DNA of 64,000 nt from Nitrospirota bacterium (GTDB lineage Bacteria; Nitrospirota; Thermodesulfovibrionia; Thermodesulfovibrionales; Dissulfurispiraceae). Both the position numbers and the translations under genes were made by a program. Every line of letters begins with the position of its first letter. Within the stretch, counting starts at the first letter, position 1. The notes under the pieces are model-generated. The model had not been told where the DNA came from. It ran no database searches and saw nothing but the letters and a program-made list of their open reading frames with translations. The stretch covers positions 62,001-126,000 of the forward strand of contig JAFGXL010000016.1 of assembly GCA_016936655.1 (NCBI GenBank), read 5' to 3'. Positions 1 through 64,000 of this stretch are shown one piece after another.

Positions 1-986
1 GCCGATGGAATCTTCTGTATTATAATTCTTTGACTTCGCCGTTTCGCTGGACCCGATGGCTCCATTTTTTGCCTAATTTTTTACTGGAGAATCGAGTATC
101 TAGAAAGTTGATTACAGTGATAACAAAAAAACTGGTTAAGGCTGAAGGATATTTTTCAGGATATGTGCCAACAAATAAACTACACCTGTTCGATATTTGT
201 GAAAAGTATAATATTTATAAACCAGGCGGCATTGAAGGCACTAAAAGCATTATTGACTATCTTGCTGATTGCGAAGTGCCGCACAAGGTCTATTCATATC
301 ACGACTACTCTGATGCAGAGACCTTTTCAACTTTGAAGGAAGATCTTAAAGACGAGAGGTGCAAGGTATATTTTGCCTATCTACCTGAGCTGGATGCTTT
401 TCTTCACATGAATGCTGACAAGCGGGACGAGGTTGATAAAAAACTCGACTGGTATGAGGGAAATATACGCAGTGTAAAGAATGAAGCGGAAGCGCTGGGC
501 GCTAATATTAGGTTGTTTGTGTTTTCAGATCACGGGATGGCGCCGATAACAGGACATTTTGACTTGATTGGTCTGCTTCGGCGGAATAATATAGATATGG
601 ATAAAGATTGCACAGCGGTTTTTGATTCGACAATGGCACGGTTTTGGAGCAGCAGCCCGGAAGTGCTGGATCATATAAGAGGTGTCCTTTCTTCATGTTC
701 TGCAGGAGAGCTGTTGTCTGATGAAGCTCTCAGGGATATGCGGGTATATTTTGATGACGGCAGGTACGGGCAGGTTATATTCCTGATGAAGCCCGGAACG
801 CTTATATATCCCAATCTTTTTGGTGCTCATAAGCCTAAAGGCATGCATGGATTCCATCCTGATGATAAACATTCCTACGGATCATATCTGGCCTCTGTGT
901 CCACATACAAACCTGATTTAATAACTGATCTTTATCAGATAATGCGGGATGAAATTGACAGGATCTCCAAAAGAAAAGATGGCTGA
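1..986 (+). CDS. Alkaline-phosphatase-superfamily hydrolase (5'-truncated by the window)
   Basis: Probably a type I phosphodiesterase/nucleotide pyrophosphatase-like enzyme that hydrolyses phosphate esters or diesters; the substrate is unknown. The reading frame is open back to base 3, so the true start lies upstream, and the TTG at 30 is only the first possible start in view. The metal-binding motif VFSDHGMAP is visible, followed by a C-terminal HGFHPDD region with the second conserved His. The N-terminal metal/nucleophile motif of the family is missing because of truncation. It overlaps the following glycosyltransferase by 8 nt (stop TGA 984-986, next ATG 979), so it belongs to the polysaccharide operon, where such proteins may modify phosphoglycans. 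Family is fairly clear; function is inferred. Confidence 0.7.
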   Translation, partial: RWNLLYYNSLTSPFRWTRWLHFLPNFLLENRVSRKLITVITKKLVKAEGYFSGYVPTNKLHLFDICEKYNIYKPGGIEGTKSIIDYLADCEVPHKVYSYHDYSDAETFSTLKEDLKDERCKVYFAYLPELDAFLHMNADKRDEVDKKLDWYEGNIRSVKNEAEALGANIRLFVFSDHGMAPITGHFDLIGLLRRNNIDMDKDCTAVFDSTMARFWSSSPEVLDHIRGVLSSCSAGELLSDEALRDMRVYFDDGRYGQVIFLMKPGTLIYPNLFGAHKPKGMHGFHPDDKHSYGSYLASVSTYKPDLITDLYQIMRDEIDRISKRKDG

Positions 987-2157
987 AAAGGCAACTAAAA
1001 AGAACGGGAAAATCCGGATAGCGTATGTGCTGCCTACAGAAGTCAGAGGAGGAGTTGAAGAGCATGTGCTTTCGCTTGTTAAAGAGATTGACAAGGAGAA
1101 GTTCAGTCCATATATCGTAGCTCCTGCATGTCTGCTCGAGTCTCTGAAACAGGATCTTGATCCCGGAGAAGCGGTTTTGCTGCCTCTCCGCATAAGCAGC
1201 CTCATTGATCTGAGAGAGATGATGCGGTTTATACATTTTTTAAGACATCATCATATTCATATAGTTAATACCCATATGTTCATAGCAACATTTTATTATG
1301 CTCCTCTTGCGCGTTTGGCAAGGGTTCCGATTGTTATGGAAACAACGCATCTTATGGAAAAATGGAGATTGGGTAAGGGATTTATCAAGAGGCACTCTTT
1401 TCTGATCGACAGGGTATTTTATCTGCTTCTTGACAGGGCTATTGCTGTTTCGCATGCATGTAAAAAGGATTTGATGAAGATGAAGAGAATTCCGGATGCT
1501 AAAGTGACTGTTGTTCAGAATGGCCGCGACCTGGCTAACTTCAGACCTATCTCTAATGGCCGCCGCACTGATTTGCGCATGCGGTATGGATATGAACAGG
1601 ATGATTATGTTTTTGGCGTATTTGCTCGCCTGAACCATCAAAAAGGACACAGGTATTTTCTGGAGGCTGTTAAGATTCTTAAAGATCGCGGGGTATCGGT
1701 TAAAAGTATATTTGTAGGCGGCGGAGAACTTAATGACTCACTGATGCAGCAATGCAAAGAGTTGGATATAGAAGAGCAAATAGTATTTGCCGGCGCACAG
1801 AAAGATATGCCGGGATTCTTTTCTATGATAGACTGCCTTGTGCTGCCCTCGCTCTATGAGGGGCTGCCTCTATGTGTTATTGAAGCGCTTGCGATGGCAA
1901 AACCTGTAATTGCTACAGCTGTTGACGGTACTCCTGAAATAGTCATCCATGATAAAACTGGCCTGTTAATAGAATCTCAAGATCCGGAAGGACTTGCTAA
2001 GGCTCTGGATTATGCGCAGACCAATCGGGAATTGATGGATAAAATGGCAGATGCGGGAAGACAATTTGTGGTTGATAACTTTTCACTAAAGAGACAAGTG
2101 CAGCAGACAGAGTTTTTGTATGAAGAATTATGCCGTTTGAAAGGTGTGCTTGCCTGA
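979..2157 (+). CDS. Glycosyltransferase family 4 (GT-B fold)
   Basis: Retaining GT4-type transferase, likely adding a sugar from a nucleotide-sugar donor to a lipid-linked exopolysaccharide intermediate on the cytoplasmic face of the membrane. The N-terminal acceptor domain has a GGVEEH motif typical of GT4 N-termini. The C-terminal donor domain carries the E-x7-E type motif in LYEGLPLCVIEALAMAKPVI, followed by DGTPEIV. I chose ATG 979, which overlaps the previous stop (translational coupling). An in-frame ATG at 949 would add ten residues but overlaps the upstream gene more deeply. About 392 aa, normal for the family. The sugar specificity cannot be read from sequence. Confidence 0.85.
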   Translation: MAEKATKKNGKIRIAYVLPTEVRGGVEEHVLSLVKEIDKEKFSPYIVAPACLLESLKQDLDPGEAVLLPLRISSLIDLREMMRFIHFLRHHHIHIVNTHMFIATFYYAPLARLARVPIVMETTHLMEKWRLGKGFIKRHSFLIDRVFYLLLDRAIAVSHACKKDLMKMKRIPDAKVTVVQNGRDLANFRPISNGRRTDLRMRYGYEQDDYVFGVFARLNHQKGHRYFLEAVKILKDRGVSVKSIFVGGGELNDSLMQQCKELDIEEQIVFAGAQKDMPGFFSMIDCLVLPSLYEGLPLCVIEALAMAKPVIATAVDGTPEIVIHDKTGLLIESQDPEGLAKALDYAQTNRELMDKMADAGRQFVVDNFSLKRQVQQTEFLYEELCRLKGVLA

Positions 2158-2189
2158 TGTCAGATTATATACTTGGAGAAACTGATTAA

Positions 2190-3413
2190 ATGAAGATCCT
2201 GATTTTATCGGCAAGACTTCCTTATCCGCAAAACACAGGCGCCAAGATAAGGGCATTTCAAATAATGAAGGCACTTGCAAAAAAACACCAAGTCACCCTT
2301 CTGACTTTCTATGGAGATGCTTCTGAAGAAAAGCATTTTAGTGTTTTCGAAGAGATGGGTGTTAAATTGGTGCCTCTTCTTAGACCGGATATTGATAAAC
2401 CAATAGGAGCTGCTCATGTGGTAAGAGGCATCATATCTGGGCTTCCTTATACTGTAGTTAAATATCAGGATGCCAGAATGTCCGGCATGCTGAAGAATCT
2501 TTTGCTGGAACATGATGCTGTTCATTGCGAACATATGCATATGGCTACCTACCTTGATGGTGTAAAGAATAAACTCAAAATCCTTGATGGTCATAATGTT
2601 GAAGCCCAGATCGCAGAAAGACTGGTTCCTCTTGAGAAAAACTCTTTGAAGAAGTTTTTGCTGTTTATAAATCATAAAGCTATGTATAGATTTGAAAGAA
2701 ATATATGTCTCTCATTCAATCTTGTTCTGGCAGTTTCAGAACAGGATTCTGACTGGTATAAAAATGTTTACGGAGCATGCAATGTGCGTGTGCTGGAAAA
2801 TGGTGTAGACCTTGATTATTTTCATAAAGCTCCGGACGGAATCAGTGAGAGAATTAAGCTTGTTTTTGTCGGCATGATGGGATGGATGCCTAATAGTGAT
2901 GGCTCAAAATATTTTGTCTCGGAAATCCTGCCTTTAATAAAAAACAGGTATCCGGATGTTGTTGTTGATCTGGTTGGAAAGGATCCGCCGGAGTCAGTAT
3001 TGAAGCTAAAGGATGTTAAAGGTGTAAATGTTACGGGAATGGTAGATGATGTGAGACCATATGTATGGGATTCTCAGGTATATATTGTGCCGTTGAGATT
3101 TGGCGGTGGAACTAGACTGAAAATATTGGAAGCATTTGCTATGAATAAACCGGTTGTCTCTACCAGTCTTGGATGCGAAGGTATTATGGGCAAAAACGAA
3201 AATGAGCTTTTGATTGCTGATTCTCCTTTAGAGTTTGCCGATGCTGTCACCAGGCTACTGAGTGATAGAGAACTGAGAGAAAAACTGGCAGCCAATGCAG
3301 CTAGACTTGCAGCGTCAAAATACAGCTGGAAGTCACTGGGAGATAAACTGCTCTTATTTTATAAAGAATTAAAAAATATTCAATCTGATGATAATAAATT
3401 AAAGGAATATTAA
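2190..3413 (+). CDS. Glycosyltransferase family 4, PEP-CTERM/EpsH1-associated type
   Basis: A 407-aa GT-B transferase. The start MKILILSARLPYPQNTGAK and the motif GGGTRLKILEAFAMNKPVVS (donor-site E-x7-E region) match the family named 'sugar transferase, PEP-CTERM/EpsH1 system associated' (TIGR03087 type). This agrees with the exosortase gene about 5 kb downstream. It probably extends the repeat unit of the exopolysaccharide made by this locus. It starts 32 nt after the preceding glycosyltransferase and is followed 3 nt later by a GT2 gene, so the three are very likely co-transcribed. Family call is from remembered motifs; a profile search would confirm it. Confidence 0.8.
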   Translation: MKILILSARLPYPQNTGAKIRAFQIMKALAKKHQVTLLTFYGDASEEKHFSVFEEMGVKLVPLLRPDIDKPIGAAHVVRGIISGLPYTVVKYQDARMSGMLKNLLLEHDAVHCEHMHMATYLDGVKNKLKILDGHNVEAQIAERLVPLEKNSLKKFLLFINHKAMYRFERNICLSFNLVLAVSEQDSDWYKNVYGACNVRVLENGVDLDYFHKAPDGISERIKLVFVGMMGWMPNSDGSKYFVSEILPLIKNRYPDVVVDLVGKDPPESVLKLKDVKGVNVTGMVDDVRPYVWDSQVYIVPLRFGGGTRLKILEAFAMNKPVVSTSLGCEGIMGKNENELLIADSPLEFADAVTRLLSDRELREKLAANAARLAASKYSWKSLGDKLLLFYKELKNIQSDDNKLKEY

Positions 3414-3416
3414 ATA

Positions 3417-4535
3417 ATGAAAATTGATTCAGTCACGATTTTCTGGATTATGCTGTTTTTTTTGAGCCTCTTTTTCTTATTTTCAAATATACTCCTTGCT
3501 CCATTTTTAAGGTATATGAAGTCTCTAAAATCAGTCAAAGATCAGCCTTCAGATAATACTGTGAATCTTTATAGTGTAATTGTTCCTGCTTATAACGAAG
3601 AAAAGAATATCAAGAGTAAAATTGAGACTTTGCGGCAGGCACTAAAAATGGCAACAGGAAACTTCGAGATTTTAATTGGATCAGATGGTAGTACAGACAG
3701 AACAACAGAAGTTGTCCGAACTGAACTGGAAAAGATGAATGACCCGCGGTGGAGTCTGGTGGAATACCCAAATGAGGGCAAGTGCAGAACAATTAATAAG
3801 CTTGTGAGTGTTGCCAGAGGCGAGGTGATCATTTCTACGGATGCAGATATCCCGCTCCCGACAGACTCCATTAATAAAATTGTTGAGGCATTTAATAAAA
3901 ATAATTCAATTGGCTGTTTATCATGTGTTCCATGCTTTCAGAGTATGAATATTGGGAGTCAGAAGTCATACTGGGATATTGAAGCACAAATCCGTACTGC
4001 AGAATCTGAACTCGGCAAGTTGATTGTTGTAACAGGCATGCTGTATGCCTACAAAAAGAATCTGTTTGTCGAGATGCCGGATGGTGTTATGGCTGATGAT
4101 TTATGGATACCGCTTAATATTCTGCTGCAGGGAAACAAATCTATTCAGATTGATGATCTCCGCGTGCCATATGAAAAGACGGATGAAGCAACTGAAGTAT
4201 ATAGGCGAAAAAGGGTTATAAGCGGAGGAATGGATGTTGTAAGGAGAATCTGGAAGAAGCTGAAAAAATCCCCGTCAATTCTTTTTCTTGTATTAATGCA
4301 TAAGATTAACAGATGGTCGCTGCCTGTATGGTTGATTTTGATGTTTTTGAGTATTGGAATGCTTATGCCGATTATCTTTCTTGTATATATAGCGGGCGTT
4401 TTACTGCTAATGTGGAAGTTAGGGAGAAGGCGGTTTATGTCTCTTGTATTTGCGGTAATATCGCCGATTATCTCTTTTGCAGAGGTGATTCGGTCTGCAG
4501 ATTTTGCGCGCTGGGAGCATACGAGAAAAAATTAG
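3417..4535 (+). CDS. Membrane-anchored glycosyltransferase family 2
   Basis: GT-A fold processive-type transferase. An N-terminal hydrophobic segment (about residues 8-30) precedes the GT2 domain, which has SVIVPAYNEEKNI, IGSDGSTD and the metal-binding STDADIP (DxD). ADDLWIPL is the probable catalytic acidic region, and RRKRVISGG is a Q/RxxRW-like region. Two or three further hydrophobic segments follow near the C-terminus (about 295-355). This architecture is that of enzymes that elongate and help export polysaccharide. It begins 3 nt after the previous gene. 372 aa. Sugar donor and product are not predictable. Confidence 0.85.
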   Translation: MKIDSVTIFWIMLFFLSLFFLFSNILLAPFLRYMKSLKSVKDQPSDNTVNLYSVIVPAYNEEKNIKSKIETLRQALKMATGNFEILIGSDGSTDRTTEVVRTELEKMNDPRWSLVEYPNEGKCRTINKLVSVARGEVIISTDADIPLPTDSINKIVEAFNKNNSIGCLSCVPCFQSMNIGSQKSYWDIEAQIRTAESELGKLIVVTGMLYAYKKNLFVEMPDGVMADDLWIPLNILLQGNKSIQIDDLRVPYEKTDEATEVYRRKRVISGGMDVVRRIWKKLKKSPSILFLVLMHKINRWSLPVWLILMFLSIGMLMPIIFLVYIAGVLLLMWKLGRRRFMSLVFAVISPIISFAEVIRSADFARWEHTRKN

Positions 4536-4558
4536 GTTTATGATCGGAGGTTTATAGA

Positions 4559-5512
4559 ATGAGGGTATTGGTAATTGGTGGCAGTGGTTTTATAGGCACA
4601 CGTCTTGTTAGCGATCTGATTAATGAAGGGCATAGTGTAAGAATTTTTGACAAGGCGGAGAGTGGAAAATATCCAGAGTTGTGCGAAATAGGAGATATAC
4701 GTGATGCCGCAGCTGTTAACGCAGCTCTGAATGATGTTGATATGGTTTATCACCTTGCTGCAGAGCACAGGGACGATGTTAGCCCGATAGCCCTATATTA
4801 TGATGTGAATGTTGAAGGCACCAGAAATATTGTAAAAGCTTGCATTAAAAATCGAGTGAATCGATTGGTATTCACGAGCAGTGTTGCGATATACGGCCTT
4901 AATGTAGGAGAACCTACAGAAGATTTCCCTGCACATCCGTTTAATGATTATGGCAAGAGTAAGTATCAGGCCGAGGAGATACTTAATGACTGGGCTAAAA
5001 ATAATGAGCTGGGTTCCTTAGTAATTGTTCGGCCATCAGTTGTTTTTGGAGAAGGCAATAGAGGCAATGTATATAATCTCGTAAAGCAGATTGTATCTGG
5101 AAGATTTGTTATGGTGGGCGACGGACGCAACAGAAAGTCGATGAGCTATGTAGGCAATGTCTCTGCTTTTTTAGTTTACATGGGTGAAAATGTTTTAAGT
5201 GGAGTGCACATTTTTAATTATGCAGATAAGCCGGATTTTACAATGGATGAACTGGTTTCTGAGGTTTTTAACCATTTCGGCAGACAGGCAAGCCGTTTGC
5301 GGAAAATTCCATATTGCATAGGAATAATTGGCGGGCTTGTATTTGATATTCTTGCAACTATAACAGGGAAGAAATATGCAGTAAGCTCTGTGAGAATCAG
5401 AAAGTTCTGCGCAAATACAGTTGTTGGTGTAAAGAGAATAGAGTCAACAGGTTTTGTTCCACCGTATAAATTGAAAAAGGGTCTGGAGCTATTTCTCAAA
5501 AATGAGTTTTAA
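4559..5512 (+). CDS. NAD(P)-dependent epimerase/dehydratase (extended SDR)
   Basis: Extended short-chain dehydrogenase of 317 aa. The N-terminal Rossmann motif GGSGFIGTRL binds NAD(P). VYHLAAEHRDDVSP and the catalytic Tyr-Lys in YGKSKYQAEE are both present, with the Ser of FTSSVAIYG. It probably makes or modifies a nucleotide sugar for the neighbouring transferases (epimerase, 4,6-dehydratase or reductase; not distinguishable here). A GGAGG Shine-Dalgarno sits 7 nt upstream. The last 11 nt overlap the next gene. Confidence 0.82.
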   Translation: MRVLVIGGSGFIGTRLVSDLINEGHSVRIFDKAESGKYPELCEIGDIRDAAAVNAALNDVDMVYHLAAEHRDDVSPIALYYDVNVEGTRNIVKACIKNRVNRLVFTSSVAIYGLNVGEPTEDFPAHPFNDYGKSKYQAEEILNDWAKNNELGSLVIVRPSVVFGEGNRGNVYNLVKQIVSGRFVMVGDGRNRKSMSYVGNVSAFLVYMGENVLSGVHIFNYADKPDFTMDELVSEVFNHFGRQASRLRKIPYCIGIIGGLVFDILATITGKKYAVSSVRIRKFCANTVVGVKRIESTGFVPPYKLKKGLELFLKNEF

Positions 5513-6797
5513 GAAAAAGAAAATAATTGCAGTTCGAAATATTATTCTTAAGGTCTCTTTTGTCTCTTTTATTGTTATGTCTTTTTTCTCGTTTTCGTAT
5601 GCGCTTGCTCCGCAAGAGGTTGTCATCATTGTCAACAAAAATGCTCCTGGGGGCATGGAGCTTGCTCAGCACTATATGAAGGCTCGCTCTGTTCCTGATC
5701 AGAATGTAATCACTCTTGAGACCTCTTTTCAGGAGGTGATCTCAAGAGAGGATTTTGAAAAGAACATAGCAGCTCCTGTGAAAGAATTTATTCTGAAGAA
5801 TGACCCGGAGTTCAAACGGTTTAAGTGTCTGCTCATAATGTACGGCCTGCCTCTGAGGGTTGAGCCTCCAAAGCCATCAGAAGCTGAACTTGCTGAGGTG
5901 AAGAAGGCTGTGAATGAGCTCAACGAAGTTAGTGCCAGGGCTGAAAATCTGAAGGATCCACAGCCTGAAGAGCTCGCAAAAATCAGACAGCAGATACCAT
6001 CTCTGAAAAAAAGGATAGCTGTTCTGCTTAAATCAAGTTACGGCGCATCACTCGACTCGGAGCTCGCGCTTGTGCGTGAAGTCAAATACCGTCTTGAGGG
6101 GTGGGTGCTTAACAAGATGTTTGCGGGTTTTAAAGATAAAAACATGACAAATATGCCGCAGAGCCCCATGCTTGTGAGCCGTCTTGACGGGCCTAACAAG
6201 GTTATTGTCGCGAGAATTATAAATGACAGTTTAGAGGCTGAGAAGAATGGTCTGAGAGGCAAGGCTTATTTTGATGCACGGTGGCCGTATTCTGAAGAAA
6301 AGAGCAGGGATTATTACAGGATTTATGACCGCTCCATTCATAAAACAGCAAAGATGGTGCAGGAGAGCGGAAGGATGGATGCTCTGCTTGATAAAGAGGA
6401 GAAGGTTTTTGCACCTGATTCTGCTCCTGATGCAGCTCTCTACTGCGGATGGTACAGCCTTGGCAACTATGTTGATGCATTTAAGTGGTCTAAAGGGGCT
6501 GTTGGATATCATATAGCGAGTTCAGAGTGCGTCACCTTGAAGAGCAGCAATAACAATGGCTGGTGCAGGATGATGCTGCTGCATGGCGCAGCTGCAACAA
6601 TAGGCCCTGTTGCAGAGCCTTATGTTAATGCCTTTCCGTACCCTGAACTCTTTTTTGGCATTATTCTGGATGGCAGGGTTTCGCTTGCAGAGGCGTATGC
6701 TCTCTCTGTTCCTTACTGGTCATGGCAGATGGTGCTGATAGGCGATCCTCTTTATATGCCGTTTAAAAATGTTGGTGGCAAAAAATATGGAGATTAG
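5502..6797 (+). CDS. TIGR03790-type exported protein of exosortase genomes
   Basis: 431-aa exported protein with an N-terminal hydrophobic signal (about residues 10-35, ending near SFSYALAP). [19 protein letters not shown]-like beginnings and the region around [10 protein letters not shown] resemble the TIGR03790 family. That family is uncharacterised and, by its definition, restricted to genomes with an exosortase homologue. A central Lys/Glu-rich segment (about 125-185) looks helical. Later parts include [15 protein letters not shown] and [15 protein letters not shown], the latter reminiscent of cysteine-peptidase-like folds, though this is only an impression. It overlaps the upstream epimerase and is 2 nt from the downstream one. 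Likely role: surface polysaccharide or exosortase substrate processing, by context only. Confidence 0.72.
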
Positions 6798-6799
6798 AT

Positions 6800-7813
6800 A
6801 TGTCTAAAAAAATACTTGTTACAGGTGCAGCAGGTTTTATAGGTTCTGCACTTTGTGTTCGGTTGCTGGATCGCGGTGATATAGTTGTCGGTATAGACAA
6901 CATGAACGATTACTATGATGTAACGCTAAAGGAAGCGCGGCTTGCCAGGCTTACAGGCAGGCAGGGCTTCTCTTTTGTAAAAGTTGATATAGCTGACCGC
7001 AGCGGTATGGAGAGGCTCTTTGCTGAACATAGTTTCGATGCTGTAATGAACCTTGCAGCACAGGCAGGCGTTAGGTATTCACTCATCAATCCATATTCAT
7101 ACATAGAGAGCAACATAATGGGATTTACCAATATTCTTGAAGGCTGCCGCCACACAAAGGTCAAGCATCTGGTCTATGCATCATCAAGTTCTGTATATGG
7201 CGCAAACACAGAGATGCCCTTTTCAGTGCATCACAATGTTGACCATCCTGTTTCGCTGTATGCAGCATCAAAAAAGGCTAATGAGCTGATGGCTCACACA
7301 TATTCTCATCTATTCAATCTTCCAACAACAGGGCTTCGTTTTTTCACTGTGTATGGGCCGTGGGGAAGGCCTGATATGGCGCTGTTTCTTTTTACCAAAG
7401 CGATACTCGAAGACAGACCGATAGATGTATTTAACAACGGAAAGATGCAGCGTGACTTTACCTATATAGATGATATTGTCGAAGGCGTTATCCGTGTGAT
7501 AGACAACATAGCAGAGCCGAACCCTGAGTGGAGCGGAGATTCGCCTGATTCAGCAACGAGCCGCGCTCCATACAGGCTGTACAACATAGGCAACAACAGT
7601 CCTGTTGAACTGATGCGTTATATAGAGGTGCTCGAAGAGTGCCTCGGCAAAAAGGCTCAAAAAAATATGCTGCCAATGCAGCCGGGTGATGTGCCTGCAA
7701 CATATGCTGATCTGGATGACCTTACCCGTGATGTTGGTTTTAAACCCGCTACACCTATTGAGAAGGGCATAAAGAATTTTGTCGAGTGGTACAGGGGATA
7801 CTACAAGGTTTAA
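6800..7813 (+). CDS. UDP-glucuronate 4-epimerase-like SDR
   Basis: 337-aa NAD-dependent epimerase resembling CapI/WbpP-type enzymes that interconvert UDP-glucuronate and UDP-galacturonate. Visible are the Rossmann motif [28 protein letters not shown] and the catalytic YAASKKANE. Also present are [17 protein letters not shown], typical of UDP-GlcA 4-epimerases, and the C-terminal [13 protein letters not shown]. It supplies an acidic sugar for the polysaccharide. It starts 2 nt after the TIGR03790-type gene. Specificity for the glucuronate form is an inference from the RPDMALF motif. Confidence 0.83.
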
Positions 7814-7825
7814 CAGGAGAGGAGC

Positions 7826-8500
7826 ATGCTGCCAAGAATATTGCCATTCATAATCTACATGTCTTTTGTCGGGGTTGAGGAGCTGCTTCACCTTCTGATA
7901 GAGAGAGGTCTTCTGGCTGTAACTTCTGACCAGATGCTCTATCTGTATCCGGTAAAGATCAGCCTCGTGATTCTGTCTCTGGTATGGTTCAGAAAGCGTT
8001 ATACAGAACTCGATATATCTGATCTGAAAAAAGGCTCTGCAAGTCTGCTCAGCATCATCATAGGAATTGTTGTTTTTGTGCTCTGGATAAATATGGACTG
8101 GGGATTCGCTACATTTGGTGATCCAAAGGGATATGACCCAATGGCTATAGCAGACAGCAAAGCCCGTTTTTTCATGATAAGCACAAGGCTGATAGGCGCT
8201 GCGCTGGTTGTGCCGATAATGGAGGAGATATTCTGGCGCTCATTTGTTGTGAGGTATATCATCAATCCGGATTTTCAGAAAGTGGCTGTCGGCGTTTTTA
8301 CACCAGCAGCTTTTGTAATAAGCATGTTGCTCTTTGGTCTGGAGCATAACTACTTTCTGGCAGGCATGATGGCAGGCGCTGCTTATAACTTTATACTCTA
8401 CCGCTCAAAGAGCATAGCCCAATGCGTGCTGTCGCATGCAGTTACAAATCTTGCACTCGGAATATATGTGTTGTATAGCGGCAACTGGAAGTTCTGGTAA
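7826..8500 (+). CDS. CPBP/CAAX-protease-related membrane protein, exosortase-associated
   Basis: Polytopic 224-aa membrane protein of the CPBP (Abi/Rce1-like) intramembrane metalloprotease type. The first conserved motif EEIFWRSF (Glu-Glu plus Arg) sits around residue 132, and LFGLEHNYFLAGMMAGAAYN supplies the second-motif His. A further His lies in VLSHAVTNLALG. This resembles the TIGR03008 'CAAX prenyl protease-related' family found with PEP-CTERM/exosortase systems. A GGAG Shine-Dalgarno precedes ATG 7826. It may cleave membrane segments or protect the sorting system; function is not established. Confidence 0.78.
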   Translation: MLPRILPFIIYMSFVGVEELLHLLIERGLLAVTSDQMLYLYPVKISLVILSLVWFRKRYTELDISDLKKGSASLLSIIIGIVVFVLWINMDWGFATFGDPKGYDPMAIADSKARFFMISTRLIGAALVVPIMEEIFWRSFVVRYIINPDFQKVAVGVFTPAAFVISMLLFGLEHNYFLAGMMAGAAYNFILYRSKSIAQCVLSHAVTNLALGIYVLYSGNWKFW

Positions 8501-8680
8501 AGATCAGAGTCGCAGCGCGGCAGTCCGGCAGAAACTGCAAGACAATAGAGATAAGCAAAACAAAGAAAAATAGAGCGGCAGAACGGCATAGCAGCAGAAA
8601 CTGTAAAACAATAAAAATATGAACTGCACATCTGCAGCACTTCACATGAATAATAAAAAACAACAAAATATGGGGGAGGC
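8501..8680. repeat. Spacer with two degenerate ~66-bp tandem repeats
   Basis: The spacer between the CPBP protease and exosortase genes contains two diverged direct copies of a short unit. GCAGAAACTGCAAGACAATA begins at 8528 and GCAGAAACTGTAAAACAATA begins at 8594 (66 nt apart). Each copy is preceded by a GCGGCAG element (8517 and 8574). The end carries the strong Shine-Dalgarno GGGGGAGG for the exosortase. No gene is seen. Similar GCGGCAG/GCGGTAG elements appear after comEC at about 60,420. Confidence 0.5.
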
Positions 8681-9532
8681 ATGACAGAAGAGTCGAGGCT
8701 TAATTTCCTGGAGGCCATCAAATCTAGCAAGGCATGGTTTATTGCTCTGCTTGTGTTGATCGCTGCTGCATATTACAACATTATCCCTTCCATGGTCTCT
8801 CAGTGGTATAGCGACGAGAACTATTCACACGGTTTTCTCGTTCCTCTTGTGGCAGGTTATTTTTTCTGGCAGAGACGGCAGGAGATATTCAAGCTCGATT
8901 CAAAGCCGTCAAATGTTGGAATATATGCGCTTATTTTTTGGGCTGCCATGTATATTATCGGCAGCTACGCATCAGAGTATTTTACTATGCGTTCATCTAT
9001 TGTGGTTCTTATAGCTGCTCTCGTTCTGATTTATTTTGGGATGGAGGCATTAAAGCTAATGGCGCTTCCTATAGGCTATCTTTTTCTGATGGTGCCTATA
9101 CCTTATATTATTTATGACTCTTTTGCATTTCCCCTTAAGTTATTCGTCACAAAAGTCTCTGTCTTTGCTCTAAAGCTTATGGGCATAGTGGTGCTCAGAG
9201 AGGGCAATGTAATAATGTTCCCGAATATTATACTTGAGGTGGCTGATGCATGCAGCGGAATGAGGTCGATCATGTCTCTGCTTGCTCTGAGCGTGGCTGT
9301 GGCATTTGTCGGAAATTTCTCTGCTGCAAAGAGATGGATATTAATACTCTCTGCTATACCGATCGCGATAGCAACTAATGCCGGCAGAGTAATAGCAACC
9401 GGCCTGCTGTCTCAGTTTTGGGGAGCTCGGGCAGCTGAAGGTTTTTTCCACGAATTCGCAGGCATGGCGGTTTTTGGCGTCGCTATGGTAATGCTCATAG
9501 GACTTGCTGCGCTTCTGAGGAGAATAAAATGA
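8681..9532 (+). CDS. Exosortase (EpsH/Xrt family transpeptidase)
   Basis: Polytopic membrane protein of 283 aa that would cleave PEP-CTERM-type sorting signals and attach the target to a surface molecule. The proposed Cys-Arg-His triad is complete: Cys191 in ADACSGMRS, Arg236 in TNAGRVIA and His257 in FFHEFAGM. At least seven hydrophobic segments are evident. EpsI follows with an ATGA overlap and PrsK/PrsR come next, the arrangement typical of XrtA-type systems. No PEP-CTERM substrate protein is recognisable in this window, so substrates must be encoded elsewhere. Confidence 0.92.
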   Translation: MTEESRLNFLEAIKSSKAWFIALLVLIAAAYYNIIPSMVSQWYSDENYSHGFLVPLVAGYFFWQRRQEIFKLDSKPSNVGIYALIFWAAMYIIGSYASEYFTMRSSIVVLIAALVLIYFGMEALKLMALPIGYLFLMVPIPYIIYDSFAFPLKLFVTKVSVFALKLMGIVVLREGNVIMFPNIILEVADACSGMRSIMSLLALSVAVAFVGNFSAAKRWILILSAIPIAIATNAGRVIATGLLSQFWGARAAEGFFHEFAGMAVFGVAMVMLIGLAALLRRIK

Positions 9533-10158
9533 CAAAAATGGCACAAAGATTTATATTTGCGTTTGTTGTTATCATCGCCGCCGCTCTGCTTGTTAATCTG
9601 CATAAACCCAAGGGAGTGGTTCTTGACAAGCCCTTTTCCCTTTTCCCTGGAGTGCATAATGGCTGGCAGATGTTATCTGAATCAACATTCAGTGAAAATA
9701 TCCTCAAAGTGCTGGATCCTACTGACTATATGCTTCGCAGCTATACGAAGGATGGAGAGGGGCCCGTGTTTCTTTATATTGGCTATCATGGCGGTGACGG
9801 CGGAGGCATACACTCTCCCAAGCACTGTATGCCAGGAGGCGGATGGTATATGGCTATGGAGCAGAAGACCGAACTGAGACTGAACGGTGTGAATGTTCCG
9901 GCTGTTATTACAATCTATCAGAAGGGACACTCAAGGGAGCTTTTTTTGTATTGGTATCAGGTGAAGGGAAGGGCTATAAATAGCGACTATTCACTCAAAA
10001 TATACGAGCTTATCAACTCGATGCTTTATGCCAGAAAGGAATCGGCATTTATAAGGATCTCTGTACCATTTTCAGAAAACCCGGAAAAGGCTATGGTGCT
10101 AGCAAAAAAGTTTGCTTCTGATTTTCACCCGATGATAATGGAGTTTCTTCCTGATTAA
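9529..10158 (+). CDS. epsI: EpsI-family exosortase-associated protein
   Basis: 209-aa protein with one N-terminal transmembrane or signal segment (about residues 5-25) and a periplasmic domain. The family motif is seen as HSPKHCMPGGGW, with a following region LFLYWYQVKGR. EpsI-type proteins occur next to, or fused with, exosortases and are needed for exopolysaccharide production in some bacteria; their biochemical role is unknown. The start overlaps the exosortase stop (ATGA at 9529), indicating coupled translation. Confidence 0.88.
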   Translation: MTKMAQRFIFAFVVIIAAALLVNLHKPKGVVLDKPFSLFPGVHNGWQMLSESTFSENILKVLDPTDYMLRSYTKDGEGPVFLYIGYHGGDGGGIHSPKHCMPGGGWYMAMEQKTELRLNGVNVPAVITIYQKGHSRELFLYWYQVKGRAINSDYSLKIYELINSMLYARKESAFIRISVPFSENPEKAMVLAKKFASDFHPMIMEFLPD

Positions 10159-10172
10159 AACGGAATTAATAC

Positions 10173-12245
10173 ATGCTTGAACTGCTTAAATATTCGATAG
10201 CAATGGTCTCTGTCTTCTGCCTTGTTGCATCAGCGGTTATCATACTGCTTAAAAACAGGTCCAGGCAGAATATATTGATCTCTGCCCTGTTTATGCTCCT
10301 TGCTGCAATAGAGGTGTCTGACAGGCTGTTTATCAGCGGAGCTCTCTCTTTTGAGCTGTCAGCAAGACTCAGCTTTATTCTCCAGGCGTTGCTGCCGCTT
10401 TTATTCCTGATACTTTCACAGACCTACATCGCTAGCGGTTCATTTATCAGGATATCTGCTCCAAAGCTGCTGCTTGCTGCTGTTTCTGCTGTCTGTCTGG
10501 CAGGGGCGTTGCTGGTTCCTTTGGGCAGTCTCTTTTACGCTCCTGATCTTGCGGCTGACAGGATGCTCTTTCTTGATGTTGCGGGATTCTGGTTCTATGT
10601 TGCTCTGCTGTTGAGTATGGTTGCTGTGATGATAATTTTTGAGTTTGTATTTTCGTCCACTACCGGAGCAGCAAGATGGAGACTCAAATTTGAGTATCTG
10701 GGCATAGCAAGCATAGCGGCTGTGCTCGTATTTTATTACAGTCAGGGGCTTTTATACAGGACAATCAATATAAATCTTATACCTGTAAGGTCAGGCGTAT
10801 TAATACTGAGTGCATTGTTCATAAGCTACTCCAAGTTGATGAGAAGCAGCGAAGAGAAGGTAGCTGTATCACGCTTTATAGTCTATAGATCTCTCACCCT
10901 TATACTCGTTGGAGCTTATCTTTTGTCCCTTGGCCTTATAGGCGAGGGAATGAAATATTTTGGCGAGACATTCAGCAAGAATATTGTCCTTATCATATTA
11001 TTCGGCACAGGCATTTTTGTGGCTGCGCTTCTGTTTTCCGAAGGATTTAGAAGAAAGTCCAAGGTATTTATAAACAAGCATTTTTATAAGCAGAAGTATG
11101 ACTACAGAGAGGTGTGGCTCAAGTTTACAGGAAATTTGTCTTCTGCAAGGTCTCTTGATGATGCTCAGAATAAAATACTCGATCTTTATAGAGAGGTTTT
11201 CGGGCTGCAGGGGTTGCAGATGTTTTTAAAGGCTCGCGAAAAAAATAAATTCATACTTAGCGCTGATTATGAAATGTACAATCCTGTAAAGTCTGTTCAG
11301 TTTTCTGACGACCTTATTGCCTACCTTCAAAATGGAGACAGGATACTCGATCCATCTGATGGAGAGTACAGACTTAGCGGCCACGAGCAGGCCTTTATTG
11401 ATTCTTCCAGAGCAAGACTTATTGTTCCCTTAAACAGCAGCGACGGGTTAGAGGGGTTTATTGCCTTTGGCAAACAGCTGGCACAAGAGGAGTTTATATA
11501 TGAGGACTTTGACCTTATGAAGACAATGGCGCGCCAGGCAGCCCTGTCGATAAGGAACTTTAGGCTCTCAGAGGAGCTGGCAGAGGCTAGAGAGATAGCT
11601 GCTGTTGCCAGGATATCATCATTCATAATTCATGATCTGAAAAATCTCTCATATACTCTTTCACTAGTGCTCGAAAATGCTGCTGACCATATAGGGAATC
11701 AGGAATTCCAGAAAGATATGCTCAGTACGCTCGGCAATACAGTAAGCAGGATGCAGGCCTTGATACAGAAGCTGAAAAATGTTCCGGAAAAAGAGCTGCT
11801 TAACAAGGAGATTTTTGATATAAAAGAGCTTGCAGCAGAATCTGCAAATATGCTGAAGTCATCCAGAAAAAATATCCAGATTAGCTGCAGCGGAGTATCA
11901 GCTGAAGCTAATCTGGACAGGGAAGAGATCAGAAAGGTGCTTCTTAATCTGCTGATCAATGCTTCTGATGCGCTATCTGACACCGGGAGCATAGAGGTTA
12001 AAACTTCATCTGATAATTCTGAATGCTGTATATCTGTTGCGGATAATGGCGTGGGAATTACAGAGGAGTTTGCAGCAAGGTTTCTTTTTAAGCCCTTCAG
12101 GACAACAAAAAAGACAGGCTTGGGTATAGGTCTTTATCAATGCAAGCAGATTATTGAGGCGCATGGAGGAAGAATTGAGGTCTGGAGCGAACCGGGCAGA
12201 GGCACGGTCTTTTCTGTAATACTTCCTAGAGTAATAAAAGAGTGA
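10173..12245 (+). CDS. prsK: PrsK-like sensor histidine kinase of the exosortase system
   Basis: 690-aa membrane kinase. Residues 1 to about 295 form eight or so hydrophobic segments. A GAF-like region follows (about 310-450), then the phospho-acceptor His487 in FIIHDLKNLSYTLS. The HATPase domain has NLLINASDALSD (N box), VADNGVGI (G1) and KKTGLGIGLYQCKQI (G2). It matches the PEP-CTERM system kinase PrsK family by domain order, H-box and position next to the response regulator. It probably senses an envelope or surface state and phosphorylates the downstream regulator to control exopolysaccharide or PEP-CTERM genes. Confidence 0.87.
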   Translation: MLELLKYSIAMVSVFCLVASAVIILLKNRSRQNILISALFMLLAAIEVSDRLFISGALSFELSARLSFILQALLPLLFLILSQTYIASGSFIRISAPKLLLAAVSAVCLAGALLVPLGSLFYAPDLAADRMLFLDVAGFWFYVALLLSMVAVMIIFEFVFSSTTGAARWRLKFEYLGIASIAAVLVFYYSQGLLYRTININLIPVRSGVLILSALFISYSKLMRSSEEKVAVSRFIVYRSLTLILVGAYLLSLGLIGEGMKYFGETFSKNIVLIILFGTGIFVAALLFSEGFRRKSKVFINKHFYKQKYDYREVWLKFTGNLSSARSLDDAQNKILDLYREVFGLQGLQMFLKAREKNKFILSADYEMYNPVKSVQFSDDLIAYLQNGDRILDPSDGEYRLSGHEQAFIDSSRARLIVPLNSSDGLEGFIAFGKQLAQEEFIYEDFDLMKTMARQAALSIRNFRLSEELAEAREIAAVARISSFIIHDLKNLSYTLSLVLENAADHIGNQEFQKDMLSTLGNTVSRMQALIQKLKNVPEKELLNKEIFDIKELAAESANMLKSSRKNIQISCSGVSAEANLDREEIRKVLLNLLINASDALSDTGSIEVKTSSDNSECCISVADNGVGITEEFAARFLFKPFRTTKKTGLGIGLYQCKQIIEAHGGRIEVWSEPGRGTVFSVILPRVIKE

Positions 12246-12258
12246 GGAGTGGGAGGAT

Positions 12259-13632
12259 ATGGAAGATCTATTGATAGTTGATGACAACGAAGATATAAGG
12301 ACACAGCTTAAATGGGGGCTTGGAAATGAATATTCTGTCCGCATGGCGAGCGATGCAGGTGAGGCGTTAGCCTCTTTTTCTCAGTCGCATGCAGGCATAG
12401 TGCTGCTTGATCTGGGGCTGCCGCCTGATCCGGATGGAGTTGATGAGGGGTTCAGGTGTCTTGAAAATATGATATCTCATTCTCCATCAACAAAGGTTAT
12501 TGTTGTTACAGGCCGCAATGAGAGAGAACATGCGCTCAGGGCTATACAGCTGGGTGCATACGATTTTTATCAGAAGCCTATAGATCTGAAGGAGCTCAAA
12601 ATAATAATCAGCAGGGCAGCTCATCTGAACAGGCTGGAGGCAGAAAACAGACAGCTTATGATTGCTGCATCCGAAAGAAGAGACGGAATGGCAGGCATGA
12701 TAGGCTCCTGTCCGGCAATGATAAGCATATTTGAGACGATAAGAAAGATATCTTCTTCTTATGTTCCTGTGCTTATTATAGGAGAGAGTGGAACTGGCAA
12801 GGAGCTGGTTGCACGGGCAATACACGAAAACAGCCCGAGACATCCGAAGTCTTTTGTCGCTATAAACTGCGGAGCCATACCAGATACTCTGCTGGAAGCT
12901 GAGCTTTTTGGCTATGAAAAGGGCGCCTATACAGGAGCATCAGCACAGACTCAGGGGAAAGTGGAGTATGCGCATGACGGCACTTTATTTCTCGATGAGA
13001 TTGCAGAGCTGACCATGCCTCTTCAGGTGAAGCTGCTCAGGTTTCTGCAAGAAAAGACTATCCAGAGGGTGGGCGGCAGAAAAGATATAGAGGTGAACGC
13101 CAGAATAATAGCTGCAACAAATGCTGATATAAAAAAGAGCATATCTGAAAACAAATTCAGGGAAGATCTTTACTACAGGCTCGGTGTAATCACCATATCA
13201 TTGCCGCCTCTGCGCGAACGGAGCGATGATGTTATGATACTCGCCAACTTCTTTCTCAACAAATACAGCCATGATGCCGGCAAAAAGATCAAGGGCTTTG
13301 ATTCTAATGCTGCAAGCTGCATAAAAAATTATGACTGGCCAGGAAATGTGCGCGAACTTGAGAACAAGGTGCAGAGAGCTGTTCTTCTTACAGACAGCAA
13401 AAATATAGGTGTTGAAGACCTTGGGTTAAGTATGAGCTCTGCTTTAGATTTGCCAAGGTGCAATCTCACACTGAAAGAGGCTAGAGACAGGCTCGAGCGA
13501 CAGATGCTGCTGGAGGCTCAGAAGCGCAATGATGGGAATATGACCCGCATATCAGATGAGCTTGGCATAAGCAGGACAACGCTTTATGACATTATGAAAA
13601 GGCACGGACTGCTTCAGGATAAGCAGGTTTAA
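12259..13632 (+). CDS. prsR: PrsR-like sigma-54-dependent response regulator
   Basis: 457-aa NtrC-family activator. The receiver domain has phospho-acceptor Asp51 (LLDLGLPPDPDG, with an extended loop typical of PrsR). The AAA+ domain has Walker A GESGTGKE at 175-182 and the sigma-54 contact loop GAYTGA at 222-227, with Tyr in place of the common Phe. Walker B is LFLDEIAEL. A C-terminal Fis-type helix-turn-helix ends in SRTTLYDIMKRHGLL. It should activate RpoN promoters after phosphorylation by the upstream kinase. A GGGAGG Shine-Dalgarno precedes ATG 12259. It ends 5 nt from the convergent glcD-like gene. Confidence 0.9.
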   Translation: MEDLLIVDDNEDIRTQLKWGLGNEYSVRMASDAGEALASFSQSHAGIVLLDLGLPPDPDGVDEGFRCLENMISHSPSTKVIVVTGRNEREHALRAIQLGAYDFYQKPIDLKELKIIISRAAHLNRLEAENRQLMIAASERRDGMAGMIGSCPAMISIFETIRKISSSYVPVLIIGESGTGKELVARAIHENSPRHPKSFVAINCGAIPDTLLEAELFGYEKGAYTGASAQTQGKVEYAHDGTLFLDEIAELTMPLQVKLLRFLQEKTIQRVGGRKDIEVNARIIAATNADIKKSISENKFREDLYYRLGVITISLPPLRERSDDVMILANFFLNKYSHDAGKKIKGFDSNAASCIKNYDWPGNVRELENKVQRAVLLTDSKNIGVEDLGLSMSSALDLPRCNLTLKEARDRLERQMLLEAQKRNDGNMTRISDELGISRTTLYDIMKRHGLLQDKQV

Positions 13633-13637
13633 GAGAT

Positions 13638-14996
13638 TTAACAGAATATTTTACCAGGATTAAGCATTCCTTTCGGATCAAAAATCTTTTTGATCCCTTT
13701 CATAAGTTCCAGTTCCCTCTTTTTTATCTCCATTTCAAGATAAGGCGCCTTTGTTATTCCTATCCCGTGCTCGCCAGAGATAGATCCTTTGTAGTTAAGG
13801 GTTATCTCGAATAGCTTCTTTACAATAGCCAATCCCTGCCTATATTCTTCAGGGTCGTTCTTGTCTGTCATTATGTTTACATGAAGATTGCCGTCTCCGG
13901 CATGCCCAAAGCTTATTATCTTTATTCCGCTTTCTTCGGACAGCTTTTTTATATCTTTTAGTATAGCTGCGATTTTATCTCTTGGCACTACGATATCTTC
14001 GTTAATCTTGGAAGGCTTTATATGGTAAAGAGCAGGGGATATGGATCTACGGGCTTCCCATAGTCGGTCTCTTGCAGCATCATCTTCAGCAACAATAATA
14101 TCTCCACCAAAAGGCCTGCATAGCTCTATTACGGTCTCTGCCTCTTGCTGCACTGCTGATGATATGCCGTCAAATTCTATCAGGAGCAAGGCTTCTGCCT
14201 CTGGCGGCAGACCGGTTGATTTGTAATTTTCCACCGCCTCTATTGAGAGCCTGTCCATAAGCTCCATTGTGCGTGGAGCAATATTTGAAGAGAGTATTTT
14301 TGTAACAGCCTGTCCTGCTGTTTCCAGATCTTTAAAGATTGCAAGCAGAGTCAGCACATCCTGAGGCAGCGGCAGTATTTTAAGCCTTATCCTTGTGGAT
14401 AAGGCGAGTGTGCCTTCAGAACCCACAAGCAGATTTTTCAGATCATATCCTACAGCTCTTTTGTATGTTCTGCCGCCGGCGTTTATAAGGGTGCCGTCAG
14501 CAGTTACAGCCTCTATCTCCATTACATAGTCGCGCGTTACTCCGTATTTTACAGCCCTCGGGCCTCCGGCATTGGTAGCTACATTGCCGCCTATTGTGCT
14601 TATGTTAAGGCTTGCTGGATCAGGCGGATAAAAGAAGCCGAGATATTTAAGCTCTTGCTGGAGTGTAGAGTTCAGTATTCCGGGCTCTACTACCACTGTC
14701 ATGTTTTTTGTGTTTATGTCTATAATCTTGCGCATCTTCTCGAAGCTTATAACCATGCACTCAGTAGCTACAGGAACTGAAGATCCAGCCATTCCTGTGC
14801 CAGCGCCTCTTGGTATAAGCGAAATGTTGTGGTCAGATGCATATTTGGCGAGCCTGATAACCTGTTCTGTGTTGCGGGGCCAGGCAACAGCCCTTGGAAG
14901 TTCAGGTTCTGCTATGGATGAGTCGTAGCTGTAGCATATGAGTTCTTCTTTTTCTGTGGATATTTCTATGCCAGCGAGCTGGTCAGTGGTCTCCAT
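13638..14996 (-). CDS. glcD: FAD-linked oxidase, glycolate/lactate oxidase GlcD type
   Basis: 452-aa flavoprotein with an N-terminal PCMH-type FAD-binding domain (IPRGAGTGMAGSSVP, GGNVATNAGGPRAVKYG, GSEGTLAL). The C-terminal FAD-oxidase domain has ISFGHAGDGNLHVN and SGEHGIGITK. Such enzymes oxidise glycolate, D-lactate or other 2-hydroxy acids, often with a partner iron-sulfur subunit, which is not next to it here. The gene lies opposite to the exosortase operon and only 5 nt from its end. The exact substrate is unknown. Confidence 0.88.
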   Translation of the reverse strand: METTDQLAGIEISTEKEELICYSYDSSIAEPELPRAVAWPRNTEQVIRLAKYASDHNISLIPRGAGTGMAGSSVPVATECMVISFEKMRKIIDINTKNMTVVVEPGILNSTLQQELKYLGFFYPPDPASLNISTIGGNVATNAGGPRAVKYGVTRDYVMEIEAVTADGTLINAGGRTYKRAVGYDLKNLLVGSEGTLALSTRIRLKILPLPQDVLTLLAIFKDLETAGQAVTKILSSNIAPRTMELMDRLSIEAVENYKSTGLPPEAEALLLIEFDGISSAVQQEAETVIELCRPFGGDIIVAEDDAARDRLWEARRSISPALYHIKPSKINEDIVVPRDKIAAILKDIKKLSEESGIKIISFGHAGDGNLHVNIMTDKNDPEEYRQGLAIVKKLFEITLNYKGSISGEHGIGITKAPYLEMEIKKRELELMKGIKKIFDPKGMLNPGKIFC

Positions 14997-15022
14997 GGGA
15001 TATTATACTCCAGTCAGCAAGA

Positions 15023-15718
15023 TCAGTATAAGAGGCTAAATAGCAGCGCAAAGGCTATTCCTTTTATAACCTCTATCCATCCTGTAGTCTTCAGCTTCAC
15101 ATTATAAAGTGTTGTGCTGAAGAAAAGATTTTCAGAAAGCGGCAGCAGAGCTGCAACAGGCAGTTCCATAAATATATATACTGCAACGCAAATCAGCGCG
15201 TAGAGCGCCATCCTAATTTTTTCAAAAATTGTTTTCCTCAGCTGCAGCTTAATTTTAAATACTCCTGCTGAGAAGAATAGGGCTGTTGCTACATAAATCT
15301 TTGGATCAATTATGCCTACTGAAGCGCATGCTGCCACAGAAGCCAGAGTGAGCGTCCAGAAGCCGACAAGCTCTGTGATAGTCTTATGTTCTCCGGCAGT
15401 CAGTATCAACACCAGATATGTAACCGGTATGGCAGCATAAGGCAGAAGCTGGGGTAGCAGAGACTGGAAAATCCATGCCAGCAGAGAAGCTGCAGGTATA
15501 ATCTGTATGCAGAATATAGCTATGGATAGTCCGGGTCTTGTTTCCCTTGACCATAGAGTGTAAGCCTGCTTCGAGTTGATCACAAAACAGAGTGTAGCAA
15601 GCACAATCACTGATGCGGCAGTGACTCTGCCTGCAGCCAGTAGTCCTGCAGCATATGATATAACTAGTATGCTCCATGCGCCGTATTCTTTAAGTATATA
15701 TTCACGAATCATAATCAA
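15023..15718 (-). CDS. YwiC-like polytopic membrane protein
   Basis: 231-aa protein that is almost entirely hydrophobic, with about seven transmembrane segments. The start REYILKEYGAWSILVIS and the end LKTTGWIEVIKGIAFALLF resemble the YwiC-like family (PF14256 type), whose function is unknown. It sits between the glcD-like gene and smc on the same strand and may be co-transcribed with the former (26-nt gap). Family assignment is moderate. Confidence 0.65.
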   Translation of the reverse strand: MIMIREYILKEYGAWSILVISYAAGLLAAGRVTAASVIVLATLCFVINSKQAYTLWSRETRPGLSIAIFCIQIIPAASLLAWIFQSLLPQLLPYAAIPVTYLVLILTAGEHKTITELVGFWTLTLASVAACASVGIIDPKIYVATALFFSAGVFKIKLQLRKTIFEKIRMALYALICVAVYIFMELPVAALLPLSENLFFSTTLYNVKLKTTGWIEVIKGIAFALLFSLLY

Positions 15719-15809
15719 ATATATTAACAGCCCTTATGTTATGAATTTTAAAAGATACAGCAGAAACGTTGGACAGGTATGTCCTTAAGCTGGTTCTGTT
15801 GTTTAAGTT

Positions 15810-18800
15810 CTATGATACTTCAGAAAACTGCAGAGAGATCGCTTTTGATGCACCTGGCTCTTCCATTGTTATGCCATAAAGATAATCTGCAACCTCCATG
15901 GTTGTCCTGTTGTGTGTGATTACTATAAACTGGGTCTCGCCTGAAAGGCTTTTTATCATCTGCGCAAAACGCACAGTGTTGGATTCATCAAGCGGAGCAT
16001 CAGCTTCGTCCAGTATGCAGAGCGGGCTTGGTTTGATCAGAAATCCGGCAAACAGCAGAGCTAGTGATGTGAGCGCTTTTTCTCCGCCTGACATGAGGTT
16101 TATATTCTGGAGTTTTTTGCCGGGCGGCTGGGCTATTATGTCTATACCTGACTCGAGAATGTTCTCTTCGTCAGTAAGCATAAGAGTGGCCTTGCCTCCG
16201 CCAAAAAGTGTTGTAAAGACTTCCGTGAATTTATCTTTGAGCAGGTTAAATGCATCCCTCAGCCTCTGTCTCGTAGTGGAGTTGATTCGTGATATGGCTT
16301 CTTCAAGCTCAGCAATAGACATGTTGAGATCCTGCTGCTGTTTTGTCAAAAATTCGTATCGTGTGCGCAGCTCTTCGTACTCTTCGAGGGTGCCGAGGTT
16401 TACGGGTCCGAGATCTCGTATCTTTGAGTTTAGCTGTTCGGCATTTTGCATGTCCTCTTCAGAATTAAACTCCTGAAGCTCGATCTCTTCCTGTCCAATC
16501 TCTATGCCGTATTTGTTATGTATTCCAGTTACTATATTCTCCAGCTTAAGCCTTGCCTCTACAGCCCTTGAGTTAAGGTCTGACGCTGCCTGAGATATTT
16601 GGTCAATATCAGAGCGCAGCGACTTTAGCGAAGAGTTTTCGTCAGCAAGCGAAAGATTCTCTGCATCAATCATCTCTTTCTGGCTTCTTCTTTCGTGAAG
16701 CAGCTTGTCTGTGTCTGTTATAAGTGCCTTTATGCTCTCTTCGAGCTGATCGAGCCTGGAGCTGTACTGCTGGAGCCTCTGCTGTGCGTTTTGGGCCTCG
16801 GCTTCAGCATTAATCTTTCTCTGTTCAAGCTCATTTATTCTTGCTGCAAGAGACTCTTTTTCTCTCTGCATCGAGTCTGTTTTTTCCCTGAGAGATGCTG
16901 CTGCCATTCGCAGATCTGTAAGCTGCGAACGCATCTCCTCAAATACAGATTTCTTATTAGTCAGCTCCTGATTAAGAATGCTTATTGCGTTGTTTATATT
17001 TTCACGCTCGTTCTCTATTTGGCTGATCACGCCTTTTTTCTCTGATAGCTGTATCTGTGCTGACTCTTTTTCTGCTGCTATTGCAGTGATTTCCGTAGAA
17101 AGCAGATCTAGCTTTCTGCTTTTTCTTTCGAGCTCTTCGCGCTGGGTCTCGAGTGAGTGCGAAGATAGTGATATCCTTTTTTCGACCTCAACCAGTGCGA
17201 GTTCAGCTTTTCTATATTCAGCTTTTTTGTTTTCGAGCGAAGCATTCAGCGAGGCGATATTCTCTTCCAGTGTCGATATCCCGGTTTTGAGTCTGTCTGT
17301 GGATTCCTGCAGCTCTTTTATCTCTCTCTTTCTCTTTAATATGCCTTTGCCGCGGCCAGAGAATATTGTGCCGTCCTTTTCTATAAGGTCGCCTTCGAGT
17401 GTGACCAGAGCTGGAGGATTCTGGCAGCTCTTCTTCCTTATCTCTATAGCTGCATTCAGGTCTTTTACAATGTACGTGTTATTAAGCAGGCTGGCAGCTA
17501 TCTCTTTTGCCTCGTCCCTTTCGAATGATATATATCCAGATGCTTTGCCAACAACATCCTGGCTGTTAAACTCAGAGCTGATCTCTGTTGGCGAAGAATT
17601 TATTCCGGTATAAAAAAGCGAAGTCCTGTCGAGATTTTTTTCTTTTATAAGGCGCACTGCAGCCAGCAGATCTTCAGCTCTGCTTACAACCAGCGAGTTT
17701 ATCTTTGTTGATAGAGCTGCCTCTATGGCAGCTTCATAGCTTTTGTCTGCAGAGAGCATATCTGAGAGCAGATTCGCTGCAAAGTCCTGATGCTCCTGCG
17801 ACTCTTTCAGAAAGTCCATGAGCGATCTGTCAACAACGAGCTCCTGAAGGGAGTTGAGCCTGGAAGCATCAGATGCGAGATCTTCTCTGGCCTTTGATAT
17901 TTCAGTTCTCTTCTGCTCTATTTCATTATTAATAGACTCTATCTCACCCTGTATCCGCTCTTTATCTGTCTTGAGCTGCTGCTGTTCTGCCTGCTTGGCC
18001 TCCAGGTCGAGCCCTGCTTCGGATATAGCAGCCTCTGCTGCCTTCATCTCTGCTGTTATCGTTTCTGTATCTTTTACTGCTACAGATTCTCTATATATAA
18101 GATTTTCGTGTCCAGACTCCAGCTTGCTCAGGGCATTTGTCTCGCTGCTATGCCTTTCAGAAACGCTGAACAGCTCTCTGGTTTTTGCATTTATCTCAGT
18201 TTCCTTGCTGTTTATTGCTGTCTCAATTTCTGCTGCCTTTTCTTTTTTTGCATCAAGGTCAAGAGTCAGATCCTGGAGTTCAGAGTTTAGAGATGCCTCT
18301 GCGGACTCTATCTCAACTATGCTCTTTTTTAGCGCCTCTTTTTTGAGGTCTATCTCTTCTCCCTGTCCGGCAAGGCGCAAGGAGTCGTTTTTTGTATTTT
18401 CAATATTGGCTTTGAGTATGCCTATTTCTTTTTCTGTGTCTGCAATAGCCTTCTCTTTTTCATGAATCCTGTCTTCCAGCTCAGCCAGAGCCTTCTCTTT
18501 TTCAGCTACTGCCAGCCTTTTTGTCTCTATAGCATTCTCTATGCTTGAGAGCTGGCTTCTTTTTGAGGAGTCGTTCTCTTTTATCTGCTGAAGCTCTGAT
18601 GTGAGGCTCGAAAGTATTTCGCTGAGTCCAGAATATTCACGCTTTGCTATTCTGAGCTCCAGCCCTTTCAGCTCTGCTATCAATTTTTTGTAGCGCTCAG
18701 CTTTTTTAACCTGTCTGTCGAGGCTGTTTATCTGACGCTTAACTTCATAGACTATATCATTTATGCGCTGAAGGTTTTGCTTTGAAGACTCAAGCTTTGA

Positions 18801-19367
18801 GAGAGCTTCTGCCCTTCTGACCTTGTATTTCATTACTCCGGCAACCTCTTCAATAAGGAACCTGCGGTCAATGGGTTTTGCGTTCATTATCTCAGAAATT
18901 CTGCCCTGGTCGAGTATCGAGTAGCTCTTTACATCAAGACCTGTATCCAGAAATATGTCTTTTATATCCCTGAGTCTGCACTGTCTCTTGTTCAGCAGAT
19001 ATTCGCTGTCTCCGGATCTGTATAGCCTTCTGGCAACAACTGTTTCATCTCCTGAGCTTTCAGAACCAGATCCATTGCCATCTGGCTGTTTATTTTGCGA
19101 TGAGCTGAAGTGGGTAAATGTTAGGGTAACCTCAGACAAACCTTTAGGTTTTTTAGTATGAGAGCCCTGGAATATAACTTCTTCCATCTTCTCACCGCGA
19201 AGGCTCTTTGCGCTCTGTTCTCCAAGCACCCATCTGAAGGCATCAACAACATTGCTCTTGCCGCAGCCGTTAGGCCCTACTATGCATGTTATGCCAGTAT
19301 GGAGCGGGAGGGTTGTTTTGTCAGCAAAGGATTTGAAACCGTTTAGCTCAATGCGCCGAATTTTCAT
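15810..19367 (-). CDS. smc: Chromosome segregation/condensation protein SMC
   Basis: 1185-aa SMC ATPase of normal length. Walker A GPNGCGKS lies at residues 31-38. Two very long coiled coils flank a central hinge domain (about 510-660). The C-terminal head has the ABC signature LMSGGEKALTSLALLFA, Walker B with CILDEADAPLDESN, and a D-loop. With ScpA/ScpB it forms the ring complex that organises and segregates the chromosome. The long coiled coil causes several open frames on the opposite strand, which are shadows. The 5' end faces the dsr operon, with a 277-nt divergent intergenic region. Confidence 0.97.
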   Translation of the reverse strand: MKIRRIELNGFKSFADKTTLPLHTGITCIVGPNGCGKSNVVDAFRWVLGEQSAKSLRGEKMEEVIFQGSHTKKPKGLSEVTLTFTHFSSSQNKQPDGNGSGSESSGDETVVARRLYRSGDSEYLLNKRQCRLRDIKDIFLDTGLDVKSYSILDQGRISEIMNAKPIDRRFLIEEVAGVMKYKVRRAEALSKLESSKQNLQRINDIVYEVKRQINSLDRQVKKAERYKKLIAELKGLELRIAKREYSGLSEILSSLTSELQQIKENDSSKRSQLSSIENAIETKRLAVAEKEKALAELEDRIHEKEKAIADTEKEIGILKANIENTKNDSLRLAGQGEEIDLKKEALKKSIVEIESAEASLNSELQDLTLDLDAKKEKAAEIETAINSKETEINAKTRELFSVSERHSSETNALSKLESGHENLIYRESVAVKDTETITAEMKAAEAAISEAGLDLEAKQAEQQQLKTDKERIQGEIESINNEIEQKRTEISKAREDLASDASRLNSLQELVVDRSLMDFLKESQEHQDFAANLLSDMLSADKSYEAAIEAALSTKINSLVVSRAEDLLAAVRLIKEKNLDRTSLFYTGINSSPTEISSEFNSQDVVGKASGYISFERDEAKEIAASLLNNTYIVKDLNAAIEIRKKSCQNPPALVTLEGDLIEKDGTIFSGRGKGILKRKREIKELQESTDRLKTGISTLEENIASLNASLENKKAEYRKAELALVEVEKRISLSSHSLETQREELERKSRKLDLLSTEITAIAAEKESAQIQLSEKKGVISQIENERENINNAISILNQELTNKKSVFEEMRSQLTDLRMAAASLREKTDSMQREKESLAARINELEQRKINAEAEAQNAQQRLQQYSSRLDQLEESIKALITDTDKLLHERRSQKEMIDAENLSLADENSSLKSLRSDIDQISQAASDLNSRAVEARLKLENIVTGIHNKYGIEIGQEEIELQEFNSEEDMQNAEQLNSKIRDLGPVNLGTLEEYEELRTRYEFLTKQQQDLNMSIAELEEAISRINSTTRQRLRDAFNLLKDKFTEVFTTLFGGGKATLMLTDEENILESGIDIIAQPPGKKLQNINLMSGGEKALTSLALLFAGFLIKPSPLCILDEADAPLDESNTVRFAQMIKSLSGETQFIVITHNRTTMEVADYLYGITMEEPGASKAISLQFSEVS

Positions 19368-19644
19368 CCAGACATTTTAAGTGACAGCCTGATGGGGGGT
19401 CAAGTTAAATTAAACAGAAATGTTAAATTATTAATATTCAATATGTTAGTAACTTGTTGGCAATATGTGAGTTGTTCTGTTTGGCGTGCTGTATGTATTA
19501 AAAGTATACTGTTTTATATGGATGGGTTAGCAGTAATAGACAGATTTTTTTAAGAATATAAGGGTATTATTATATGGTTGTCCGGATCTGTTTTTTTATT
19601 TGAGGCTGTATCAGCACTGACCCGGGATTTTTATGGAGGTTAAT
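19368..19644 (+). promoter_or_regulatory. Divergent smc/dsrA intergenic region, presumed dsr promoter
   Basis: A 277-nt AT-rich region between smc (-) and dsrA (+). It must hold the start signals for both transcripts, but I cannot pick a single convincing -35/-10 pair. GGTATTATTATATGG near 19,561 is the best -10-like stretch for dsrA. A strong Shine-Dalgarno GGAGGT at 19635-19640 sits 4 nt before ATG 19645. This makes the earlier in-frame ATG at 19633, which overlaps the ribosome-binding site, an unlikely start. Confidence 0.45.
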
Positions 19645-20832
19645 ATGAGCACGGAATCTGATACCCCTCTTCTTGATGAACTCGAAAAAGGACCTTTCCC
19701 GAGTTTTGTTTCAGAGATAAAGAAGGCTGCAGCAAAAAATAAAATGGCGCTTGATGAACTAAAGCAGCTCGAGAAGTCATACAGAGACAAGCGCGGATAC
19801 TGGAAGCATGGCGGTATAGTGGGTATCCGCGGATATGGCTCAGGCATTATAGGCAGGCATTCATCATTGCCGCAGGAGTTCCCGGGTGTGGCGGATTTTC
19901 ATACTGTCAGAGTCAACTCTGTATCCGGATTTTTCTATACATCAGACTCGCTCCGCCAGATATGCGATATCTGGGACAGACATGGCAGCGGTCTGCTGAA
20001 TATGCATGGTTCTACCGGAGATATAATACTGCTGGGAACATCAACAGAAAAACTCGAACCTGTGTTTGCAGAGTTTTCCTCAAGGGGATGGGATCTTGGA
20101 GGCTCAGGTTCGTCTCTGAGGACTCCGAGCTGCTGCATAGGTCCCGCAAGATGTGAATGGGCAAACATAGACACTCTGGACATAATATATAATCTGACGC
20201 AGGAGTTCCAGGATGAGATGCATAGGCCCGCATTCCCTTATAAGTTCAAGATAAAGGCTGCGGGATGTGCTGTAGACTGTATCGGCGCTATAGCCAGGGC
20301 AGACTGCTCGATTATAGGAACATGGAGAGGGCATATAGTTGTTGATCAGTCTGCTGTGGCTGAATATGCAAAACAGGGGATGGATATACAGGCAGAGATT
20401 GTTAACCTCTGCCCAACAGGATGTATGGTGTATGACGGCAGAGAGCTTTATATAAATGATGAAGACTGCTCAAGATGCATGCACTGCATATCAAGGATGA
20501 CAAAGGCTCTTAGACCTGCAGGTGAAAAGGGCGCAACAATTCTTATAGGGAGCAAAGCTCCTTTTGTAATAGGAGCTACGCTCTCTTGGGTGCTTGTGCC
20601 CTTTATGAAGCTTGAGCCTCCGTATGATGAGTTCAAGGCGCTTTTGAAAAAGATATGGGAGTATTGGGATGAGCATGGGAAAAACAGAGAGAGGCTGGGC
20701 GAGCTTGTTATAAGACGAGGAATGAGAGAGTTTCTTGAATTTGTTGGTGTGAAGCCTTCGCCTCAACAGGTAAAGGAGCCAAGACGAGATCCATTCTTCT
20801 ACTGGAAGGATGAGGACTTCAGGAGACAGTAA
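19645..20832 (+). CDS. dsrA: Dissimilatory sulfite reductase, alpha subunit
   Basis: Catalytic subunit of cytoplasmic DsrAB, which reduces sulfite with electrons delivered as [4Fe-4S]-siroheme chemistry and loads sulfur onto DsrC. Siroheme/[4Fe-4S] ligands are seen as Cys164-x5-Cys170 ([11 protein letters not shown]) and Cys208-x3-Cys212 ([14 protein letters not shown]). A ferredoxin insertion follows with NLCPTGC and [10 protein letters not shown]. About 395 aa, normal for DsrA. The start is set by GGAGGT at 19635-19640. dsrB starts immediately after it. The downstream dsrD suggests the reductive rather than the oxidative enzyme type; a tree of DsrA would confirm this. Confidence 0.97.
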
Positions 20833-20852
20833 AAATGTCAGGAGGAGATTCA

Positions 20853-21923
20853 ATGGATCTGCCAAAGAGGAAGACTGATATCGGCCCGCCCAACTACAGG
20901 GATTTTCTCCCGCCTGTAATCAGCAAAAATTACGGCGACTGGAAATATCATGAGGTTCTAAGCCCGGGTGTTATGGTGCATCACGCAGGCAGTGGAGAGA
21001 AGATCTGGACAGTCAGGGTCGCATCCCCAAGGCTGCTCAGCACAGATACGGTTAGAGAGCTGGCAGATATAGCTGATAAATATTGCGGAGGATACCTTAG
21101 GTTCACAACCAGAAACAATGTGGAGTTTCTGGTTTCAGATGAAGCAATGCTCTGTCCTCTTCAGCTGGAGCTGAATGACAAAAAATATATGATCGGCGGT
21201 ATAGGTCCGAGGATAAGCAATATAGTTCATACTCAGGGCTGGGTGCATTGCCATTCTGCAGCAACTGATGCCTCAGGACTTGTAAAGGCGCTGATGGACG
21301 AATTTGCTGACTACTTTACCACTAAGGAATTGCCAAACAAGGTGAGGCTGGCTGTTGCGTGCTGCACAAACATGTGCGGGGCTGTGCACTGCTCTGATAT
21401 AGCCTTGGTAGCCATACATAGAAAGGCTCCAAAGGTTAACCATGACAGTGTTAAAAATACATGCGAACTCCCGTCAACAATTGCGGCCTGTCCTACAGGA
21501 GCAATAAGTCCGGACAGCTCTAAAAAGAGCGTAAAGATTAATGACGACAAATGTATGTACTGCGGCAACTGTTTTACTGTATGTTCCTGCCTGGAGATAA
21601 ATAATCCGGATTTTGACGGAGTCGCAATAGTTGCCGGCGGCAAGGTTGGCAGTCTCAGGTCTGATCCGAAATTTTCGAGGCTTGTTGTGCCTTTTATAAA
21701 GAATAATCCTCCAAGGTGGCCTGAGGTTGTTGAGGCTGTCTCCAATATACTGGATGCTTATGCAGCAGGAGCAAAAAAACACGAGCGGGTCGGAGAGTGG
21801 ATAGAGAGGATAGGATGGGAAAAGTTTTTCAGGATAACAGGTCTGAAGTTTACGTATCAGCATATTGATGATTTTACTATAGCTAGAGAGACGTTCAGGA
21901 CATCAGCTGCATTTAAGTGGTAG
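20853..21923 (+). CDS. dsrB: Dissimilatory sulfite reductase, beta subunit
   Basis: Partner of DsrA in the alpha2beta2 enzyme. Cluster/siroheme Cys residues are Cys133 (WVHCHSA) and Cys170, Cys171, Cys175 ([14 protein letters not shown]). The 37-residue gap between the first two equals that in the well-studied Desulfovibrio protein. A ferredoxin domain shows [15 protein letters not shown] preferred ATG 20853, which has AGGAGG at 20840-20845. ATG 20835 (AGGAGA 20821-20826, just after the dsrA stop) is also possible and would add six residues. It is co-transcribed with dsrA and dsrD. Confidence 0.96.
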
Positions 21924-21930
21924 GACTGTT

Positions 21931-22149
21931 ATGGATAAGGAAGAACTGAAAAAGAGAATATTTGAGCTGGTAGAAAAGTCCGTTGGAAAGAAGAAGCTCA
22001 AGTCCAGCGACATACAGAAAATTATATCAGCAGATACAGGCGTTGCCAGAGATTATGTGAAGTCAGCTCTTAGGAATCTTGTTGATGACGGCACTCTTAT
22101 ATACACATATTTTGGCGGCAGCTTTGTAGAGATCCCTTCCAAAGAGTAG
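21931..22149 (+). CDS. dsrD: DsrD, winged-helix activator of sulfite reductase
   Basis: 72-aa small protein with a winged-helix-like sequence (KLKSSDIQKIISADTG, DYVKSALRNLVDDGTLIYTY). DsrD is characteristic of organisms that run DsrAB in the reductive direction and has been reported to stimulate DsrAB activity allosterically. It is located 7 nt after dsrB, the classical dsrABD order. Its presence is the strongest sequence argument here for sulfate/sulfite reduction rather than sulfur oxidation. Confidence 0.94.
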   Translation: MDKEELKKRIFELVEKSVGKKKLKSSDIQKIISADTGVARDYVKSALRNLVDDGTLIYTYFGGSFVEIPSKE

Positions 22150-22241
22150 TAGTTTATGAATTATTGTATTTAAGGTAATTATTTAAGACGGCCTGCTGTT
22201 GTTTTATGTATCCCTCTTTGTTGCATGTATAATAAATATTC

Positions 22242-23639
22242 ATGAAGAGCATTCCAAGAGTGGTTATCGCATCCGTGAGCGGCAGCAGCGGCAAGACCAT
22301 GCTCTCGCTCAGCCTTATAACCGGGCTGAGGCATCTAAAGGGTCTGAGTGTGGCTCCATACAAAAAAGGGCCTGATTATATTGATTCAGCATGGATGTCA
22401 TCAGCATCAGCCAGCCCATGTTTTAATCTCGATACATTTATGATGCAGCAGGATAGGGTTCTCAACTCATTTGTCTGCCGTTTCAGCGGAGACATCGCTT
22501 TAATTGAGGGCAATCGGGGGCTTTATGACGGATTCGATTCAGAGGGTACTCATAGCACAGCTGAACTTGCAAAGCTCATATCCTCTCCTGTGGTGCTGGT
22601 TCTCGATTGCTCAAAAATGACAAGGACGGCTGCCGCAGTATTGCTCGGGTGCATGAAGTTTGATCCTGAGCTTAATATAAAAGCTGTTGTGCTTAACAAA
22701 GTATCAGGCAGCAGGCATGAAACATCAGCAAGGACTGCTATAGAAAGCTGCTGTGGTCTGCCTGTTGTGGGCTCTATCCCAAGGCTAAAAGATATAGAAC
22801 TAGCTGAAAGGCATTTGGGACTCGTAACATCCTTTGAGACAGATTATCTCCAGTGCAGGCATAATATTCTTTTGACAATAGCAAAAGAGCATCTGGATCT
22901 GGACAGAATAATTGATCTAGCTAATAATGCAGCAGCTCTGGAGGATTGCAGCACAGTGAGCAGGCCTGCTGATTTTATTAAAGCCCAAACAGTTAGAGTA
23001 GGCGTAGTAAAAGACAATTCATTTCAGTTTTATTATCCTGAAAATCTTCAGGAGCTTTCGAGCCGCGGCGCAGAAATCGTAGATATAGACTCTATAAAAA
23101 CCGCAGCTCTGCCTGAAATTGATTGCCTCTACATAGGCGGAGGATTCCCTGAGCTTCATGCGATAAAGCTTGCCAAAAATGAATCGTTTCGCAATTCAGT
23201 CAGAGACGCTGCAGAGCAGGGCATGCCTATATATGCTGAGTGCGGAGGGCTGATGTTTCTTGGCAGATCCATTGATGTTGATGGTGTTGATCATCCTATG
23301 GCAGGTGTGCTGCCTGTAAGTTTCAGAATGCATAAAAAGCCGCAGGCTCATGGATATACTATTGCAGCAGTATCTTGTGAAAATCCATTTTATCCGCTGG
23401 GTACTATTATCCGCGGGCATGAATTCCACTACTCAGAACTGCTGCACAAAGGTGAAGATGATCTTGTGTTTTCTTTAAGCATGGATCTGGGCAGAGGAAT
23501 TATCAAGGGTAGGGACGGGATTGTGTACAAAAATGTGCTGGCTACATATCAGCATGTACATGCATTTGCAGCGCCTCAATGGGCAGAAGGCATTGTGAGG
23601 GCAGCATCAGAATTTAGGAAATCAAAAAGGTTGTTATAG
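22242..23639 (+). CDS. dsrN: Cobyrinate a,c-diamide synthase-like amidotransferase (DsrN type)
   Basis: 465-aa CbiA/CobB-family glutamine amidotransferase. The N-terminal P-loop ATPase domain has SVSGSSGKTMLSLSLI and KKGPDYIDSAWM. The C-terminal class I GATase-like domain has the catalytic Cys in YAECGGLMFLG and the His in EFHYSEL. In dsr loci this protein (DsrN) is thought to amidate siroheme for DsrAB; elsewhere the same fold amidates cobyrinate. Placed between dsrD and dsrC, the siroheme role is favoured. No Shine-Dalgarno is visible. TATAAT at 22228-22233 lies 8 nt before the ATG, so a leaderless transcript is possible. Confidence 0.9.
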   Translation: MKSIPRVVIASVSGSSGKTMLSLSLITGLRHLKGLSVAPYKKGPDYIDSAWMSSASASPCFNLDTFMMQQDRVLNSFVCRFSGDIALIEGNRGLYDGFDSEGTHSTAELAKLISSPVVLVLDCSKMTRTAAAVLLGCMKFDPELNIKAVVLNKVSGSRHETSARTAIESCCGLPVVGSIPRLKDIELAERHLGLVTSFETDYLQCRHNILLTIAKEHLDLDRIIDLANNAAALEDCSTVSRPADFIKAQTVRVGVVKDNSFQFYYPENLQELSSRGAEIVDIDSIKTAALPEIDCLYIGGGFPELHAIKLAKNESFRNSVRDAAEQGMPIYAECGGLMFLGRSIDVDGVDHPMAGVLPVSFRMHKKPQAHGYTIAAVSCENPFYPLGTIIRGHEFHYSELLHKGEDDLVFSLSMDLGRGIIKGRDGIVYKNVLATYQHVHAFAAPQWAEGIVRAASEFRKSKRLL

Positions 23640-23753
23640 TAAAGATATGGTTAAGGCGGTATTTGACGCACAGTGCCTTGTTGGTTTAAGTTTATAGCGA
23701 AACTGTTTTATCCGTTTGATTAGTATCCTTAGATATAAAGGGGGGATTTTATA

Positions 23754-24089
23754 ATGCCGACAATCGAGTTTAACGGCAAACAGATTGAGATTGATGAGGA
23801 CGGGTATCTCCTTAATCTTGACGACTGGAGCAAAGAGATTGGCGAGATCATGGCCAGACAGGATGAGATGGTGCTCACAGATGCTCACTGGGAGGTTATA
23901 AATTTTCTCAGGCAGTATTATGAGAAGTACCAGATAGCTCCGATGATCAAGATACTCGTAAAAGAGATAGCAAAGGTGATGGGCTCTGAAAAAGGTAACA
24001 CAAAATATCTTTACGAACTCTTTCCTGACGGACCTGCAAGACAGGCATGCAGATATGCAGGCCTGCCAAAGCCGACTGGCTGCGTCTAG
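23754..24089 (+). CDS. dsrC: DsrC sulfur-carrier protein
   Basis: 111-aa DsrC/TusE-family protein that carries sulfur from DsrAB as a trisulfide. Both redox cysteines of true DsrC are present in the flexible C-terminal arm: Cys99 and the penultimate Cys110 (CRYAGLPKPTGCV), 11 residues apart as in characterised DsrC. It has its own strong Shine-Dalgarno (GGGGGG at about 23,740) after a 114-nt spacer, so it may be transcribed separately and at high level, as dsrC often is. A hairpin follows at 24097. Confidence 0.95.
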   Translation: MPTIEFNGKQIEIDEDGYLLNLDDWSKEIGEIMARQDEMVLTDAHWEVINFLRQYYEKYQIAPMIKILVKEIAKVMGSEKGNTKYLYELFPDGPARQACRYAGLPKPTGCV

Positions 24090-24096
24090 TTTTAAT

Positions 24097-24115
24097 ATCC
24101 TGTGCGGTACAGGAT
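24097..24115 (+). terminator. Short hairpin after dsrC
   Basis: ATCCTGT and ACAGGAT form a 7-bp stem with a 5-nt loop (GCGGT), followed by TTAATTGTTAAG rather than a clean T-run. It lies 8 nt after the dsrC stop and 87 nt before the dsrM gene. It could act as a weak terminator, or as a 3' stabiliser letting dsrC mRNA accumulate above dsrMK mRNA. Confidence 0.4.
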
Positions 24116-24202
24116 TTAATTGTTAAGTACTGCTCCGCGCAGGCTGCTGCTTTGATTTCTGATTCAGCATATGTTCTTGTCTAAAAAACAGAGGGGATCA
24201 AT

Positions 24203-25018
24203 ATGAATATATCAGGGCATGCTCTGAACATGGCGATCTATTTTTCTGCCCTGCTATTTTTCGCGGGCATATCATTCAGAATTGCGGGATGGCTGTCAGT
24301 TCCGAATCCTTTGAAGATACCTACAACTCCTGCCCCTCTAACTCCTGCTGGCACTGTTGCGCGGATGCTTGGAGAGCTGCTCTTTTTTCGCAGCCTCTGG
24401 AAGGCTGACAAGCTGTTATGGGCAGTAGGATATATTTTTCACCTCTCGCTTCTTCTGGTGGTATTGAGACACCTCAGATATTTTCTCTATCCTGTGCCTG
24501 AATCTATCTTGCGGTTTTCGGATATAGGAATTTACGCCGGTTTTACGCTGGCAGCATCTCTTCTGTATCTGCTGGCAAGGCGTTTGATTATAGACAGGGT
24601 GGCGTATATATCAAATGTGATGGATTATTTTTATCTGCTGCTTATCATCTTGATAAGCATGACAGGCCTTCTTATGAAGTTTTTCTTCAGGCCAAACCTT
24701 ATTGAGATAAAAGACCTTATGCTGCATGCTGCTGCGCTTGATCCGATAGCCATGTCTGCTGGCATGAGCATTTTCTTTCTCGTTCATCTGTCCATGGTGA
24801 TGCTGCTTGCTGCACTCTTTCCTTTTGGCAAACTTATGCATGCAGGCGGAGTATTGATTTCTCCTACAAGAGCAATGGTTAATAATGCAAGGAGATCCAG
24901 ACATATAAACCCATGGGCTGAAAAGGAGTGGGACACCATGCTCTCTGAGGCAGACAAAGAGACCGGCGCATATATGCCATGGTCTCCTGAGCAGTGGAGG
25001 GATAGATGGAAGAGGTAG
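24203..25018 (+). CDS. dsrM: DsrM, membrane cytochrome b subunit of DsrMKJOP
   Basis: 271-aa NarI-like cytochrome b with five or six transmembrane segments. Candidate heme-ligand histidines lie in IFHLSLLLVVLRHLRYF, MLHAAALD and FLVHLSMVM. DsrM exchanges electrons with menaquinone and passes them to DsrK. The C-terminal tail HINPWAEKEWDTML is cytoplasmic and typical. GAGGGGATCA upstream acts as Shine-Dalgarno. Its last 13 nt overlap the dsrK start. Confidence 0.93.
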   Translation: MNISGHALNMAIYFSALLFFAGISFRIAGWLSVPNPLKIPTTPAPLTPAGTVARMLGELLFFRSLWKADKLLWAVGYIFHLSLLLVVLRHLRYFLYPVPESILRFSDIGIYAGFTLAASLLYLLARRLIIDRVAYISNVMDYFYLLLIILISMTGLLMKFFFRPNLIEIKDLMLHAAALDPIAMSAGMSIFFLVHLSMVMLLAALFPFGKLMHAGGVLISPTRAMVNNARRSRHINPWAEKEWDTMLSEADKETGAYMPWSPEQWRDRWKR

Positions 25019-26559
25019 ATAAAAAAGATATTAATGATCTGCTCAAATGGAAAAAGATAAAGCCTGAGGTTCCGGAGCTTACAGGAAACATAAGCGTGCC
25101 GGAGATTAAACTCTGGGCATCCCTTGATTACAAGTCCCAGCTCCTTAAACAGAAAGATGCGTTAAAAAGGCTTGGACTGCCTTCAGACGGGCTTGTTCCG
25201 GACTGGAAGAACAAGTTTTTGGCAAAGATGGGCGAGATGCTGAAAAAGTATAGATCTGTAAGGCTTTTTATGGATATATGCGTGCGCTGCGGAGCATGCG
25301 CGGACAAGTGCCACTACTTTCTCGGAACTAAAGACCCGCTGAATATGCCTGTTGCTAGGCAGGAGCTGATGAGAAGGGTATACAGGAGATATTTTACTAT
25401 TTCGGGCAGGCTCTTTGGGTCAAGGCTCGGATCAGCGGATGAGCTTGACGAAGAGATGCTCGCATTATGGTATACATATTTTTATCAATGCTCGGAATGC
25501 AGGAGATGCTCTGTATTCTGTCCGTACGGAATAGATACAGCAGAAATTACAATGGCAGCAAGGGAGATACTGAACAGTGTGGGCCTTGTCCAGAAATATA
25601 CATACGAGATAGTGGATAAGGCTCAAAATATAGGGAACAACCTAGGTATGGTTCCGGATGCCATAGTAAACTCTATCGAGTTTGTACAGGATGATCTCAA
25701 GGAACAGACCGGAATTGATATAAAAATACCTATTGATGAGGTAGGAGCGGAGGTCTTGTTTGTCACGCCGTCTGCAGATTTTTTTGCATCCCCTCATATT
25801 GAGTCTTTATACGGCTATGCCAAGGTTTTTCATCAGGCAGGCATAAGCTGGACAATGAGTACATATGCTTCAGAAGGCGGCAACTTTGGTCTCTTTTCTC
25901 ACAACTACAACCAGATGAAAATCATTAATAAAAGAATATGGGATGCAGCAAAAGAGCTGAAGGTAAAACGTGTAGTATGCGGAGAGTGCGGACATATGTG
26001 GCGGGTACTATCTTCATTCAGCAACACAATGTGGGGGCCTTTCGACTGGCTGGATCAGCGCTATCCAGCTCCGCAGCACATTTGCGAATTCACGCTAGAC
26101 CTAATAAACAGTGGGGCTATAAAACTCGATAAGACAGCCAACGACGATCTGACAGTTACGTTCCATGACTCATGCCAGGTTGCAAGAGGCTCTGAGCTTG
26201 GCGGCAAAATCGATGGACAGTTCGAAATACCCCGCGCATTGATAAGAGAGTGTGTCAACAGGTTTGTTGATATGCATGAAGATACAATAAGGGAAAAGAC
26301 ATATTGCTGCGGAGCCGGGCAGGGGCTGCTTGGGGATGATATGCTGCCTTTGAGAGTTAAAGGCGCTATGCCCAGAATGCAGGCTCTTAAAAGAGTTAAA
26401 GATAGCCATGATGTAAACTTTCTGGCGCTTATATGCGCTATATGCAAGGCGCAGATGAGCAAGATATTCCCATTGTACGGATACCCGATGGAAGAGGTGG
26501 GAGGAATACTTCAGCTTGTGAGCAGGTCTATAGTACTGCGTAATAAGGAGGGGGTATGA
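25006..26559 (+). CDS. dsrK: DsrK, HdrD-like iron-sulfur subunit
   Basis: 517-aa cytoplasmic subunit thought to reduce the DsrC trisulfide. Two [4Fe-4S] ferredoxin motifs are visible, CVRCGACADKC and CSECRRCSVFC, about residues 88-175. CCG-type motifs for the catalytic noncubane cluster come later: DSCQVARG, TYCCGAGQG and CAICKAQMSK, as in heterodisulfide reductase HdrD. It overlaps dsrM by 13 nt and dsrJ by 4 nt (ATGA), so the three are translated together. Confidence 0.95.
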   Translation: MEEVDKKDINDLLKWKKIKPEVPELTGNISVPEIKLWASLDYKSQLLKQKDALKRLGLPSDGLVPDWKNKFLAKMGEMLKKYRSVRLFMDICVRCGACADKCHYFLGTKDPLNMPVARQELMRRVYRRYFTISGRLFGSRLGSADELDEEMLALWYTYFYQCSECRRCSVFCPYGIDTAEITMAAREILNSVGLVQKYTYEIVDKAQNIGNNLGMVPDAIVNSIEFVQDDLKEQTGIDIKIPIDEVGAEVLFVTPSADFFASPHIESLYGYAKVFHQAGISWTMSTYASEGGNFGLFSHNYNQMKIINKRIWDAAKELKVKRVVCGECGHMWRVLSSFSNTMWGPFDWLDQRYPAPQHICEFTLDLINSGAIKLDKTANDDLTVTFHDSCQVARGSELGGKIDGQFEIPRALIRECVNRFVDMHEDTIREKTYCCGAGQGLLGDDMLPLRVKGAMPRMQALKRVKDSHDVNFLALICAICKAQMSKIFPLYGYPMEEVGGILQLVSRSIVLRNKEGV

Positions 26560-26870
26560 TCAGCAGATCATCGCTCTGCGCTGCTATAATCTTTTTCATG
26601 CTTATAACAGCAGCTGCATGCAGCAGGGTAGAGAAGCCTGCCGTAGGCGGCAAAGGCCCTCTATCTCTCCAGGTTGCTGAAGGACTGGCTTCACCTAACT
26701 ACCACAAACCTGCTGACATATGGATGGCTGCGCATATGGATCAGCTTAATTCAGGCAGAATGAAGCAGCAGGAGTGTCTGGGCTGTCATTCGGAGCCTGA
26801 CAATTTCTGCAATAAGTGCCATTTATACATAGGCGCAAAAAAAATTATTGTCCAAAAGGCGGTCTTATAG
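26556..26870 (+). CDS. dsrJ: DsrJ-like periplasmic cytochrome c, short form
   Basis: 104-aa exported protein with a lipoprotein-like signal (LITAAACS) and two CxxCH heme motifs, CLGCH and CNKCH. The region YHKPADIWMAAHMDQLNSG matches the DsrJ family, which usually has three heme c groups and about 130-150 aa. The third heme region is missing: the sequence ends soon after CHLYIGAKK. Just there the DNA has a run of eight A (26837-26844). One extra A would give a different tail containing NYC and ending at 26899, but still no third CxxCH. So it may be a real short form or a frameshifted gene. No dsrO or dsrP follows. Confidence 0.75.
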   Translation: MISRSSLCAAIIFFMLITAAACSRVEKPAVGGKGPLSLQVAEGLASPNYHKPADIWMAAHMDQLNSGRMKQQECLGCHSEPDNFCNKCHLYIGAKKIIVQKAVL

Positions 26871-26927
26871 TTAAAATATCCTGTCTGTTTTTGACATAAG
26901 GGTAAAATAATCAAGGAGGTGAATGTA

Positions 26928-27113
26928 TTGTATCTCGTAACAGTTGACAAGGAAAAGTGCACAGGATGTGAAGAGTGCGTGAATGTATGTCCACAGGAAG
27001 TATTCAGAATTGTTGATGGCAAGTCTGATCCTTACCAGACATCAGAGTGCGTATTCTGCGAGAGCTGCCTCGGCGTATGCCCGACAGCAGCTATCACTAT
27101 AAAAGAGATGTAG
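26928..27113 (+). CDS. Small 2[4Fe-4S] ferredoxin
   Basis: About 61-aa bacterial-type ferredoxin with two cluster motifs, CTGCEECVNVC and CVFCESCLGVC, each followed by Pro. The start is judged to be TTG 26928. AAGGAGGTGA at 26913-26922 is an excellent Shine-Dalgarno 8 nt upstream, whereas an in-frame GTG at 26919 lies inside it. A ferredoxin after dsrMKJ could supply low-potential electrons to DsrAB, but the direct partner is unknown. A strong palindromic terminator follows. Confidence 0.9.
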   Translation: MYLVTVDKEKCTGCEECVNVCPQEVFRIVDGKSDPYQTSECVFCESCLGVCPTAAITIKEM

Positions 27114-27121
27114 TTTTTTAA

Positions 27122-27159
27122 AATAAGAGGGGGAACGCAATTGCGTTCCCCCTCTTATT
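27122..27159. terminator. Bidirectional terminator, perfect 38-bp palindrome
   Basis: AATAAGAGGGGGAACGCAA is followed directly by its exact reverse complement, giving two 19-nt arms with no spacer. A T-run lies upstream (TTTTTTA, on the A-side for the minus strand) and GATTTTT lies downstream. It sits between the convergent ferredoxin and tusA genes, so it can terminate both transcripts. Confidence 0.9.
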
Positions 27160-27181
27160 GATTTTTAGTTTAATTGTAATT

Positions 27182-27433
27182 TCAGCTTTTTTTAACAAAG
27201 ACCTCCCAGTAGCCTTTGTCTTCTATTTTTGCAATATCATACTGAAAACCCATCCGTTCGCAGAACCTGGGGATAGAGTCTTCAGCAGATGACGCAGAAT
27301 CGCAGAGTATTTTGAGCAGAGAACCGCTCTCCATGGATTCGAGCTTTTTTTTTGCCAGCACTAATGGATATGGACAGACTCTTCCTATAACATCGAGTGT
27401 GTCAGAAGTTGTTTCCGATCTGAGATCTGCCAT
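27182..27433 (-). CDS. tusA: TusA-family sulfur carrier
   Basis: 83-aa TusA/SirA-like protein with the catalytic CPYP motif (GRVCPYPLVLAKKKLE), where the Cys carries persulfide sulfur. It is the last gene of a minus-strand set with DsrF-, DsrE- and DsrH-like proteins. In sulfur-oxidising bacteria TusA delivers sulfur to DsrEFH and then DsrC. Here the direction of flow is not known. A GGAGG Shine-Dalgarno lies upstream (GGAGGCTGCAATGG). Confidence 0.9.
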   Translation of the reverse strand: MADLRSETTSDTLDVIGRVCPYPLVLAKKKLESMESGSLLKILCDSASSAEDSIPRFCERMGFQYDIAKIEDKGYWEVFVKKS

Positions 27434-27464
27434 TGCAGCCTCCTTTTTAAATTTTATTTATTTA

Positions 27465-27893
27465 TCAAAAAAACAGCAGATGGTCAACAGCATTCATCTC
27501 TTTCTGTATTTCTGTATAAGATGCAATAATCGCAAGTGTTTCTCCGCCCATTTCTGATGCATCCATAATAACAGATTCTTTTTTAATCCTGAATTTTTCT
27601 AGATCTTCACTGCATATCATAACCTTCAGATCAAGCAGCAGAGCGTTTTTTATATGCTGCTCAATACTGGTAATGCCGTAGTGCTTCATTGACTGCTGAC
27701 CTTTTATGCAGTTAAATACTCCATCTCCGATAAAGCATATTACCGGCTCTACAGAATCTCCGTCTTCAAGATATATTTCAGCAGTCTGGCTTGATATGGC
27801 ATGAGTAACAGCGAGTTTTGAGGCCTCTGTTTTGTACGGAAGAGATTTTATTATAAACCCCAGCCTCTTTTTGCTCATATCAATTGTCACCAA
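27465..27893 (-). CDS. DsrE/F-like sulfur-relay protein (DsrF-like)
   Basis: 142-aa protein of the DsrE/DsrF-like fold. The segment CFIGDGVFNCIKGQQSMKHYG resembles the DsrF/TusC region D-G-V-x-x-x-x-K-G-Q. A later part, VMICSEDLEKFRIKKESVI, carries the typical Cys-containing strand. It overlaps the DsrE-like gene by 14 nt and precedes tusA by 31 nt. It likely forms a hexameric DsrEFH-type complex with its neighbours. Confidence 0.75.
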   Translation of the reverse strand: MVTIDMSKKRLGFIIKSLPYKTEASKLAVTHAISSQTAEIYLEDGDSVEPVICFIGDGVFNCIKGQQSMKHYGITSIEQHIKNALLLDLKVMICSEDLEKFRIKKESVIMDASEMGGETLAIIASYTEIQKEMNAVDHLLFF

Positions 27894-28242
27894 TCATAAT
27901 AACTCTGTCTGCGCTAAAGCAGCTCGCCAGATGCCAGTCCATGCTCGCTCTTATGCATTCATCCATAGTGATATCTTTATGACAGCCCCTTGTCTCTGCA
28001 CATGCCTCGCAGATAGCCATCCTGAATCTGCCTGAATTAAACATGAGCTTTACTGTTTTTTGCAGATGTGAGTAGTCTTTATAATGTTTTTGGTCTTTGT
28101 TGCCGAGAACTGTAGCATTGCCTGACAGCCAGAGGTCTACAGCATGTCCTTTATTAATAGCTGCCTCTGCAAGCTTTATTGCGAAGTCGAGAGACATTGT
28201 CCCTGCGGGTGAAGAAAAACTGCCTATAGTCAACCTTCCCAT
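27880..28242 (-). CDS. dsrE: DsrE-like sulfurtransferase
   Basis: 120-aa DsrE-family protein. The region FRMAICEACAETRGCHKD contains the conserved cysteine expected to carry persulfide in DsrE/TusD, plus two further cysteines. A clear AAGGAG Shine-Dalgarno precedes ATG 28242. It lies between the DsrH-like and DsrF-like genes. Probably the active sulfurtransferase of the set, exchanging sulfur with TusA and DsrC. Confidence 0.8.
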   Translation of the reverse strand: MGRLTIGSFSSPAGTMSLDFAIKLAEAAINKGHAVDLWLSGNATVLGNKDQKHYKDYSHLQKTVKLMFNSGRFRMAICEACAETRGCHKDITMDECIRASMDWHLASCFSADRVIMIGDN

Positions 28243-28251
28243 GTCATCTCC

Positions 28252-28545
28252 TTATATCCATATAGTTTTTTCATATTCGTTAAAAATCAGATCTACTATA
28301 TCAGAATATGTAATCACTCTGAATTCTGGCGCTACTCTGGATGTCTCGATGGCTCTGGATTCGAGATCTTCTGCCAGCACATATAAATGAGCATTCTTTG
28401 GAAATAACCAGCTTCTAATTTCGTAATCAGCAGCTGCATGATAGACTCCGTTGCATACTAGTATAATCCCGAGCTTTTCAGCTTCCAGCCTGTCAATCAG
28501 ATCAGATCCAGATCTGCACTCGCTCATAAAAACACACAACTTCAT
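28252..28545 (-). CDS. DsrH-like (TusB-type) sulfur-relay protein
   Basis: 97-aa protein with the DsrH/TusB-like core IILVCNGVYHAAADYE, followed by LYVLAEDLESRAI and a short helical end. It is the first gene of the minus-strand DsrH-E-F-TusA set, 9 nt upstream of the DsrE-like gene. An AGGAGAT Shine-Dalgarno precedes the ATG. Sequence similarity to DsrH is limited, so the subunit identity rests partly on gene order. Confidence 0.68.
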   Translation of the reverse strand: MKLCVFMSECRSGSDLIDRLEAEKLGIILVCNGVYHAAADYEIRSWLFPKNAHLYVLAEDLESRAIETSRVAPEFRVITYSDIVDLIFNEYEKTIWI

Positions 28546-28679
28546 TAGTATCTCCTCTGCATTGTATGCTCATGGAGCTGCTTCTGAGCACCAGATGATA
28601 CATTTTATAACAAAAAGATACCAAGAAGGGTAAACAAAAGTATCAGTCGAGTGTATACTTTTTAATGCGAGGTGAATAT

Positions 28680-29540
28680 ATGGCTGACTATTTTTTTCAT
28701 AAGGGAAGCAGCAGAGCCCCTCTTGCACTGTTCATACATGGATTGGGGCTTGCCATGGAGTCATGGACAGATCCGGCTAACCAGAAGATTTTTGTTGGTA
28801 CAAAAAGTCTTGCAGAGCATTTCAGATCTTCAGACCTTAAGACCTCATTCCATGATCTCAAAGATATGGGCTGCACACTGTTAGCATGGACCCAGAGAAG
28901 GCCTTCAGGACCTGTGAGTATAGCCGTAGATGAACTGACAGATCTGCTTATACAGCACAGGCAATATGCTGACAAAGGGTTGATAATATTCGGCCATAGC
29001 AGGGGAGGCCTGATAGCCAGAAAATTTCTCGAAGGCTCTCCATATCAGCTCCGCATGCTTATAACATTAGGCACACCGCACCATGGCAGCGGATTATGTG
29101 ATTTTGCAAGAAAATTATCGTTTCTTTCTTCGACCGTTTCTAAGATGCAGTCTGGCAGAGAGGATGTTTCGGGGCTTGTTAAGGCAGCAAGATTCCTTCA
29201 GAGCAGGGGATTTAAGGAGCTGTATACAGATTCATACTTTTTATCTACGCTAAAGGATGATCCGATTAGGGGAGCAATGTATTTATCTATTGGTGGCACA
29301 AATCCAGATCTTGTGAAGATCAAAGGCCAGCCTCTTGCAGATATGCTCTGCAGGTATCTGCCGGGTATTGTTGTGCCTGATGAGATGAAGTCCGGCGCTG
29401 GGGACGGCCTTGTAACATGCAGAAGCGCTGTGCTGCCTTACGCTGACGAACATATGGATTTTCATTGCAACCATCTAAAGCTGCTCTTTGCAAAAGAGGT
29501 GAGGGGTTTTATATCTGGAAAAGCAGAAAATATGATTTGA
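28680..29540 (+). CDS. Alpha/beta-hydrolase, lipase/esterase-like
   Basis: About 286-aa alpha/beta-hydrolase. The oxyanion region is LFIHGLGLAMESW, the nucleophile elbow is GHSRGGLIARK (Ser in G-x-S-x-G), and TLGTPHHGSGLCD is typical of triacylglycerol-lipase/PGAP1-like proteins. A C-terminal GAGDGLVTCRSA and a His in HCNHLKLLF would complete the triad. I chose ATG 28680, which has GAGGTGA just upstream; the in-frame ATG at 28665 overlaps that site. No obvious signal peptide. Substrate unknown. Confidence 0.82.
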   Translation: MADYFFHKGSSRAPLALFIHGLGLAMESWTDPANQKIFVGTKSLAEHFRSSDLKTSFHDLKDMGCTLLAWTQRRPSGPVSIAVDELTDLLIQHRQYADKGLIIFGHSRGGLIARKFLEGSPYQLRMLITLGTPHHGSGLCDFARKLSFLSSTVSKMQSGREDVSGLVKAARFLQSRGFKELYTDSYFLSTLKDDPIRGAMYLSIGGTNPDLVKIKGQPLADMLCRYLPGIVVPDEMKSGAGDGLVTCRSAVLPYADEHMDFHCNHLKLLFAKEVRGFISGKAENMI

Positions 29541-29645
29541 GATATCCTGATCCAGCAGTTTAAAATATCTGATGTTTTGCTGGGCATTGTTCACAAACAG
29601 TATCTGTTTATGCAGATCATAACAGTAAATATAAAGGAGGATTTG

Positions 29646-29954
29646 ATGAGAGGTTTATTGACAGCAGTACTGTGTTTGATGTTTGTACTTACAGCAGGCA
29701 TTGCAGCGCATGCAGGCCTCAAGGACGGCTCTCCGCTTGCAGGAAAGGTTGTAGAGACCATGAACAGCGGCGGCTACACTTATGTGCTTCTTGAAGACAA
29801 GGGCCAGAAGGCATGGGCAGCAGTGCCTACAATGAAGGTGGCTGTTGGACAGACCATTAAACTGCAGCCCGGGGCAAAGATGGAGGATTTTCGCAGTAAT
29901 ACTCTTAACCGTACTTTCAAGGTTATATACTTTTCTTCAGGCACAGCTAAGTAG
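29646..29954 (+). CDS. NrfJ-like small exported protein
   Basis: About 102-aa protein with a Sec signal peptide (RGLLTAVLCLMFVLTAGIAA then HAG). The OB-like core has GKVVETMNSGGYTYVLLED and a C-terminal half with KMEDFRSNTLNRTFKVIYF. This pattern (G-x-V-x-E-T-M, Y-T-Y, K-x-W-A-A, L-N-R-T-F) resembles NrfJ-type proteins found near periplasmic multiheme or metal reductases. Start at ATG 29646 with AAGGAGG at 29635-29641. It lies 330 nt before the molybdoenzyme; a supporting role there is possible but unproven. Confidence 0.7.
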   Translation: MRGLLTAVLCLMFVLTAGIAAHAGLKDGSPLAGKVVETMNSGGYTYVLLEDKGQKAWAAVPTMKVAVGQTIKLQPGAKMEDFRSNTLNRTFKVIYFSSGTAK

Positions 29955-30284
29955 GAGTTTCTGCTTCATAAATACTTAAATGCAGTATATAGGGAGCATG
30001 TAGGAGTATCCGGCATGCTCCCTATATATTATCGTGAATCTTCTTGTTAGCCCTTCTCCTGATTTTTTCAAGTTCTTCCCAAAATTTCTGTCATGATTTT
30101 TATGTATCAAGGCTAAGGTCTTGATAATTAGATTAGAATTAATATTAGTTGCAATTAATTTATAATATGATAAAATTTAATTATAAGTCTATAAAAAATA
30201 GTTTCAAATCTATCCGCTCTATAAACGTCTTCTGCTTCAGTTTCATCACAAAAGCATCTTGATGGATGCTTAAGGAGGGACACC
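29955..30284. other. 330-nt intergenic region before the molybdoenzyme operon
   Basis: Contains the inverted repeat at 29986-30028, then an AT-rich stretch (about 30,100-30,200) with many TTAATT/TATAAT-like words. This probably holds the promoter of the molybdoenzyme operon, and the region ends with the Shine-Dalgarno AAGGAGGG before ATG 30285. I cannot assign one -35/-10 pair. No gene is seen. Confidence 0.5.
29986..30028 (+). terminator. Inverted repeat, probable terminator of the NrfJ-like gene
   Basis: TATATAGGGAGCATG and its exact reverse complement CATGCTCCCTATATA form a 15-bp stem with a 13-nt loop. It lies 31 nt after the stop. The following bases are TTATCG rather than a T-run, so termination efficiency is uncertain. 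Confidence 0.6.
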
Positions 30285-32948
30285 ATGGGCAGTAACCTAC
30301 AGGAAAAGCTTCTGGAAGTTGATTTCGACAGGCTGTCTATTGACAGGAGAGGGTTTTTAAGAGGGTTGAGCATATTGGCAGCAGGTGCTGCTTTTGGGCT
30401 CGGCAGCTCACCTCTAAGTTCTGCTTCTGCTGCTACAGTAAGGGTGCAGGATCGTTTTGTCTTTGATAACGAAATGAAGACCATAATGACCCACCACCGT
30501 ATTCATTGCCACGGCTCTTGCATGCTAAAGGCCTATGTGAAGAACGGCAGACTGCTGAAGCTGACATCAGTGGGAGATATCCCAAGAGAAGGGTCTCAGA
30601 AGTTTGACGAAGATGTTGTCACCTAACAGAGGCGCGCATGTATAAGAGGCCTCTCAGAGAAGAAGAGGCTTTACGCGCCGGACAGACTTAAATATCCACT
30701 GAAACAGACACTCGAAAGGGGCAATGTTCGCGGATTTAAAAGGATATCATGGGATGAGGCACTTGATACAGTGGCCGGCTGGGTAAAAGAGGTTGCAGCA
30801 AAGAAGAAGGACCTCGGGTATCTGCCTATATGGAATGTGGGGCAGAGTCCACTTCCTCTGCTCGGGCCATGCGTAGATGTTTACGGCCACCACTCAGCGG
30901 GCAACCAGATGGATGCGATGGTAGCTGCAATCGGATCATCAGTACAGGGCAATACATCAATAGATGCCCATAACTCAAAGCTGATTATCCTCTGGTCAAA
31001 TGATCCCAAGTCGAGCCAGGCGCATCTCTCGTTCAGACTCACAAAGGCGAAGGAGAACGGAGCTGCGATAGTTGTTGTTGATCCAAGATATACAGACAGC
31101 GCTGCAACCATGGCTACAGGCATAAAGGATGTGCCGGGCTGGATAGCGATAAGGCCAGCTACAGATACAGCAATGCTATCAGCTATGGCTAATGTAATAT
31201 ACCGCAAAAAGCTGCATGATGAAGATTTTATTAAAAAGTATTGTTTCGGCTTTTATCCCGGAGACGAGGTGGTGAGCGACTCTCCAATGAAAGACCCTGT
31301 AACCGGTGCTCCATTTAAGGGACAGAAGTTCAACGTTCCAGAAGGTCAGTCTTTTGTGGAGTATCTTGATTCTCTAGAAAAAGAGCATGGCGGTTATGAC
31401 GGCGTGCTTAAGTGGGCTTCAAAACTTACAGGAGCGCCTGCAAAGGTTATAGAGTCTTTTGCTGTGCAGTATGCCACAGTTAAGCCTGCAGCAGTATGGG
31501 GCGGATGGACATCCGGCGGAGCCCAGAGAAATAACGCTGGCATGTTCTACTCATGGCTTATTATCGCAATAAGCGCGATGACCGGCAATATAACAAGGAG
31601 GGGCGGCGGTATCGGCATGGTCAGCCCGAGCGACGGATACAAACCAAAACTTGGACCACAGCCTGCGGTGTCAAAAACCAAGGCTGCAAGGCCAATATTG
31701 GTATCAAGATATAACACATCAGAGGTGCTGCTTACAGGCAGGGATACACGCACTGCTGAACAGCTGCGTGCTGATGTGCTGACAATGAACAAAATAGATC
31801 TTGGGGCTGATCCGCGTATCCAGATAGACATGATATTCAGAGGCGGAGGCTCGGTTGACGAGTTTAACCAGAGGTCGAGCATAAACAAAAAGAGGCTCGC
31901 CTGGAAGAAGCCCAAATATGTTGTTTCTTATGAGTGGGTCATGAGTTCCACTGCCGCATGGTCTGACATCATACTGCCTGCTGCTATGAATCTGGAGCAG
32001 AGCTTTTTCACATTCGGGCAGATAGGCGCAAATCTCGATGTTGTTAATAAGGTTATAGAGCCAATGTACGAGAGCAAGCCGGACTGGCAGATTAATGAGA
32101 TGCTCGCAAAGCGTCTCGGTATCGAATACGGCCGCAATGGACTTTCTGATATCGACATTATGAAGAAGCAGTGGGAAAAGGCTACGATGCCTGAGGCATA
32201 CAAGGCTATTGATCCTGCTGCAAAGCTGCCTTCATTTGATGAGATTATTCAGAATGCCCAGCTTCTTCTCCCTACGCCGGTGGACAAGACATTTGTGCAT
32301 GCTGCCACATTCGCTCCAGGTAAATTCCAGACAGACACAGGCAAGATCAACTTCTATTCGCCTTACTACGCAAGGAGACAGAGAGTTACGGCAAAGGTCT
32401 ACAGGCCGCAGTACATAAGACCTTTTGAAGGATACGAGGATATACTCGAAGGCAAGAAAGGAGTTAAGGGCGTAAAATACGGCCTGCAGTTTGTAACTCC
32501 GCATCTGCTGCCGAGGGCGCACTCAAGTTTTGACAATGTGCCCATACTGAAAGACCTGATGCCGCATGCAGTGGAGATGCATCCGCTTGACGCTCAGAAG
32601 CGGGGCATAAAAGATGGTCAGATTGTATATGTTTATAATGATATGGGATGCATAAAACTGCCGGCAAGGATTACAAAGAGGATCATTCCCGGAGTTGTAT
32701 GTATTGGCCATGGCGTTTGGTATAGGCCGAGCCTTACAGAGACATACAAGGCATGGTATGACTCTGATGGAAACGGCAAGATGGAAAAACATACTGTGCC
32801 TGTTGATGTTGGGGGCTGCACAAGCACGCTTGCATATGATATCGAGTCCGGAGCAGGTGATCCTTTTACGCATCTGATCAACAAAAAGACCGGCGGATTT
32901 GCAGGCAACGGCAATCTCTGTGAAGTAAGCGTCAACAAACCACAATAA
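30285..32948 (+). pseudogene. Tat-exported molybdopterin oxidoreductase, catalytic subunit, with in-frame TAA
   Basis: One 887-codon DMSO-reductase-superfamily gene interrupted by a single in-frame TAA at 30624-30626. Translation on both sides stays in the same frame and joins naturally (stop, then QRRACIRGLSEKKRLYAPDR, the conserved fourth-Cys region). The N-terminus has a twin-arginine signal, DRRGFLRGLSILAAGAA. The cluster motif reads H-x3-C-x3-C (HRIHCHGSC) with the last Cys in RACIRG. Molybdopterin-binding parts follow, e.g. WSNDPKSSQAH, VVVDPRYTDSA, SDIILPAAMNLEQ and VEMHPLDAQKRGI. TAA is not a selenocysteine codon. It is either a recent nonsense mutation, a sequence error, or read through. 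Likely a periplasmic sulfur-compound, DMSO or oxyanion reductase; the substrate is unknown. An intact FeS subunit and TorD chaperone follow. Confidence 0.85.
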
Positions 32949-32962
32949 CAGGGGGATCTAAT

Positions 32963-33679
32963 ATGAAACAGTGGGGATTTTATTTCGATCAATCAAGATG
33001 CCTGGCCTGCAATGCCTGTGTAATTGCTTGCAAGATATGGAATGAAGAACATAGGGGTGATGCCGGACTTAATCCTGAGCTCAGCTGGCTGAAATCAGGC
33101 AAATACGCCGAGCCTGCTGAATATGACAACCTGCCCGGCAGCACAGGCGCGCAGAATTATGCTGAACTCAGAAAGTATGACATGAAGGAAAACTGGAGGC
33201 GAGTTACCACAACAGAGTATGGCGAGCTGCCGCCAGTAGTTGATGTGCTGAATCTCTCTCTCTCATGCAACCACTGCACAAACCCTCCATGTGCAAAAGT
33301 ATGTCCTGTCAGAATAATAACCAAAGATCCTGATACAGGAATTGTGCTGGTGGATACACCAAAGTGTGTAACATGCGGAGCCTGCCTAAGGGCATGTCCT
33401 TGGGGAGCGCCGCAGTTCTATCTGTCCAAAATCACAGGATTTGAGATGTCAGATCCTTTAAGGCCCAAGATGACAAAATGCACGCTCTGCATAGACAGAA
33501 TAAAACAGGGTCTCAAACCTGCTTGTGTTGCAGCATGCCAGAACAGGGCGCTTGATGCTGGACCGATTGATGAGCTCAAGGCAAAGTATAAGGACTGGAC
33601 AGATAATGTTGATAATTTCAAACAGGACAAAGATGCTGGTCCGAATATAATATTCAAAAAGAAGAAGCTCAAGGTCTGA
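32963..33679 (+). CDS. Four-cluster ferredoxin subunit (DmsB/PhsB type)
   Basis: 238-aa electron-transfer subunit with the four ferredoxin-type motifs of DmsB/PsrB/NrfC proteins: CLACNACVIAC, CNHCTNPPCAKVC, CVTCGACLRAC and CTLCIDRIKQGLKPACVAAC. It would pass electrons from a quinol-oxidising partner to the molybdoenzyme. No NrfD/DmsC-like membrane subunit follows, so the partner is elsewhere or the complex is soluble. It starts 14 nt after the catalytic gene behind GGGGG. Confidence 0.93.
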   Translation: MKQWGFYFDQSRCLACNACVIACKIWNEEHRGDAGLNPELSWLKSGKYAEPAEYDNLPGSTGAQNYAELRKYDMKENWRRVTTTEYGELPPVVDVLNLSLSCNHCTNPPCAKVCPVRIITKDPDTGIVLVDTPKCVTCGACLRACPWGAPQFYLSKITGFEMSDPLRPKMTKCTLCIDRIKQGLKPACVAACQNRALDAGPIDELKAKYKDWTDNVDNFKQDKDAGPNIIFKKKKLKV

Positions 33680-33725
33680 TCGAGCTGTACATTGCGGTAT
33701 AAAAATATTATTAACGGAGATGCAT

Positions 33726-34439
33726 ATGGCAGAAAAGGGCGCTGAGTACGAAGAGATACAGATTGATCTTGATGCTGTAGTACAGGCGCATTTTGATATT
33801 TATGCTGTGCTCGCCAGGGGATTTTCTCTGGAAGCTGACTCTGAATATCTGGATGATCTCGCAAGAGTTCTGCCATGGCTTCAACAGGTGTCTGAAGCCT
33901 TTGAGGATGAGCACCTGTCTGCAGGAGTTAAAGGCCTCAAGGATATACTCTCCCTGCCAGACAGAGACAAACTAATACAGGATCTTCAGAGACAGTATGC
34001 CTCTATATTTCTTACAGGCGTGCGCGGCATGTCTGTAAATCCGTGCGAATCAGTATATCTGTCTGCAGAGCGTCTTGTGATGCAGGAGCAGAGGGACGAG
34101 TCGCTGGAGTTCTACGCTCGCTTCGGCATGGGCGTAAGCGAAGATTTTAAAGAGCCTGAAGATCATATCGGAGCCCAGCTCTCATTTATGAGCGGGCTCT
34201 CGATGCGCGCATTATCCGCTATGCGATCCAGCGGAGATGAGCCTGCTGAACATTTTGTAAGCGGTCAGGCAGAGTTTATCCGGCAGCATCTCATTAAGTG
34301 GCTGCCTCTGCTACATCAGGATATTCACAAGTCATCTGCATCCGGATTTTATGCAGACCTGATGAGCATCACTTATGGGTTTGTGCGCAAAGATCTGGAG
34401 TATCTGGAAGAGATAGGGAGACTGCTTAAGGCTGTGTAG
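33726..34439 (+). CDS. TorD/DmsD-family molybdoenzyme chaperone
   Basis: About 237-aa all-helical cytoplasmic chaperone of the TorD family. The core LQRQYASIFLTGVRGMSVNPCESVY (inner part Y-x-x-I/L-F) is the recognisable signature, followed by EPEDHIGAQLSFM, which matches the family E-P-x-D-H motif. It inserts cofactor into, and proofreads Tat export of, the partner enzyme encoded two genes upstream. GGAG at 33716-33719 favours ATG 33726 over ATG 33720. Confidence 0.9.
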   Translation: MAEKGAEYEEIQIDLDAVVQAHFDIYAVLARGFSLEADSEYLDDLARVLPWLQQVSEAFEDEHLSAGVKGLKDILSLPDRDKLIQDLQRQYASIFLTGVRGMSVNPCESVYLSAERLVMQEQRDESLEFYARFGMGVSEDFKEPEDHIGAQLSFMSGLSMRALSAMRSSGDEPAEHFVSGQAEFIRQHLIKWLPLLHQDIHKSSASGFYADLMSITYGFVRKDLEYLEEIGRLLKAV

Positions 34440-34463
34440 TTTAATTGGATTTAAAAATAAAGA

Positions 34464-34495
34464 GAGGGGATTGCGGCAGATGCCGCAATCCCCTC
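34464..34495. terminator. Strong hairpin terminator between torD-like gene and tRNA
   Basis: GAGGGGATTGCGGCA and TGCCGCAATCCCCTC form a perfect 15-bp stem with a 2-nt loop. It is preceded by AAAAATAAAGA and followed by GTAAAATATTCATTT. It lies between the convergent chaperone gene and initiator tRNA, so it may stop both transcripts. Confidence 0.85.
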
Positions 34496-34509
34496 GTAAA
34501 ATATTCATT

Positions 34510-34586
<77 letters not shown>

Positions 34587-34596
34587 AAGAACGATT

Positions 34597-34626
34597 ATGA
34601 TATCGTACTATATCGTATCTTGTCAA
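34597..34626 (-). promoter_or_regulatory. Sigma-70-type promoter of the initiator tRNA
   Basis: On the minus strand TTGACA (34626-34621) is separated by 18 nt from TATCAT (34602-34597), 10 nt upstream of the tRNA 5' end. The consensus -35 box and close spacing are as expected for a strong stable-RNA promoter. Confidence 0.75.
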
Positions 34627-34651
34627 CAAAGCGGGGGTGCTTGTGCCCTGC

Positions 34652-35119
34652 TTACCTTGCAGGCCTGGAGGGCTTTGCCTGTTTTGACATGAGCTCGTCA
34701 GCAGTAATCACTCCGTCAAGATTTTTATCTAGCTTTTTTAATGCAGCATCAGCCGATGAAATTTCGTGAGCATCAATTGCTCCGTTTTTGTTTGTATCCA
34801 GAAGGCTCATCATCGGATTCGGCTTTTGCGCGCTGCCGCTCACGCCTCCTGCATAAAAAAGTGTAAAAGAGAGCGTAACTCCTAATGCTATCGCTATAAT
34901 GCCGATCCTCTTGCCAAGATAGGCGAGAAATGGCTTCCAGTTTATAGCCAGATGTATAAGACCTGCGAGAACAAAAGCGTAACCTATCCATTCGTGAAGA
35001 ATCTTGATGCCGCCAGTTTTAATGTGAAATGTCAGAAGCAGACCTGTAACAGCTACCGAGATAAATGTTATTGATGCGAACGGACTTATCAATGCGCGGT
35101 TCATAATTTTGTTATTCAT
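34652..35119 (-). CDS. DUF4405-like membrane protein with C-terminal EF-hand pair
   Basis: 155-aa protein. Residues about 10-90 form three hydrophobic segments with histidines (FHIKTGG, LHEWIGYAF, LAGLIHLAINW), resembling the DUF4405 small cytochrome b-like family. After a linker, two canonical 12-residue EF-hand loops appear at Asp108-Glu119 (DTNKNGAIDAHE) and Asp131-Glu142 (DKNLDGVITADE), suggesting calcium binding on one face of the membrane. It is unusual to see both in one short protein. Its 3' end overlaps no gene; the tRNA promoter lies just downstream. Confidence 0.75.
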   Translation of the reverse strand: MNNKIMNRALISPFASITFISVAVTGLLLTFHIKTGGIKILHEWIGYAFVLAGLIHLAINWKPFLAYLGKRIGIIAIALGVTLSFTLFYAGGVSGSAQKPNPMMSLLDTNKNGAIDAHEISSADAALKKLDKNLDGVITADELMSKQAKPSRPAR

Positions 35120-35377
35120 CTTTCAATTCCCCTTTGTATGGTTTATGTATCGCTTTTGCCAATGCTTGCAGTTAAGCAAATTAAATGCCATCAGAATTTG
35201 TTATGAAATAAAAGCATAATAGTATGCCTATAGTGATATGAATGATGTAAAAATTGCGTTCTGCCGGAAAATTCTGCATTGATTTTTTAAGAGCAGGTTT
35301 GCTGTTCTGTGAATGTAAAGATTGCAACAGGGTATGCTATTATGTTTTTCATACCTATTAAGTTTTAGAGGGATTTT

Positions 35378-35971
35378 ATGAAAATAGTACTCGCAACGAG
35401 AAACAGAAAAAAGATCGAGGAGCTCAGAAGGATGATGTCAGATCTGAGTCTGGATATACTAACTCTCGATGATTTTGACTGCCCCGAGGTGATGGAGGAT
35501 GAGGATACCTTTGAAGGCAATGCAATAAAGAAGGCTGCTGCTGTATCAGAATGTACAGGCCTTGCAGCAGTGTCTGATGACTCAGGCCTTGAAGTCAGAG
35601 CTCTTGGCGGTCTGCCCGGCATCTATTCAGCACGATATGCAGGTGATAATTCTTCGGATGAAAAAAATATAAAAAAGCTTCTTGCAGCAATGGACAAACT
35701 GCCTTATGAAGAGCGTGGAGCAAGATTTGTATGCTGTATCGCGCTTGTTCTAGCTGATGGCAGCATAAAGACATTTGAGGCTGAGGCGAGGGGCAAGATA
35801 GCTATCACTCCAAAGGGCGATTCTGGTTTTGGTTATGACCCTGTATTTTATCCTGAAGGCCATGACATAACCTTTGCACAGATGGCTCCAGAGCTTAAAG
35901 ACTCTATGAGCCACCGCAGAGCAGCTCTTGAGAAGCTGAAGATGTGGCTGCAGAAGAGTCTTTATAAATAA
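35378..35971 (+). CDS. rdgB: RdgB/HAM1 non-canonical purine NTP pyrophosphatase
   Basis: 197-aa enzyme that hydrolyses dITP/XTP to the monophosphate and PPi, cleaning the nucleotide pool. Family motifs LATRNRKKIEEL, AVSDDSGLEVRALGG, PGIYSARYAG, GDSGFGYDPVFYPEG and SHRRAALEKL are all present. It opens the + strand run rdgB-adk-sat-hppA. Length is normal. Confidence 0.95.
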   Translation: MKIVLATRNRKKIEELRRMMSDLSLDILTLDDFDCPEVMEDEDTFEGNAIKKAAAVSECTGLAAVSDDSGLEVRALGGLPGIYSARYAGDNSSDEKNIKKLLAAMDKLPYEERGARFVCCIALVLADGSIKTFEAEARGKIAITPKGDSGFGYDPVFYPEGHDITFAQMAPELKDSMSHRRAALEKLKMWLQKSLYK

Positions 35972-36017
35972 AAAATATAAGTAATTTTAATGTGTAGATT
36001 ATAATTTTAAAATTGCT

Positions 36018-36046
36018 TTGTTTTTGCTTATAAATTAACTTATACC
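36018..36046 (+). promoter_or_regulatory. Possible promoter of adk-sat
   Basis: TTGTTT and TATACC are separated by 17 nt, about 24 nt before the adk start, which has a GGGAGGAG Shine-Dalgarno. Both boxes are imperfect and the region is AT-rich, so this is a tentative call. Confidence 0.35.
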
Positions 36047-36069
36047 ATCAAATTGGGAGGAGTCTGCTT

Positions 36070-36717
36070 ATGAGAGTTGTTCTTCTTGGAGCCCCCGGAG
36101 CTGGAAAGGGCACACAGGCAAAAAAGCTTATAGAGGAGTTTGGAATTCCACAGATTTCTACTGGGGATCTTCTTAGGGCAGCTGTAGCTAGCAAGTCAGA
36201 TCTTGGAGTTCAGGCAAAGTCTTTTATGGATAGAGGAGAGCTTGTGCCTGACAGTGTTGTTCTGGGCATGGTGCAGCAGAGACTTGGGCAGCCTGACTGC
36301 CAGAAGGGTTTTATACTTGATGGATTTCCGAGAAACACATCCCAGGCTGAGGCTCTGGATAATATGCTCAGCTCTATGAATATGCCGCTTAATGCTGCTG
36401 TTGATATTGATGTGCCGCTTGATGATCTGATGAAGAGGCTTACAGGCAGAAGGACATGCAGTTCCTGCGGACAGATGTATAACATCTATTTTAATAAGCC
36501 AAAATCTGAAGGAGTATGCGACAAATGCGGAGGTAGCCTTTTTCAGAGAGATGACGATAAAGAAGATACTATAAAAAAGCGCCTTGATGTGTATACATCA
36601 CAGACAGCTCCGCTGATAGGCTACTATAAAAACAAAGGGCTGTATAAATGCATAAACGGCAACGGAAGCATTGACGAGATTTACAGCAGCATCTGCAGTG
36701 CTCTTAAGGCAGCCTGA
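36070..36717 (+). CDS. adk: Adenylate kinase, zinc-LID type
   Basis: 215-aa enzyme converting AMP and ATP to two ADP. P-loop GAPGAGKGTQAKK, nucleotide-binding region PQISTGDLLRAAV, FILDGFPRNTSQAEAL. The LID carries four cysteines (CSSCGQMYN and CDKCGG), a structural zinc site. Directly upstream of sat (35-nt gap), it fits recycling of AMP released by APS reductase during sulfate respiration as well as its general housekeeping role. Confidence 0.96.
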   Translation: MRVVLLGAPGAGKGTQAKKLIEEFGIPQISTGDLLRAAVASKSDLGVQAKSFMDRGELVPDSVVLGMVQQRLGQPDCQKGFILDGFPRNTSQAEALDNMLSSMNMPLNAAVDIDVPLDDLMKRLTGRRTCSSCGQMYNIYFNKPKSEGVCDKCGGSLFQRDDDKEDTIKKRLDVYTSQTAPLIGYYKNKGLYKCINGNGSIDEIYSSICSALKAA

Positions 36718-36752
36718 TACTTCTTTAATACAGTCGAACAACTGGAGGCTAT

Positions 36753-37949
36753 ATGGCTTTGGTCAATCCGCACGGCAGAGAAAAAAAGCTTGTGACAAGA
36801 CTGCTCAAAGGCCAGGAGCTGAAGGAAGAGAGACTAAAGGCATCAAAACTTCTTAAGGTTAACATAACATCTAGGGAAGCCGGTGATCTCATAATGATGG
36901 GAATCGGCGGCTTCTCGCCTCTTGCAGGATTTATGGGGCATGATGACTGGAAGGGTGTATGCAGTGAGTGCAAAACATCTGACGGCACATTCTGGCCCAT
37001 CCCTATAACACTCTCAACAACAAAAGAGACAGCCAGCCGCATAAAAAAGAATCAGGAGGTTGCTCTAATCTCTGAAGATTCTGAAGAGGTGATGGCTGTG
37101 TTGCAGGTTTCTGAAAAATACACGATTGACAAAGAGTTTGAGTGCAAAGAAATCTTTAGGACAACTGACCATGAGCATCCTGGCGTGGCTATGGTGATGA
37201 GTCAGCCAGAGGTTAACATCGCCGGAGTTCTCAGTGTGCTGAGCGAGGGCGACTTTCCAAAGAATCATCAGGAGATATATCTGAGGCCTGCTGAGACAAG
37301 GATGATATTTGAGGAAAAGGGCTGGAGCAAGATAGCAGCATTTCAGACCAGAAATCCGATGCACCGTTCTCATGAATACCTCACAAAAATAGCTATAGAG
37401 GTCTTCGACGGAGTATTTATCCATATGCTCCTTGGCAAGCTTAAACCCGGAGACATCCCGGCTGATGTAAGAGAAAAGGCGATAGATGTGCTGATAAAAA
37501 ATTACTATCTTAAAGATACAATCATGTTGGGCGGCTATCCTCTGGATATGAGATATGCGGGACCTCGCGAGGCTCTTCTGCATGCGCTCTTTAGGCAGAA
37601 CTATGGATGCAGCCACCTTATAGTAGGCAGAGACCATGCCGGAGTAGGAGATTACTATGGCCCATTTGATGCACAGAAGATATTTGATGAAATCCCTCAA
37701 AATGCTTTGGAGACAAAGCCTCTGAATATAGACTGGACATTCTATTGCAGAAAGTGCGACGGCATGGCTTCAATGAAGACATGCCCTCATGGCAAGGATG
37801 ACAGGATACTGCTGAGCGGCACAAAATTGAGGAAGATGCTGTCTGAAGGAGACGATGTCCCTTCCCAGTTCAGCCGGCCTGAGGTGCTTGATGTGCTTAG
37901 GGAGTATTATCAGGGGCTGGATGCAAACAGGCACCATAAAAGCGCATAA
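36753..37949 (+). CDS. sat: Sulfate adenylyltransferase (ATP sulfurylase)
   Basis: 398-aa homooligomeric ATP sulfurylase that activates sulfate to APS and releases PPi, the first step of sulfate reduction. The ATP/sulfate-binding motif [14 protein letters not shown], the region [17 protein letters not shown] and the C-terminal [14 protein letters not shown] are present. No APS kinase domain is fused, as expected for the dissimilatory form. Located between adk and the pyrophosphatase gene; aprAB is not in this window. Confidence 0.96.
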
Positions 37950-38257
37950 ATCTGTATTAATGGCAGATTATTTCTGCAATAAATCTTGTCAGTCATTTAT
38001 TTGCAGGATAAGATTTATTTTTTAAAACAATAGGTTATAACTATTTAATATAGGTTTTTAGACTGGCTGGCATATGGACAGCAGCTCTGTTTCTTTGATC
38101 AGGAGGTTGAATTCAGGAGCTGCATCCGTATATAATCCTATCTACTTGAAATAGCAGGCGGGGGATCTTAATATTGAGAGACATTAAGCAGACGCACTGC
38201 ATATTTACGCATATCTTTGTTTCAAAAAGAAAAAATAACAGGAGGTAAAAAAGACAG
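37950..38257 (+). promoter_or_regulatory. sat-hppA intergenic region: alternative hairpins, promoter, long leader
   Basis: Three elements are visible. First, AATAAATCTT (37978-37987) pairs with AAGATTTATT (38010-38019), followed by a T-run, giving an AT-rich terminator. CTGCAATAAAT (37974-37984) can instead pair with ATTTATTTGCAG (37995-38006), which would exclude the first stem. Second, a good promoter: TTGAAT 38107-38112, 18 nt, TATAAT 38131-38136. Third, an untranslated leader of about 115 nt leads to the AGGAGG Shine-Dalgarno before hppA. No gene is seen. Confidence 0.55.
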
Positions 38258-40306
38258 ATGAGCGGAATAGTATTGTTTGCTCTGATCGCCGGTGCTCTTG
38301 GTGTTGCATACGCGCTATATATATCAGCGTGGATCATGCGCCAGGACGCAGGCACAGAAAGGATGAGAGAGATTTCTGACGCTGTAAAGGAAGGAGCTGC
38401 TGCATTTCTTTCCCGTGAGTACAAGGCGGTCGCGATGGTAGGCGTTGTGATATTCGCGCTGCTCTTTTTTCTCGGCGCATGGACAGCTATAGGGTTTGCA
38501 ATTGGCGCTTTAGGTTCAGCGCTCGCAGGCTACATCGGCATGATGGTTACCGTGCGTTCAAATGTAAGAACAACAGAGGCTGCAAAGAAGGGGCTTCAGG
38601 CTGCACTGAATGTTGCTTTTAAGGGCGGTTCAGTTACAGGCATGATGGTTGTCGGACTTGGACTTCTCGGCATCACAGGATACTATCTGGTGGCAAAATC
38701 TATGATTCCTGAAGCTGAGATAGACACAGTCTTTCACGCGCTTATCGGATTAGGCTTTGGCTGTTCATTAATGAGCGTATTTGCCAGAATAGCAGGCGGT
38801 ATCTACACAAAGGCTGCTGATGTAGGAGCAGACCTCGTAGGAAAGGTTGAGGCAGGAATCCCTGAGGACGATCCAAGAAACCCCGCTGTTATAGCTGACA
38901 ACGTCGGCGATAATGTGGGCGACTGCGCAGGCATGGCAGCGGATCTTTATGAAACATACACAGTCACGCTCGTTGCAGCCATGCTGCTTGCTAAGACTGT
39001 TTTTGGCGCAACAAGCTACTGGGTGGAGTTTCCGCTCCTTATCGGCGGCATATCAATACTGGCATCAATCGTTGGCGCATTCTTTGTAAAACTCGGCAAA
39101 AAACAGTACATAATGGGCGCTCTTTACAAAGGTCTTGCAGTATCAGGAATACTGGCTGCGGTTGCATTCTATTTTGTATCACAGAAGTTTCTGGCAATGC
39201 CGGGTGTTGAGCAGGCATTCACAGCAGCAGGCGTATTTACAACTGCGGTTATAGGTCTTGTGCTTACCGGACTTATAGTTATGATAACCGAGTACTTCAC
39301 ATCACAGAACTACGGTCCTGTCAAGAGCATAGCAGCAGCCAGCCAGACAGGCCACGCTACAAACATAATTTCAGGTCTTGCTGTGAGCATGAAATCAACA
39401 GCTCTTCCTGCGATAGTAATATCAGGCGCCATCCTCTGGGCATACTACCTTGGCGGAGGATTTGCAGGCAATATGGGCAGCGGACTCTTCGCAATAGCCC
39501 TTTCAGCAGTGGCTATGCTCTCTATGACAGGCATAGTTGTTGCGATTGATTCATACGGTCCGATAACAGACAACGCTGGCGGCATAGCAGAAATGGCAGA
39601 GCTTCCTGAAAGCGTAAGAGCTGTTACAGATCCTCTTGACGCAGTCGGAAATACAACAAAGGCTGTAACAAAAGGTTATGCAATCGGTTCAGCAGCTCTC
39701 GCAGCTCTTGTTCTCTTTGCAGAATACTCAAGGTCATTCGGCCAGTCACTCGCATTTGACCTCTCAAACCCTTATGTTATTGTTGGTCTATTCATCGGCG
39801 GACTCCTTCCATACTACTTCGGCGCGCTTCTTATGGAAGCAGTCGGAAAGGCTGCAGGCGGAGTCGTTGAAGAGGTGAGAAGGCAGTTTAGGGAGATCCC
39901 CGGCATTATGGAAGGCACAGCAAAGCCTCAGTACGGCACATGTGTTGACATAGTAACAAAGGGCGCTATCAGGCAGATGATGCTTCCAGCGCTTATACCT
40001 GTTGCTGTTCCTATTCTTGTTGGAGTGTTTATAGGTAAAGAGGCCCTCGGCGGCGTTCTTATCGGCAGCATAATAACAGGTCTTTTCCAGGCCATCGCCA
40101 TGACAAGCGGCGGCGGCGCATGGGATAATGCAAAGAAGTATATTGAAGACGGCGCGTTTGGCGGCAAGGGCTCTGATGCCCACAAGGCTGCTGTAACAGG
40201 CGACACGGTCGGCGATCCTTACAAGGATACAGCAGGTCCTGCTATCAACCCGATGATAAAGGTTATCAATATCGTCGCGCTCCTGATAGTGCCGCTTATA
40301 AAGTAG
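38258..40306 (+). CDS. hppA: Membrane H+-translocating pyrophosphatase, K+-independent type
   Basis: 682-aa integral membrane pump with about 16 transmembrane segments that couples PPi hydrolysis to ion translocation. The substrate-binding motif [20 protein letters not shown] and the acidic motifs DNVGDNVGD and [14 protein letters not shown] are intact. The [10 protein letters not shown] segment has Lys at the position that distinguishes K+-independent, proton-pumping enzymes from K+-dependent ones, which have Ala. It lies after sat, the main PPi producer in sulfate reducers. A strong terminator follows. Confidence 0.95.
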
Positions 40307-40320
40307 ATCTGATATTTTTC

Positions 40321-40355
40321 AAAGGCCGGCTCGCTGATGCGAGCCGGCCTTTTTA
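40321..40355 (+). terminator. Rho-independent terminator of hppA
   Basis: AAGGCCGGCTCGC (40322-40334) pairs exactly with GCGAGCCGGCCTT (40339-40351) around a TGAT tetraloop. It is followed by TTT and a T-rich tail, 16 nt after the hppA stop. Confidence 0.95.
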
Positions 40356-40440
40356 TTTATCTCTGGTCTGTTTTCATAAAGCCTCAATTTGCAGGATTCC
40401 ATAAAAAATATTTAATGCTATAATTGAAGTACATATGTGC

Positions 40441-40457
40441 TGTACAGGAGGTGTACA
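40441..40457 (+). promoter_or_regulatory. TGTACA pair flanking the antitoxin ribosome-binding site
   Basis: TGTACA (40441-40446), GGAGG (40447-40451), TGTACA (40452-40457): two palindromic hexamers bracket the Shine-Dalgarno and touch the ATG at 40457. A related GTACATATGTGC lies just upstream. Autoregulation by the antitoxin is plausible because many toxin-antitoxin modules bind such palindromes; binding is inferred only. Confidence 0.4.
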
Positions 40458-40690
40458 TGATAGACAGACTTGTGGTTAACCCAGCCATACTCGGAGGAAA
40501 GCCTGTAATTAAGGGTACTCGGATATCAGTCGAGTTTGTTTTGGAGCTTCTTGCCTCCGGTGTTTCTGAAGATGAAATCCTAAGCGATTACCGGCATTTA
40601 TCAAGAGAAGACATAAAGGCCTGTCTTGAGTATGCTGCACACGCATTGAAGAATGAGATAATCGTTGATCTGGAAACCGCTGTTGCATGA
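40457..40690 (+). CDS. DUF433 antitoxin-like protein (module 1)
   Basis: About 77-aa protein of the DUF433 family (PF04255 type), which has a winged-helix-like fold and is commonly paired with PIN-like proteins. The signature LVVNPAILGGKPVIKGTRIS and the ending LSREDIKACLEYAAHAL are clear. ATG 40457 is chosen because AGGAGG at 40446-40451 lies 5 nt upstream. The stop overlaps the next gene start (ATGA), as usual for toxin-antitoxin pairs. Confidence 0.85.
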   Translation: MIDRLVVNPAILGGKPVIKGTRISVEFVLELLASGVSEDEILSDYRHLSREDIKACLEYAAHALKNEIIVDLETAVA

Positions 40691-41055
40691 GATTTCCTGA
40701 CCGTAAACTCCTCGCTGACGAAAACATATCTCCCCGTGTTGTCTCATTTTTACGAGAAAAAGCGATTGATATTATTGATGTAAAAGAGCAGGGATGGCAG
40801 GGAAGCGAGGATGAGTTCATTTTGAGGAAAGCGCTTGAAGATAACAGGTTCGTCCTTACTCATGATTCTGATTTTGGCATGCTGGCTATTAATGCAGGCA
40901 TGCCATGTTATGGGGTTATTTATATAAGAATTAAAAACCTAAAAACAGAAAATATCCTCAACTTGCTGGATAAACTGCTTAGATTTGATAAGGAAATTAC
41001 TTCCTGCTCCATTGTTGTTGTGGAGGATACAAAAGTACGGATCAGATCTATATAA
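40687..41055 (+). CDS. DUF5615 PIN-like (Mut7-C) protein, putative toxin (module 1)
   Basis: 122-aa protein with the acidic PIN-like pattern: LLADENISPRVVSFLRE near the N-terminus and VLTHDSDFGML in the middle. These match DUF5615/Mut7-C-type nuclease folds. Coupled by ATGA to the DUF433 gene. Predicted RNase toxin by family and arrangement; activity is not shown. A second homologous module lies at 51,607-52,183. Confidence 0.82.
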   Translation: MRFPDRKLLADENISPRVVSFLREKAIDIIDVKEQGWQGSEDEFILRKALEDNRFVLTHDSDFGMLAINAGMPCYGVIYIRIKNLKTENILNLLDKLLRFDKEITSCSIVVVEDTKVRIRSI

Positions 41056-41132
41056 AAAACCTCGTCTGTCAGTTTGCCATATTCAATAGAAGATTATCCC
41101 ATACATTTGGCTGCATTAGCCAATAGTTCCGC

Positions 41133-41162
41133 TTGCCAATTCAAACGGGTTTGGTGTATATT
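41133..41162 (+). promoter_or_regulatory. Promoter of rpmE
   Basis: TTGCCA (41133-41138), 18-nt spacer, TATATT (41157-41162), about 31 nt before the TTG start codon, which is preceded by AGGAGGG at 41180-41186. Good sigma-70-like match. Confidence 0.6.
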
Positions 41163-41193
41163 ATTATCCTAATACAATCAGGAGGGCAGTGCG

Positions 41194-41397
41194 TTGAAAG
41201 AGAATATACATTCTAACTACAAAGAATCCAAGGTGCTCTGCGCATGCGGAGAGACTTTTATGACCAAATCCACAAAACCGGAGCTTCATGTTGATATATG
41301 CTCAAAGTGTCATCCATTCTACACAGGCAAGCAGAAGATGATAGATGCTGAAGGCAGAGTCGAGAAGTTCAAGAAGAAGTACGCAGCAAAAAAGTAG
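41194..41397 (+). CDS. rpmE: Ribosomal protein bL31
   Basis: 67-aa zinc-type L31 with two Cys pairs (VLCACGETF and [14 protein letters not shown]). It starts with TTG 41194, positioned 7 nt after AGGAGGG. The following yqhQ-like gene and prfA give the conserved rpmE-yqhQ-prfA neighbourhood. A terminator-like hairpin follows the stop. Confidence 0.94.
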
Positions 41398-41409
41398 CTA
41401 AGCTAAGCT

Positions 41410-41453
41410 CAGGGGTTGGCAGCGTCTCTATTTATACGCGACCAGCCCTTTTT
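41410..41453 (+). terminator. Probable terminator after rpmE
   Basis: AGGGGTTGGCAGCG and CGCGACCAGCCCT form an imperfect stem with a roughly 12-nt AT-rich loop, followed by TTTTTT. It lies 13 nt after the rpmE stop. Confidence 0.7.
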
Positions 41454-41516
41454 TATTGGGCTGCAGCATAGTTTTTATCCGGTTAAGCCTTATAATTCCA
41501 GCTCCAACAGGGTGAA

Positions 41517-42410
41517 TTGATGAAGAACATAGGCGGACAGGCTGTAATCGAAGGGGTCATGATGAAGTCCTCAAAGGGATGGAGCGTGGCAGTAAGAGAC
41601 CCCAAGGGCGCTATTCATCACAAGACTGTTGAGCTGAAGCCTCTGCACAAATTTTTCAAGCTTCCTGTAATACGCGGATTCATAGCTTTGCTGCATGCTC
41701 TTATAATAGGCATAAAAGCCATAGAGTTTTCCGGCAATATAGCGCTTGCAGAAGATGAAAAACCGATGAGCGGCTGGAGCATCACATTTTCGATACTTAC
41801 TGCGCTGCTGCTAGCTGTAGGGCTTTTTATAGTGCTTCCTCTTTATGCCACAAAACTTCTAGGAGATATTTACGGTTCTGTTGCTGAAAGCTCTATCCTA
41901 TTCAACCTTGTTGACGGCATATTGAGAGTCGCGGTATTCCTTGGATATGTGACAGCCATAGGCCTCTGGAAAGAGATGCGCCGGCTGTATCAGTATCATG
42001 GAGCAGAACACAAGACTATTTATGCTTACGAGGCTGGCGAAGAATTGACAGTTGAGGCAGCAAGAAAGTACAAGCCATACCACCCCAGATGCGGCACCAG
42101 CTTTCTGCTTATTGTAATGGTAATAAGCATTCTGGTCTTTTCATTTATTCCGCAGTCATGGTCGTTTGTGCTGAAGTTTGGCGCGCGGTTAGTGCTTATT
42201 CCTCTGATAGCAGGGGTCTCTTATGAGGCTCTCAAGCTATCTGCAAAAAAGGGCGACAATTTTCTTATGAAGATGATATCTGTGCCCGGCATGTTTCTGC
42301 AGAGACTTACAGCAAGGGAGCCTGATGATTCGCAGATAGAGGTGGCAATAGCAGCGCTTAAAGAGGTGCTGGCTCTGGAAAAAGGAAAAGAGGCTTCCAA
42401 TAATGCTTGA
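41517..42410 (+). CDS. DUF1385 (YqhQ-like) membrane protein
   Basis: 297-aa polytopic protein of the DUF1385 family. The start [15 protein letters not shown] is diagnostic, and [15 protein letters not shown] and [12 protein letters not shown] form the conserved metal-ligand-like core. Four or five transmembrane segments. Function unknown, but in many bacteria it sits next to rpmE and prfA, as here. The last 8 nt overlap the prfA start. Confidence 0.9.
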
Positions 42411-43464
42411 AAAACTGCTGATAATAGAACAGAAATATAATGATGTCACAGAGTCATTAAGCAAGCCCGATGTGCATTCAGATATGCAGGAGTTTCAGAA
42501 ACTATCGCGGGAGCAGTCCGACCTTCAGCCTGTGTATGAGAAGATACAGGAGTATAAAAAACTTCTCTCAGACATAGAAGGTGCTGATGAGCTGCTCAAA
42601 AGCGGTGATTCTGAGCTTAAAGACCTTGCGCTTGTTGAACTTGATGATCTCAAGGCAAAGAGGCCGCAGCTTGAAGATGAGATCAAGATTATGCTGCTGC
42701 CCAAAGATCTGCGTGATGAGCGAAGCGTATTTCTCGAAATTAGGGCAGGTACTGGCGGAGATGAGGCTGCTCTTTTTGGAGCGGTTTTATTCCGTATGTA
42801 TTCCAAATATGCAGAATCCAGAAGATGGAAGATCGAGATTATAGACTCCAGCACAACAGGCATTGGAGGCCTTAAAGAAGTTATAGCTTCTATACAGGGC
42901 AAGGGCGCATACAGCAGGCTTAAGTATGAAAGCGGAGTACACAGGGTGCAGCGCGTGCCTTCAACAGAGGCATCAGGAAGGATACATACATCAGCAGCAA
43001 CTGTTGCGGTGCTGCCAGAGGCGGAAGATGTTGATATAAAGGTTGAAGAAAAAGATCTTCGTGTAGATACCTTCTGCGCCTCGGGCCCGGGCGGACAGGG
43101 CGTTAACACGACATATTCAGCAGTGCGCATAACCCACATACCGACCGGCGTTGTTGTGCAGTGTCAGGATGAGCGCTCGCAGATAAAGAACAGGGAAAAG
43201 GCTATGAAGGTGCTCCGTGCCAGACTCTTTGAGATAGAGACAGAGAGAAAAGATAAAGAACGCGCTCAGGAGAGAAAGACTCAGGTCGGTTCCGGAGACA
43301 GGAGCGAGCGCATACGCACATACAATTATCCTCAAAACAGGGTTACTGACCATAGAATCGGTCTTACACTGCATAAGCTTGAGCAGGTTGTAGAGGGCAG
43401 TCTTGATGAAATTATTGATGCCCTTAGCACGCATTATCAGGCTGAGAGACTTAAAGACCTCTAA
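42403..43464 (+). CDS. prfA: Peptide chain release factor 1
   Basis: 353-aa class I release factor reading UAA and UAG. The anticodon-like PxT motif is present as PST ([20 protein letters not shown]). The peptidyl-hydrolysis GGQ lies in [17 protein letters not shown]; Gly in place of the common His or Ser after GGQ is a normal variant. Normally followed by prmC, the methyltransferase acting on that Gln; here prmC is 7.2 kb downstream. Confidence 0.95.
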
Positions 43465-43470
43465 AGCATG

Positions 43471-43519
43471 GCGGTTTCTGCATAGCGGTCTTCCCTTTTT
43501 TTGTTGCAAACCGGTTTTT
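43471..43519 (+). terminator. Possible terminator after prfA
   Basis: CGGTTTCTGCA (43472-43482) can pair with TGCAAACCG (43505-43513) with a 2-nt bulge and a long loop, followed by GTTTTTC. It is moderately stable only, and sits just before the diguanylate cyclase gene. Confidence 0.4.
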
Positions 43520-43539
43520 CATAATTCATAATATTTCTA

Positions 43540-45065
43540 ATGAAACAAAAGATCGCGGTGATTCTTATATGCCTGCTCTTGTATGCTGTTTTCATCGGCT
43601 CTCTTATAATCGAGTTTGACAAGCGCAAGGTAAATTACATAAATGAAAATATAGATCTGCTTTCAGCAAAGGTTAACGCAACAGTCGAGAATCTGAAGCG
43701 TTTTTCGATGTATGTATTCGAGGGCAGTGTGAATACTCCGGTTGTGCTTTCCAATGTATGCAGTGCATGGAAGGCTGATAAAAACGGCAGATCAGTTTAC
43801 AGAGAAGATCTTTATGAACAGATGCTGCCTATTTACAACAGGCTTCTTGAGTATAATTTCAGACAGCTCCACTTTCACTTTCCTAACAGCGACAGCTTTC
43901 TCAGAATGCATAGCAAGGCAGATTTTGGTGATAACCTAGCGTGCGTTACTCAGTAAAGGCAGTTAATGAGAATCATAAATTTATTGCCGGCTTTGAAGAG
44001 GGGCGTATATTTAATGGATACAGATTTGTATATCCGTTGATGAAAAATAATGAACACTGCGGATCTGTAGAAGTCTCTTTTTCGATGGGATCTTTTTTGA
44101 ATGTGTTATCGAGGCTTTCGACAAATGATTTTGCATTTGCTATTAAACGCTCTGTAGTGGAAGGAGCGGTTTTTGAGCATAAAAAGCACAACTATGCGCA
44201 GAGCGCTTTTTCTCCGGAGTATATGTTTGACAAAGACATATACAGCAGCTCACGCAGCGATGCTTTTCTTAAGTCTATTTCAGACATGCTTATGCCTCAC
44301 CTGCTTAAAGGCAGGGATTTTGGATTCATTCATAAACAAAACAGCAGACCATACTTGGTGCTTTTTAAAACTGTAAGTAATTTTCAGGGGCAGGATGTTG
44401 CTTATCTGATATCTATTGGGCAGGACAAGGGGTATGAGCAGATAAACAGGGATTTTATCCGTATTGTTATTATATCCGCTGTTTTGTTTATTGTTATCGC
44501 TGTGCTGCTTATTTTGTTTGTTGATGAGAGGCAGAGGCTTAAACAGCTCTCCAGCACTGACATGCTCACCAAGGTAGCGAACAGACGCAGTTTCATAGAG
44601 CGTGCTGAGACAGAGATGGCGCGTTCAGACAGGTATGGACTGCCGCTTTCTGTTGTGCTTTTTGATATAGATGATTTTAAATCGCTGAATGATAGATTCG
44701 GACATAATGAGGGCGACAGAGTGCTGCGCAATGTAGCAAGAGTTGTTTTAAGGGCTATAAGATCTTCTGATCTATTTGGAAGATGGGGAGGAGAAGAATT
44801 TGTATTTATGCTGCCGCACACAGATTCTGCAGCAGCGATAGCAGTGGCAGAAAAGGTCTGCTCTGCTATAAGAAATGCAAAAATAAGTCTGGTCAGCGAG
44901 GTTACAGCAAGTTTTGGCGTTGCTACTTATAAGGGCGCAGAGACGCTTGAGGATTTTATTGACAGGGCTGATTCTGCGATGTATCAAGCTAAACGTAGCG
45001 GGAAAAATTGCGTAAGACTTGCTCCTATGTCCGATTCAGAAGACAGCAGCTGCGGCCTGGAGTAG
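43540..45065 (+). pseudogene. Sensor diguanylate cyclase split by a frameshift
   Basis: One gene in two frames. Codons 1-135 (from ATG 43540) give an N-terminal transmembrane segment and the first part of a periplasmic sensor domain, ending ...SFLRMHSKADFGDNLA. Near 43,940 the frame must move, and the rest (from a GTG at 43941) continues RYSVKAVNENHKFIAGFEEG to 45065, with a second transmembrane segment and a GGDEF domain. The active site is GGEEF (GRWGGEEFVFML), and an inhibitory RxxD (RSSD) lies five residues upstream. One missing base explains the break. It would make c-di-GMP if read as one protein; as written it is probably broken, unless the base is a sequencing error. Confidence 0.8.
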
Positions 45066-45085
45066 TAGCCGGCATATGCGCGGCA

Positions 45086-48000
45086 TTAATCTTCAATAGC
45101 CTGTCTTATTTTTAGCGCAAGATCTTTTATAGAGAATGGTTTTTGTATAAAGTAGACTTCCACATCCAGCACTCCATGATGACCTATCACATCAGCTGTA
45201 TAGCCAGACATAAATAACAGTTTAAGTTTTGGATGTATTGCTTTTATCTGTTTGGCTAGGGCATCCCCGTTCATCTCCGGCATTATCACATCTGTCATAA
45301 GCAGGTCAATATTTCCGTCATGGGTTTCTGCCAGATTTAGGGCTTTGGCAGGGCTGTCTGCAGCAAGAACAGTATACCCGAGCATCTCGAGCATTGTTTT
45401 TGTCATCTCGAGGATTGATGGTTCATCCTCAACAAGGAGTATCTTTTCATGCCCGGCAGCAGGCTTAGTATTTTTTGAACATTCATCATCAGTATTTTCT
45501 GCGGCTGTCTTATAAGCAGGCAGGTATATTCTGAACATAGATCCCTGCCCGGGTTCACTGTATACATTTATAAATCCATTGTTCTGCTTGATAATGCCGT
45601 AAACAGTAGCAAGCCCCAGTCCAGTGCCCTTGCCAACATCTTTTGTTGTGAAGAACGGCTCAAAAAGGTTTGTTATGGTATCTTTGTCCATTCCGCATCC
45701 GTTGTCGCTTACTGTAAGAGTGACAAAATCGCCGGGTATGAATTCTGGCTTGTCTGAACAGAACTCTTTATCAATAACTGAGTTTGCTGTTTCTATGGTT
45801 ATCTTTCCTGTGCCTGATATCGCATCTCTGGCATTTACACATAGATTGACAAGTATCTGGTCGAGCTGTGCAGGATCCATCATCACATACCATGTGTCTT
45901 TGCCGGGCAGCCATGAAAGATCAATATTTTCTCCTATAAGCCTCTGCAGCATATTTATCATCCCGTCAATTGTATCGTTCAGAATAAGGGCTCTTGGAGA
46001 GATTGTCTGTTTGCGTGCGAATGCGAGCAGCTGGCGTGTTATTTCTGCAGATCTCTGTGCAGCTGTCGATATCTGTTTTAGGTAGTCTGTTATAGTGTTG
46101 TCATGTTCAATTTTGCTTAAAGCAAGTTCAGTATATCCGAGTATAACCCCTAGTTTATTGTTGAAATCGTGGGCTACTCCTCCTGCAAGCCTCCCGACAG
46201 ACTCCATCTTTTGCGCCTGCATCAGCTGATCCTGAAGTTTAATCCGTTCTGCTTCGATTTTCTTACGATCTGTAATATCTGTGACCAGAGCAATTATTTC
46301 TGCTATTTCCCCGTTTTTGTCATGAATAGGAGCTGTTGAAATGCTTATATCTATAAGCCTGCCATCTTTGCTCTGCCTCTTAAGCTCAAGATCTGTATAT
46401 ACAGCCCCGTTTATAATCCTGTTTCTGAATTTATCAAATTCGTATGCCTTGTCTTTAGGCACTATTGGCAGCATTTTGCCGATCACTTCATTTTGTGTCC
46501 AGCCAAATATCCGCTCTGCTGCCGAGTTCCAGCTCTTTACATTGCCTTCAAGATCAACGCTTATTATGGCTAAAGGAGAGGCTGCTATAAGTGCTGTCAG
46601 ATGCTTTTCGCTTTTTCTTAGAGCTTCTTCAGCCAGCACCCAGTCAGTTATAACTTCTGTATAAACAATAATGCCGCCGACTGAGTTGTCAGCCTCATAC
46701 CATGGCCTGCATTCCCAGCGCGTCCATTCTACTGAGCCGTCGTCCCGTACATAGGAGTCCCTGTCTGACTTAAGCACTTCTCCTGCCAAGGCTCTCTGGT
46801 GTACATCGCGCCATTTCTGCGGCAGGTCAGGGAAAATTTCATAATGATGTTTGCCTATAACATTTATTCCATTGATTTTGTATGCATTTAGATACCGCTG
46901 GCTCGCATATATGTATTTGAGTTCTTTGTCATGCACAGCAACAGAGCTGTTTGTGTGGTCAATTATATAGCGCATTAAATTGTGTGAATGTGTCAGCTCT
47001 TGCTGTGCCTTTTTTTGTTCAGTCAGGTCGTGGCAGAAGCAGATTATCTGACCTCCGTACTCATTAAGCCATGTTGCTGAAACCTCCAGAGGCCATATGC
47101 TGCCGTCTTTGCGTTTGTGGCGAACCTCAAAGAGTTCTGAGCTGTTAGTTATTACGCGTTTTATGCGTGCAGCAGTATCAGCAGGATCTTCATCAGCATC
47201 CAGATCTTTTATGCGCATGCCTATGATCTCGTCTTTTGTATAGCCGGACATAAAGCAGTATGCATCATTTACCTCTGTTACTAACCCTTGGCTGTTTATT
47301 ACCCAGAATCCTTCTGCTGTTGTATGCAGAATAGCCTGAAGATATTTTTCTCGAGCTCTTATGATTTCGTCAGCCTGTTTTTTCTCCGTTATATCGCTGA
47401 ATATTCCGAGTATGCCTGCTATGTTCCCGTTTTTGTCGATGATAGGAGTTTTAATAGTATAAATCCAGGTGTCTCTGCCAAGCAGCTTATAGTTTTCTTC
47501 AAATGACATGGTATGGCCGGATTCCATAACCCTGACATCATCAGCCCTGTATTTTTCAGCAAGATCAGCAGGATAAAAATCGTGATCAGTCTTGCCGCAA
47601 ATATCAGTTGTCTGTATCCCCAGGTCTGCTGCATAGTGTTCATTGCACGATAAATATGCAAGGTCTTTATCTTTAACAAATATTCTTTCGGGGATGTTGT
47701 CTATAAGATTTCTATACTTTTCTTCGCTCACCTGCAGAGCTGCATTAGCAGTCTCTATCTGGAGTCTGCGGCTGCTCTCCTTGTGCCTCATGCTGTGCAG
47801 CCACTCAGAGATTATGCTCACAATTAAACCGTCTATAATCAGCATAATCCATTGAAAAAGATCATAACCTGATCTTATTTCAAGCTTACCGGCTGGCGGC
47901 ATATTGTATCCTGTAAGCGCTGCTGCCAGGATTGTTGCAACAATGCCAGGGCCTAGACCGCCAATAAGAGCAGAGATTATAACCGGCAGGATAAATAGTA

Positions 48001-48127
48001 TTAAGATGGGTCTTTCGCCAAAACCAACAGGCAGGTTAAAGCGAACAATCAACATACCTACAACAAGAGCAAATGCCAATAGATAATGATACCAACGAGA
48101 GCATAAAACAGAAGAGCATTTCTTCAT
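45086..48127 (-). CDS. Multi-PAS hybrid sensor histidine kinase
   Basis: About 1013-aa hybrid kinase. An N-terminal membrane part (residues 1-115) resembles KdpD-type DUF4118 segments. Four PAS domains follow at about 135-255, 263-380, 385-510 and 515-640. HisKA has [19 protein letters not shown] (acceptor His). HATPase has [21 protein letters not shown] and [15 protein letters not shown]-terminal receiver has the acceptor Asp in [16 protein letters not shown] 48127 is preferred; an in-frame TTG at 48130 is possible. A hairpin overlaps its ribosome-binding site. The input signal and output partner are unknown. Confidence 0.93.
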
Positions 48128-48130
48128 CAA

Positions 48131-48147
48131 TAAGGAGTATCTCCTTA
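48131..48147 (-). promoter_or_regulatory. Hairpin sequestering the hybrid-kinase ribosome-binding site
   Basis: On the minus-strand mRNA TAAGGAG (48147-48141) pairs perfectly with CTCCTTA (48137-48131) across a 3-nt loop. AAGGAG is the only good Shine-Dalgarno for the kinase, 13 nt from the ATG, and this pairing would hide it. Could also be a protein-binding palindrome. The rest of the 48,148-48,374 spacer is AT-rich and shows no gene. Confidence 0.45.
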
Positions 48148-48374
48148 ATTATGGAGTCTTTTGATTAAGATCAAGTATTTTTAACTGAATGATATTAAAA
48201 CTATATTTGCATATAATGTTTATAGTGTTGGAAGTTAAAATATTTTATTTGTAAGGATATAATGTTTTATCTATTCTTATAGTTTAATTGTAGTATGAGT
48301 CAAAAGAACAGTCAAGAAATATAATTTATCTGGAATCAAAAGGATTTGTTATTGCTAAAAGCTCTAATTAACGC

Positions 48375-49115
48375 TTAATTTATCCATTTGCGGTTTATGT
48401 TTCTGAGGCTTATATAAAAAAGCGCTGTGCAGAAAAATATAATAGCAAAAAAGTCTAGTCCAAGATGCATTGTATTTGTACCGGTTACAGCCCCTCTGAG
48501 TATATCAACTCCATATGTCAATGGGAGCATATAGGATAAAGGTCTAAGGAATACAGGAAGCGCATCAATAGGAAAGAAGAGTCCGCAGAGGAATATCATA
48601 GGGAAGCGGAAGAAGTTTGAAAATGTCTGAGCTTCAAATACCTCGCTCACAGATACAGCGATAAAAAGCCCAAGAAATGTGGATGCAACAGCTATAAGAA
48701 ATATAGCTGGCAGTACAATAAGCCATGATATTGTTGATATGTCTGTAAGCAACATTGCTAAAATTACCGGGACTATGGCATTGATTGAACCAAAGAATAT
48801 CGCACCTGATGTCTTTGCTAGCATAAGCGTATTAAGCGTTATAGGTGCAAGCAGCAACCTTTCAAATGAGTGATTTTTCTTCTCGAATGTAACAGTAACA
48901 GCCAGCATTGATGTTGTTCCAAAAAGCACAGAAATGGCTATCACTCCCGGCAACAGGGTGGGTATTGTCTCAAACCCTGTTCCGGATTTTATAAAGAACA
49001 TTCCTGTCCATGCTATAGGAAATATGAGTCCCCAGCTGATATTCGGCGGCTTGAGATAATAGGCTCTCATATCCTTAAGTATTATGTTCCAGAGGGCTAT
49101 AAGTCCCTTTCTCAT
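48375..49115 (-). CDS. ABC-2 type transporter permease
   Basis: 246-aa membrane protein with six hydrophobic segments and the ABC-2 pattern. FEKKNHSFERLLLAPITLNTLMLAKTSG (inner part E-R-L-L-L-A-P-I) matches NodJ/DrrB-like exporters, as does FPMIFLCGLFFPIDALP. Probably exports a lipid, polysaccharide or drug-like compound together with the ATPase encoded just upstream; the start overlaps the ATPase stop by 4 nt. Confidence 0.88.
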   Translation of the reverse strand: MRKGLIALWNIILKDMRAYYLKPPNISWGLIFPIAWTGMFFIKSGTGFETIPTLLPGVIAISVLFGTTSMLAVTVTFEKKNHSFERLLLAPITLNTLMLAKTSGAIFFGSINAIVPVILAMLLTDISTISWLIVLPAIFLIAVASTFLGLFIAVSVSEVFEAQTFSNFFRFPMIFLCGLFFPIDALPVFLRPLSYMLPLTYGVDILRGAVTGTNTMHLGLDFFAIIFFCTALFYISLRNINRKWIN

Positions 49116-50116
49116 TCTGATTTCCTTTTTTTGTCAGCTTCTTTTTTCAGGATATTTGCTTCTATACCGGTGATACTAACAAAAACATCCTCCATCGATG
49201 GAATGGATTTTTTTGCTTCTGTAACATCTATTCCATGTTCTTGCAGAAATTTAACAATATGAACAAGATTTATCTGATGATTAGCCTCTACGCGCATGTG
49301 CTCCGGTGAGGTTATGTTAAAGGTATAATCAGAAAAGCTTGATGAGAGCTGCCGCGATATATCCATAATATTGCCGGATGCGGATACAAGCATGACATAT
49401 CTGCCTAGAAGAGGCTGGAGAAGGTTTTTTACTGAATCTGTTTTAGCTATTTTGCCTTTTACAATAAATGATATTCGATGACAAAGTCTTTCTGCATCTT
49501 CAATGTAATGAGTGGTAAGAAATATTGTTGTCCCCGAATTGTTCAGGCTTGAAATAAGTTGTCGGACCTGTCTTGCGCTTGCCACATCGATGCCTGTTGT
49601 CGGTTCATCAAGAAAGAGTATCTGCGGTCTGTGTATAATTCCTGCCGCGATAGTCAGTTTGCGCTTCATGCCTTTTGAGTATCCTCCGAACTTTCTGTTT
49701 GCCGCCTCTGTAAGTCCGAATGTCTTTAGTAATTTGTTTGCACGCTCAATGCGCTCAGTCTTGCTCATTCCATAAAGCGCGCCGCAGAAACAGAGGTTGT
49801 CAAAGCCTGTAAGCTCCGGGTATAGGTTGCTCTCATCAGGCACAACGCCAATAAGATGCTGTGCTGCCTTTGGATTGCCTGTGCAGTCTTTGCCGGCAAC
49901 TTTTATTGTGCCTGAATCAGGCCTTGACAGGCCTATAAGCATTCTGATGGTAGTTGTTTTTCCTGCTCCGTTAGGACCAAGGAATCCGAAGATTTCTCCG
50001 TTATTAAGAGTGAATGATATGTTGTCAACTGCTGTTAAATTATCAAATCTTTTAGTTAGATTGACAACTTCTATTAGAGGCTCATCATTGTTTGATATCT
50101 GAATTTGATGTTTCAA
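49112..50116 (-). CDS. ABC transporter ATP-binding protein (ABC-2/DrrA type)
   Basis: 334-aa ATPase: Walker A GPNGAGKTTTIRML, signature GGYSKGMKRKLTIAAG, Walker B ILFLDEPTTGID and switch His in TTHYIEDAERL. A C-terminal extension (about 230-334) is typical of DrrA/NodI-like exporters. The only start in view is TTG 50116, with AGGGA a few nt upstream. A TGACC-TTT-GGTCA palindrome lies directly before it. The substrate is not predictable. Confidence 0.9.
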   Translation of the reverse strand: MKHQIQISNNDEPLIEVVNLTKRFDNLTAVDNISFTLNNGEIFGFLGPNGAGKTTTIRMLIGLSRPDSGTIKVAGKDCTGNPKAAQHLIGVVPDESNLYPELTGFDNLCFCGALYGMSKTERIERANKLLKTFGLTEAANRKFGGYSKGMKRKLTIAAGIIHRPQILFLDEPTTGIDVASARQVRQLISSLNNSGTTIFLTTHYIEDAERLCHRISFIVKGKIAKTDSVKNLLQPLLGRYVMLVSASGNIMDISRQLSSSFSDYTFNITSPEHMRVEANHQINLVHIVKFLQEHGIDVTEAKKSIPSMEDVFVSITGIEANILKKEADKKRKSE

Positions 50117-50122
50117 AATCCC

Positions 50123-50135
50123 TGACCTTTGGTCA
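50123..50135. promoter_or_regulatory. TGACC-N3-GGTCA palindrome upstream of the ABC exporter
   Basis: TGACCTTTGGTCA is a perfect 5+5 palindrome with a 3-nt centre, 7 nt upstream of the TTG start and overlapping the probable ribosome-binding site. Its position is that of a repressor operator. No regulator gene is adjacent. Confidence 0.35.
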
Positions 50136-50293
50136 AATTAATTATGTTAAAGCCTGCAAATGATTATAAGGTTAAGCATATATGCAGTCAAGCTGCAAAT
50201 CAAGATATACTGCTCTTGCATTTATGCATCATATCCTGGGTGAATGCGCACGGTAGAAAAAACTGAAGCGCTTCGCTGTTTTTTAATCAGGCA

Positions 50294-50602
50294 TCACCTT
50301 GTATTTTTAATAGGATCATGTCTTGGATTAATTGCACCGGTTGCCTTTTTATCGAGCACATTAGGTTTTAATTCCTGGGTTTCTTCACCCTCTTCTTTAT
50401 CATGGTAGCCTGTGGCTGAGACCTGGTCGCGCTTGCTTGTTGATTTTGGTTTTTCAACAGGTTTTGCCTTTAAAGGTTTTGTTGCCGAAGGGTTTTTAAC
50501 TGATGTATCTTTTGGTTTTAATATATCATTAGCCTCAACATTAATAACAAAAAAAGCGAATAAAAACGCACATGACATTAGTGTTAAACATAGTCTTTTC
50601 AT
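50294..50602 (-). CDS. Small exported lysine-rich hypothetical protein
   Basis: About 102 aa. The N-terminal signal peptide KRLCLTLMSCAFLFAFFVIN ends near VEAND. The mature part is hydrophilic, rich in Lys and Pro, low in complexity (KPLKAKPVEKPKSTSKRD) and probably disordered. ATG 50602 is chosen because GGAGGT lies 8 nt upstream; longer forms would extend the frame without a ribosome-binding site. I do not recognise a family. Confidence 0.6.
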   Translation of the reverse strand: MKRLCLTLMSCAFLFAFFVINVEANDILKPKDTSVKNPSATKPLKAKPVEKPKSTSKRDQVSATGYHDKEEGEETQELKPNVLDKKATGAINPRHDPIKNTR

Positions 50603-50718
50603 ACTTTCTAACCTCCAGGTTAAAGATGAAAACATATTAGCATTATAAGCACTCCAAAGCAAGCATTGATAGCCATGTTCTGTATTTATGATATTATGGA
50701 CTGCAAGACAAAAGGTAA

Positions 50719-51561
50719 ATGATGACTGCTATTGATACACTAAAAAAACTCTCCGCACTTTTTGAGTCAGCACGCATTGCTGATGCCTCAAAAGAGGCAG
50801 AGCTGCTTGTTACAGAGCTGCTCTGCATATCAAAGGTTGATCTGCTCTTGAAAAATATCGAGCTGTCTAAGCTGCAATCTGATGAGCTTGATGTTCTTGC
50901 GAGACGCCGGATGTCCGGCGAGCCGATGCAGTATATCATCGGCAGGGTTGAGTTTTATGGGCTTAGAATTAATGTCGGTCCTGGTGTGCTCATACCAAGA
51001 CCAGAGACAGAGCTGCTGGTCGAGCAGGTGATTAAAATGTGCGGCATGCCTCGGATGATTCTCGATCTCTGCACAGGCAGCGGCTGCATCGCGCTTGCGC
51101 TTGCAAAGAACTTTCCGCAGGCACAGGTGTATGGAGTTGACATGTCAGACGCAGCGCTCAAGTACGCTGTAAAAAATGCAGCAGCAAACAGCATTAATAG
51201 TATCAGATTTTTTTGCGGCGACCTTTACGCTCCTGTTAAAGGTATGAGGTTCGATCTTATAGTTTCAAATCCCCCATATATACCTAAAGATGATATAAAG
51301 GATTTACAGATAGAGATAAGAGATTATGAGCCAATGTCAGCGCTTGATGGCGGTATTGATGGGCTTAATTTTTATCGGAGGATATTGGCTGAGGCTCCTC
51401 AATATCTGAATGCCGGAGGCTTGGTTGTACTTGAGATTGGCATTAATCAGGCTAAGGATATAAAACATCTGGCAGAAGATGCAGGCTTTGGCAATATCAG
51501 GTTCATAAAAGACTACTCTGGTATAGAGAGGATTGCTGTGCTAAAGATGGAAAGTCAATAA
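50719..51561 (+). CDS. prmC: Release factor glutamine methyltransferase PrmC (HemK)
   Basis: 280-aa SAM-dependent methyltransferase that methylates the GGQ glutamine of release factors. The N-terminal helical domain has RRMSGEPMQYIIGRVEFYG. SAM motif I is LDLCTGSGCIALALA, and the catalytic NPPY is in IVSNPPYIPKDDI. Start at ATG 50719 (50722 also possible). Its substrate gene prfA lies 7.2 kb upstream on the same strand, separated by unrelated genes. Confidence 0.95.
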   Translation: MMTAIDTLKKLSALFESARIADASKEAELLVTELLCISKVDLLLKNIELSKLQSDELDVLARRRMSGEPMQYIIGRVEFYGLRINVGPGVLIPRPETELLVEQVIKMCGMPRMILDLCTGSGCIALALAKNFPQAQVYGVDMSDAALKYAVKNAAANSINSIRFFCGDLYAPVKGMRFDLIVSNPPYIPKDDIKDLQIEIRDYEPMSALDGGIDGLNFYRRILAEAPQYLNAGGLVVLEIGINQAKDIKHLAEDAGFGNIRFIKDYSGIERIAVLKMESQ

Positions 51562-51606
51562 TCTGATATGTTTGAAAAATGGCATTTCCTGTGCTACTCT
51601 TAAATT

Positions 51607-51840
51607 ATGAAAAAAGATCATGGAAAGCGCATAGCAGTTGATCCTGAAATCATGGGCGGCAAGCCGGTTATTAAAGGTACTCGTCTGCCTGTTGAGGTGA
51701 TAATCGGGGGGCTGGCTGGCGGAATGACTGTTGCTGAGGTCTGCGCTGAATACAGGATCGTAGATCTTGATGTAAGGGCTGCTCTCGCTTATGCTGCTGA
51801 AACCCTTTCTGAGGAACACCTGATTGCTGTTTCTGATTGA
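51607..51840 (+). CDS. DUF433 antitoxin-like protein (module 2)
   Basis: 77-aa DUF433 protein with VDPEIMGGKPVIKGTRLPVE, nearly the same core as module 1 (GGKPVIKGTR), and the ending LDVRAALAYAAETLSEE. No clear Shine-Dalgarno precedes ATG 51607. It overlaps the downstream PIN-like gene by 17 nt. Confidence 0.83.
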   Translation: MKKDHGKRIAVDPEIMGGKPVIKGTRLPVEVIIGGLAGGMTVAEVCAEYRIVDLDVRAALAYAAETLSEEHLIAVSD

Positions 51841-52183
51841 CGAAAACCTTCCTTTAAGCATCACCTCTTATCTTCAGTCTCTAAATTATGATGTTTTTGA
51901 TGTTGCCGGTTCGGATTTAAGAGGTGCATCTGACAAGTTTTTGTGGAACAAGGCTGCGACTGAGAAGAGGATTTTGGTTACTCGTGATCTCGACTATCCG
52001 ATACTGGGTATGAGCAAAACTCCGTATGCGCTTATATTAGTAAGAGTTCCTTCTGAATATACAGCTGCACAAATTACCAAGCTTTTCAAAGAAGCATTTG
52101 CCGGTATTGATACGAAAAAAATTAAGAATAATGTTATGGTTATTTCTCCAGGGAGGATAAGGATTAGTCCTTTGCCAAAATAA
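51824..52183 (+). CDS. DUF5615 PIN-like protein, putative toxin (module 2)
   Basis: 119-aa homologue of the module 1 toxin: FLIDENLPLSITSYLQSL at the N-terminus and ILVTRDLDYPILG in the middle keep the acidic PIN-like residues. It starts with TTG 51824 inside the antitoxin gene. Predicted nuclease by family only. It ends 8 nt before the dedA-like gene. Confidence 0.82.
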   Translation: MLFLIDENLPLSITSYLQSLNYDVFDVAGSDLRGASDKFLWNKAATEKRILVTRDLDYPILGMSKTPYALILVRVPSEYTAAQITKLFKEAFAGIDTKKIKNNVMVISPGRIRISPLPK

Positions 52184-52191
52184 AACATATT

Positions 52192-52839
52192 ATGGAAATA
52201 GCAGCGCAGTTTATAGATATCATACTTCATCTGGACAAGCACCTCGGCGCTGTTATTCAGACATACGGCGTATGGACATATCTGATTTTCTTTCTGATCA
52301 TATTCTGCGAGACAGGCCTTGTTGTAACCCCGTTTTTACCTGGAGATTCGCTCCTCTTTGCAGCAGGCGCATTCGCTGCGCTCGGCGAGCTTGATCCATT
52401 AGGACTATCTGCTGTTCTCTGTGCAGCATCCATACTCGGGGACTCTACAAACTACTGGATAGGCAGATACATAGGACCAAAGGTATTCAGGCAGGAGAAT
52501 GTGCGTTTTTTAAACAGAAAACATCTTGAGCGCACTGAGCAGTTTTACGAAAAATATGGAGCAAAGACTATATTTATTGCCAGATTCATGCCCATATTCA
52601 GGACATTCGCTCCTTTTGTAGCAGGCATTGGGAAGATGAAGTATGCCCGCTTCCTCGCATTCAGCATATCAGGCAGCATAGCTTGGATAAGCATACTTGT
52701 TATGGCAGGCTACTACTTCGGCAACATACCGTTTGTGCGCAGCAACTTCTCGCTGGTCATCATGGCGATAATACTTATATCCGTAATGCCCGGGGTTATT
52801 GAGTATATCAGGCACAAGCTCAATTCCAGACAGTCCTAA
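52192..52839 (+). CDS. DedA-family membrane protein
   Basis: 215-aa polytopic protein. Family motifs are seen in FCETGLVVTPFLPGDSLLF, SILGDSTNYWIGRYIG, and the amphipathic FIARFMPIFRTFAPFVAGIG with conserved Arg residues. DedA proteins act in the inner membrane, and some move undecaprenyl phosphate or phospholipids across it. The neighbours murJ, cdaA and glmM support an envelope role. Confidence 0.92.
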   Translation: MEIAAQFIDIILHLDKHLGAVIQTYGVWTYLIFFLIIFCETGLVVTPFLPGDSLLFAAGAFAALGELDPLGLSAVLCAASILGDSTNYWIGRYIGPKVFRQENVRFLNRKHLERTEQFYEKYGAKTIFIARFMPIFRTFAPFVAGIGKMKYARFLAFSISGSIAWISILVMAGYYFGNIPFVRSNFSLVIMAIILISVMPGVIEYIRHKLNSRQS

Positions 52840-52873
52840 AATCCACTTCTGCTGTCTGATATAATAGTCTCGT

Positions 52874-54463
52874 ATGAGCGCCAGATCTAAAATAGCAAAG
52901 GCTGCTGGCAAGATGTCTGTTGCCACGCTGATAAGTCGCATACTCGGCTATATCAAGGATATGATACTGGCAGGCTTTTTTGGCGCTTCTGCTTCTGCTG
53001 ATGTCTTTTTTGCCGCATTTCGCATACCCAACCTGTTGAGAGAGCTCTTTGCAGAGGGCTCAATGTCATCAGCATTTATTCCGGTGCTGAAGGAAGAGGA
53101 GGCGAGGCGCGGAGATGAGGCTGCAAAAAAGGTTGTAAGGTCTGTATTTCTGTTTATCATAGTTTTTGTAGGGCTTATATGCATGCTCGGCATCATCTTT
53201 GCACCTGCTATTGTGAGCGCGATAGCCCCGGGTTTTCTCGAAGATCAGGCCAAGTTCGATACAACTGTTCTGCTCACAAGGATAATGTTTCCGTTTCTGC
53301 TCTTTATAAGCCTTGCATCTCTCACAATGGGCGCGCTCAATACAAGGGGGGTATTCTTTATCCCAGCACTCGCACCTGCCCTGCTGAATATTGTGACCAT
53401 GATCAGCGTGGTCGGATTTTCATCTTTCTTCACCCAGCCGATTGTGTCTGTTGCACTTGGAGTATGCGCAGGCGGTTTTGTGCAGTTTCTGTTTCAGGTG
53501 CCGGCTTTTAAAAAAGAGGGTTTTTCATTTATAGGTAGAGGATTTTCTTTTAAAGACTTATCAAATCCTGCGCTGAAAAAAATCGGCCGCCTTGTTCTGC
53601 CAGCAACAGCGGGCATGGCAGTAAATCAGATAAATATTTTTGTGAGCACAATACTCGCATCATTCCTTGCTGAAGGCAGCATCACATATCTCTACTACTC
53701 GATGCGGCTTGTTCAGTTTCCTGTCGGTATCTTTGGCGTTGCTGTGGGCATGGCTGTGCTGCCTGCGCTTTCAGAGCATGCTGTGAGGGGAGACATTAAG
53801 AGCGTTAAAGAGGACTTTTCATTTGCACTTCGGCTGCTCTTCTTTTTAACAGTGCCAGCGATGGCTGGATTGATAGCGCTAAAGACACCGATAGTCAGCA
53901 CACTCTTTCAGAGAGGCCAGTTCGACTACGCAGCAACAATCGGTACTGCTGATGCGCTGATGTACTACTCGCTCGGCATATGGGCGATTGTGGGAGTGAG
54001 GGTCATAACATCCACATTCTACTCAATGCAGGACACAAAGACGCCTGTAAAAATTGTGGCTGTGACAACGCTTCTGAATATTATGCTCAGCCTGTTATTA
54101 ATGGGGTCGATGAAGCACAACGGTCTTGCTCTGGCTAATGCAGCAGCGTCAACAGCAAACTTCGGACTGCTCTACTGGCTGCTCAGAAAAAAGATCGGCA
54201 GCTTCGGCTCTTCCCAGATAGCGCTCTCGTTTCTCAAGACCCTATGCGCTTCTGTTGTGATGGCTGCTGCCGGTTGGCTTATGCTGAGCAGTGGGCTATG
54301 GGTGCATGGCAGCTCTGTGATAGGCAACTGGCTGTTTTTGGGTATAGGCATAATATTGTGCTTTGCCATATATCTTACGGTTTCGTATCTTCTCAAGAGC
54401 GAAGAGATGCTCTATTTGGCTGGCAAGGTGAGCCAAAAAATCTGGCAGGGAGGCAGCAGATGA
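52874..54463 (+). CDS. murJ: Lipid II flippase MurJ
   Basis: 529-aa MOP-superfamily transporter with about 14 transmembrane segments that flips lipid II to the periplasm for peptidoglycan synthesis. Typical motifs: GYIKDMILAGFFGASASADVFFAAFRIPNLLRELFAEGSMSSAF (read in shorter parts, e.g. LRELFAEGSMSSAFIPV) and the later YYSMRLVQFPVGIFGVA. The stop overlaps the next start (ATGA). Confidence 0.94.
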   Translation: MSARSKIAKAAGKMSVATLISRILGYIKDMILAGFFGASASADVFFAAFRIPNLLRELFAEGSMSSAFIPVLKEEEARRGDEAAKKVVRSVFLFIIVFVGLICMLGIIFAPAIVSAIAPGFLEDQAKFDTTVLLTRIMFPFLLFISLASLTMGALNTRGVFFIPALAPALLNIVTMISVVGFSSFFTQPIVSVALGVCAGGFVQFLFQVPAFKKEGFSFIGRGFSFKDLSNPALKKIGRLVLPATAGMAVNQINIFVSTILASFLAEGSITYLYYSMRLVQFPVGIFGVAVGMAVLPALSEHAVRGDIKSVKEDFSFALRLLFFLTVPAMAGLIALKTPIVSTLFQRGQFDYAATIGTADALMYYSLGIWAIVGVRVITSTFYSMQDTKTPVKIVAVTTLLNIMLSLLLMGSMKHNGLALANAAASTANFGLLYWLLRKKIGSFGSSQIALSFLKTLCASVVMAAAGWLMLSSGLWVHGSSVIGNWLFLGIGIILCFAIYLTVSYLLKSEEMLYLAGKVSQKIWQGGSR

Positions 54464-55089
54464 TAATAGAGACAGTAGCAGTAGGTCCATTACAGGCAAA
54501 CTGTCACATAATAGGGGATGAGACTACAAAAAAAGCGCTGGTTGTTGATCCAGGAGATGAGCCATCTAGGATAATTAATGCTCTTAACAAGCATGGCCTC
54601 AAGGTTGAAAAGATAGTATGCACGCATGGCCATTTTGATCATGTGGGCGCAGCAGGCGAGTTGAAAAGCGTTCTTGGAGGCATGCTTATGCTGCATGAGG
54701 CAGATGTGGAAATATACAAAACAGCAGCAGATATGGCAGCTTTTTGGGGATATAAGGTGGGAGGGATTGTTGACCCTGACTCCTTTATTTCTGAGGAAGA
54801 TGAGATAAGCATCGGACAGCTAACTTTTAAGATTATGCATACACCCGGCCACAGCCCGGGCGGAATCTGTCTCTATGGCGAGGGGATAGTTATTACAGGT
54901 GATACGCTTTTTGCAGGCTCTGTCGGCAGGACAGACTTTCCCGGAGGCAGCATTCACAAACTGAAGGCTTCATTCAGAAGGCTCATGGATCTGCCGGATA
55001 ACACTGTTGTGCTTTCCGGCCACGGACCATCTACAACAATTGGTGACGAGAGGGCTGAAAATATGTTTTCGCACGAATTTATGCACTGA
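54460..55089 (+). CDS. Metallo-beta-lactamase-fold hydrolase (glyoxalase II-like)
   Basis: About 209-aa MBL-fold enzyme. Metal ligands: CTHGHFDHVGAAGEL (H-x-H-x-D-H), HTPGHSPGGICLY, ITGDTLFAGSVGRTDFPGG and VLSGHGPSTTIGDER. Typical of the YcbL/glyoxalase II-like group that hydrolyses thioesters. ATG 54460 is chosen: it overlaps the murJ stop and has GGGAGG at 54448-54453. A frame extension further upstream lies inside murJ and is not used. Confidence 0.9.
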   Translation: MIIETVAVGPLQANCHIIGDETTKKALVVDPGDEPSRIINALNKHGLKVEKIVCTHGHFDHVGAAGELKSVLGGMLMLHEADVEIYKTAADMAAFWGYKVGGIVDPDSFISEEDEISIGQLTFKIMHTPGHSPGGICLYGEGIVITGDTLFAGSVGRTDFPGGSIHKLKASFRRLMDLPDNTVVLSGHGPSTTIGDERAENMFSHEFMH

Positions 55090-55159
55090 ACAGCAGAGTG
55101 CTAATGTTGTGATATAATTGACTGTTCAGCTTTTAATCCCGGCTTGAGGAGTTCGACAA

Positions 55160-55969
55160 TTGGAGATACTGAGACAGATAAGATGGCAGGATGTGCTAGA
55201 TATTGCCATTGTCTCGGTTATACTCTACCGCGTTTTGCTTCTTATAAAAGGCACAAAAGCAGCGCAAATGCTCGCAGGAATCGGTGTGCTGCTGCTAGCG
55301 TCATTTGTATCCAAATATTTTCAGTTTCATACAATGGACTGGCTGGTTCAGAGTTTTCTGTCTCAGTTGGTTCTCGGCATGATAATCCTTTTTCAGCCTG
55401 AACTCAGAAGGGCGCTCGCAAAGGTTGGCGAGTCCTCTCTCTTTAAAGGGGTGACAACAGCTGAGGAACTGAAGTCTATAGAAGAGATTGTCAGGGCATC
55501 CGTATCTCTAGCAAACAGAAAAATTGGAGCGCTTATAGTTATTGAAAAAGATATGACTCTTGCTGATTATATAGAGGTGGGCACTCCTCTGGATGCCAAG
55601 GTTTCCAAAGAACTACTGATAAGCATATTCCATCCGACATCTCCAATTCATGACGGAGCCGTGATACTGAGAGGCAACAGGATAGTGGCAGCAGGATGCT
55701 TCCTTCCCATAGCGCTCGGAAGTGATATGAGCAAGGCTTTGGGCACAAGACATAGAGCAGGTGTCGGCATTACCGAAGAGACTGATGCTGTGGCAATAAT
55801 AGTTTCTGAAGAGAACAGCACAATTGCTGTAGGCATAGACGGCAAGCTTAAAGGCCCTGTAGAGATGGGCAAGCTAAGGGAGATGCTTGCTGAAATGTTT
55901 ACACGCAAGAAAGATCAGCGCAGTTCAAAAAAGAAGAGATCGCGCAGGTCTGACAAGGTGAAAAAATGA
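55160..55969 (+). CDS. cdaA: Diadenylate cyclase CdaA
   Basis: 269-aa membrane enzyme making c-di-AMP from two ATP. Three N-terminal transmembrane segments (1-90) are followed by the DAC domain, with the catalytic DGA in SPIHDGAVILRGN and the RHR motif in GTRHRAGVGITEE. The C-terminus is a short Lys/Arg-rich tail. The start is TTG 55160 with GAGGAG 9 nt upstream. Followed by overlapping cdaR- and glmM-like genes, the conserved c-di-AMP operon. Confidence 0.94.
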   Translation: MEILRQIRWQDVLDIAIVSVILYRVLLLIKGTKAAQMLAGIGVLLLASFVSKYFQFHTMDWLVQSFLSQLVLGMIILFQPELRRALAKVGESSLFKGVTTAEELKSIEEIVRASVSLANRKIGALIVIEKDMTLADYIEVGTPLDAKVSKELLISIFHPTSPIHDGAVILRGNRIVAAGCFLPIALGSDMSKALGTRHRAGVGITEETDAVAIIVSEENSTIAVGIDGKLKGPVEMGKLREMLAEMFTRKKDQRSSKKKRSRRSDKVKK

Positions 55970-56610
55970 GGGCGATTTTTACAGATCATATTGGATTGAA
56001 AATAGTTTCTATTTTCATTGCCATATCTCTCTGGTTTTTTGTTACATACCGCGGCCAGTCAGAGATGATAGTGGAGGCTCCAATAGAATTCAAGAATGTT
56101 CCCAAAGAAGTCGAGATCCTGAAGCAGAACCTTAAGGATGTCAGACTTAATATAAGGGCGCAGGAAAATGTGCTCAAAGATATCAGGCCTATGGATATAA
56201 GAGTAATAATTGATTTGTCAAACGCTGTTAAGGGAGAAAATACCCTATACTTCAATAAAAACAGCGTAGCCGCGCCAAGGGGTGTAGAGGTGCTGAGGAT
56301 TGATCCAACTTCAGTAAAGGTGACTCTCGACGAATCCATAAGGAAGATTGTGCCTGTGAAGCCTTATATTACCGGTGTGCCTGAACCCGGTTTTAAGGTT
56401 AAGTCAGTACAGATAAAACCAACAACTGTAGATATAGAGGGACCGAGAGTTGAAGTCTCAAAGATAAGCATACTCAGGACAGAGCCGCTCGATCTGACTG
56501 GGCTTGACGCAAAAATAAGCCAGAACATAAAGATAAATACAAACGGCAGAAATATAAGGCTCTCTATCCCTGAAGCTGCCGTAACGATAGATATTGAGAG
56601 GATAAATTAA
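55966..56610 (+). CDS. cdaR: YbbR-domain protein (CdaR-like)
   Basis: 214-aa protein with one N-terminal transmembrane segment (about 10-28, LKIVSIFIAISLWFFVT) and two YbbR-type extracytoplasmic repeats, the first about 35-115 and the second about 125-212 (KPYITGVPEPGFKVKSVQIK region). CdaR regulates CdaA activity. It overlaps cdaA by 4 nt and glmM by 1 nt. Confidence 0.9.
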   Translation: MRAIFTDHIGLKIVSIFIAISLWFFVTYRGQSEMIVEAPIEFKNVPKEVEILKQNLKDVRLNIRAQENVLKDIRPMDIRVIIDLSNAVKGENTLYFNKNSVAAPRGVEVLRIDPTSVKVTLDESIRKIVPVKPYITGVPEPGFKVKSVQIKPTTVDIEGPRVEVSKISILRTEPLDLTGLDAKISQNIKINTNGRNIRLSIPEAAVTIDIERIN

Positions 56611-57968
56611 TGAAGCTCTTCGGAACAGATGGAATAAGGGGCAAGGTAAACAGGTCAGTTATAACCCCTGAGACAGCTCTAAGGGTCGGTATGGCAATGG
56701 CGTCTACTATAAAGACAGACCATGGCAGGCGCATGGTGCTTATAGGAAAGGATACAAGGCTTTCTGGGTATATGCTCGAGAGCGCTCTCACATCAGGCAT
56801 ATGTTCAATGGGCATGGATGTGACTCTTGTAGGGCCTCTGCCTACTCCGGGCATAGCATTTCTAACAAGGGCGCTAAGGCTGGATGCTGGCATAGTGATA
56901 TCAGCATCCCACAACCCTTATGAGGATAATGGAATAAAGATATTCTCATCATCAGGCTTCAAGCTGTCTGATGAAATAGAGAAAGAGATAGAAGAACGTT
57001 GTGCAGATGAGAAGTTCCCAGCAAAACGCGCGGCCGGAGACAAAATAGGCAGGGCATTCAGGCTGGATGATGCTACAGGCAGATATGTGGAGTATATAAA
57101 ATCTACTATACCTAGAAAGGCAGATCTTGACGGCATTAAGGTGGTGGTAGACTCAGCAAACGGTGCAGCGTATAAAGTTACTCCTGTGCTTCTTAGAGAG
57201 CTGGGCGCTGAAGTTATATCAATAAATGACAAGCCTGACGGCAGAAATATAAATGACAACTGCGGCTCGTTATATCTTGAAAGCCTTGGAAAGGCTGTTA
57301 AAGATGCCGGCGCTCATGTTGGCATTGCTCATGATGGCGATGCGGACAGGACGCTTGTGGTTGATGAAAAAGGCAGACTTGTTGACGGGGATCTGATAAT
57401 GGGTATGTGGGCTCCGCAGCTAAAAAGCGAAAACAGGCTCGGAGGCAACGCGGTTGTTGCTACTGTGATGAGCAATCTGGGGCTTGAGAAGTATCTTGAA
57501 TGTTTTGGTATAAAACTGATAAGAGCCAAAGTGGGCGATAGGTATGTGATGGAAGAGATGATAAAAGGCGGCTACACACTCGGCGGAGAACAGTCTGGAC
57601 ATATAATATTTTTTGAATACAACACAACAGGCGATGGACCTATAACAGCTCTTCAGCTGCTCTATCTGATGCGGCTTAAGGAAAGACTGCTGTCTGAACT
57701 GACATCAGGCATAGAGCTTTTCCCTCAAGTGCTTATAAATGTGCCGGTTGCAGGGAAAAAAGATTTCAAAAAGTTCCCTGATGTTGTTGCTGCTGTTGAA
57801 GCTGCTGAGAAGAAGCTTAAAGACAAGGGCAGGCTTCTGGTGCGGCCTTCGGGCACAGAGCCAAAAGTCAGGGTTATGGTTGAAGCTGAAAATGATGACC
57901 TAGCTAAAAAAACTGCTGAGAGCGTTGCAGATGCGATCAGAAAAAATATGGGGCAGGAAGCCTCATAG
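56610..57968 (+). CDS. glmM: Phosphoglucosamine mutase
   Basis: 452-aa enzyme converting glucosamine-6-phosphate to glucosamine-1-phosphate for UDP-GlcNAc. The N-terminus is KLFGTDGIRGKVN. The phospho-Ser100 is in VISASHNPYEDNGIKIF, metal binding is at AHDGDADRTLVVDE, the sugar loop is GGEQSGHIIF, and the phosphate loop is RPSGTEPKVRVM. The overlap with cdaR (TAATG) indicates coupling. Sugar nucleotides from here would feed both peptidoglycan and exopolysaccharide. Confidence 0.96.
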   Translation: MKLFGTDGIRGKVNRSVITPETALRVGMAMASTIKTDHGRRMVLIGKDTRLSGYMLESALTSGICSMGMDVTLVGPLPTPGIAFLTRALRLDAGIVISASHNPYEDNGIKIFSSSGFKLSDEIEKEIEERCADEKFPAKRAAGDKIGRAFRLDDATGRYVEYIKSTIPRKADLDGIKVVVDSANGAAYKVTPVLLRELGAEVISINDKPDGRNINDNCGSLYLESLGKAVKDAGAHVGIAHDGDADRTLVVDEKGRLVDGDLIMGMWAPQLKSENRLGGNAVVATVMSNLGLEKYLECFGIKLIRAKVGDRYVMEEMIKGGYTLGGEQSGHIIFFEYNTTGDGPITALQLLYLMRLKERLLSELTSGIELFPQVLINVPVAGKKDFKKFPDVVAAVEAAEKKLKDKGRLLVRPSGTEPKVRVMVEAENDDLAKKTAESVADAIRKNMGQEAS

Positions 57969-57978
57969 TATGTAGATT

Positions 57979-60408
57979 GTGCTCTGGCTGGCTGGGTTTA
58001 TTGCTGGAATAACTGCCGGGCTCTCATCTGGGTATTTCCCATATACAACATCAATTCTGATTTTATCTATTGTGGTTTCTGTATTTTTGTTTAATCATAG
58101 GCTGCGGCCTTCAATAGGCCGCAGCCTAATTTTTTCTCTCCTGTTTCTTGCTGCAGCGGTGTTCGGATTTAGCATCGCAAAAATCAGCTTATCACAGGCT
58201 ACTGATCCTGCCTCTTTGGCAGGCAGTGAGGTGGTTATTGAAACAACGGCGTTTAGTTCTACACAGAATTCATACTCAGTTTATCCTTACAGAGCTTATG
58301 ATGTTAACGGCACGGAGATAAAAGGCCTAAGGCAGGTGAGGGTTGCCGGGATGCCTGAACTGGAGCTATGCAGTTCATACAGAATGCGAGTTAAAATCGC
58401 AAATGATATATTTCTAAATCCAGGAAATTCAGCTCAACAGGTACAGGCAAGACTGCTGGGAATCAATCTGCTAAAGAGCGGTTCTGAGATTTTTGCTGCT
58501 TCACTAAAGTGTGTTTTCAGCAGAATGAAACAAGATTTAAACATCAGAATGCAGGAGATCTTTTCTCCAGACACCGCAGCATTTCTCATGTCAGTTACAA
58601 CAGGATACAGAGGCGGTTTCAGCCCTGATCTCCGCGATGCATTCAGCTCAACAGGTCTGGCGCACCTTATAAGCATATCAGGCACTCACTTTGGCCTGCT
58701 CTTTTTTGTGGTCTTTCAACTCTTTAAAAGAATATTAAGCCTGCTGCCCTACAAGATGCTCGCATTGATTACCCTTTATGCAACTCCTTCGCAGATCTCT
58801 GCGCTTATGTCTATGCCTGTGATGGTCTTTTATCTTGGGCTTTCTGATATGAGCTTTCCTGCTGTGCGCTCATTTATAATGATCTCATTTTTTCTGTTTG
58901 GTCTGCTTTTGCAACGCAGAGGGTTATGGCTAAATACAGTGCTTCTTGCAGCTGCGTTAATACTCTTATTCAGGCCAGACTCACTACTGGATCTTTCATT
59001 CCAGTTGTCATTTACGGCAGTGTTATGCATAGGACTTGCTGCTGATGCAATAAGAAGAAGGCACGAGGCGCAGAGAAATAGTCCAGCGAGCAGCGAACAA
59101 AAAGCATGGCCAGCGCGCATTAAGGAGAGCAGCAAAAAATTCATATTCTCAACATCCATTATATCTCTGGCAGCATCAGCAGGCACCGCTCCTTTGGTTG
59201 CATACTACTTTCACTATACTTCGATAATATCTCCGCTTGCGAACCTGATTATTACTCCAATTGCAGGATTTATAGTTCTTCCTCTGGCGCTGTTTTCATC
59301 ATTCACTTTTTTGATTTCAGGCGCGTTCCCGCTAGTGCAGGTTATAGAGTCAATAACCTCGTTCTGTATTTGGCTGATAAGGGTGATGGCAGGATTCAGT
59401 TTTGCTGAACTGAAGATCTCAGCATATCCTATGGCATTGCTTCTGATTTTTTACGCCTCTTTTGCGGGATTGCTGTTTATGTATGCAGCGGGATTAAGAT
59501 GCCAGAGAGAACTTAAATTAAGGAATTATGCAATTTTAACTGCTGTGGGATTGCTGCCGTTTATAATCTGGTCAGCATCAGGCAGTTTTTCTGAAAATGG
59601 TGTAAAAGTAACTTTTTTAGATGCAGGACAGGCAGATTCAGCGGTTATTGAACTGCCGGACAACAGGGTGATTGTAATAGATACAGCAAGAAACGGATTC
59701 CAGGCAGCATCATATCTGCATTACAGGGGCATCAGCAGGATAGATGCTCTTGTTATCTCTCATGCAGAGGCAGATCATGCAGGAGGCGCGGGCTATCTGG
59801 CATCAAGATTTGAAATCAGCGAGATCTGGGACAACGGAATGATCGAATATTCAGGATCTCTTGCAGATATTAATAAACGCAGTATGCTGAGGGGAGATTT
59901 TGCAGAGGCTGGCAGATATAGGATAACAGCACTGCATCCGCACGATTCATTTTATACTTTTGCTTCTGATGAGTCTGGCGAGAATAATGACTCGCTTGTT
60001 CTATTGCTCGATACAGGCAAAAACAGATTCATGTTCAGCGGAGACATAGCACAGGAAGCGGTTGATGATCTTGTAGAGCTGCAGGATGCGTTAAGCTCAG
60101 ATGTTATAAAAGTTCCTCATCATGGCAGTAGGACAGCCGCTGATGAGATCTTCTATTTTTACGTATCGCCGCGTATTGCTGTGATAAGCGCAGGACGCAA
60201 TAATCAGTATGGTCATCCCCATGAAGAGACCATAGCGCAGCTCCAGAGCGCGTTAGTTTATAGGACAGATGTTGACGGTGCGATTCAGGTGAAGGAATAT
60301 TCAGGCGGCAGGCTTGAGGTCAGGTCATGGAGAGAGCATATCCTTAACCCAGCTGATGGCATATCATCAGAACTCGCCAACATAAAAAGGCTCTTTGCTG
60401 TCTGGTGA
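57979..60408 (+). CDS. comEC: ComEC/Rec2-type DNA uptake channel protein
   Basis: 809-aa protein. N-terminal hydrophobic segments and an OB-like region (1-180) precede the competence transmembrane domain (about 190-480, with HLISISGTHFGLLFF). The C-terminal metallo-beta-lactamase domain (about 545-770) has DAGQADSAVIEL, SHAEADHAGGAGYL and KVPHHGSRTA. It transports single-stranded DNA across the inner membrane during transformation. It starts with GTG 57979 without a clear Shine-Dalgarno. A terminator-like hairpin lies inside it at 58098. Confidence 0.92.
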   Translation: MLWLAGFIAGITAGLSSGYFPYTTSILILSIVVSVFLFNHRLRPSIGRSLIFSLLFLAAAVFGFSIAKISLSQATDPASLAGSEVVIETTAFSSTQNSYSVYPYRAYDVNGTEIKGLRQVRVAGMPELELCSSYRMRVKIANDIFLNPGNSAQQVQARLLGINLLKSGSEIFAASLKCVFSRMKQDLNIRMQEIFSPDTAAFLMSVTTGYRGGFSPDLRDAFSSTGLAHLISISGTHFGLLFFVVFQLFKRILSLLPYKMLALITLYATPSQISALMSMPVMVFYLGLSDMSFPAVRSFIMISFFLFGLLLQRRGLWLNTVLLAAALILLFRPDSLLDLSFQLSFTAVLCIGLAADAIRRRHEAQRNSPASSEQKAWPARIKESSKKFIFSTSIISLAASAGTAPLVAYYFHYTSIISPLANLIITPIAGFIVLPLALFSSFTFLISGAFPLVQVIESITSFCIWLIRVMAGFSFAELKISAYPMALLLIFYASFAGLLFMYAAGLRCQRELKLRNYAILTAVGLLPFIIWSASGSFSENGVKVTFLDAGQADSAVIELPDNRVIVIDTARNGFQAASYLHYRGISRIDALVISHAEADHAGGAGYLASRFEISEIWDNGMIEYSGSLADINKRSMLRGDFAEAGRYRITALHPHDSFYTFASDESGENNDSLVLLLDTGKNRFMFSGDIAQEAVDDLVELQDALSSDVIKVPHHGSRTAADEIFYFYVSPRIAVISAGRNNQYGHPHEETIAQLQSALVYRTDVDGAIQVKEYSGGRLEVRSWREHILNPADGISSELANIKRLFAVW
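58098..58137 (+). terminator. Terminator-like hairpin inside comEC
   Basis: TAGGCTGCGGCCT (58098-58110) pairs perfectly with AGGCCGCAGCCTA (58116-58128) around a 5-nt loop, followed by ATTTTTTCTC. This is a textbook rho-independent terminator, yet it is 120 nt inside the comEC reading frame (encoding RLRPSIGRSLIF). It may stop transcripts from the cdaA-glmM operon before comEC when comEC is poorly translated. Confidence 0.65.
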
Positions 60409-60535
60409 AAGTACGACAGCGCGGCAGTCCCGCAGCGCGGTAGCCCGACAGCAAAATTAGAGCGGTAGTACTGCAGAAATAAACAAAAACAACTAATCAA
60501 CAAAGGCAGATGCTTCAATTTTTTGAACAAGTTTT

Positions 60536-60724
60536 CAAGAAGGAATGGACTGCTTTCGTTCATGCGCCTGGTTTTGACACTACTAAATGCTCGATGCGCT
60601 CCAGCCGCAAAACTTATCAGCCTCTGGCGGACTCAGACAGTTGCGGCTGTATTCCGCTCCTCTTCGCATAGTAGTGTTACCAAAACTCAGCCTAAATCTC
60701 TCAAGACAGTCCATCCCTTCTTTG
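60536..60724. repeat. Nested imperfect palindrome (about 189 nt)
   Basis: Three stems are nested on one axis. CAAGAAGGAATGGACTG (60536-60552) pairs with CAGTCCATCCCTTCTTTG (60707-60724), with one mismatch and one bulge. CTGGTTTTGACACTACTA (60568-60585) pairs with TAGTAGTGTTACCAAAACTCAG (60669-60690), with small bulges. CAGCCGCAA (60602-60610) pairs with TTGCGGCTG (60641-60649). The apical loop is 611-640. It could be a structured RNA or the remains of a palindromic transposable element. Confidence 0.7.
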
Positions 60725-60774
60725 TTTTTTTATTACTTATTACTTCTTTTACTTTTAATTTTTTTTCTTTTTTA

Positions 60775-60798
60775 GTTTTAGTTTTAGTTTTAGTTTTA
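60775..60798. repeat. Hexanucleotide tandem repeat (GTTTTA)4
   Basis: Four exact GTTTTA units in a T-rich tract just after the large palindrome. A short simple-sequence repeat that could vary in copy number by slippage; no gene depends on it visibly. Confidence 0.8.
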
Positions 60799-61161
60799 AT
60801 AAAGGCAGGTGGTTCGATTTCCGTGGCTTGTACGGGTAACTGCTACTCAGTCGGGAGTCGAAGCGGGAGACTGAGGCTATATATCTGGATACTGTCTTAA
60901 TGTCCATCAAACCTTAACCCATGTGCTAAGGTAGTTCACAGGATTAGGAAATTGAGGCCATCTGCCTTTAAATTAGGAAGTTATGGAGTTCAGGAGTTGA
61001 GGAGTTCAGAAACGTAGAGTTCTAATATTCTGTCTTCTGCCTTCTCTGCTCTGGTTGTTTTATAGCGCTGATGAAGTGGCAGCATGGTTTTGATAATTGT
61101 TATAATTGGGGTCAGGGATTTTTCATTCTTATTTATTCATCCAAAAGGCGGTTACTCTGAA

Positions 61162-61806
61162 ATGATAGCGATAGTTGATTATGGGATGGGCAACATAAGG
61201 AGCGTTGAAAAGGGCTTTGCGAAGATCGGAGCTGATGCGAGGATAACTGCCAGTCCAGTTGACATAGCCAATGCCTCTGCTGTTGTTCTGCCGGGTGTGG
61301 GAGCATTCAGAGACTGCATGGAGAATCTGGAAAGGCTTGAGCTGCTGAGCGTAATCGTGCGTGCAATAAAAGAGGGCAAGCCGTATCTGGGTATCTGCCT
61401 TGGTTTGCAGATACTCTTTTCAATGTCAGAAGAGTTTGGGCTCTGCAAGGGGCTCGATGTGATACAGGGCAAGGTTGTTAAATTTAATTTCGATGCTGAG
61501 CAGCAGACAGACAGTGCAGCAGAACAGTTAAAAATTCCTCATATGGGATGGAACACTGTCAGTTTTAGCCGCAGACATCCTGCGTTTTCAGAAGTGGCTG
61601 ACAATGCACACTTCTATTTTGTGCATTCGTACTATGTTGTGCCTGATGATACTTCAGTAACAGCAGGCATCACAAACTATGGAACAGACTTTACCTCTGT
61701 TGTCTGGAAGGACAATGTGCTGGCAATGCAGTTTCATCCTGAAAAGAGTCAGACAGCGGGGCTGAGCATACTTAAAGGGTTCAGTGATTTTGCCAAAACC
61801 GCTTGA
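61162..61806 (+). CDS. hisH: Imidazole glycerol phosphate synthase, glutamine amidotransferase subunit
   Basis: About 214-aa class I glutamine amidotransferase supplying ammonia to HisF in histidine synthesis. Start motif IAIVDYGMGNIRSVEKGF. Catalytic Cys79 in YLGICLGLQIL, His192 and Glu194 in MQFHPEKSQ. ATG 61162 is chosen because the protein family begins exactly here; a longer frame from 61084 has no homologous part. It stands alone without other his genes, which is less common. Confidence 0.93.
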   Translation: MIAIVDYGMGNIRSVEKGFAKIGADARITASPVDIANASAVVLPGVGAFRDCMENLERLELLSVIVRAIKEGKPYLGICLGLQILFSMSEEFGLCKGLDVIQGKVVKFNFDAEQQTDSAAEQLKIPHMGWNTVSFSRRHPAFSEVADNAHFYFVHSYYVVPDDTSVTAGITNYGTDFTSVVWKDNVLAMQFHPEKSQTAGLSILKGFSDFAKTA

Positions 61807-61889
61807 CTGGATATAAGTGCTGCAGTGCTTATGATCAACAGCTACGCAGCATTATAAATAAGCATAAGGGAGCTGCTATTTAAATCACT

Positions 61890-63767
61890 ATGAAAAATGT
61901 GATACTCGGCACAGCAGGACATATTGACCACGGCAAGAGCTCTCTTGTAAAGGCGCTTACAGGCACAGATCCTGATAGGCTAAAAGAAGAGAAGGCCCGC
62001 GGCATAACAATTGATCTCGGTTTTGCCAATCTCCCATTTCCCGATGGCATAACAGTAGGCATAGTAGATGTTCCGGGTCATGAGAGGCTTATTAAAAATA
62101 TGCTCGCAGGAGCAGGCGGCATAGATATATTGCTGATGACAATAGCAGCTGATGAGGGCATAATGCCCCAGAGCAGAGAGCATCTTGCCATATGTAATAT
62201 GCTAAGGATAAAAAACGGCATAATCGTGTTGACAAAGTCTGACCTTGTTGATCCTGAATGGCTTGAGCTTGTTAAAGAAGAGGCAAAAAAATTTGTTAAG
62301 GGCACATTTCTGGAGAGCGCAGACATCATACCAGTATCGTCAAAGACAGGTGACGGTCTCGACGATCTTAAAAACAGGATATATGAATTAGCAAAAATTA
62401 CAGCTCCTAAATTGATAAACGGTATATTCAGGCTGCCTGTGGACAGGATATTCACACTTAAAGGATTTGGGACAGTGGTGACAGGCACTGTCCTGTCTGG
62501 TACGATTGGCCTCGACAGTCCTGTAGAGATACTTCCATCAGGCATATCAACAAAGGTTAGAGGGCTCCAGAGCCACGGCAAAAGCGCAGACAAGGTTTAT
62601 GCAGGGCAGAGAGCCGGAGTAAATCTTCAGGGCATAGATAAAGAATCTTTAAAAAGAGGGGATGTTGTTGTTGTCCCGGGCAGGTTTTTATCCACAGCAG
62701 TGATTGATGCAGAGATTGAGCTGTTAGCTGAATCCCCATTAGTAAAAAGCAGATCTCTTCTGCATTTCTATTCCGGCACATCAGAGACAATAGCGAGGGT
62801 TATTCTTTATGATAGAGACGAGCTGAAGCCCGGTGAAAAGTGCTTTTGCCAGTTCAGGCTTAAAGATACCATAGTCGCGCTTTCTGGAGACAGGTTTATT
62901 GTCAGGCGGCTCTCTCCTCTTGAAACAATAGGTGGAGGAGAGATTCTCGACCCTCATCCTCTGAAACGCAAGAGGAGTCAGGGTACTGAAGACCTTGCAG
63001 CAATAAGCAGCGGAAGCATAGAGGCAAAGATTGAGACCAGAATAAGACGGGCTGGACTTGCAGCTGTTACGAAATCTGAGATAGAGGGCTGGATAAGCTG
63101 CGATCTGCCCGAGATATACGAAGCATTGTCTGTTCTCGAGAAAAAAGGCTCCATCATATCTGTGCAGGGTATGTTTTTTCATAAAGAGGCTTTTGAACTC
63201 TTCAAAAGATCAGCAAAAGATCAGCTTGACAGATTTCATAAAGCCAATCCTTTAAAATCCGGCATGCCCAAAGAGGATCTGAGGCTTAAAATTAAGGCTG
63301 GGCAGAAGCCGTACATCGCTCTTTTATCAGTTATTGGCGATATAGTTTCTGATAAAGATACATTGAGGCTTAGGGCATTTAACCCTGCTGTTGGTTCTGC
63401 TGATGAGGGGTTAAAGAAGAAGGTGCTTGATATACTTTCAAAAGAGGAATTTCAGCCTTTATCAAGGGCTGAGATAGCACAGAAGTTTTCAGTTCCTGAA
63501 AAGAATGTTACAGATCTGCTCAAGCTTTTATCCAAAGAAGGTCTTTTGGTCAGAATAACAGATGCAGTATATCTTACAAAAGAAAATTACGATATAATGA
63601 TAAACAGGCTAAGACAGCATTTCTCAAAAAAGCAGGATATGACTGTAGCTGAGTTCAGGGATCTGTTGGCTACGAGCAGAAAGTTTGCGATGCCGTTTCT
63701 GGAGTATCTGGATTCGAATAAAATAACCCTGCGTGTTGGGGATGCAAGAAAATTCATGCTAAAATAA
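61890..63767 (+). CDS. selB: Selenocysteine-specific elongation factor SelB
   Basis: 625-aa GTPase delivering selenocysteyl-tRNA to UGA codons with a SECIS hairpin. The G domain has [10 protein letters not shown] at 10-19, [22 protein letters not shown] and TKSDL. Two beta-barrel domains follow to about 370, including [13 protein letters not shown]. The C-terminal winged-helix repeats (about 380-625) bind SECIS RNA. The 'ITIDLGFA' switch and the C-terminal extension separate it from EF-Tu. No selA, selC or selD and no selenoprotein gene is evident in this window. Confidence 0.95.
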
Positions 63768-63771
63768 ACCT

Positions 63772-64000
63772 ATGAATAACAAAATATTAAAGTCATTTTT
63801 GTTTGTGGCAGCAGGCATATTAATAGGATGGCTCCTGTTCAGCTATTTTGGATCAAGCCGCATGACACCATATCAGGTATTTTCTCCGAAAGCCCCGGGA
63901 TATATAACAGACAGCTCCAGGGCATTTTCAGAGACAGTAAGGGCTGTATCTCCAGCAGTTGTGAATATATCCAGCACAAAAACTATAAGAAAGCAGATGA
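63772..64000 (+). CDS. HtrA/DegP-like serine protease, N-terminal fragment (cut by window end)
   Basis: Only the first 76 codons are in view. The N-terminus has one transmembrane or signal segment (FLFVAAGILIGWLLFSYF), then a periplasmic start with ETVRAVSPAVVNISSTKT, the typical beginning of the trypsin-like domain in HtrA/Deg proteases. It starts 4 nt after selB. The catalytic residues are beyond the window, so this is a family guess. Confidence 0.7.
   Translation, partial: MNNKILKSFLFVAAGILIGWLLFSYFGSSRMTPYQVFSPKAPGYITDSSRAFSETVRAVSPAVVNISSTKTIRKQM

Follow-up and report, generated by a model that had tools for sequence, protein, structure and literature searches.

DMSO reductases of the DmsA/YnfE type carry a twin-arginine (Tat) signal, molybdopterin domains and a Ser that ligates the molybdenum, and their catalytic gene is accompanied by genes for a DmsB-like Fe-S subunit and a TorD chaperone. 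A three-gene operon that encodes the catalytic subunit, the Fe-S subunit and TorD in this order is present in Mucispirillum (L009-L011). In the same superfamily, in-frame stop codons are found in selenocysteine (Sec) containing formate dehydrogenases, in which a TGA at the Mo-ligand position is accompanied by a hairpin with a GGTC or GGCTC loop. Finally, there are bacterial pseudogenes in which a single in-frame stop interrupts the conserved frame of a patchily distributed accessory gene, while the partner genes and the homologs elsewhere are intact. Within the limited library that we searched, we found no paper on a nonsense-interrupted DmsA-like combination.

Here we report the analysis of a DNA stretch of 64,000 nucleotides, in the following called the window, which belongs to a genome of 1.99 Mb in 42 contigs from a metagenome-type assembly. 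We think it likely, with a probability of roughly 0.73, that a laterally acquired, Tat-exported, DmsA-like molybdoenzyme (CISM superfamily, S/N-oxide-reductase type) encoded in this window has lost its catalytic subunit to a recent nonsense mutation.

Results and Discussion

The catalytic gene reads on the forward strand from an ATG at 30285, which is preceded by the Shine-Dalgarno sequence AAGGAGGG, to a TAA at 32946-32948. The single frame is open except for another TAA at 30624-30626, which is codon 114 of 888. The part ahead of this stop (30285..30623, 113 codons), assigned by translation, profile match and an alignment with ten homologs, contains the Tat signal DRRGFLRG, detected by TIGR01409 above its cut-off, and the His-x3-Cys-x3-Cys portion of the [4Fe-4S] motif. 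The stop itself occupies a variable column immediately 5' of the invariant Gln of a QRRAC motif. It is followed by the rest of the catalytic subunit (30627..32948, 773 codons) with the fourth Fe-S Cys and the molybdopterin oxidoreductase and dinucleotide-binding domains (PF00384, E 6e-37; PF01568, E 9e-21), which are the domains of the CISM molybdopterin oxidoreductases. The coding signal is 0.64 per codon over the 773 codons behind the stop and 0.34 ahead of it, and thus of normal strength in both parts.

Both parts match the DmsA/YnfE model TIGR02166, covering profile positions 1-71 before and 86-771 after the stop (E 8e-106). With 17.9 and 354.9 bits, respectively, against a curated cut-off of 777.7 bits, both stay far below the score required for the family. 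It shares with the DmsA/YnfE-type enzymes the Tat signal, the molybdopterin domains, the adjoining partner genes and a Ser that aligns with the Mo-ligand Ser of the solved DMSO reductases. It differs from them by its low score, by a His where the first Fe-S Cys would be expected, by the TAA and by the lack of a membrane-anchor gene in the operon.

The two downstream genes, also on the forward strand, are intact. A DmsB-like 4Fe-4S electron-transfer subunit is encoded at 32963..33679 (TIGR02951, E 2e-43; PF13247) and a TorD-family chaperone at 33720..34439 (PF02613, E 2e-28; NF003442, E 6e-27), so that the partner 4Fe-4S subunit and the TorD-type chaperone of the CISM enzymes are both present, in the gene order seen in Mucispirillum. 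The operon adjoins the 3' end of a tRNA-Met gene on the minus strand (34510..34586). Genes for DsrMK, sulfate adenylyltransferase and a pyrophosphatase are located nearby and indicate a sulfate-reducing lineage. A preliminary description of the locus had claimed that the gene of a Tat-exported molybdoenzyme is intact but for a single TAA, with conserved residues around the stop and intact downstream genes, and all of this is borne out by the frame, the profile matches to both parts and the alignment.

For this alignment we compared ten related catalytic genes from the phylum of Mucispirillum. All ten are uninterrupted, and the residues that flank the stop can be aligned with them free of gaps; the window gene thus pairs a premature stop with open homologs in the manner of a nonsense pseudogene. 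At the stop column the homologs have Arg (CGC/CGT, four times), Val (GTC/GTG, three times), Gly (GGC), Ile (ATT) and Pro (CCA), and none of the ten has a stop there. The earlier statement that Gln or Pro is common at this position does not agree with such a variable column. The one-base change from CAA to TAA proposed along with it finds no support either, since Gln occurs at the column in none of the ten homologs; the invariant Gln sits one codon further on. Seven orthologs share 213 invariant positions, 205 of which are retained in the window protein, so that no decay is detectable. This is consistent with a very recent loss, but also with a sequence error or with a rescue by readthrough.

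The nearest homologs come from the phylum of Mucispirillum, this genus included, and the best five are 58-61% identical. The catalytic subunit of the Mucispirillum operon, 57-58% identical, has the motifs HHRIHCHGSC and QRRAC in common with the window protein, and neither operon includes a membrane-anchor gene, but the Mucispirillum gene is uninterrupted and contains an Arg codon at the stop column. In the other 395 genomes of the window's own phylum we detected no catalytic gene at E <= 1e-100. With the nearest homologs in the Mucispirillum phylum, this makes the operon an accessory one, a property that fits a recent loss. A relative from the same family has its tRNA-Met and rdgB similarly arranged and, genome-wide, lacks a catalytic homolog at E <= 1e-100. 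Judged from this arrangement, the operon was likely gained laterally at tRNA-Met. The plasmid collection contained only distant DmsA sequences.

With the stop read as such, translation would halt after 113 residues, giving a product with the export signal and a part of the Fe-S motif, which would lack the molybdopterin domain. The first possible restart past the TAA is a GTG at 30771, 48 codons on; we rejected it as a remedy, as its product would have neither the Tat signal nor the fourth Fe-S ligand Cys. We infer that the living population carries this stop and that it abolishes the function. The enzyme is probably not made, while the genes for the Fe-S subunit and the chaperone would not yet have decayed. 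An operon for respiration may thus be non-functional even though it looks complete in the assembled genome, and gene presence is no sufficient basis for predicting S/N-oxide-type respiration in the organism.

The preliminary description had left the choice between a recent loss, an assembly error and phase variation. The first two stand as the main candidates. Phase variation, or another reversible switch of the catalytic gene, strikes us as hardly credible: beyond the intact remainder of the gene nothing speaks for it, the site has no simple-sequence or tandem repeat, and short repeats nearby are at chance level. The lone strong inverted repeat (29986-30028) is terminator-like and lies ~600 bp upstream, outside the gene.

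Next, we considered whether the TAA can be decoded. Among 895 long open reading frames of the genome, 377 end with TAA, 277 with TGA and 241 with TAG, so all three codons serve as terminators and none is reassigned. ARAGORN at its default threshold detected 41 tRNAs; the sole stop reader among them is tRNA-Sec (C34:51580-51677), and the set includes no suppressor of ochre or amber codons. A reassignment, which would show in a codon missing as terminator or in a cognate suppressor tRNA, is rejected on these grounds. The usual reading of all three stops and the lack of a suppressor speak for a recent loss of the enzyme, and we take the TAA to be an ordinary event that involves no new reading of the genetic code.

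Selenocysteine is rejected as well. The window does encode SelB (61890-63767; TIGR00475, 363.8 bits against a cut-off of 242.25), as had been noted before. The earlier remark that TAA does not code for Sec is correct as well; the probable Sec sites of the genome are all TGA. Furthermore, the homologs have Arg, Gly, Ile, Pro or Val at position 30624 rather than Cys or Sec, and the loop of the hairpin behind the stop is free of GGTC. Judged by context, the probable Sec codons are those of two formate dehydrogenases (C34:40540 and C32:36608), a thioredoxin-fold protein (C32:40710), a peroxiredoxin (C6:2400) and an MvhD-like protein (C42:51446), and a hairpin with a GGT-type loop lies behind most of these codons. 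The two formate dehydrogenases belong to the superfamily of the window enzyme and likewise contain an in-frame stop, but theirs is a TGA at the Mo-ligand position with the GGTC/GGCTC-loop hairpin, whereas the TAA of the window is situated at a variable, non-catalytic position. Even where a genome encodes the selenocysteine machinery, an in-frame stop in a molybdoenzyme need not be a recoding site.

A different form of recoding would be that ribosomes sometimes decode the TAA, perhaps aided by the hairpin, and so produce full-length enzyme. The hairpin, predicted to be stable, is located at 30631..30679 on the forward strand and begins 7 nt past the stop. Counted from the stop, the first 60 nt have a folding z of ~ -3.5, and of 900 random coding windows 0.44% attain this value, with the length of 60 nt picked post hoc. 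This fold, the conserved coding sequence behind the stop and the interruption of a second molybdoenzyme (see below) would fit readthrough. However, about 5% of the 100-nt windows within the catalytic gene are equally structured, the loop is not of the SECIS type, and the intact homologs, which have sense codons there, do not form the hairpin. The preliminary description had named a relative with the same stop as a pointer to readthrough, and no relative carries it. None of the positive evidence for readthrough survives the comparison with relatives; with no suppressor tRNA detected either, we regard it as very improbable. The hairpin is probably incidental, though unexplained.

The genome contains other disruptions. 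A scan by codon statistics, which recovers ~59% of simulated internal stops, added two clear nonsense codons that do not belong to selenoproteins. The first, a TAG (3819-3821), interrupts a second Tat-exported molybdoenzyme gene (C9; L024:3141-5582), and an open relative of 86% identity (L129) has Trp in its place. The other is a lone TAG at 43944 in an otherwise open gene for an efflux membrane-fusion protein (C23, minus strand, 44580-43437; L078). With this, two of the three respiratory molybdoenzyme genes that we located by homology search, formate dehydrogenases set aside, are broken. Given the window gene, the probability that at least one of the two other nonsense codons falls into the two remaining respiratory molybdoenzymes is below 1% by length, a rough figure for a class chosen afterwards. 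We take the accumulation of two of the three nonsense codons in molybdoenzymes to favor a relaxed need for these enzymes over random error, without being decisive.

One could also imagine that the organism tolerates a single TAA or TAG in its Tat-exported respiratory molybdoenzymes and obtains some full-length enzyme by structure-assisted readthrough. If true, this would account for the undecayed sequence behind the stop and for the fact that two genes are affected, but the two interrupted genes differ in their stop codon and the sites are unrelated. The chance for such a system appears very slim.

The main rival of a recent loss is a sequencing or assembly error, or the consensus base of a minority strain, in which case the real gene would be intact. 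Normal constraint all around codon 114, the intact Fe-S subunit and chaperone genes and the fragmented assembly are all consistent with it. Known from assembled sequence, the window gene is a candidate member of the single-nonsense pseudogenes, which it resembles in its one in-frame stop, its conserved frame, its intact partners and homologs and its patchy distribution. Errors are not frequent in this genome, however. When 226 open reading frames of a relative were compared with it, we found no frameshift and no true internal stop outside selenoproteins; the in-frame stops that did appear lay in antisense shadow frames, apart from the MvhD-like selenocysteine site. This clean result indicates that disruptions are few, and the two hits in molybdoenzymes would be unexpected for random errors. 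We therefore assign an error a minority share that deserves to be taken seriously, and prefer a recent nonsense mutation, for which the frame that is intact but for one codon and the varied sense codons of the open homologs at this position also argue.

A frameshift scan by codon statistics gave 42 candidates, and the subset that was inspected resembles normal gene junctions. Further nonsense candidates (C33, C31, C18, C7 and C23:51868) were rejected, as they appear to be ordinary adjacent genes. At C42:16768, a TAA separates a substrate-binding-protein-like frame of 380 codons from a sensor-like one of 1041 codons in the same frame; these could be two genes or another case of a nonsense codon.
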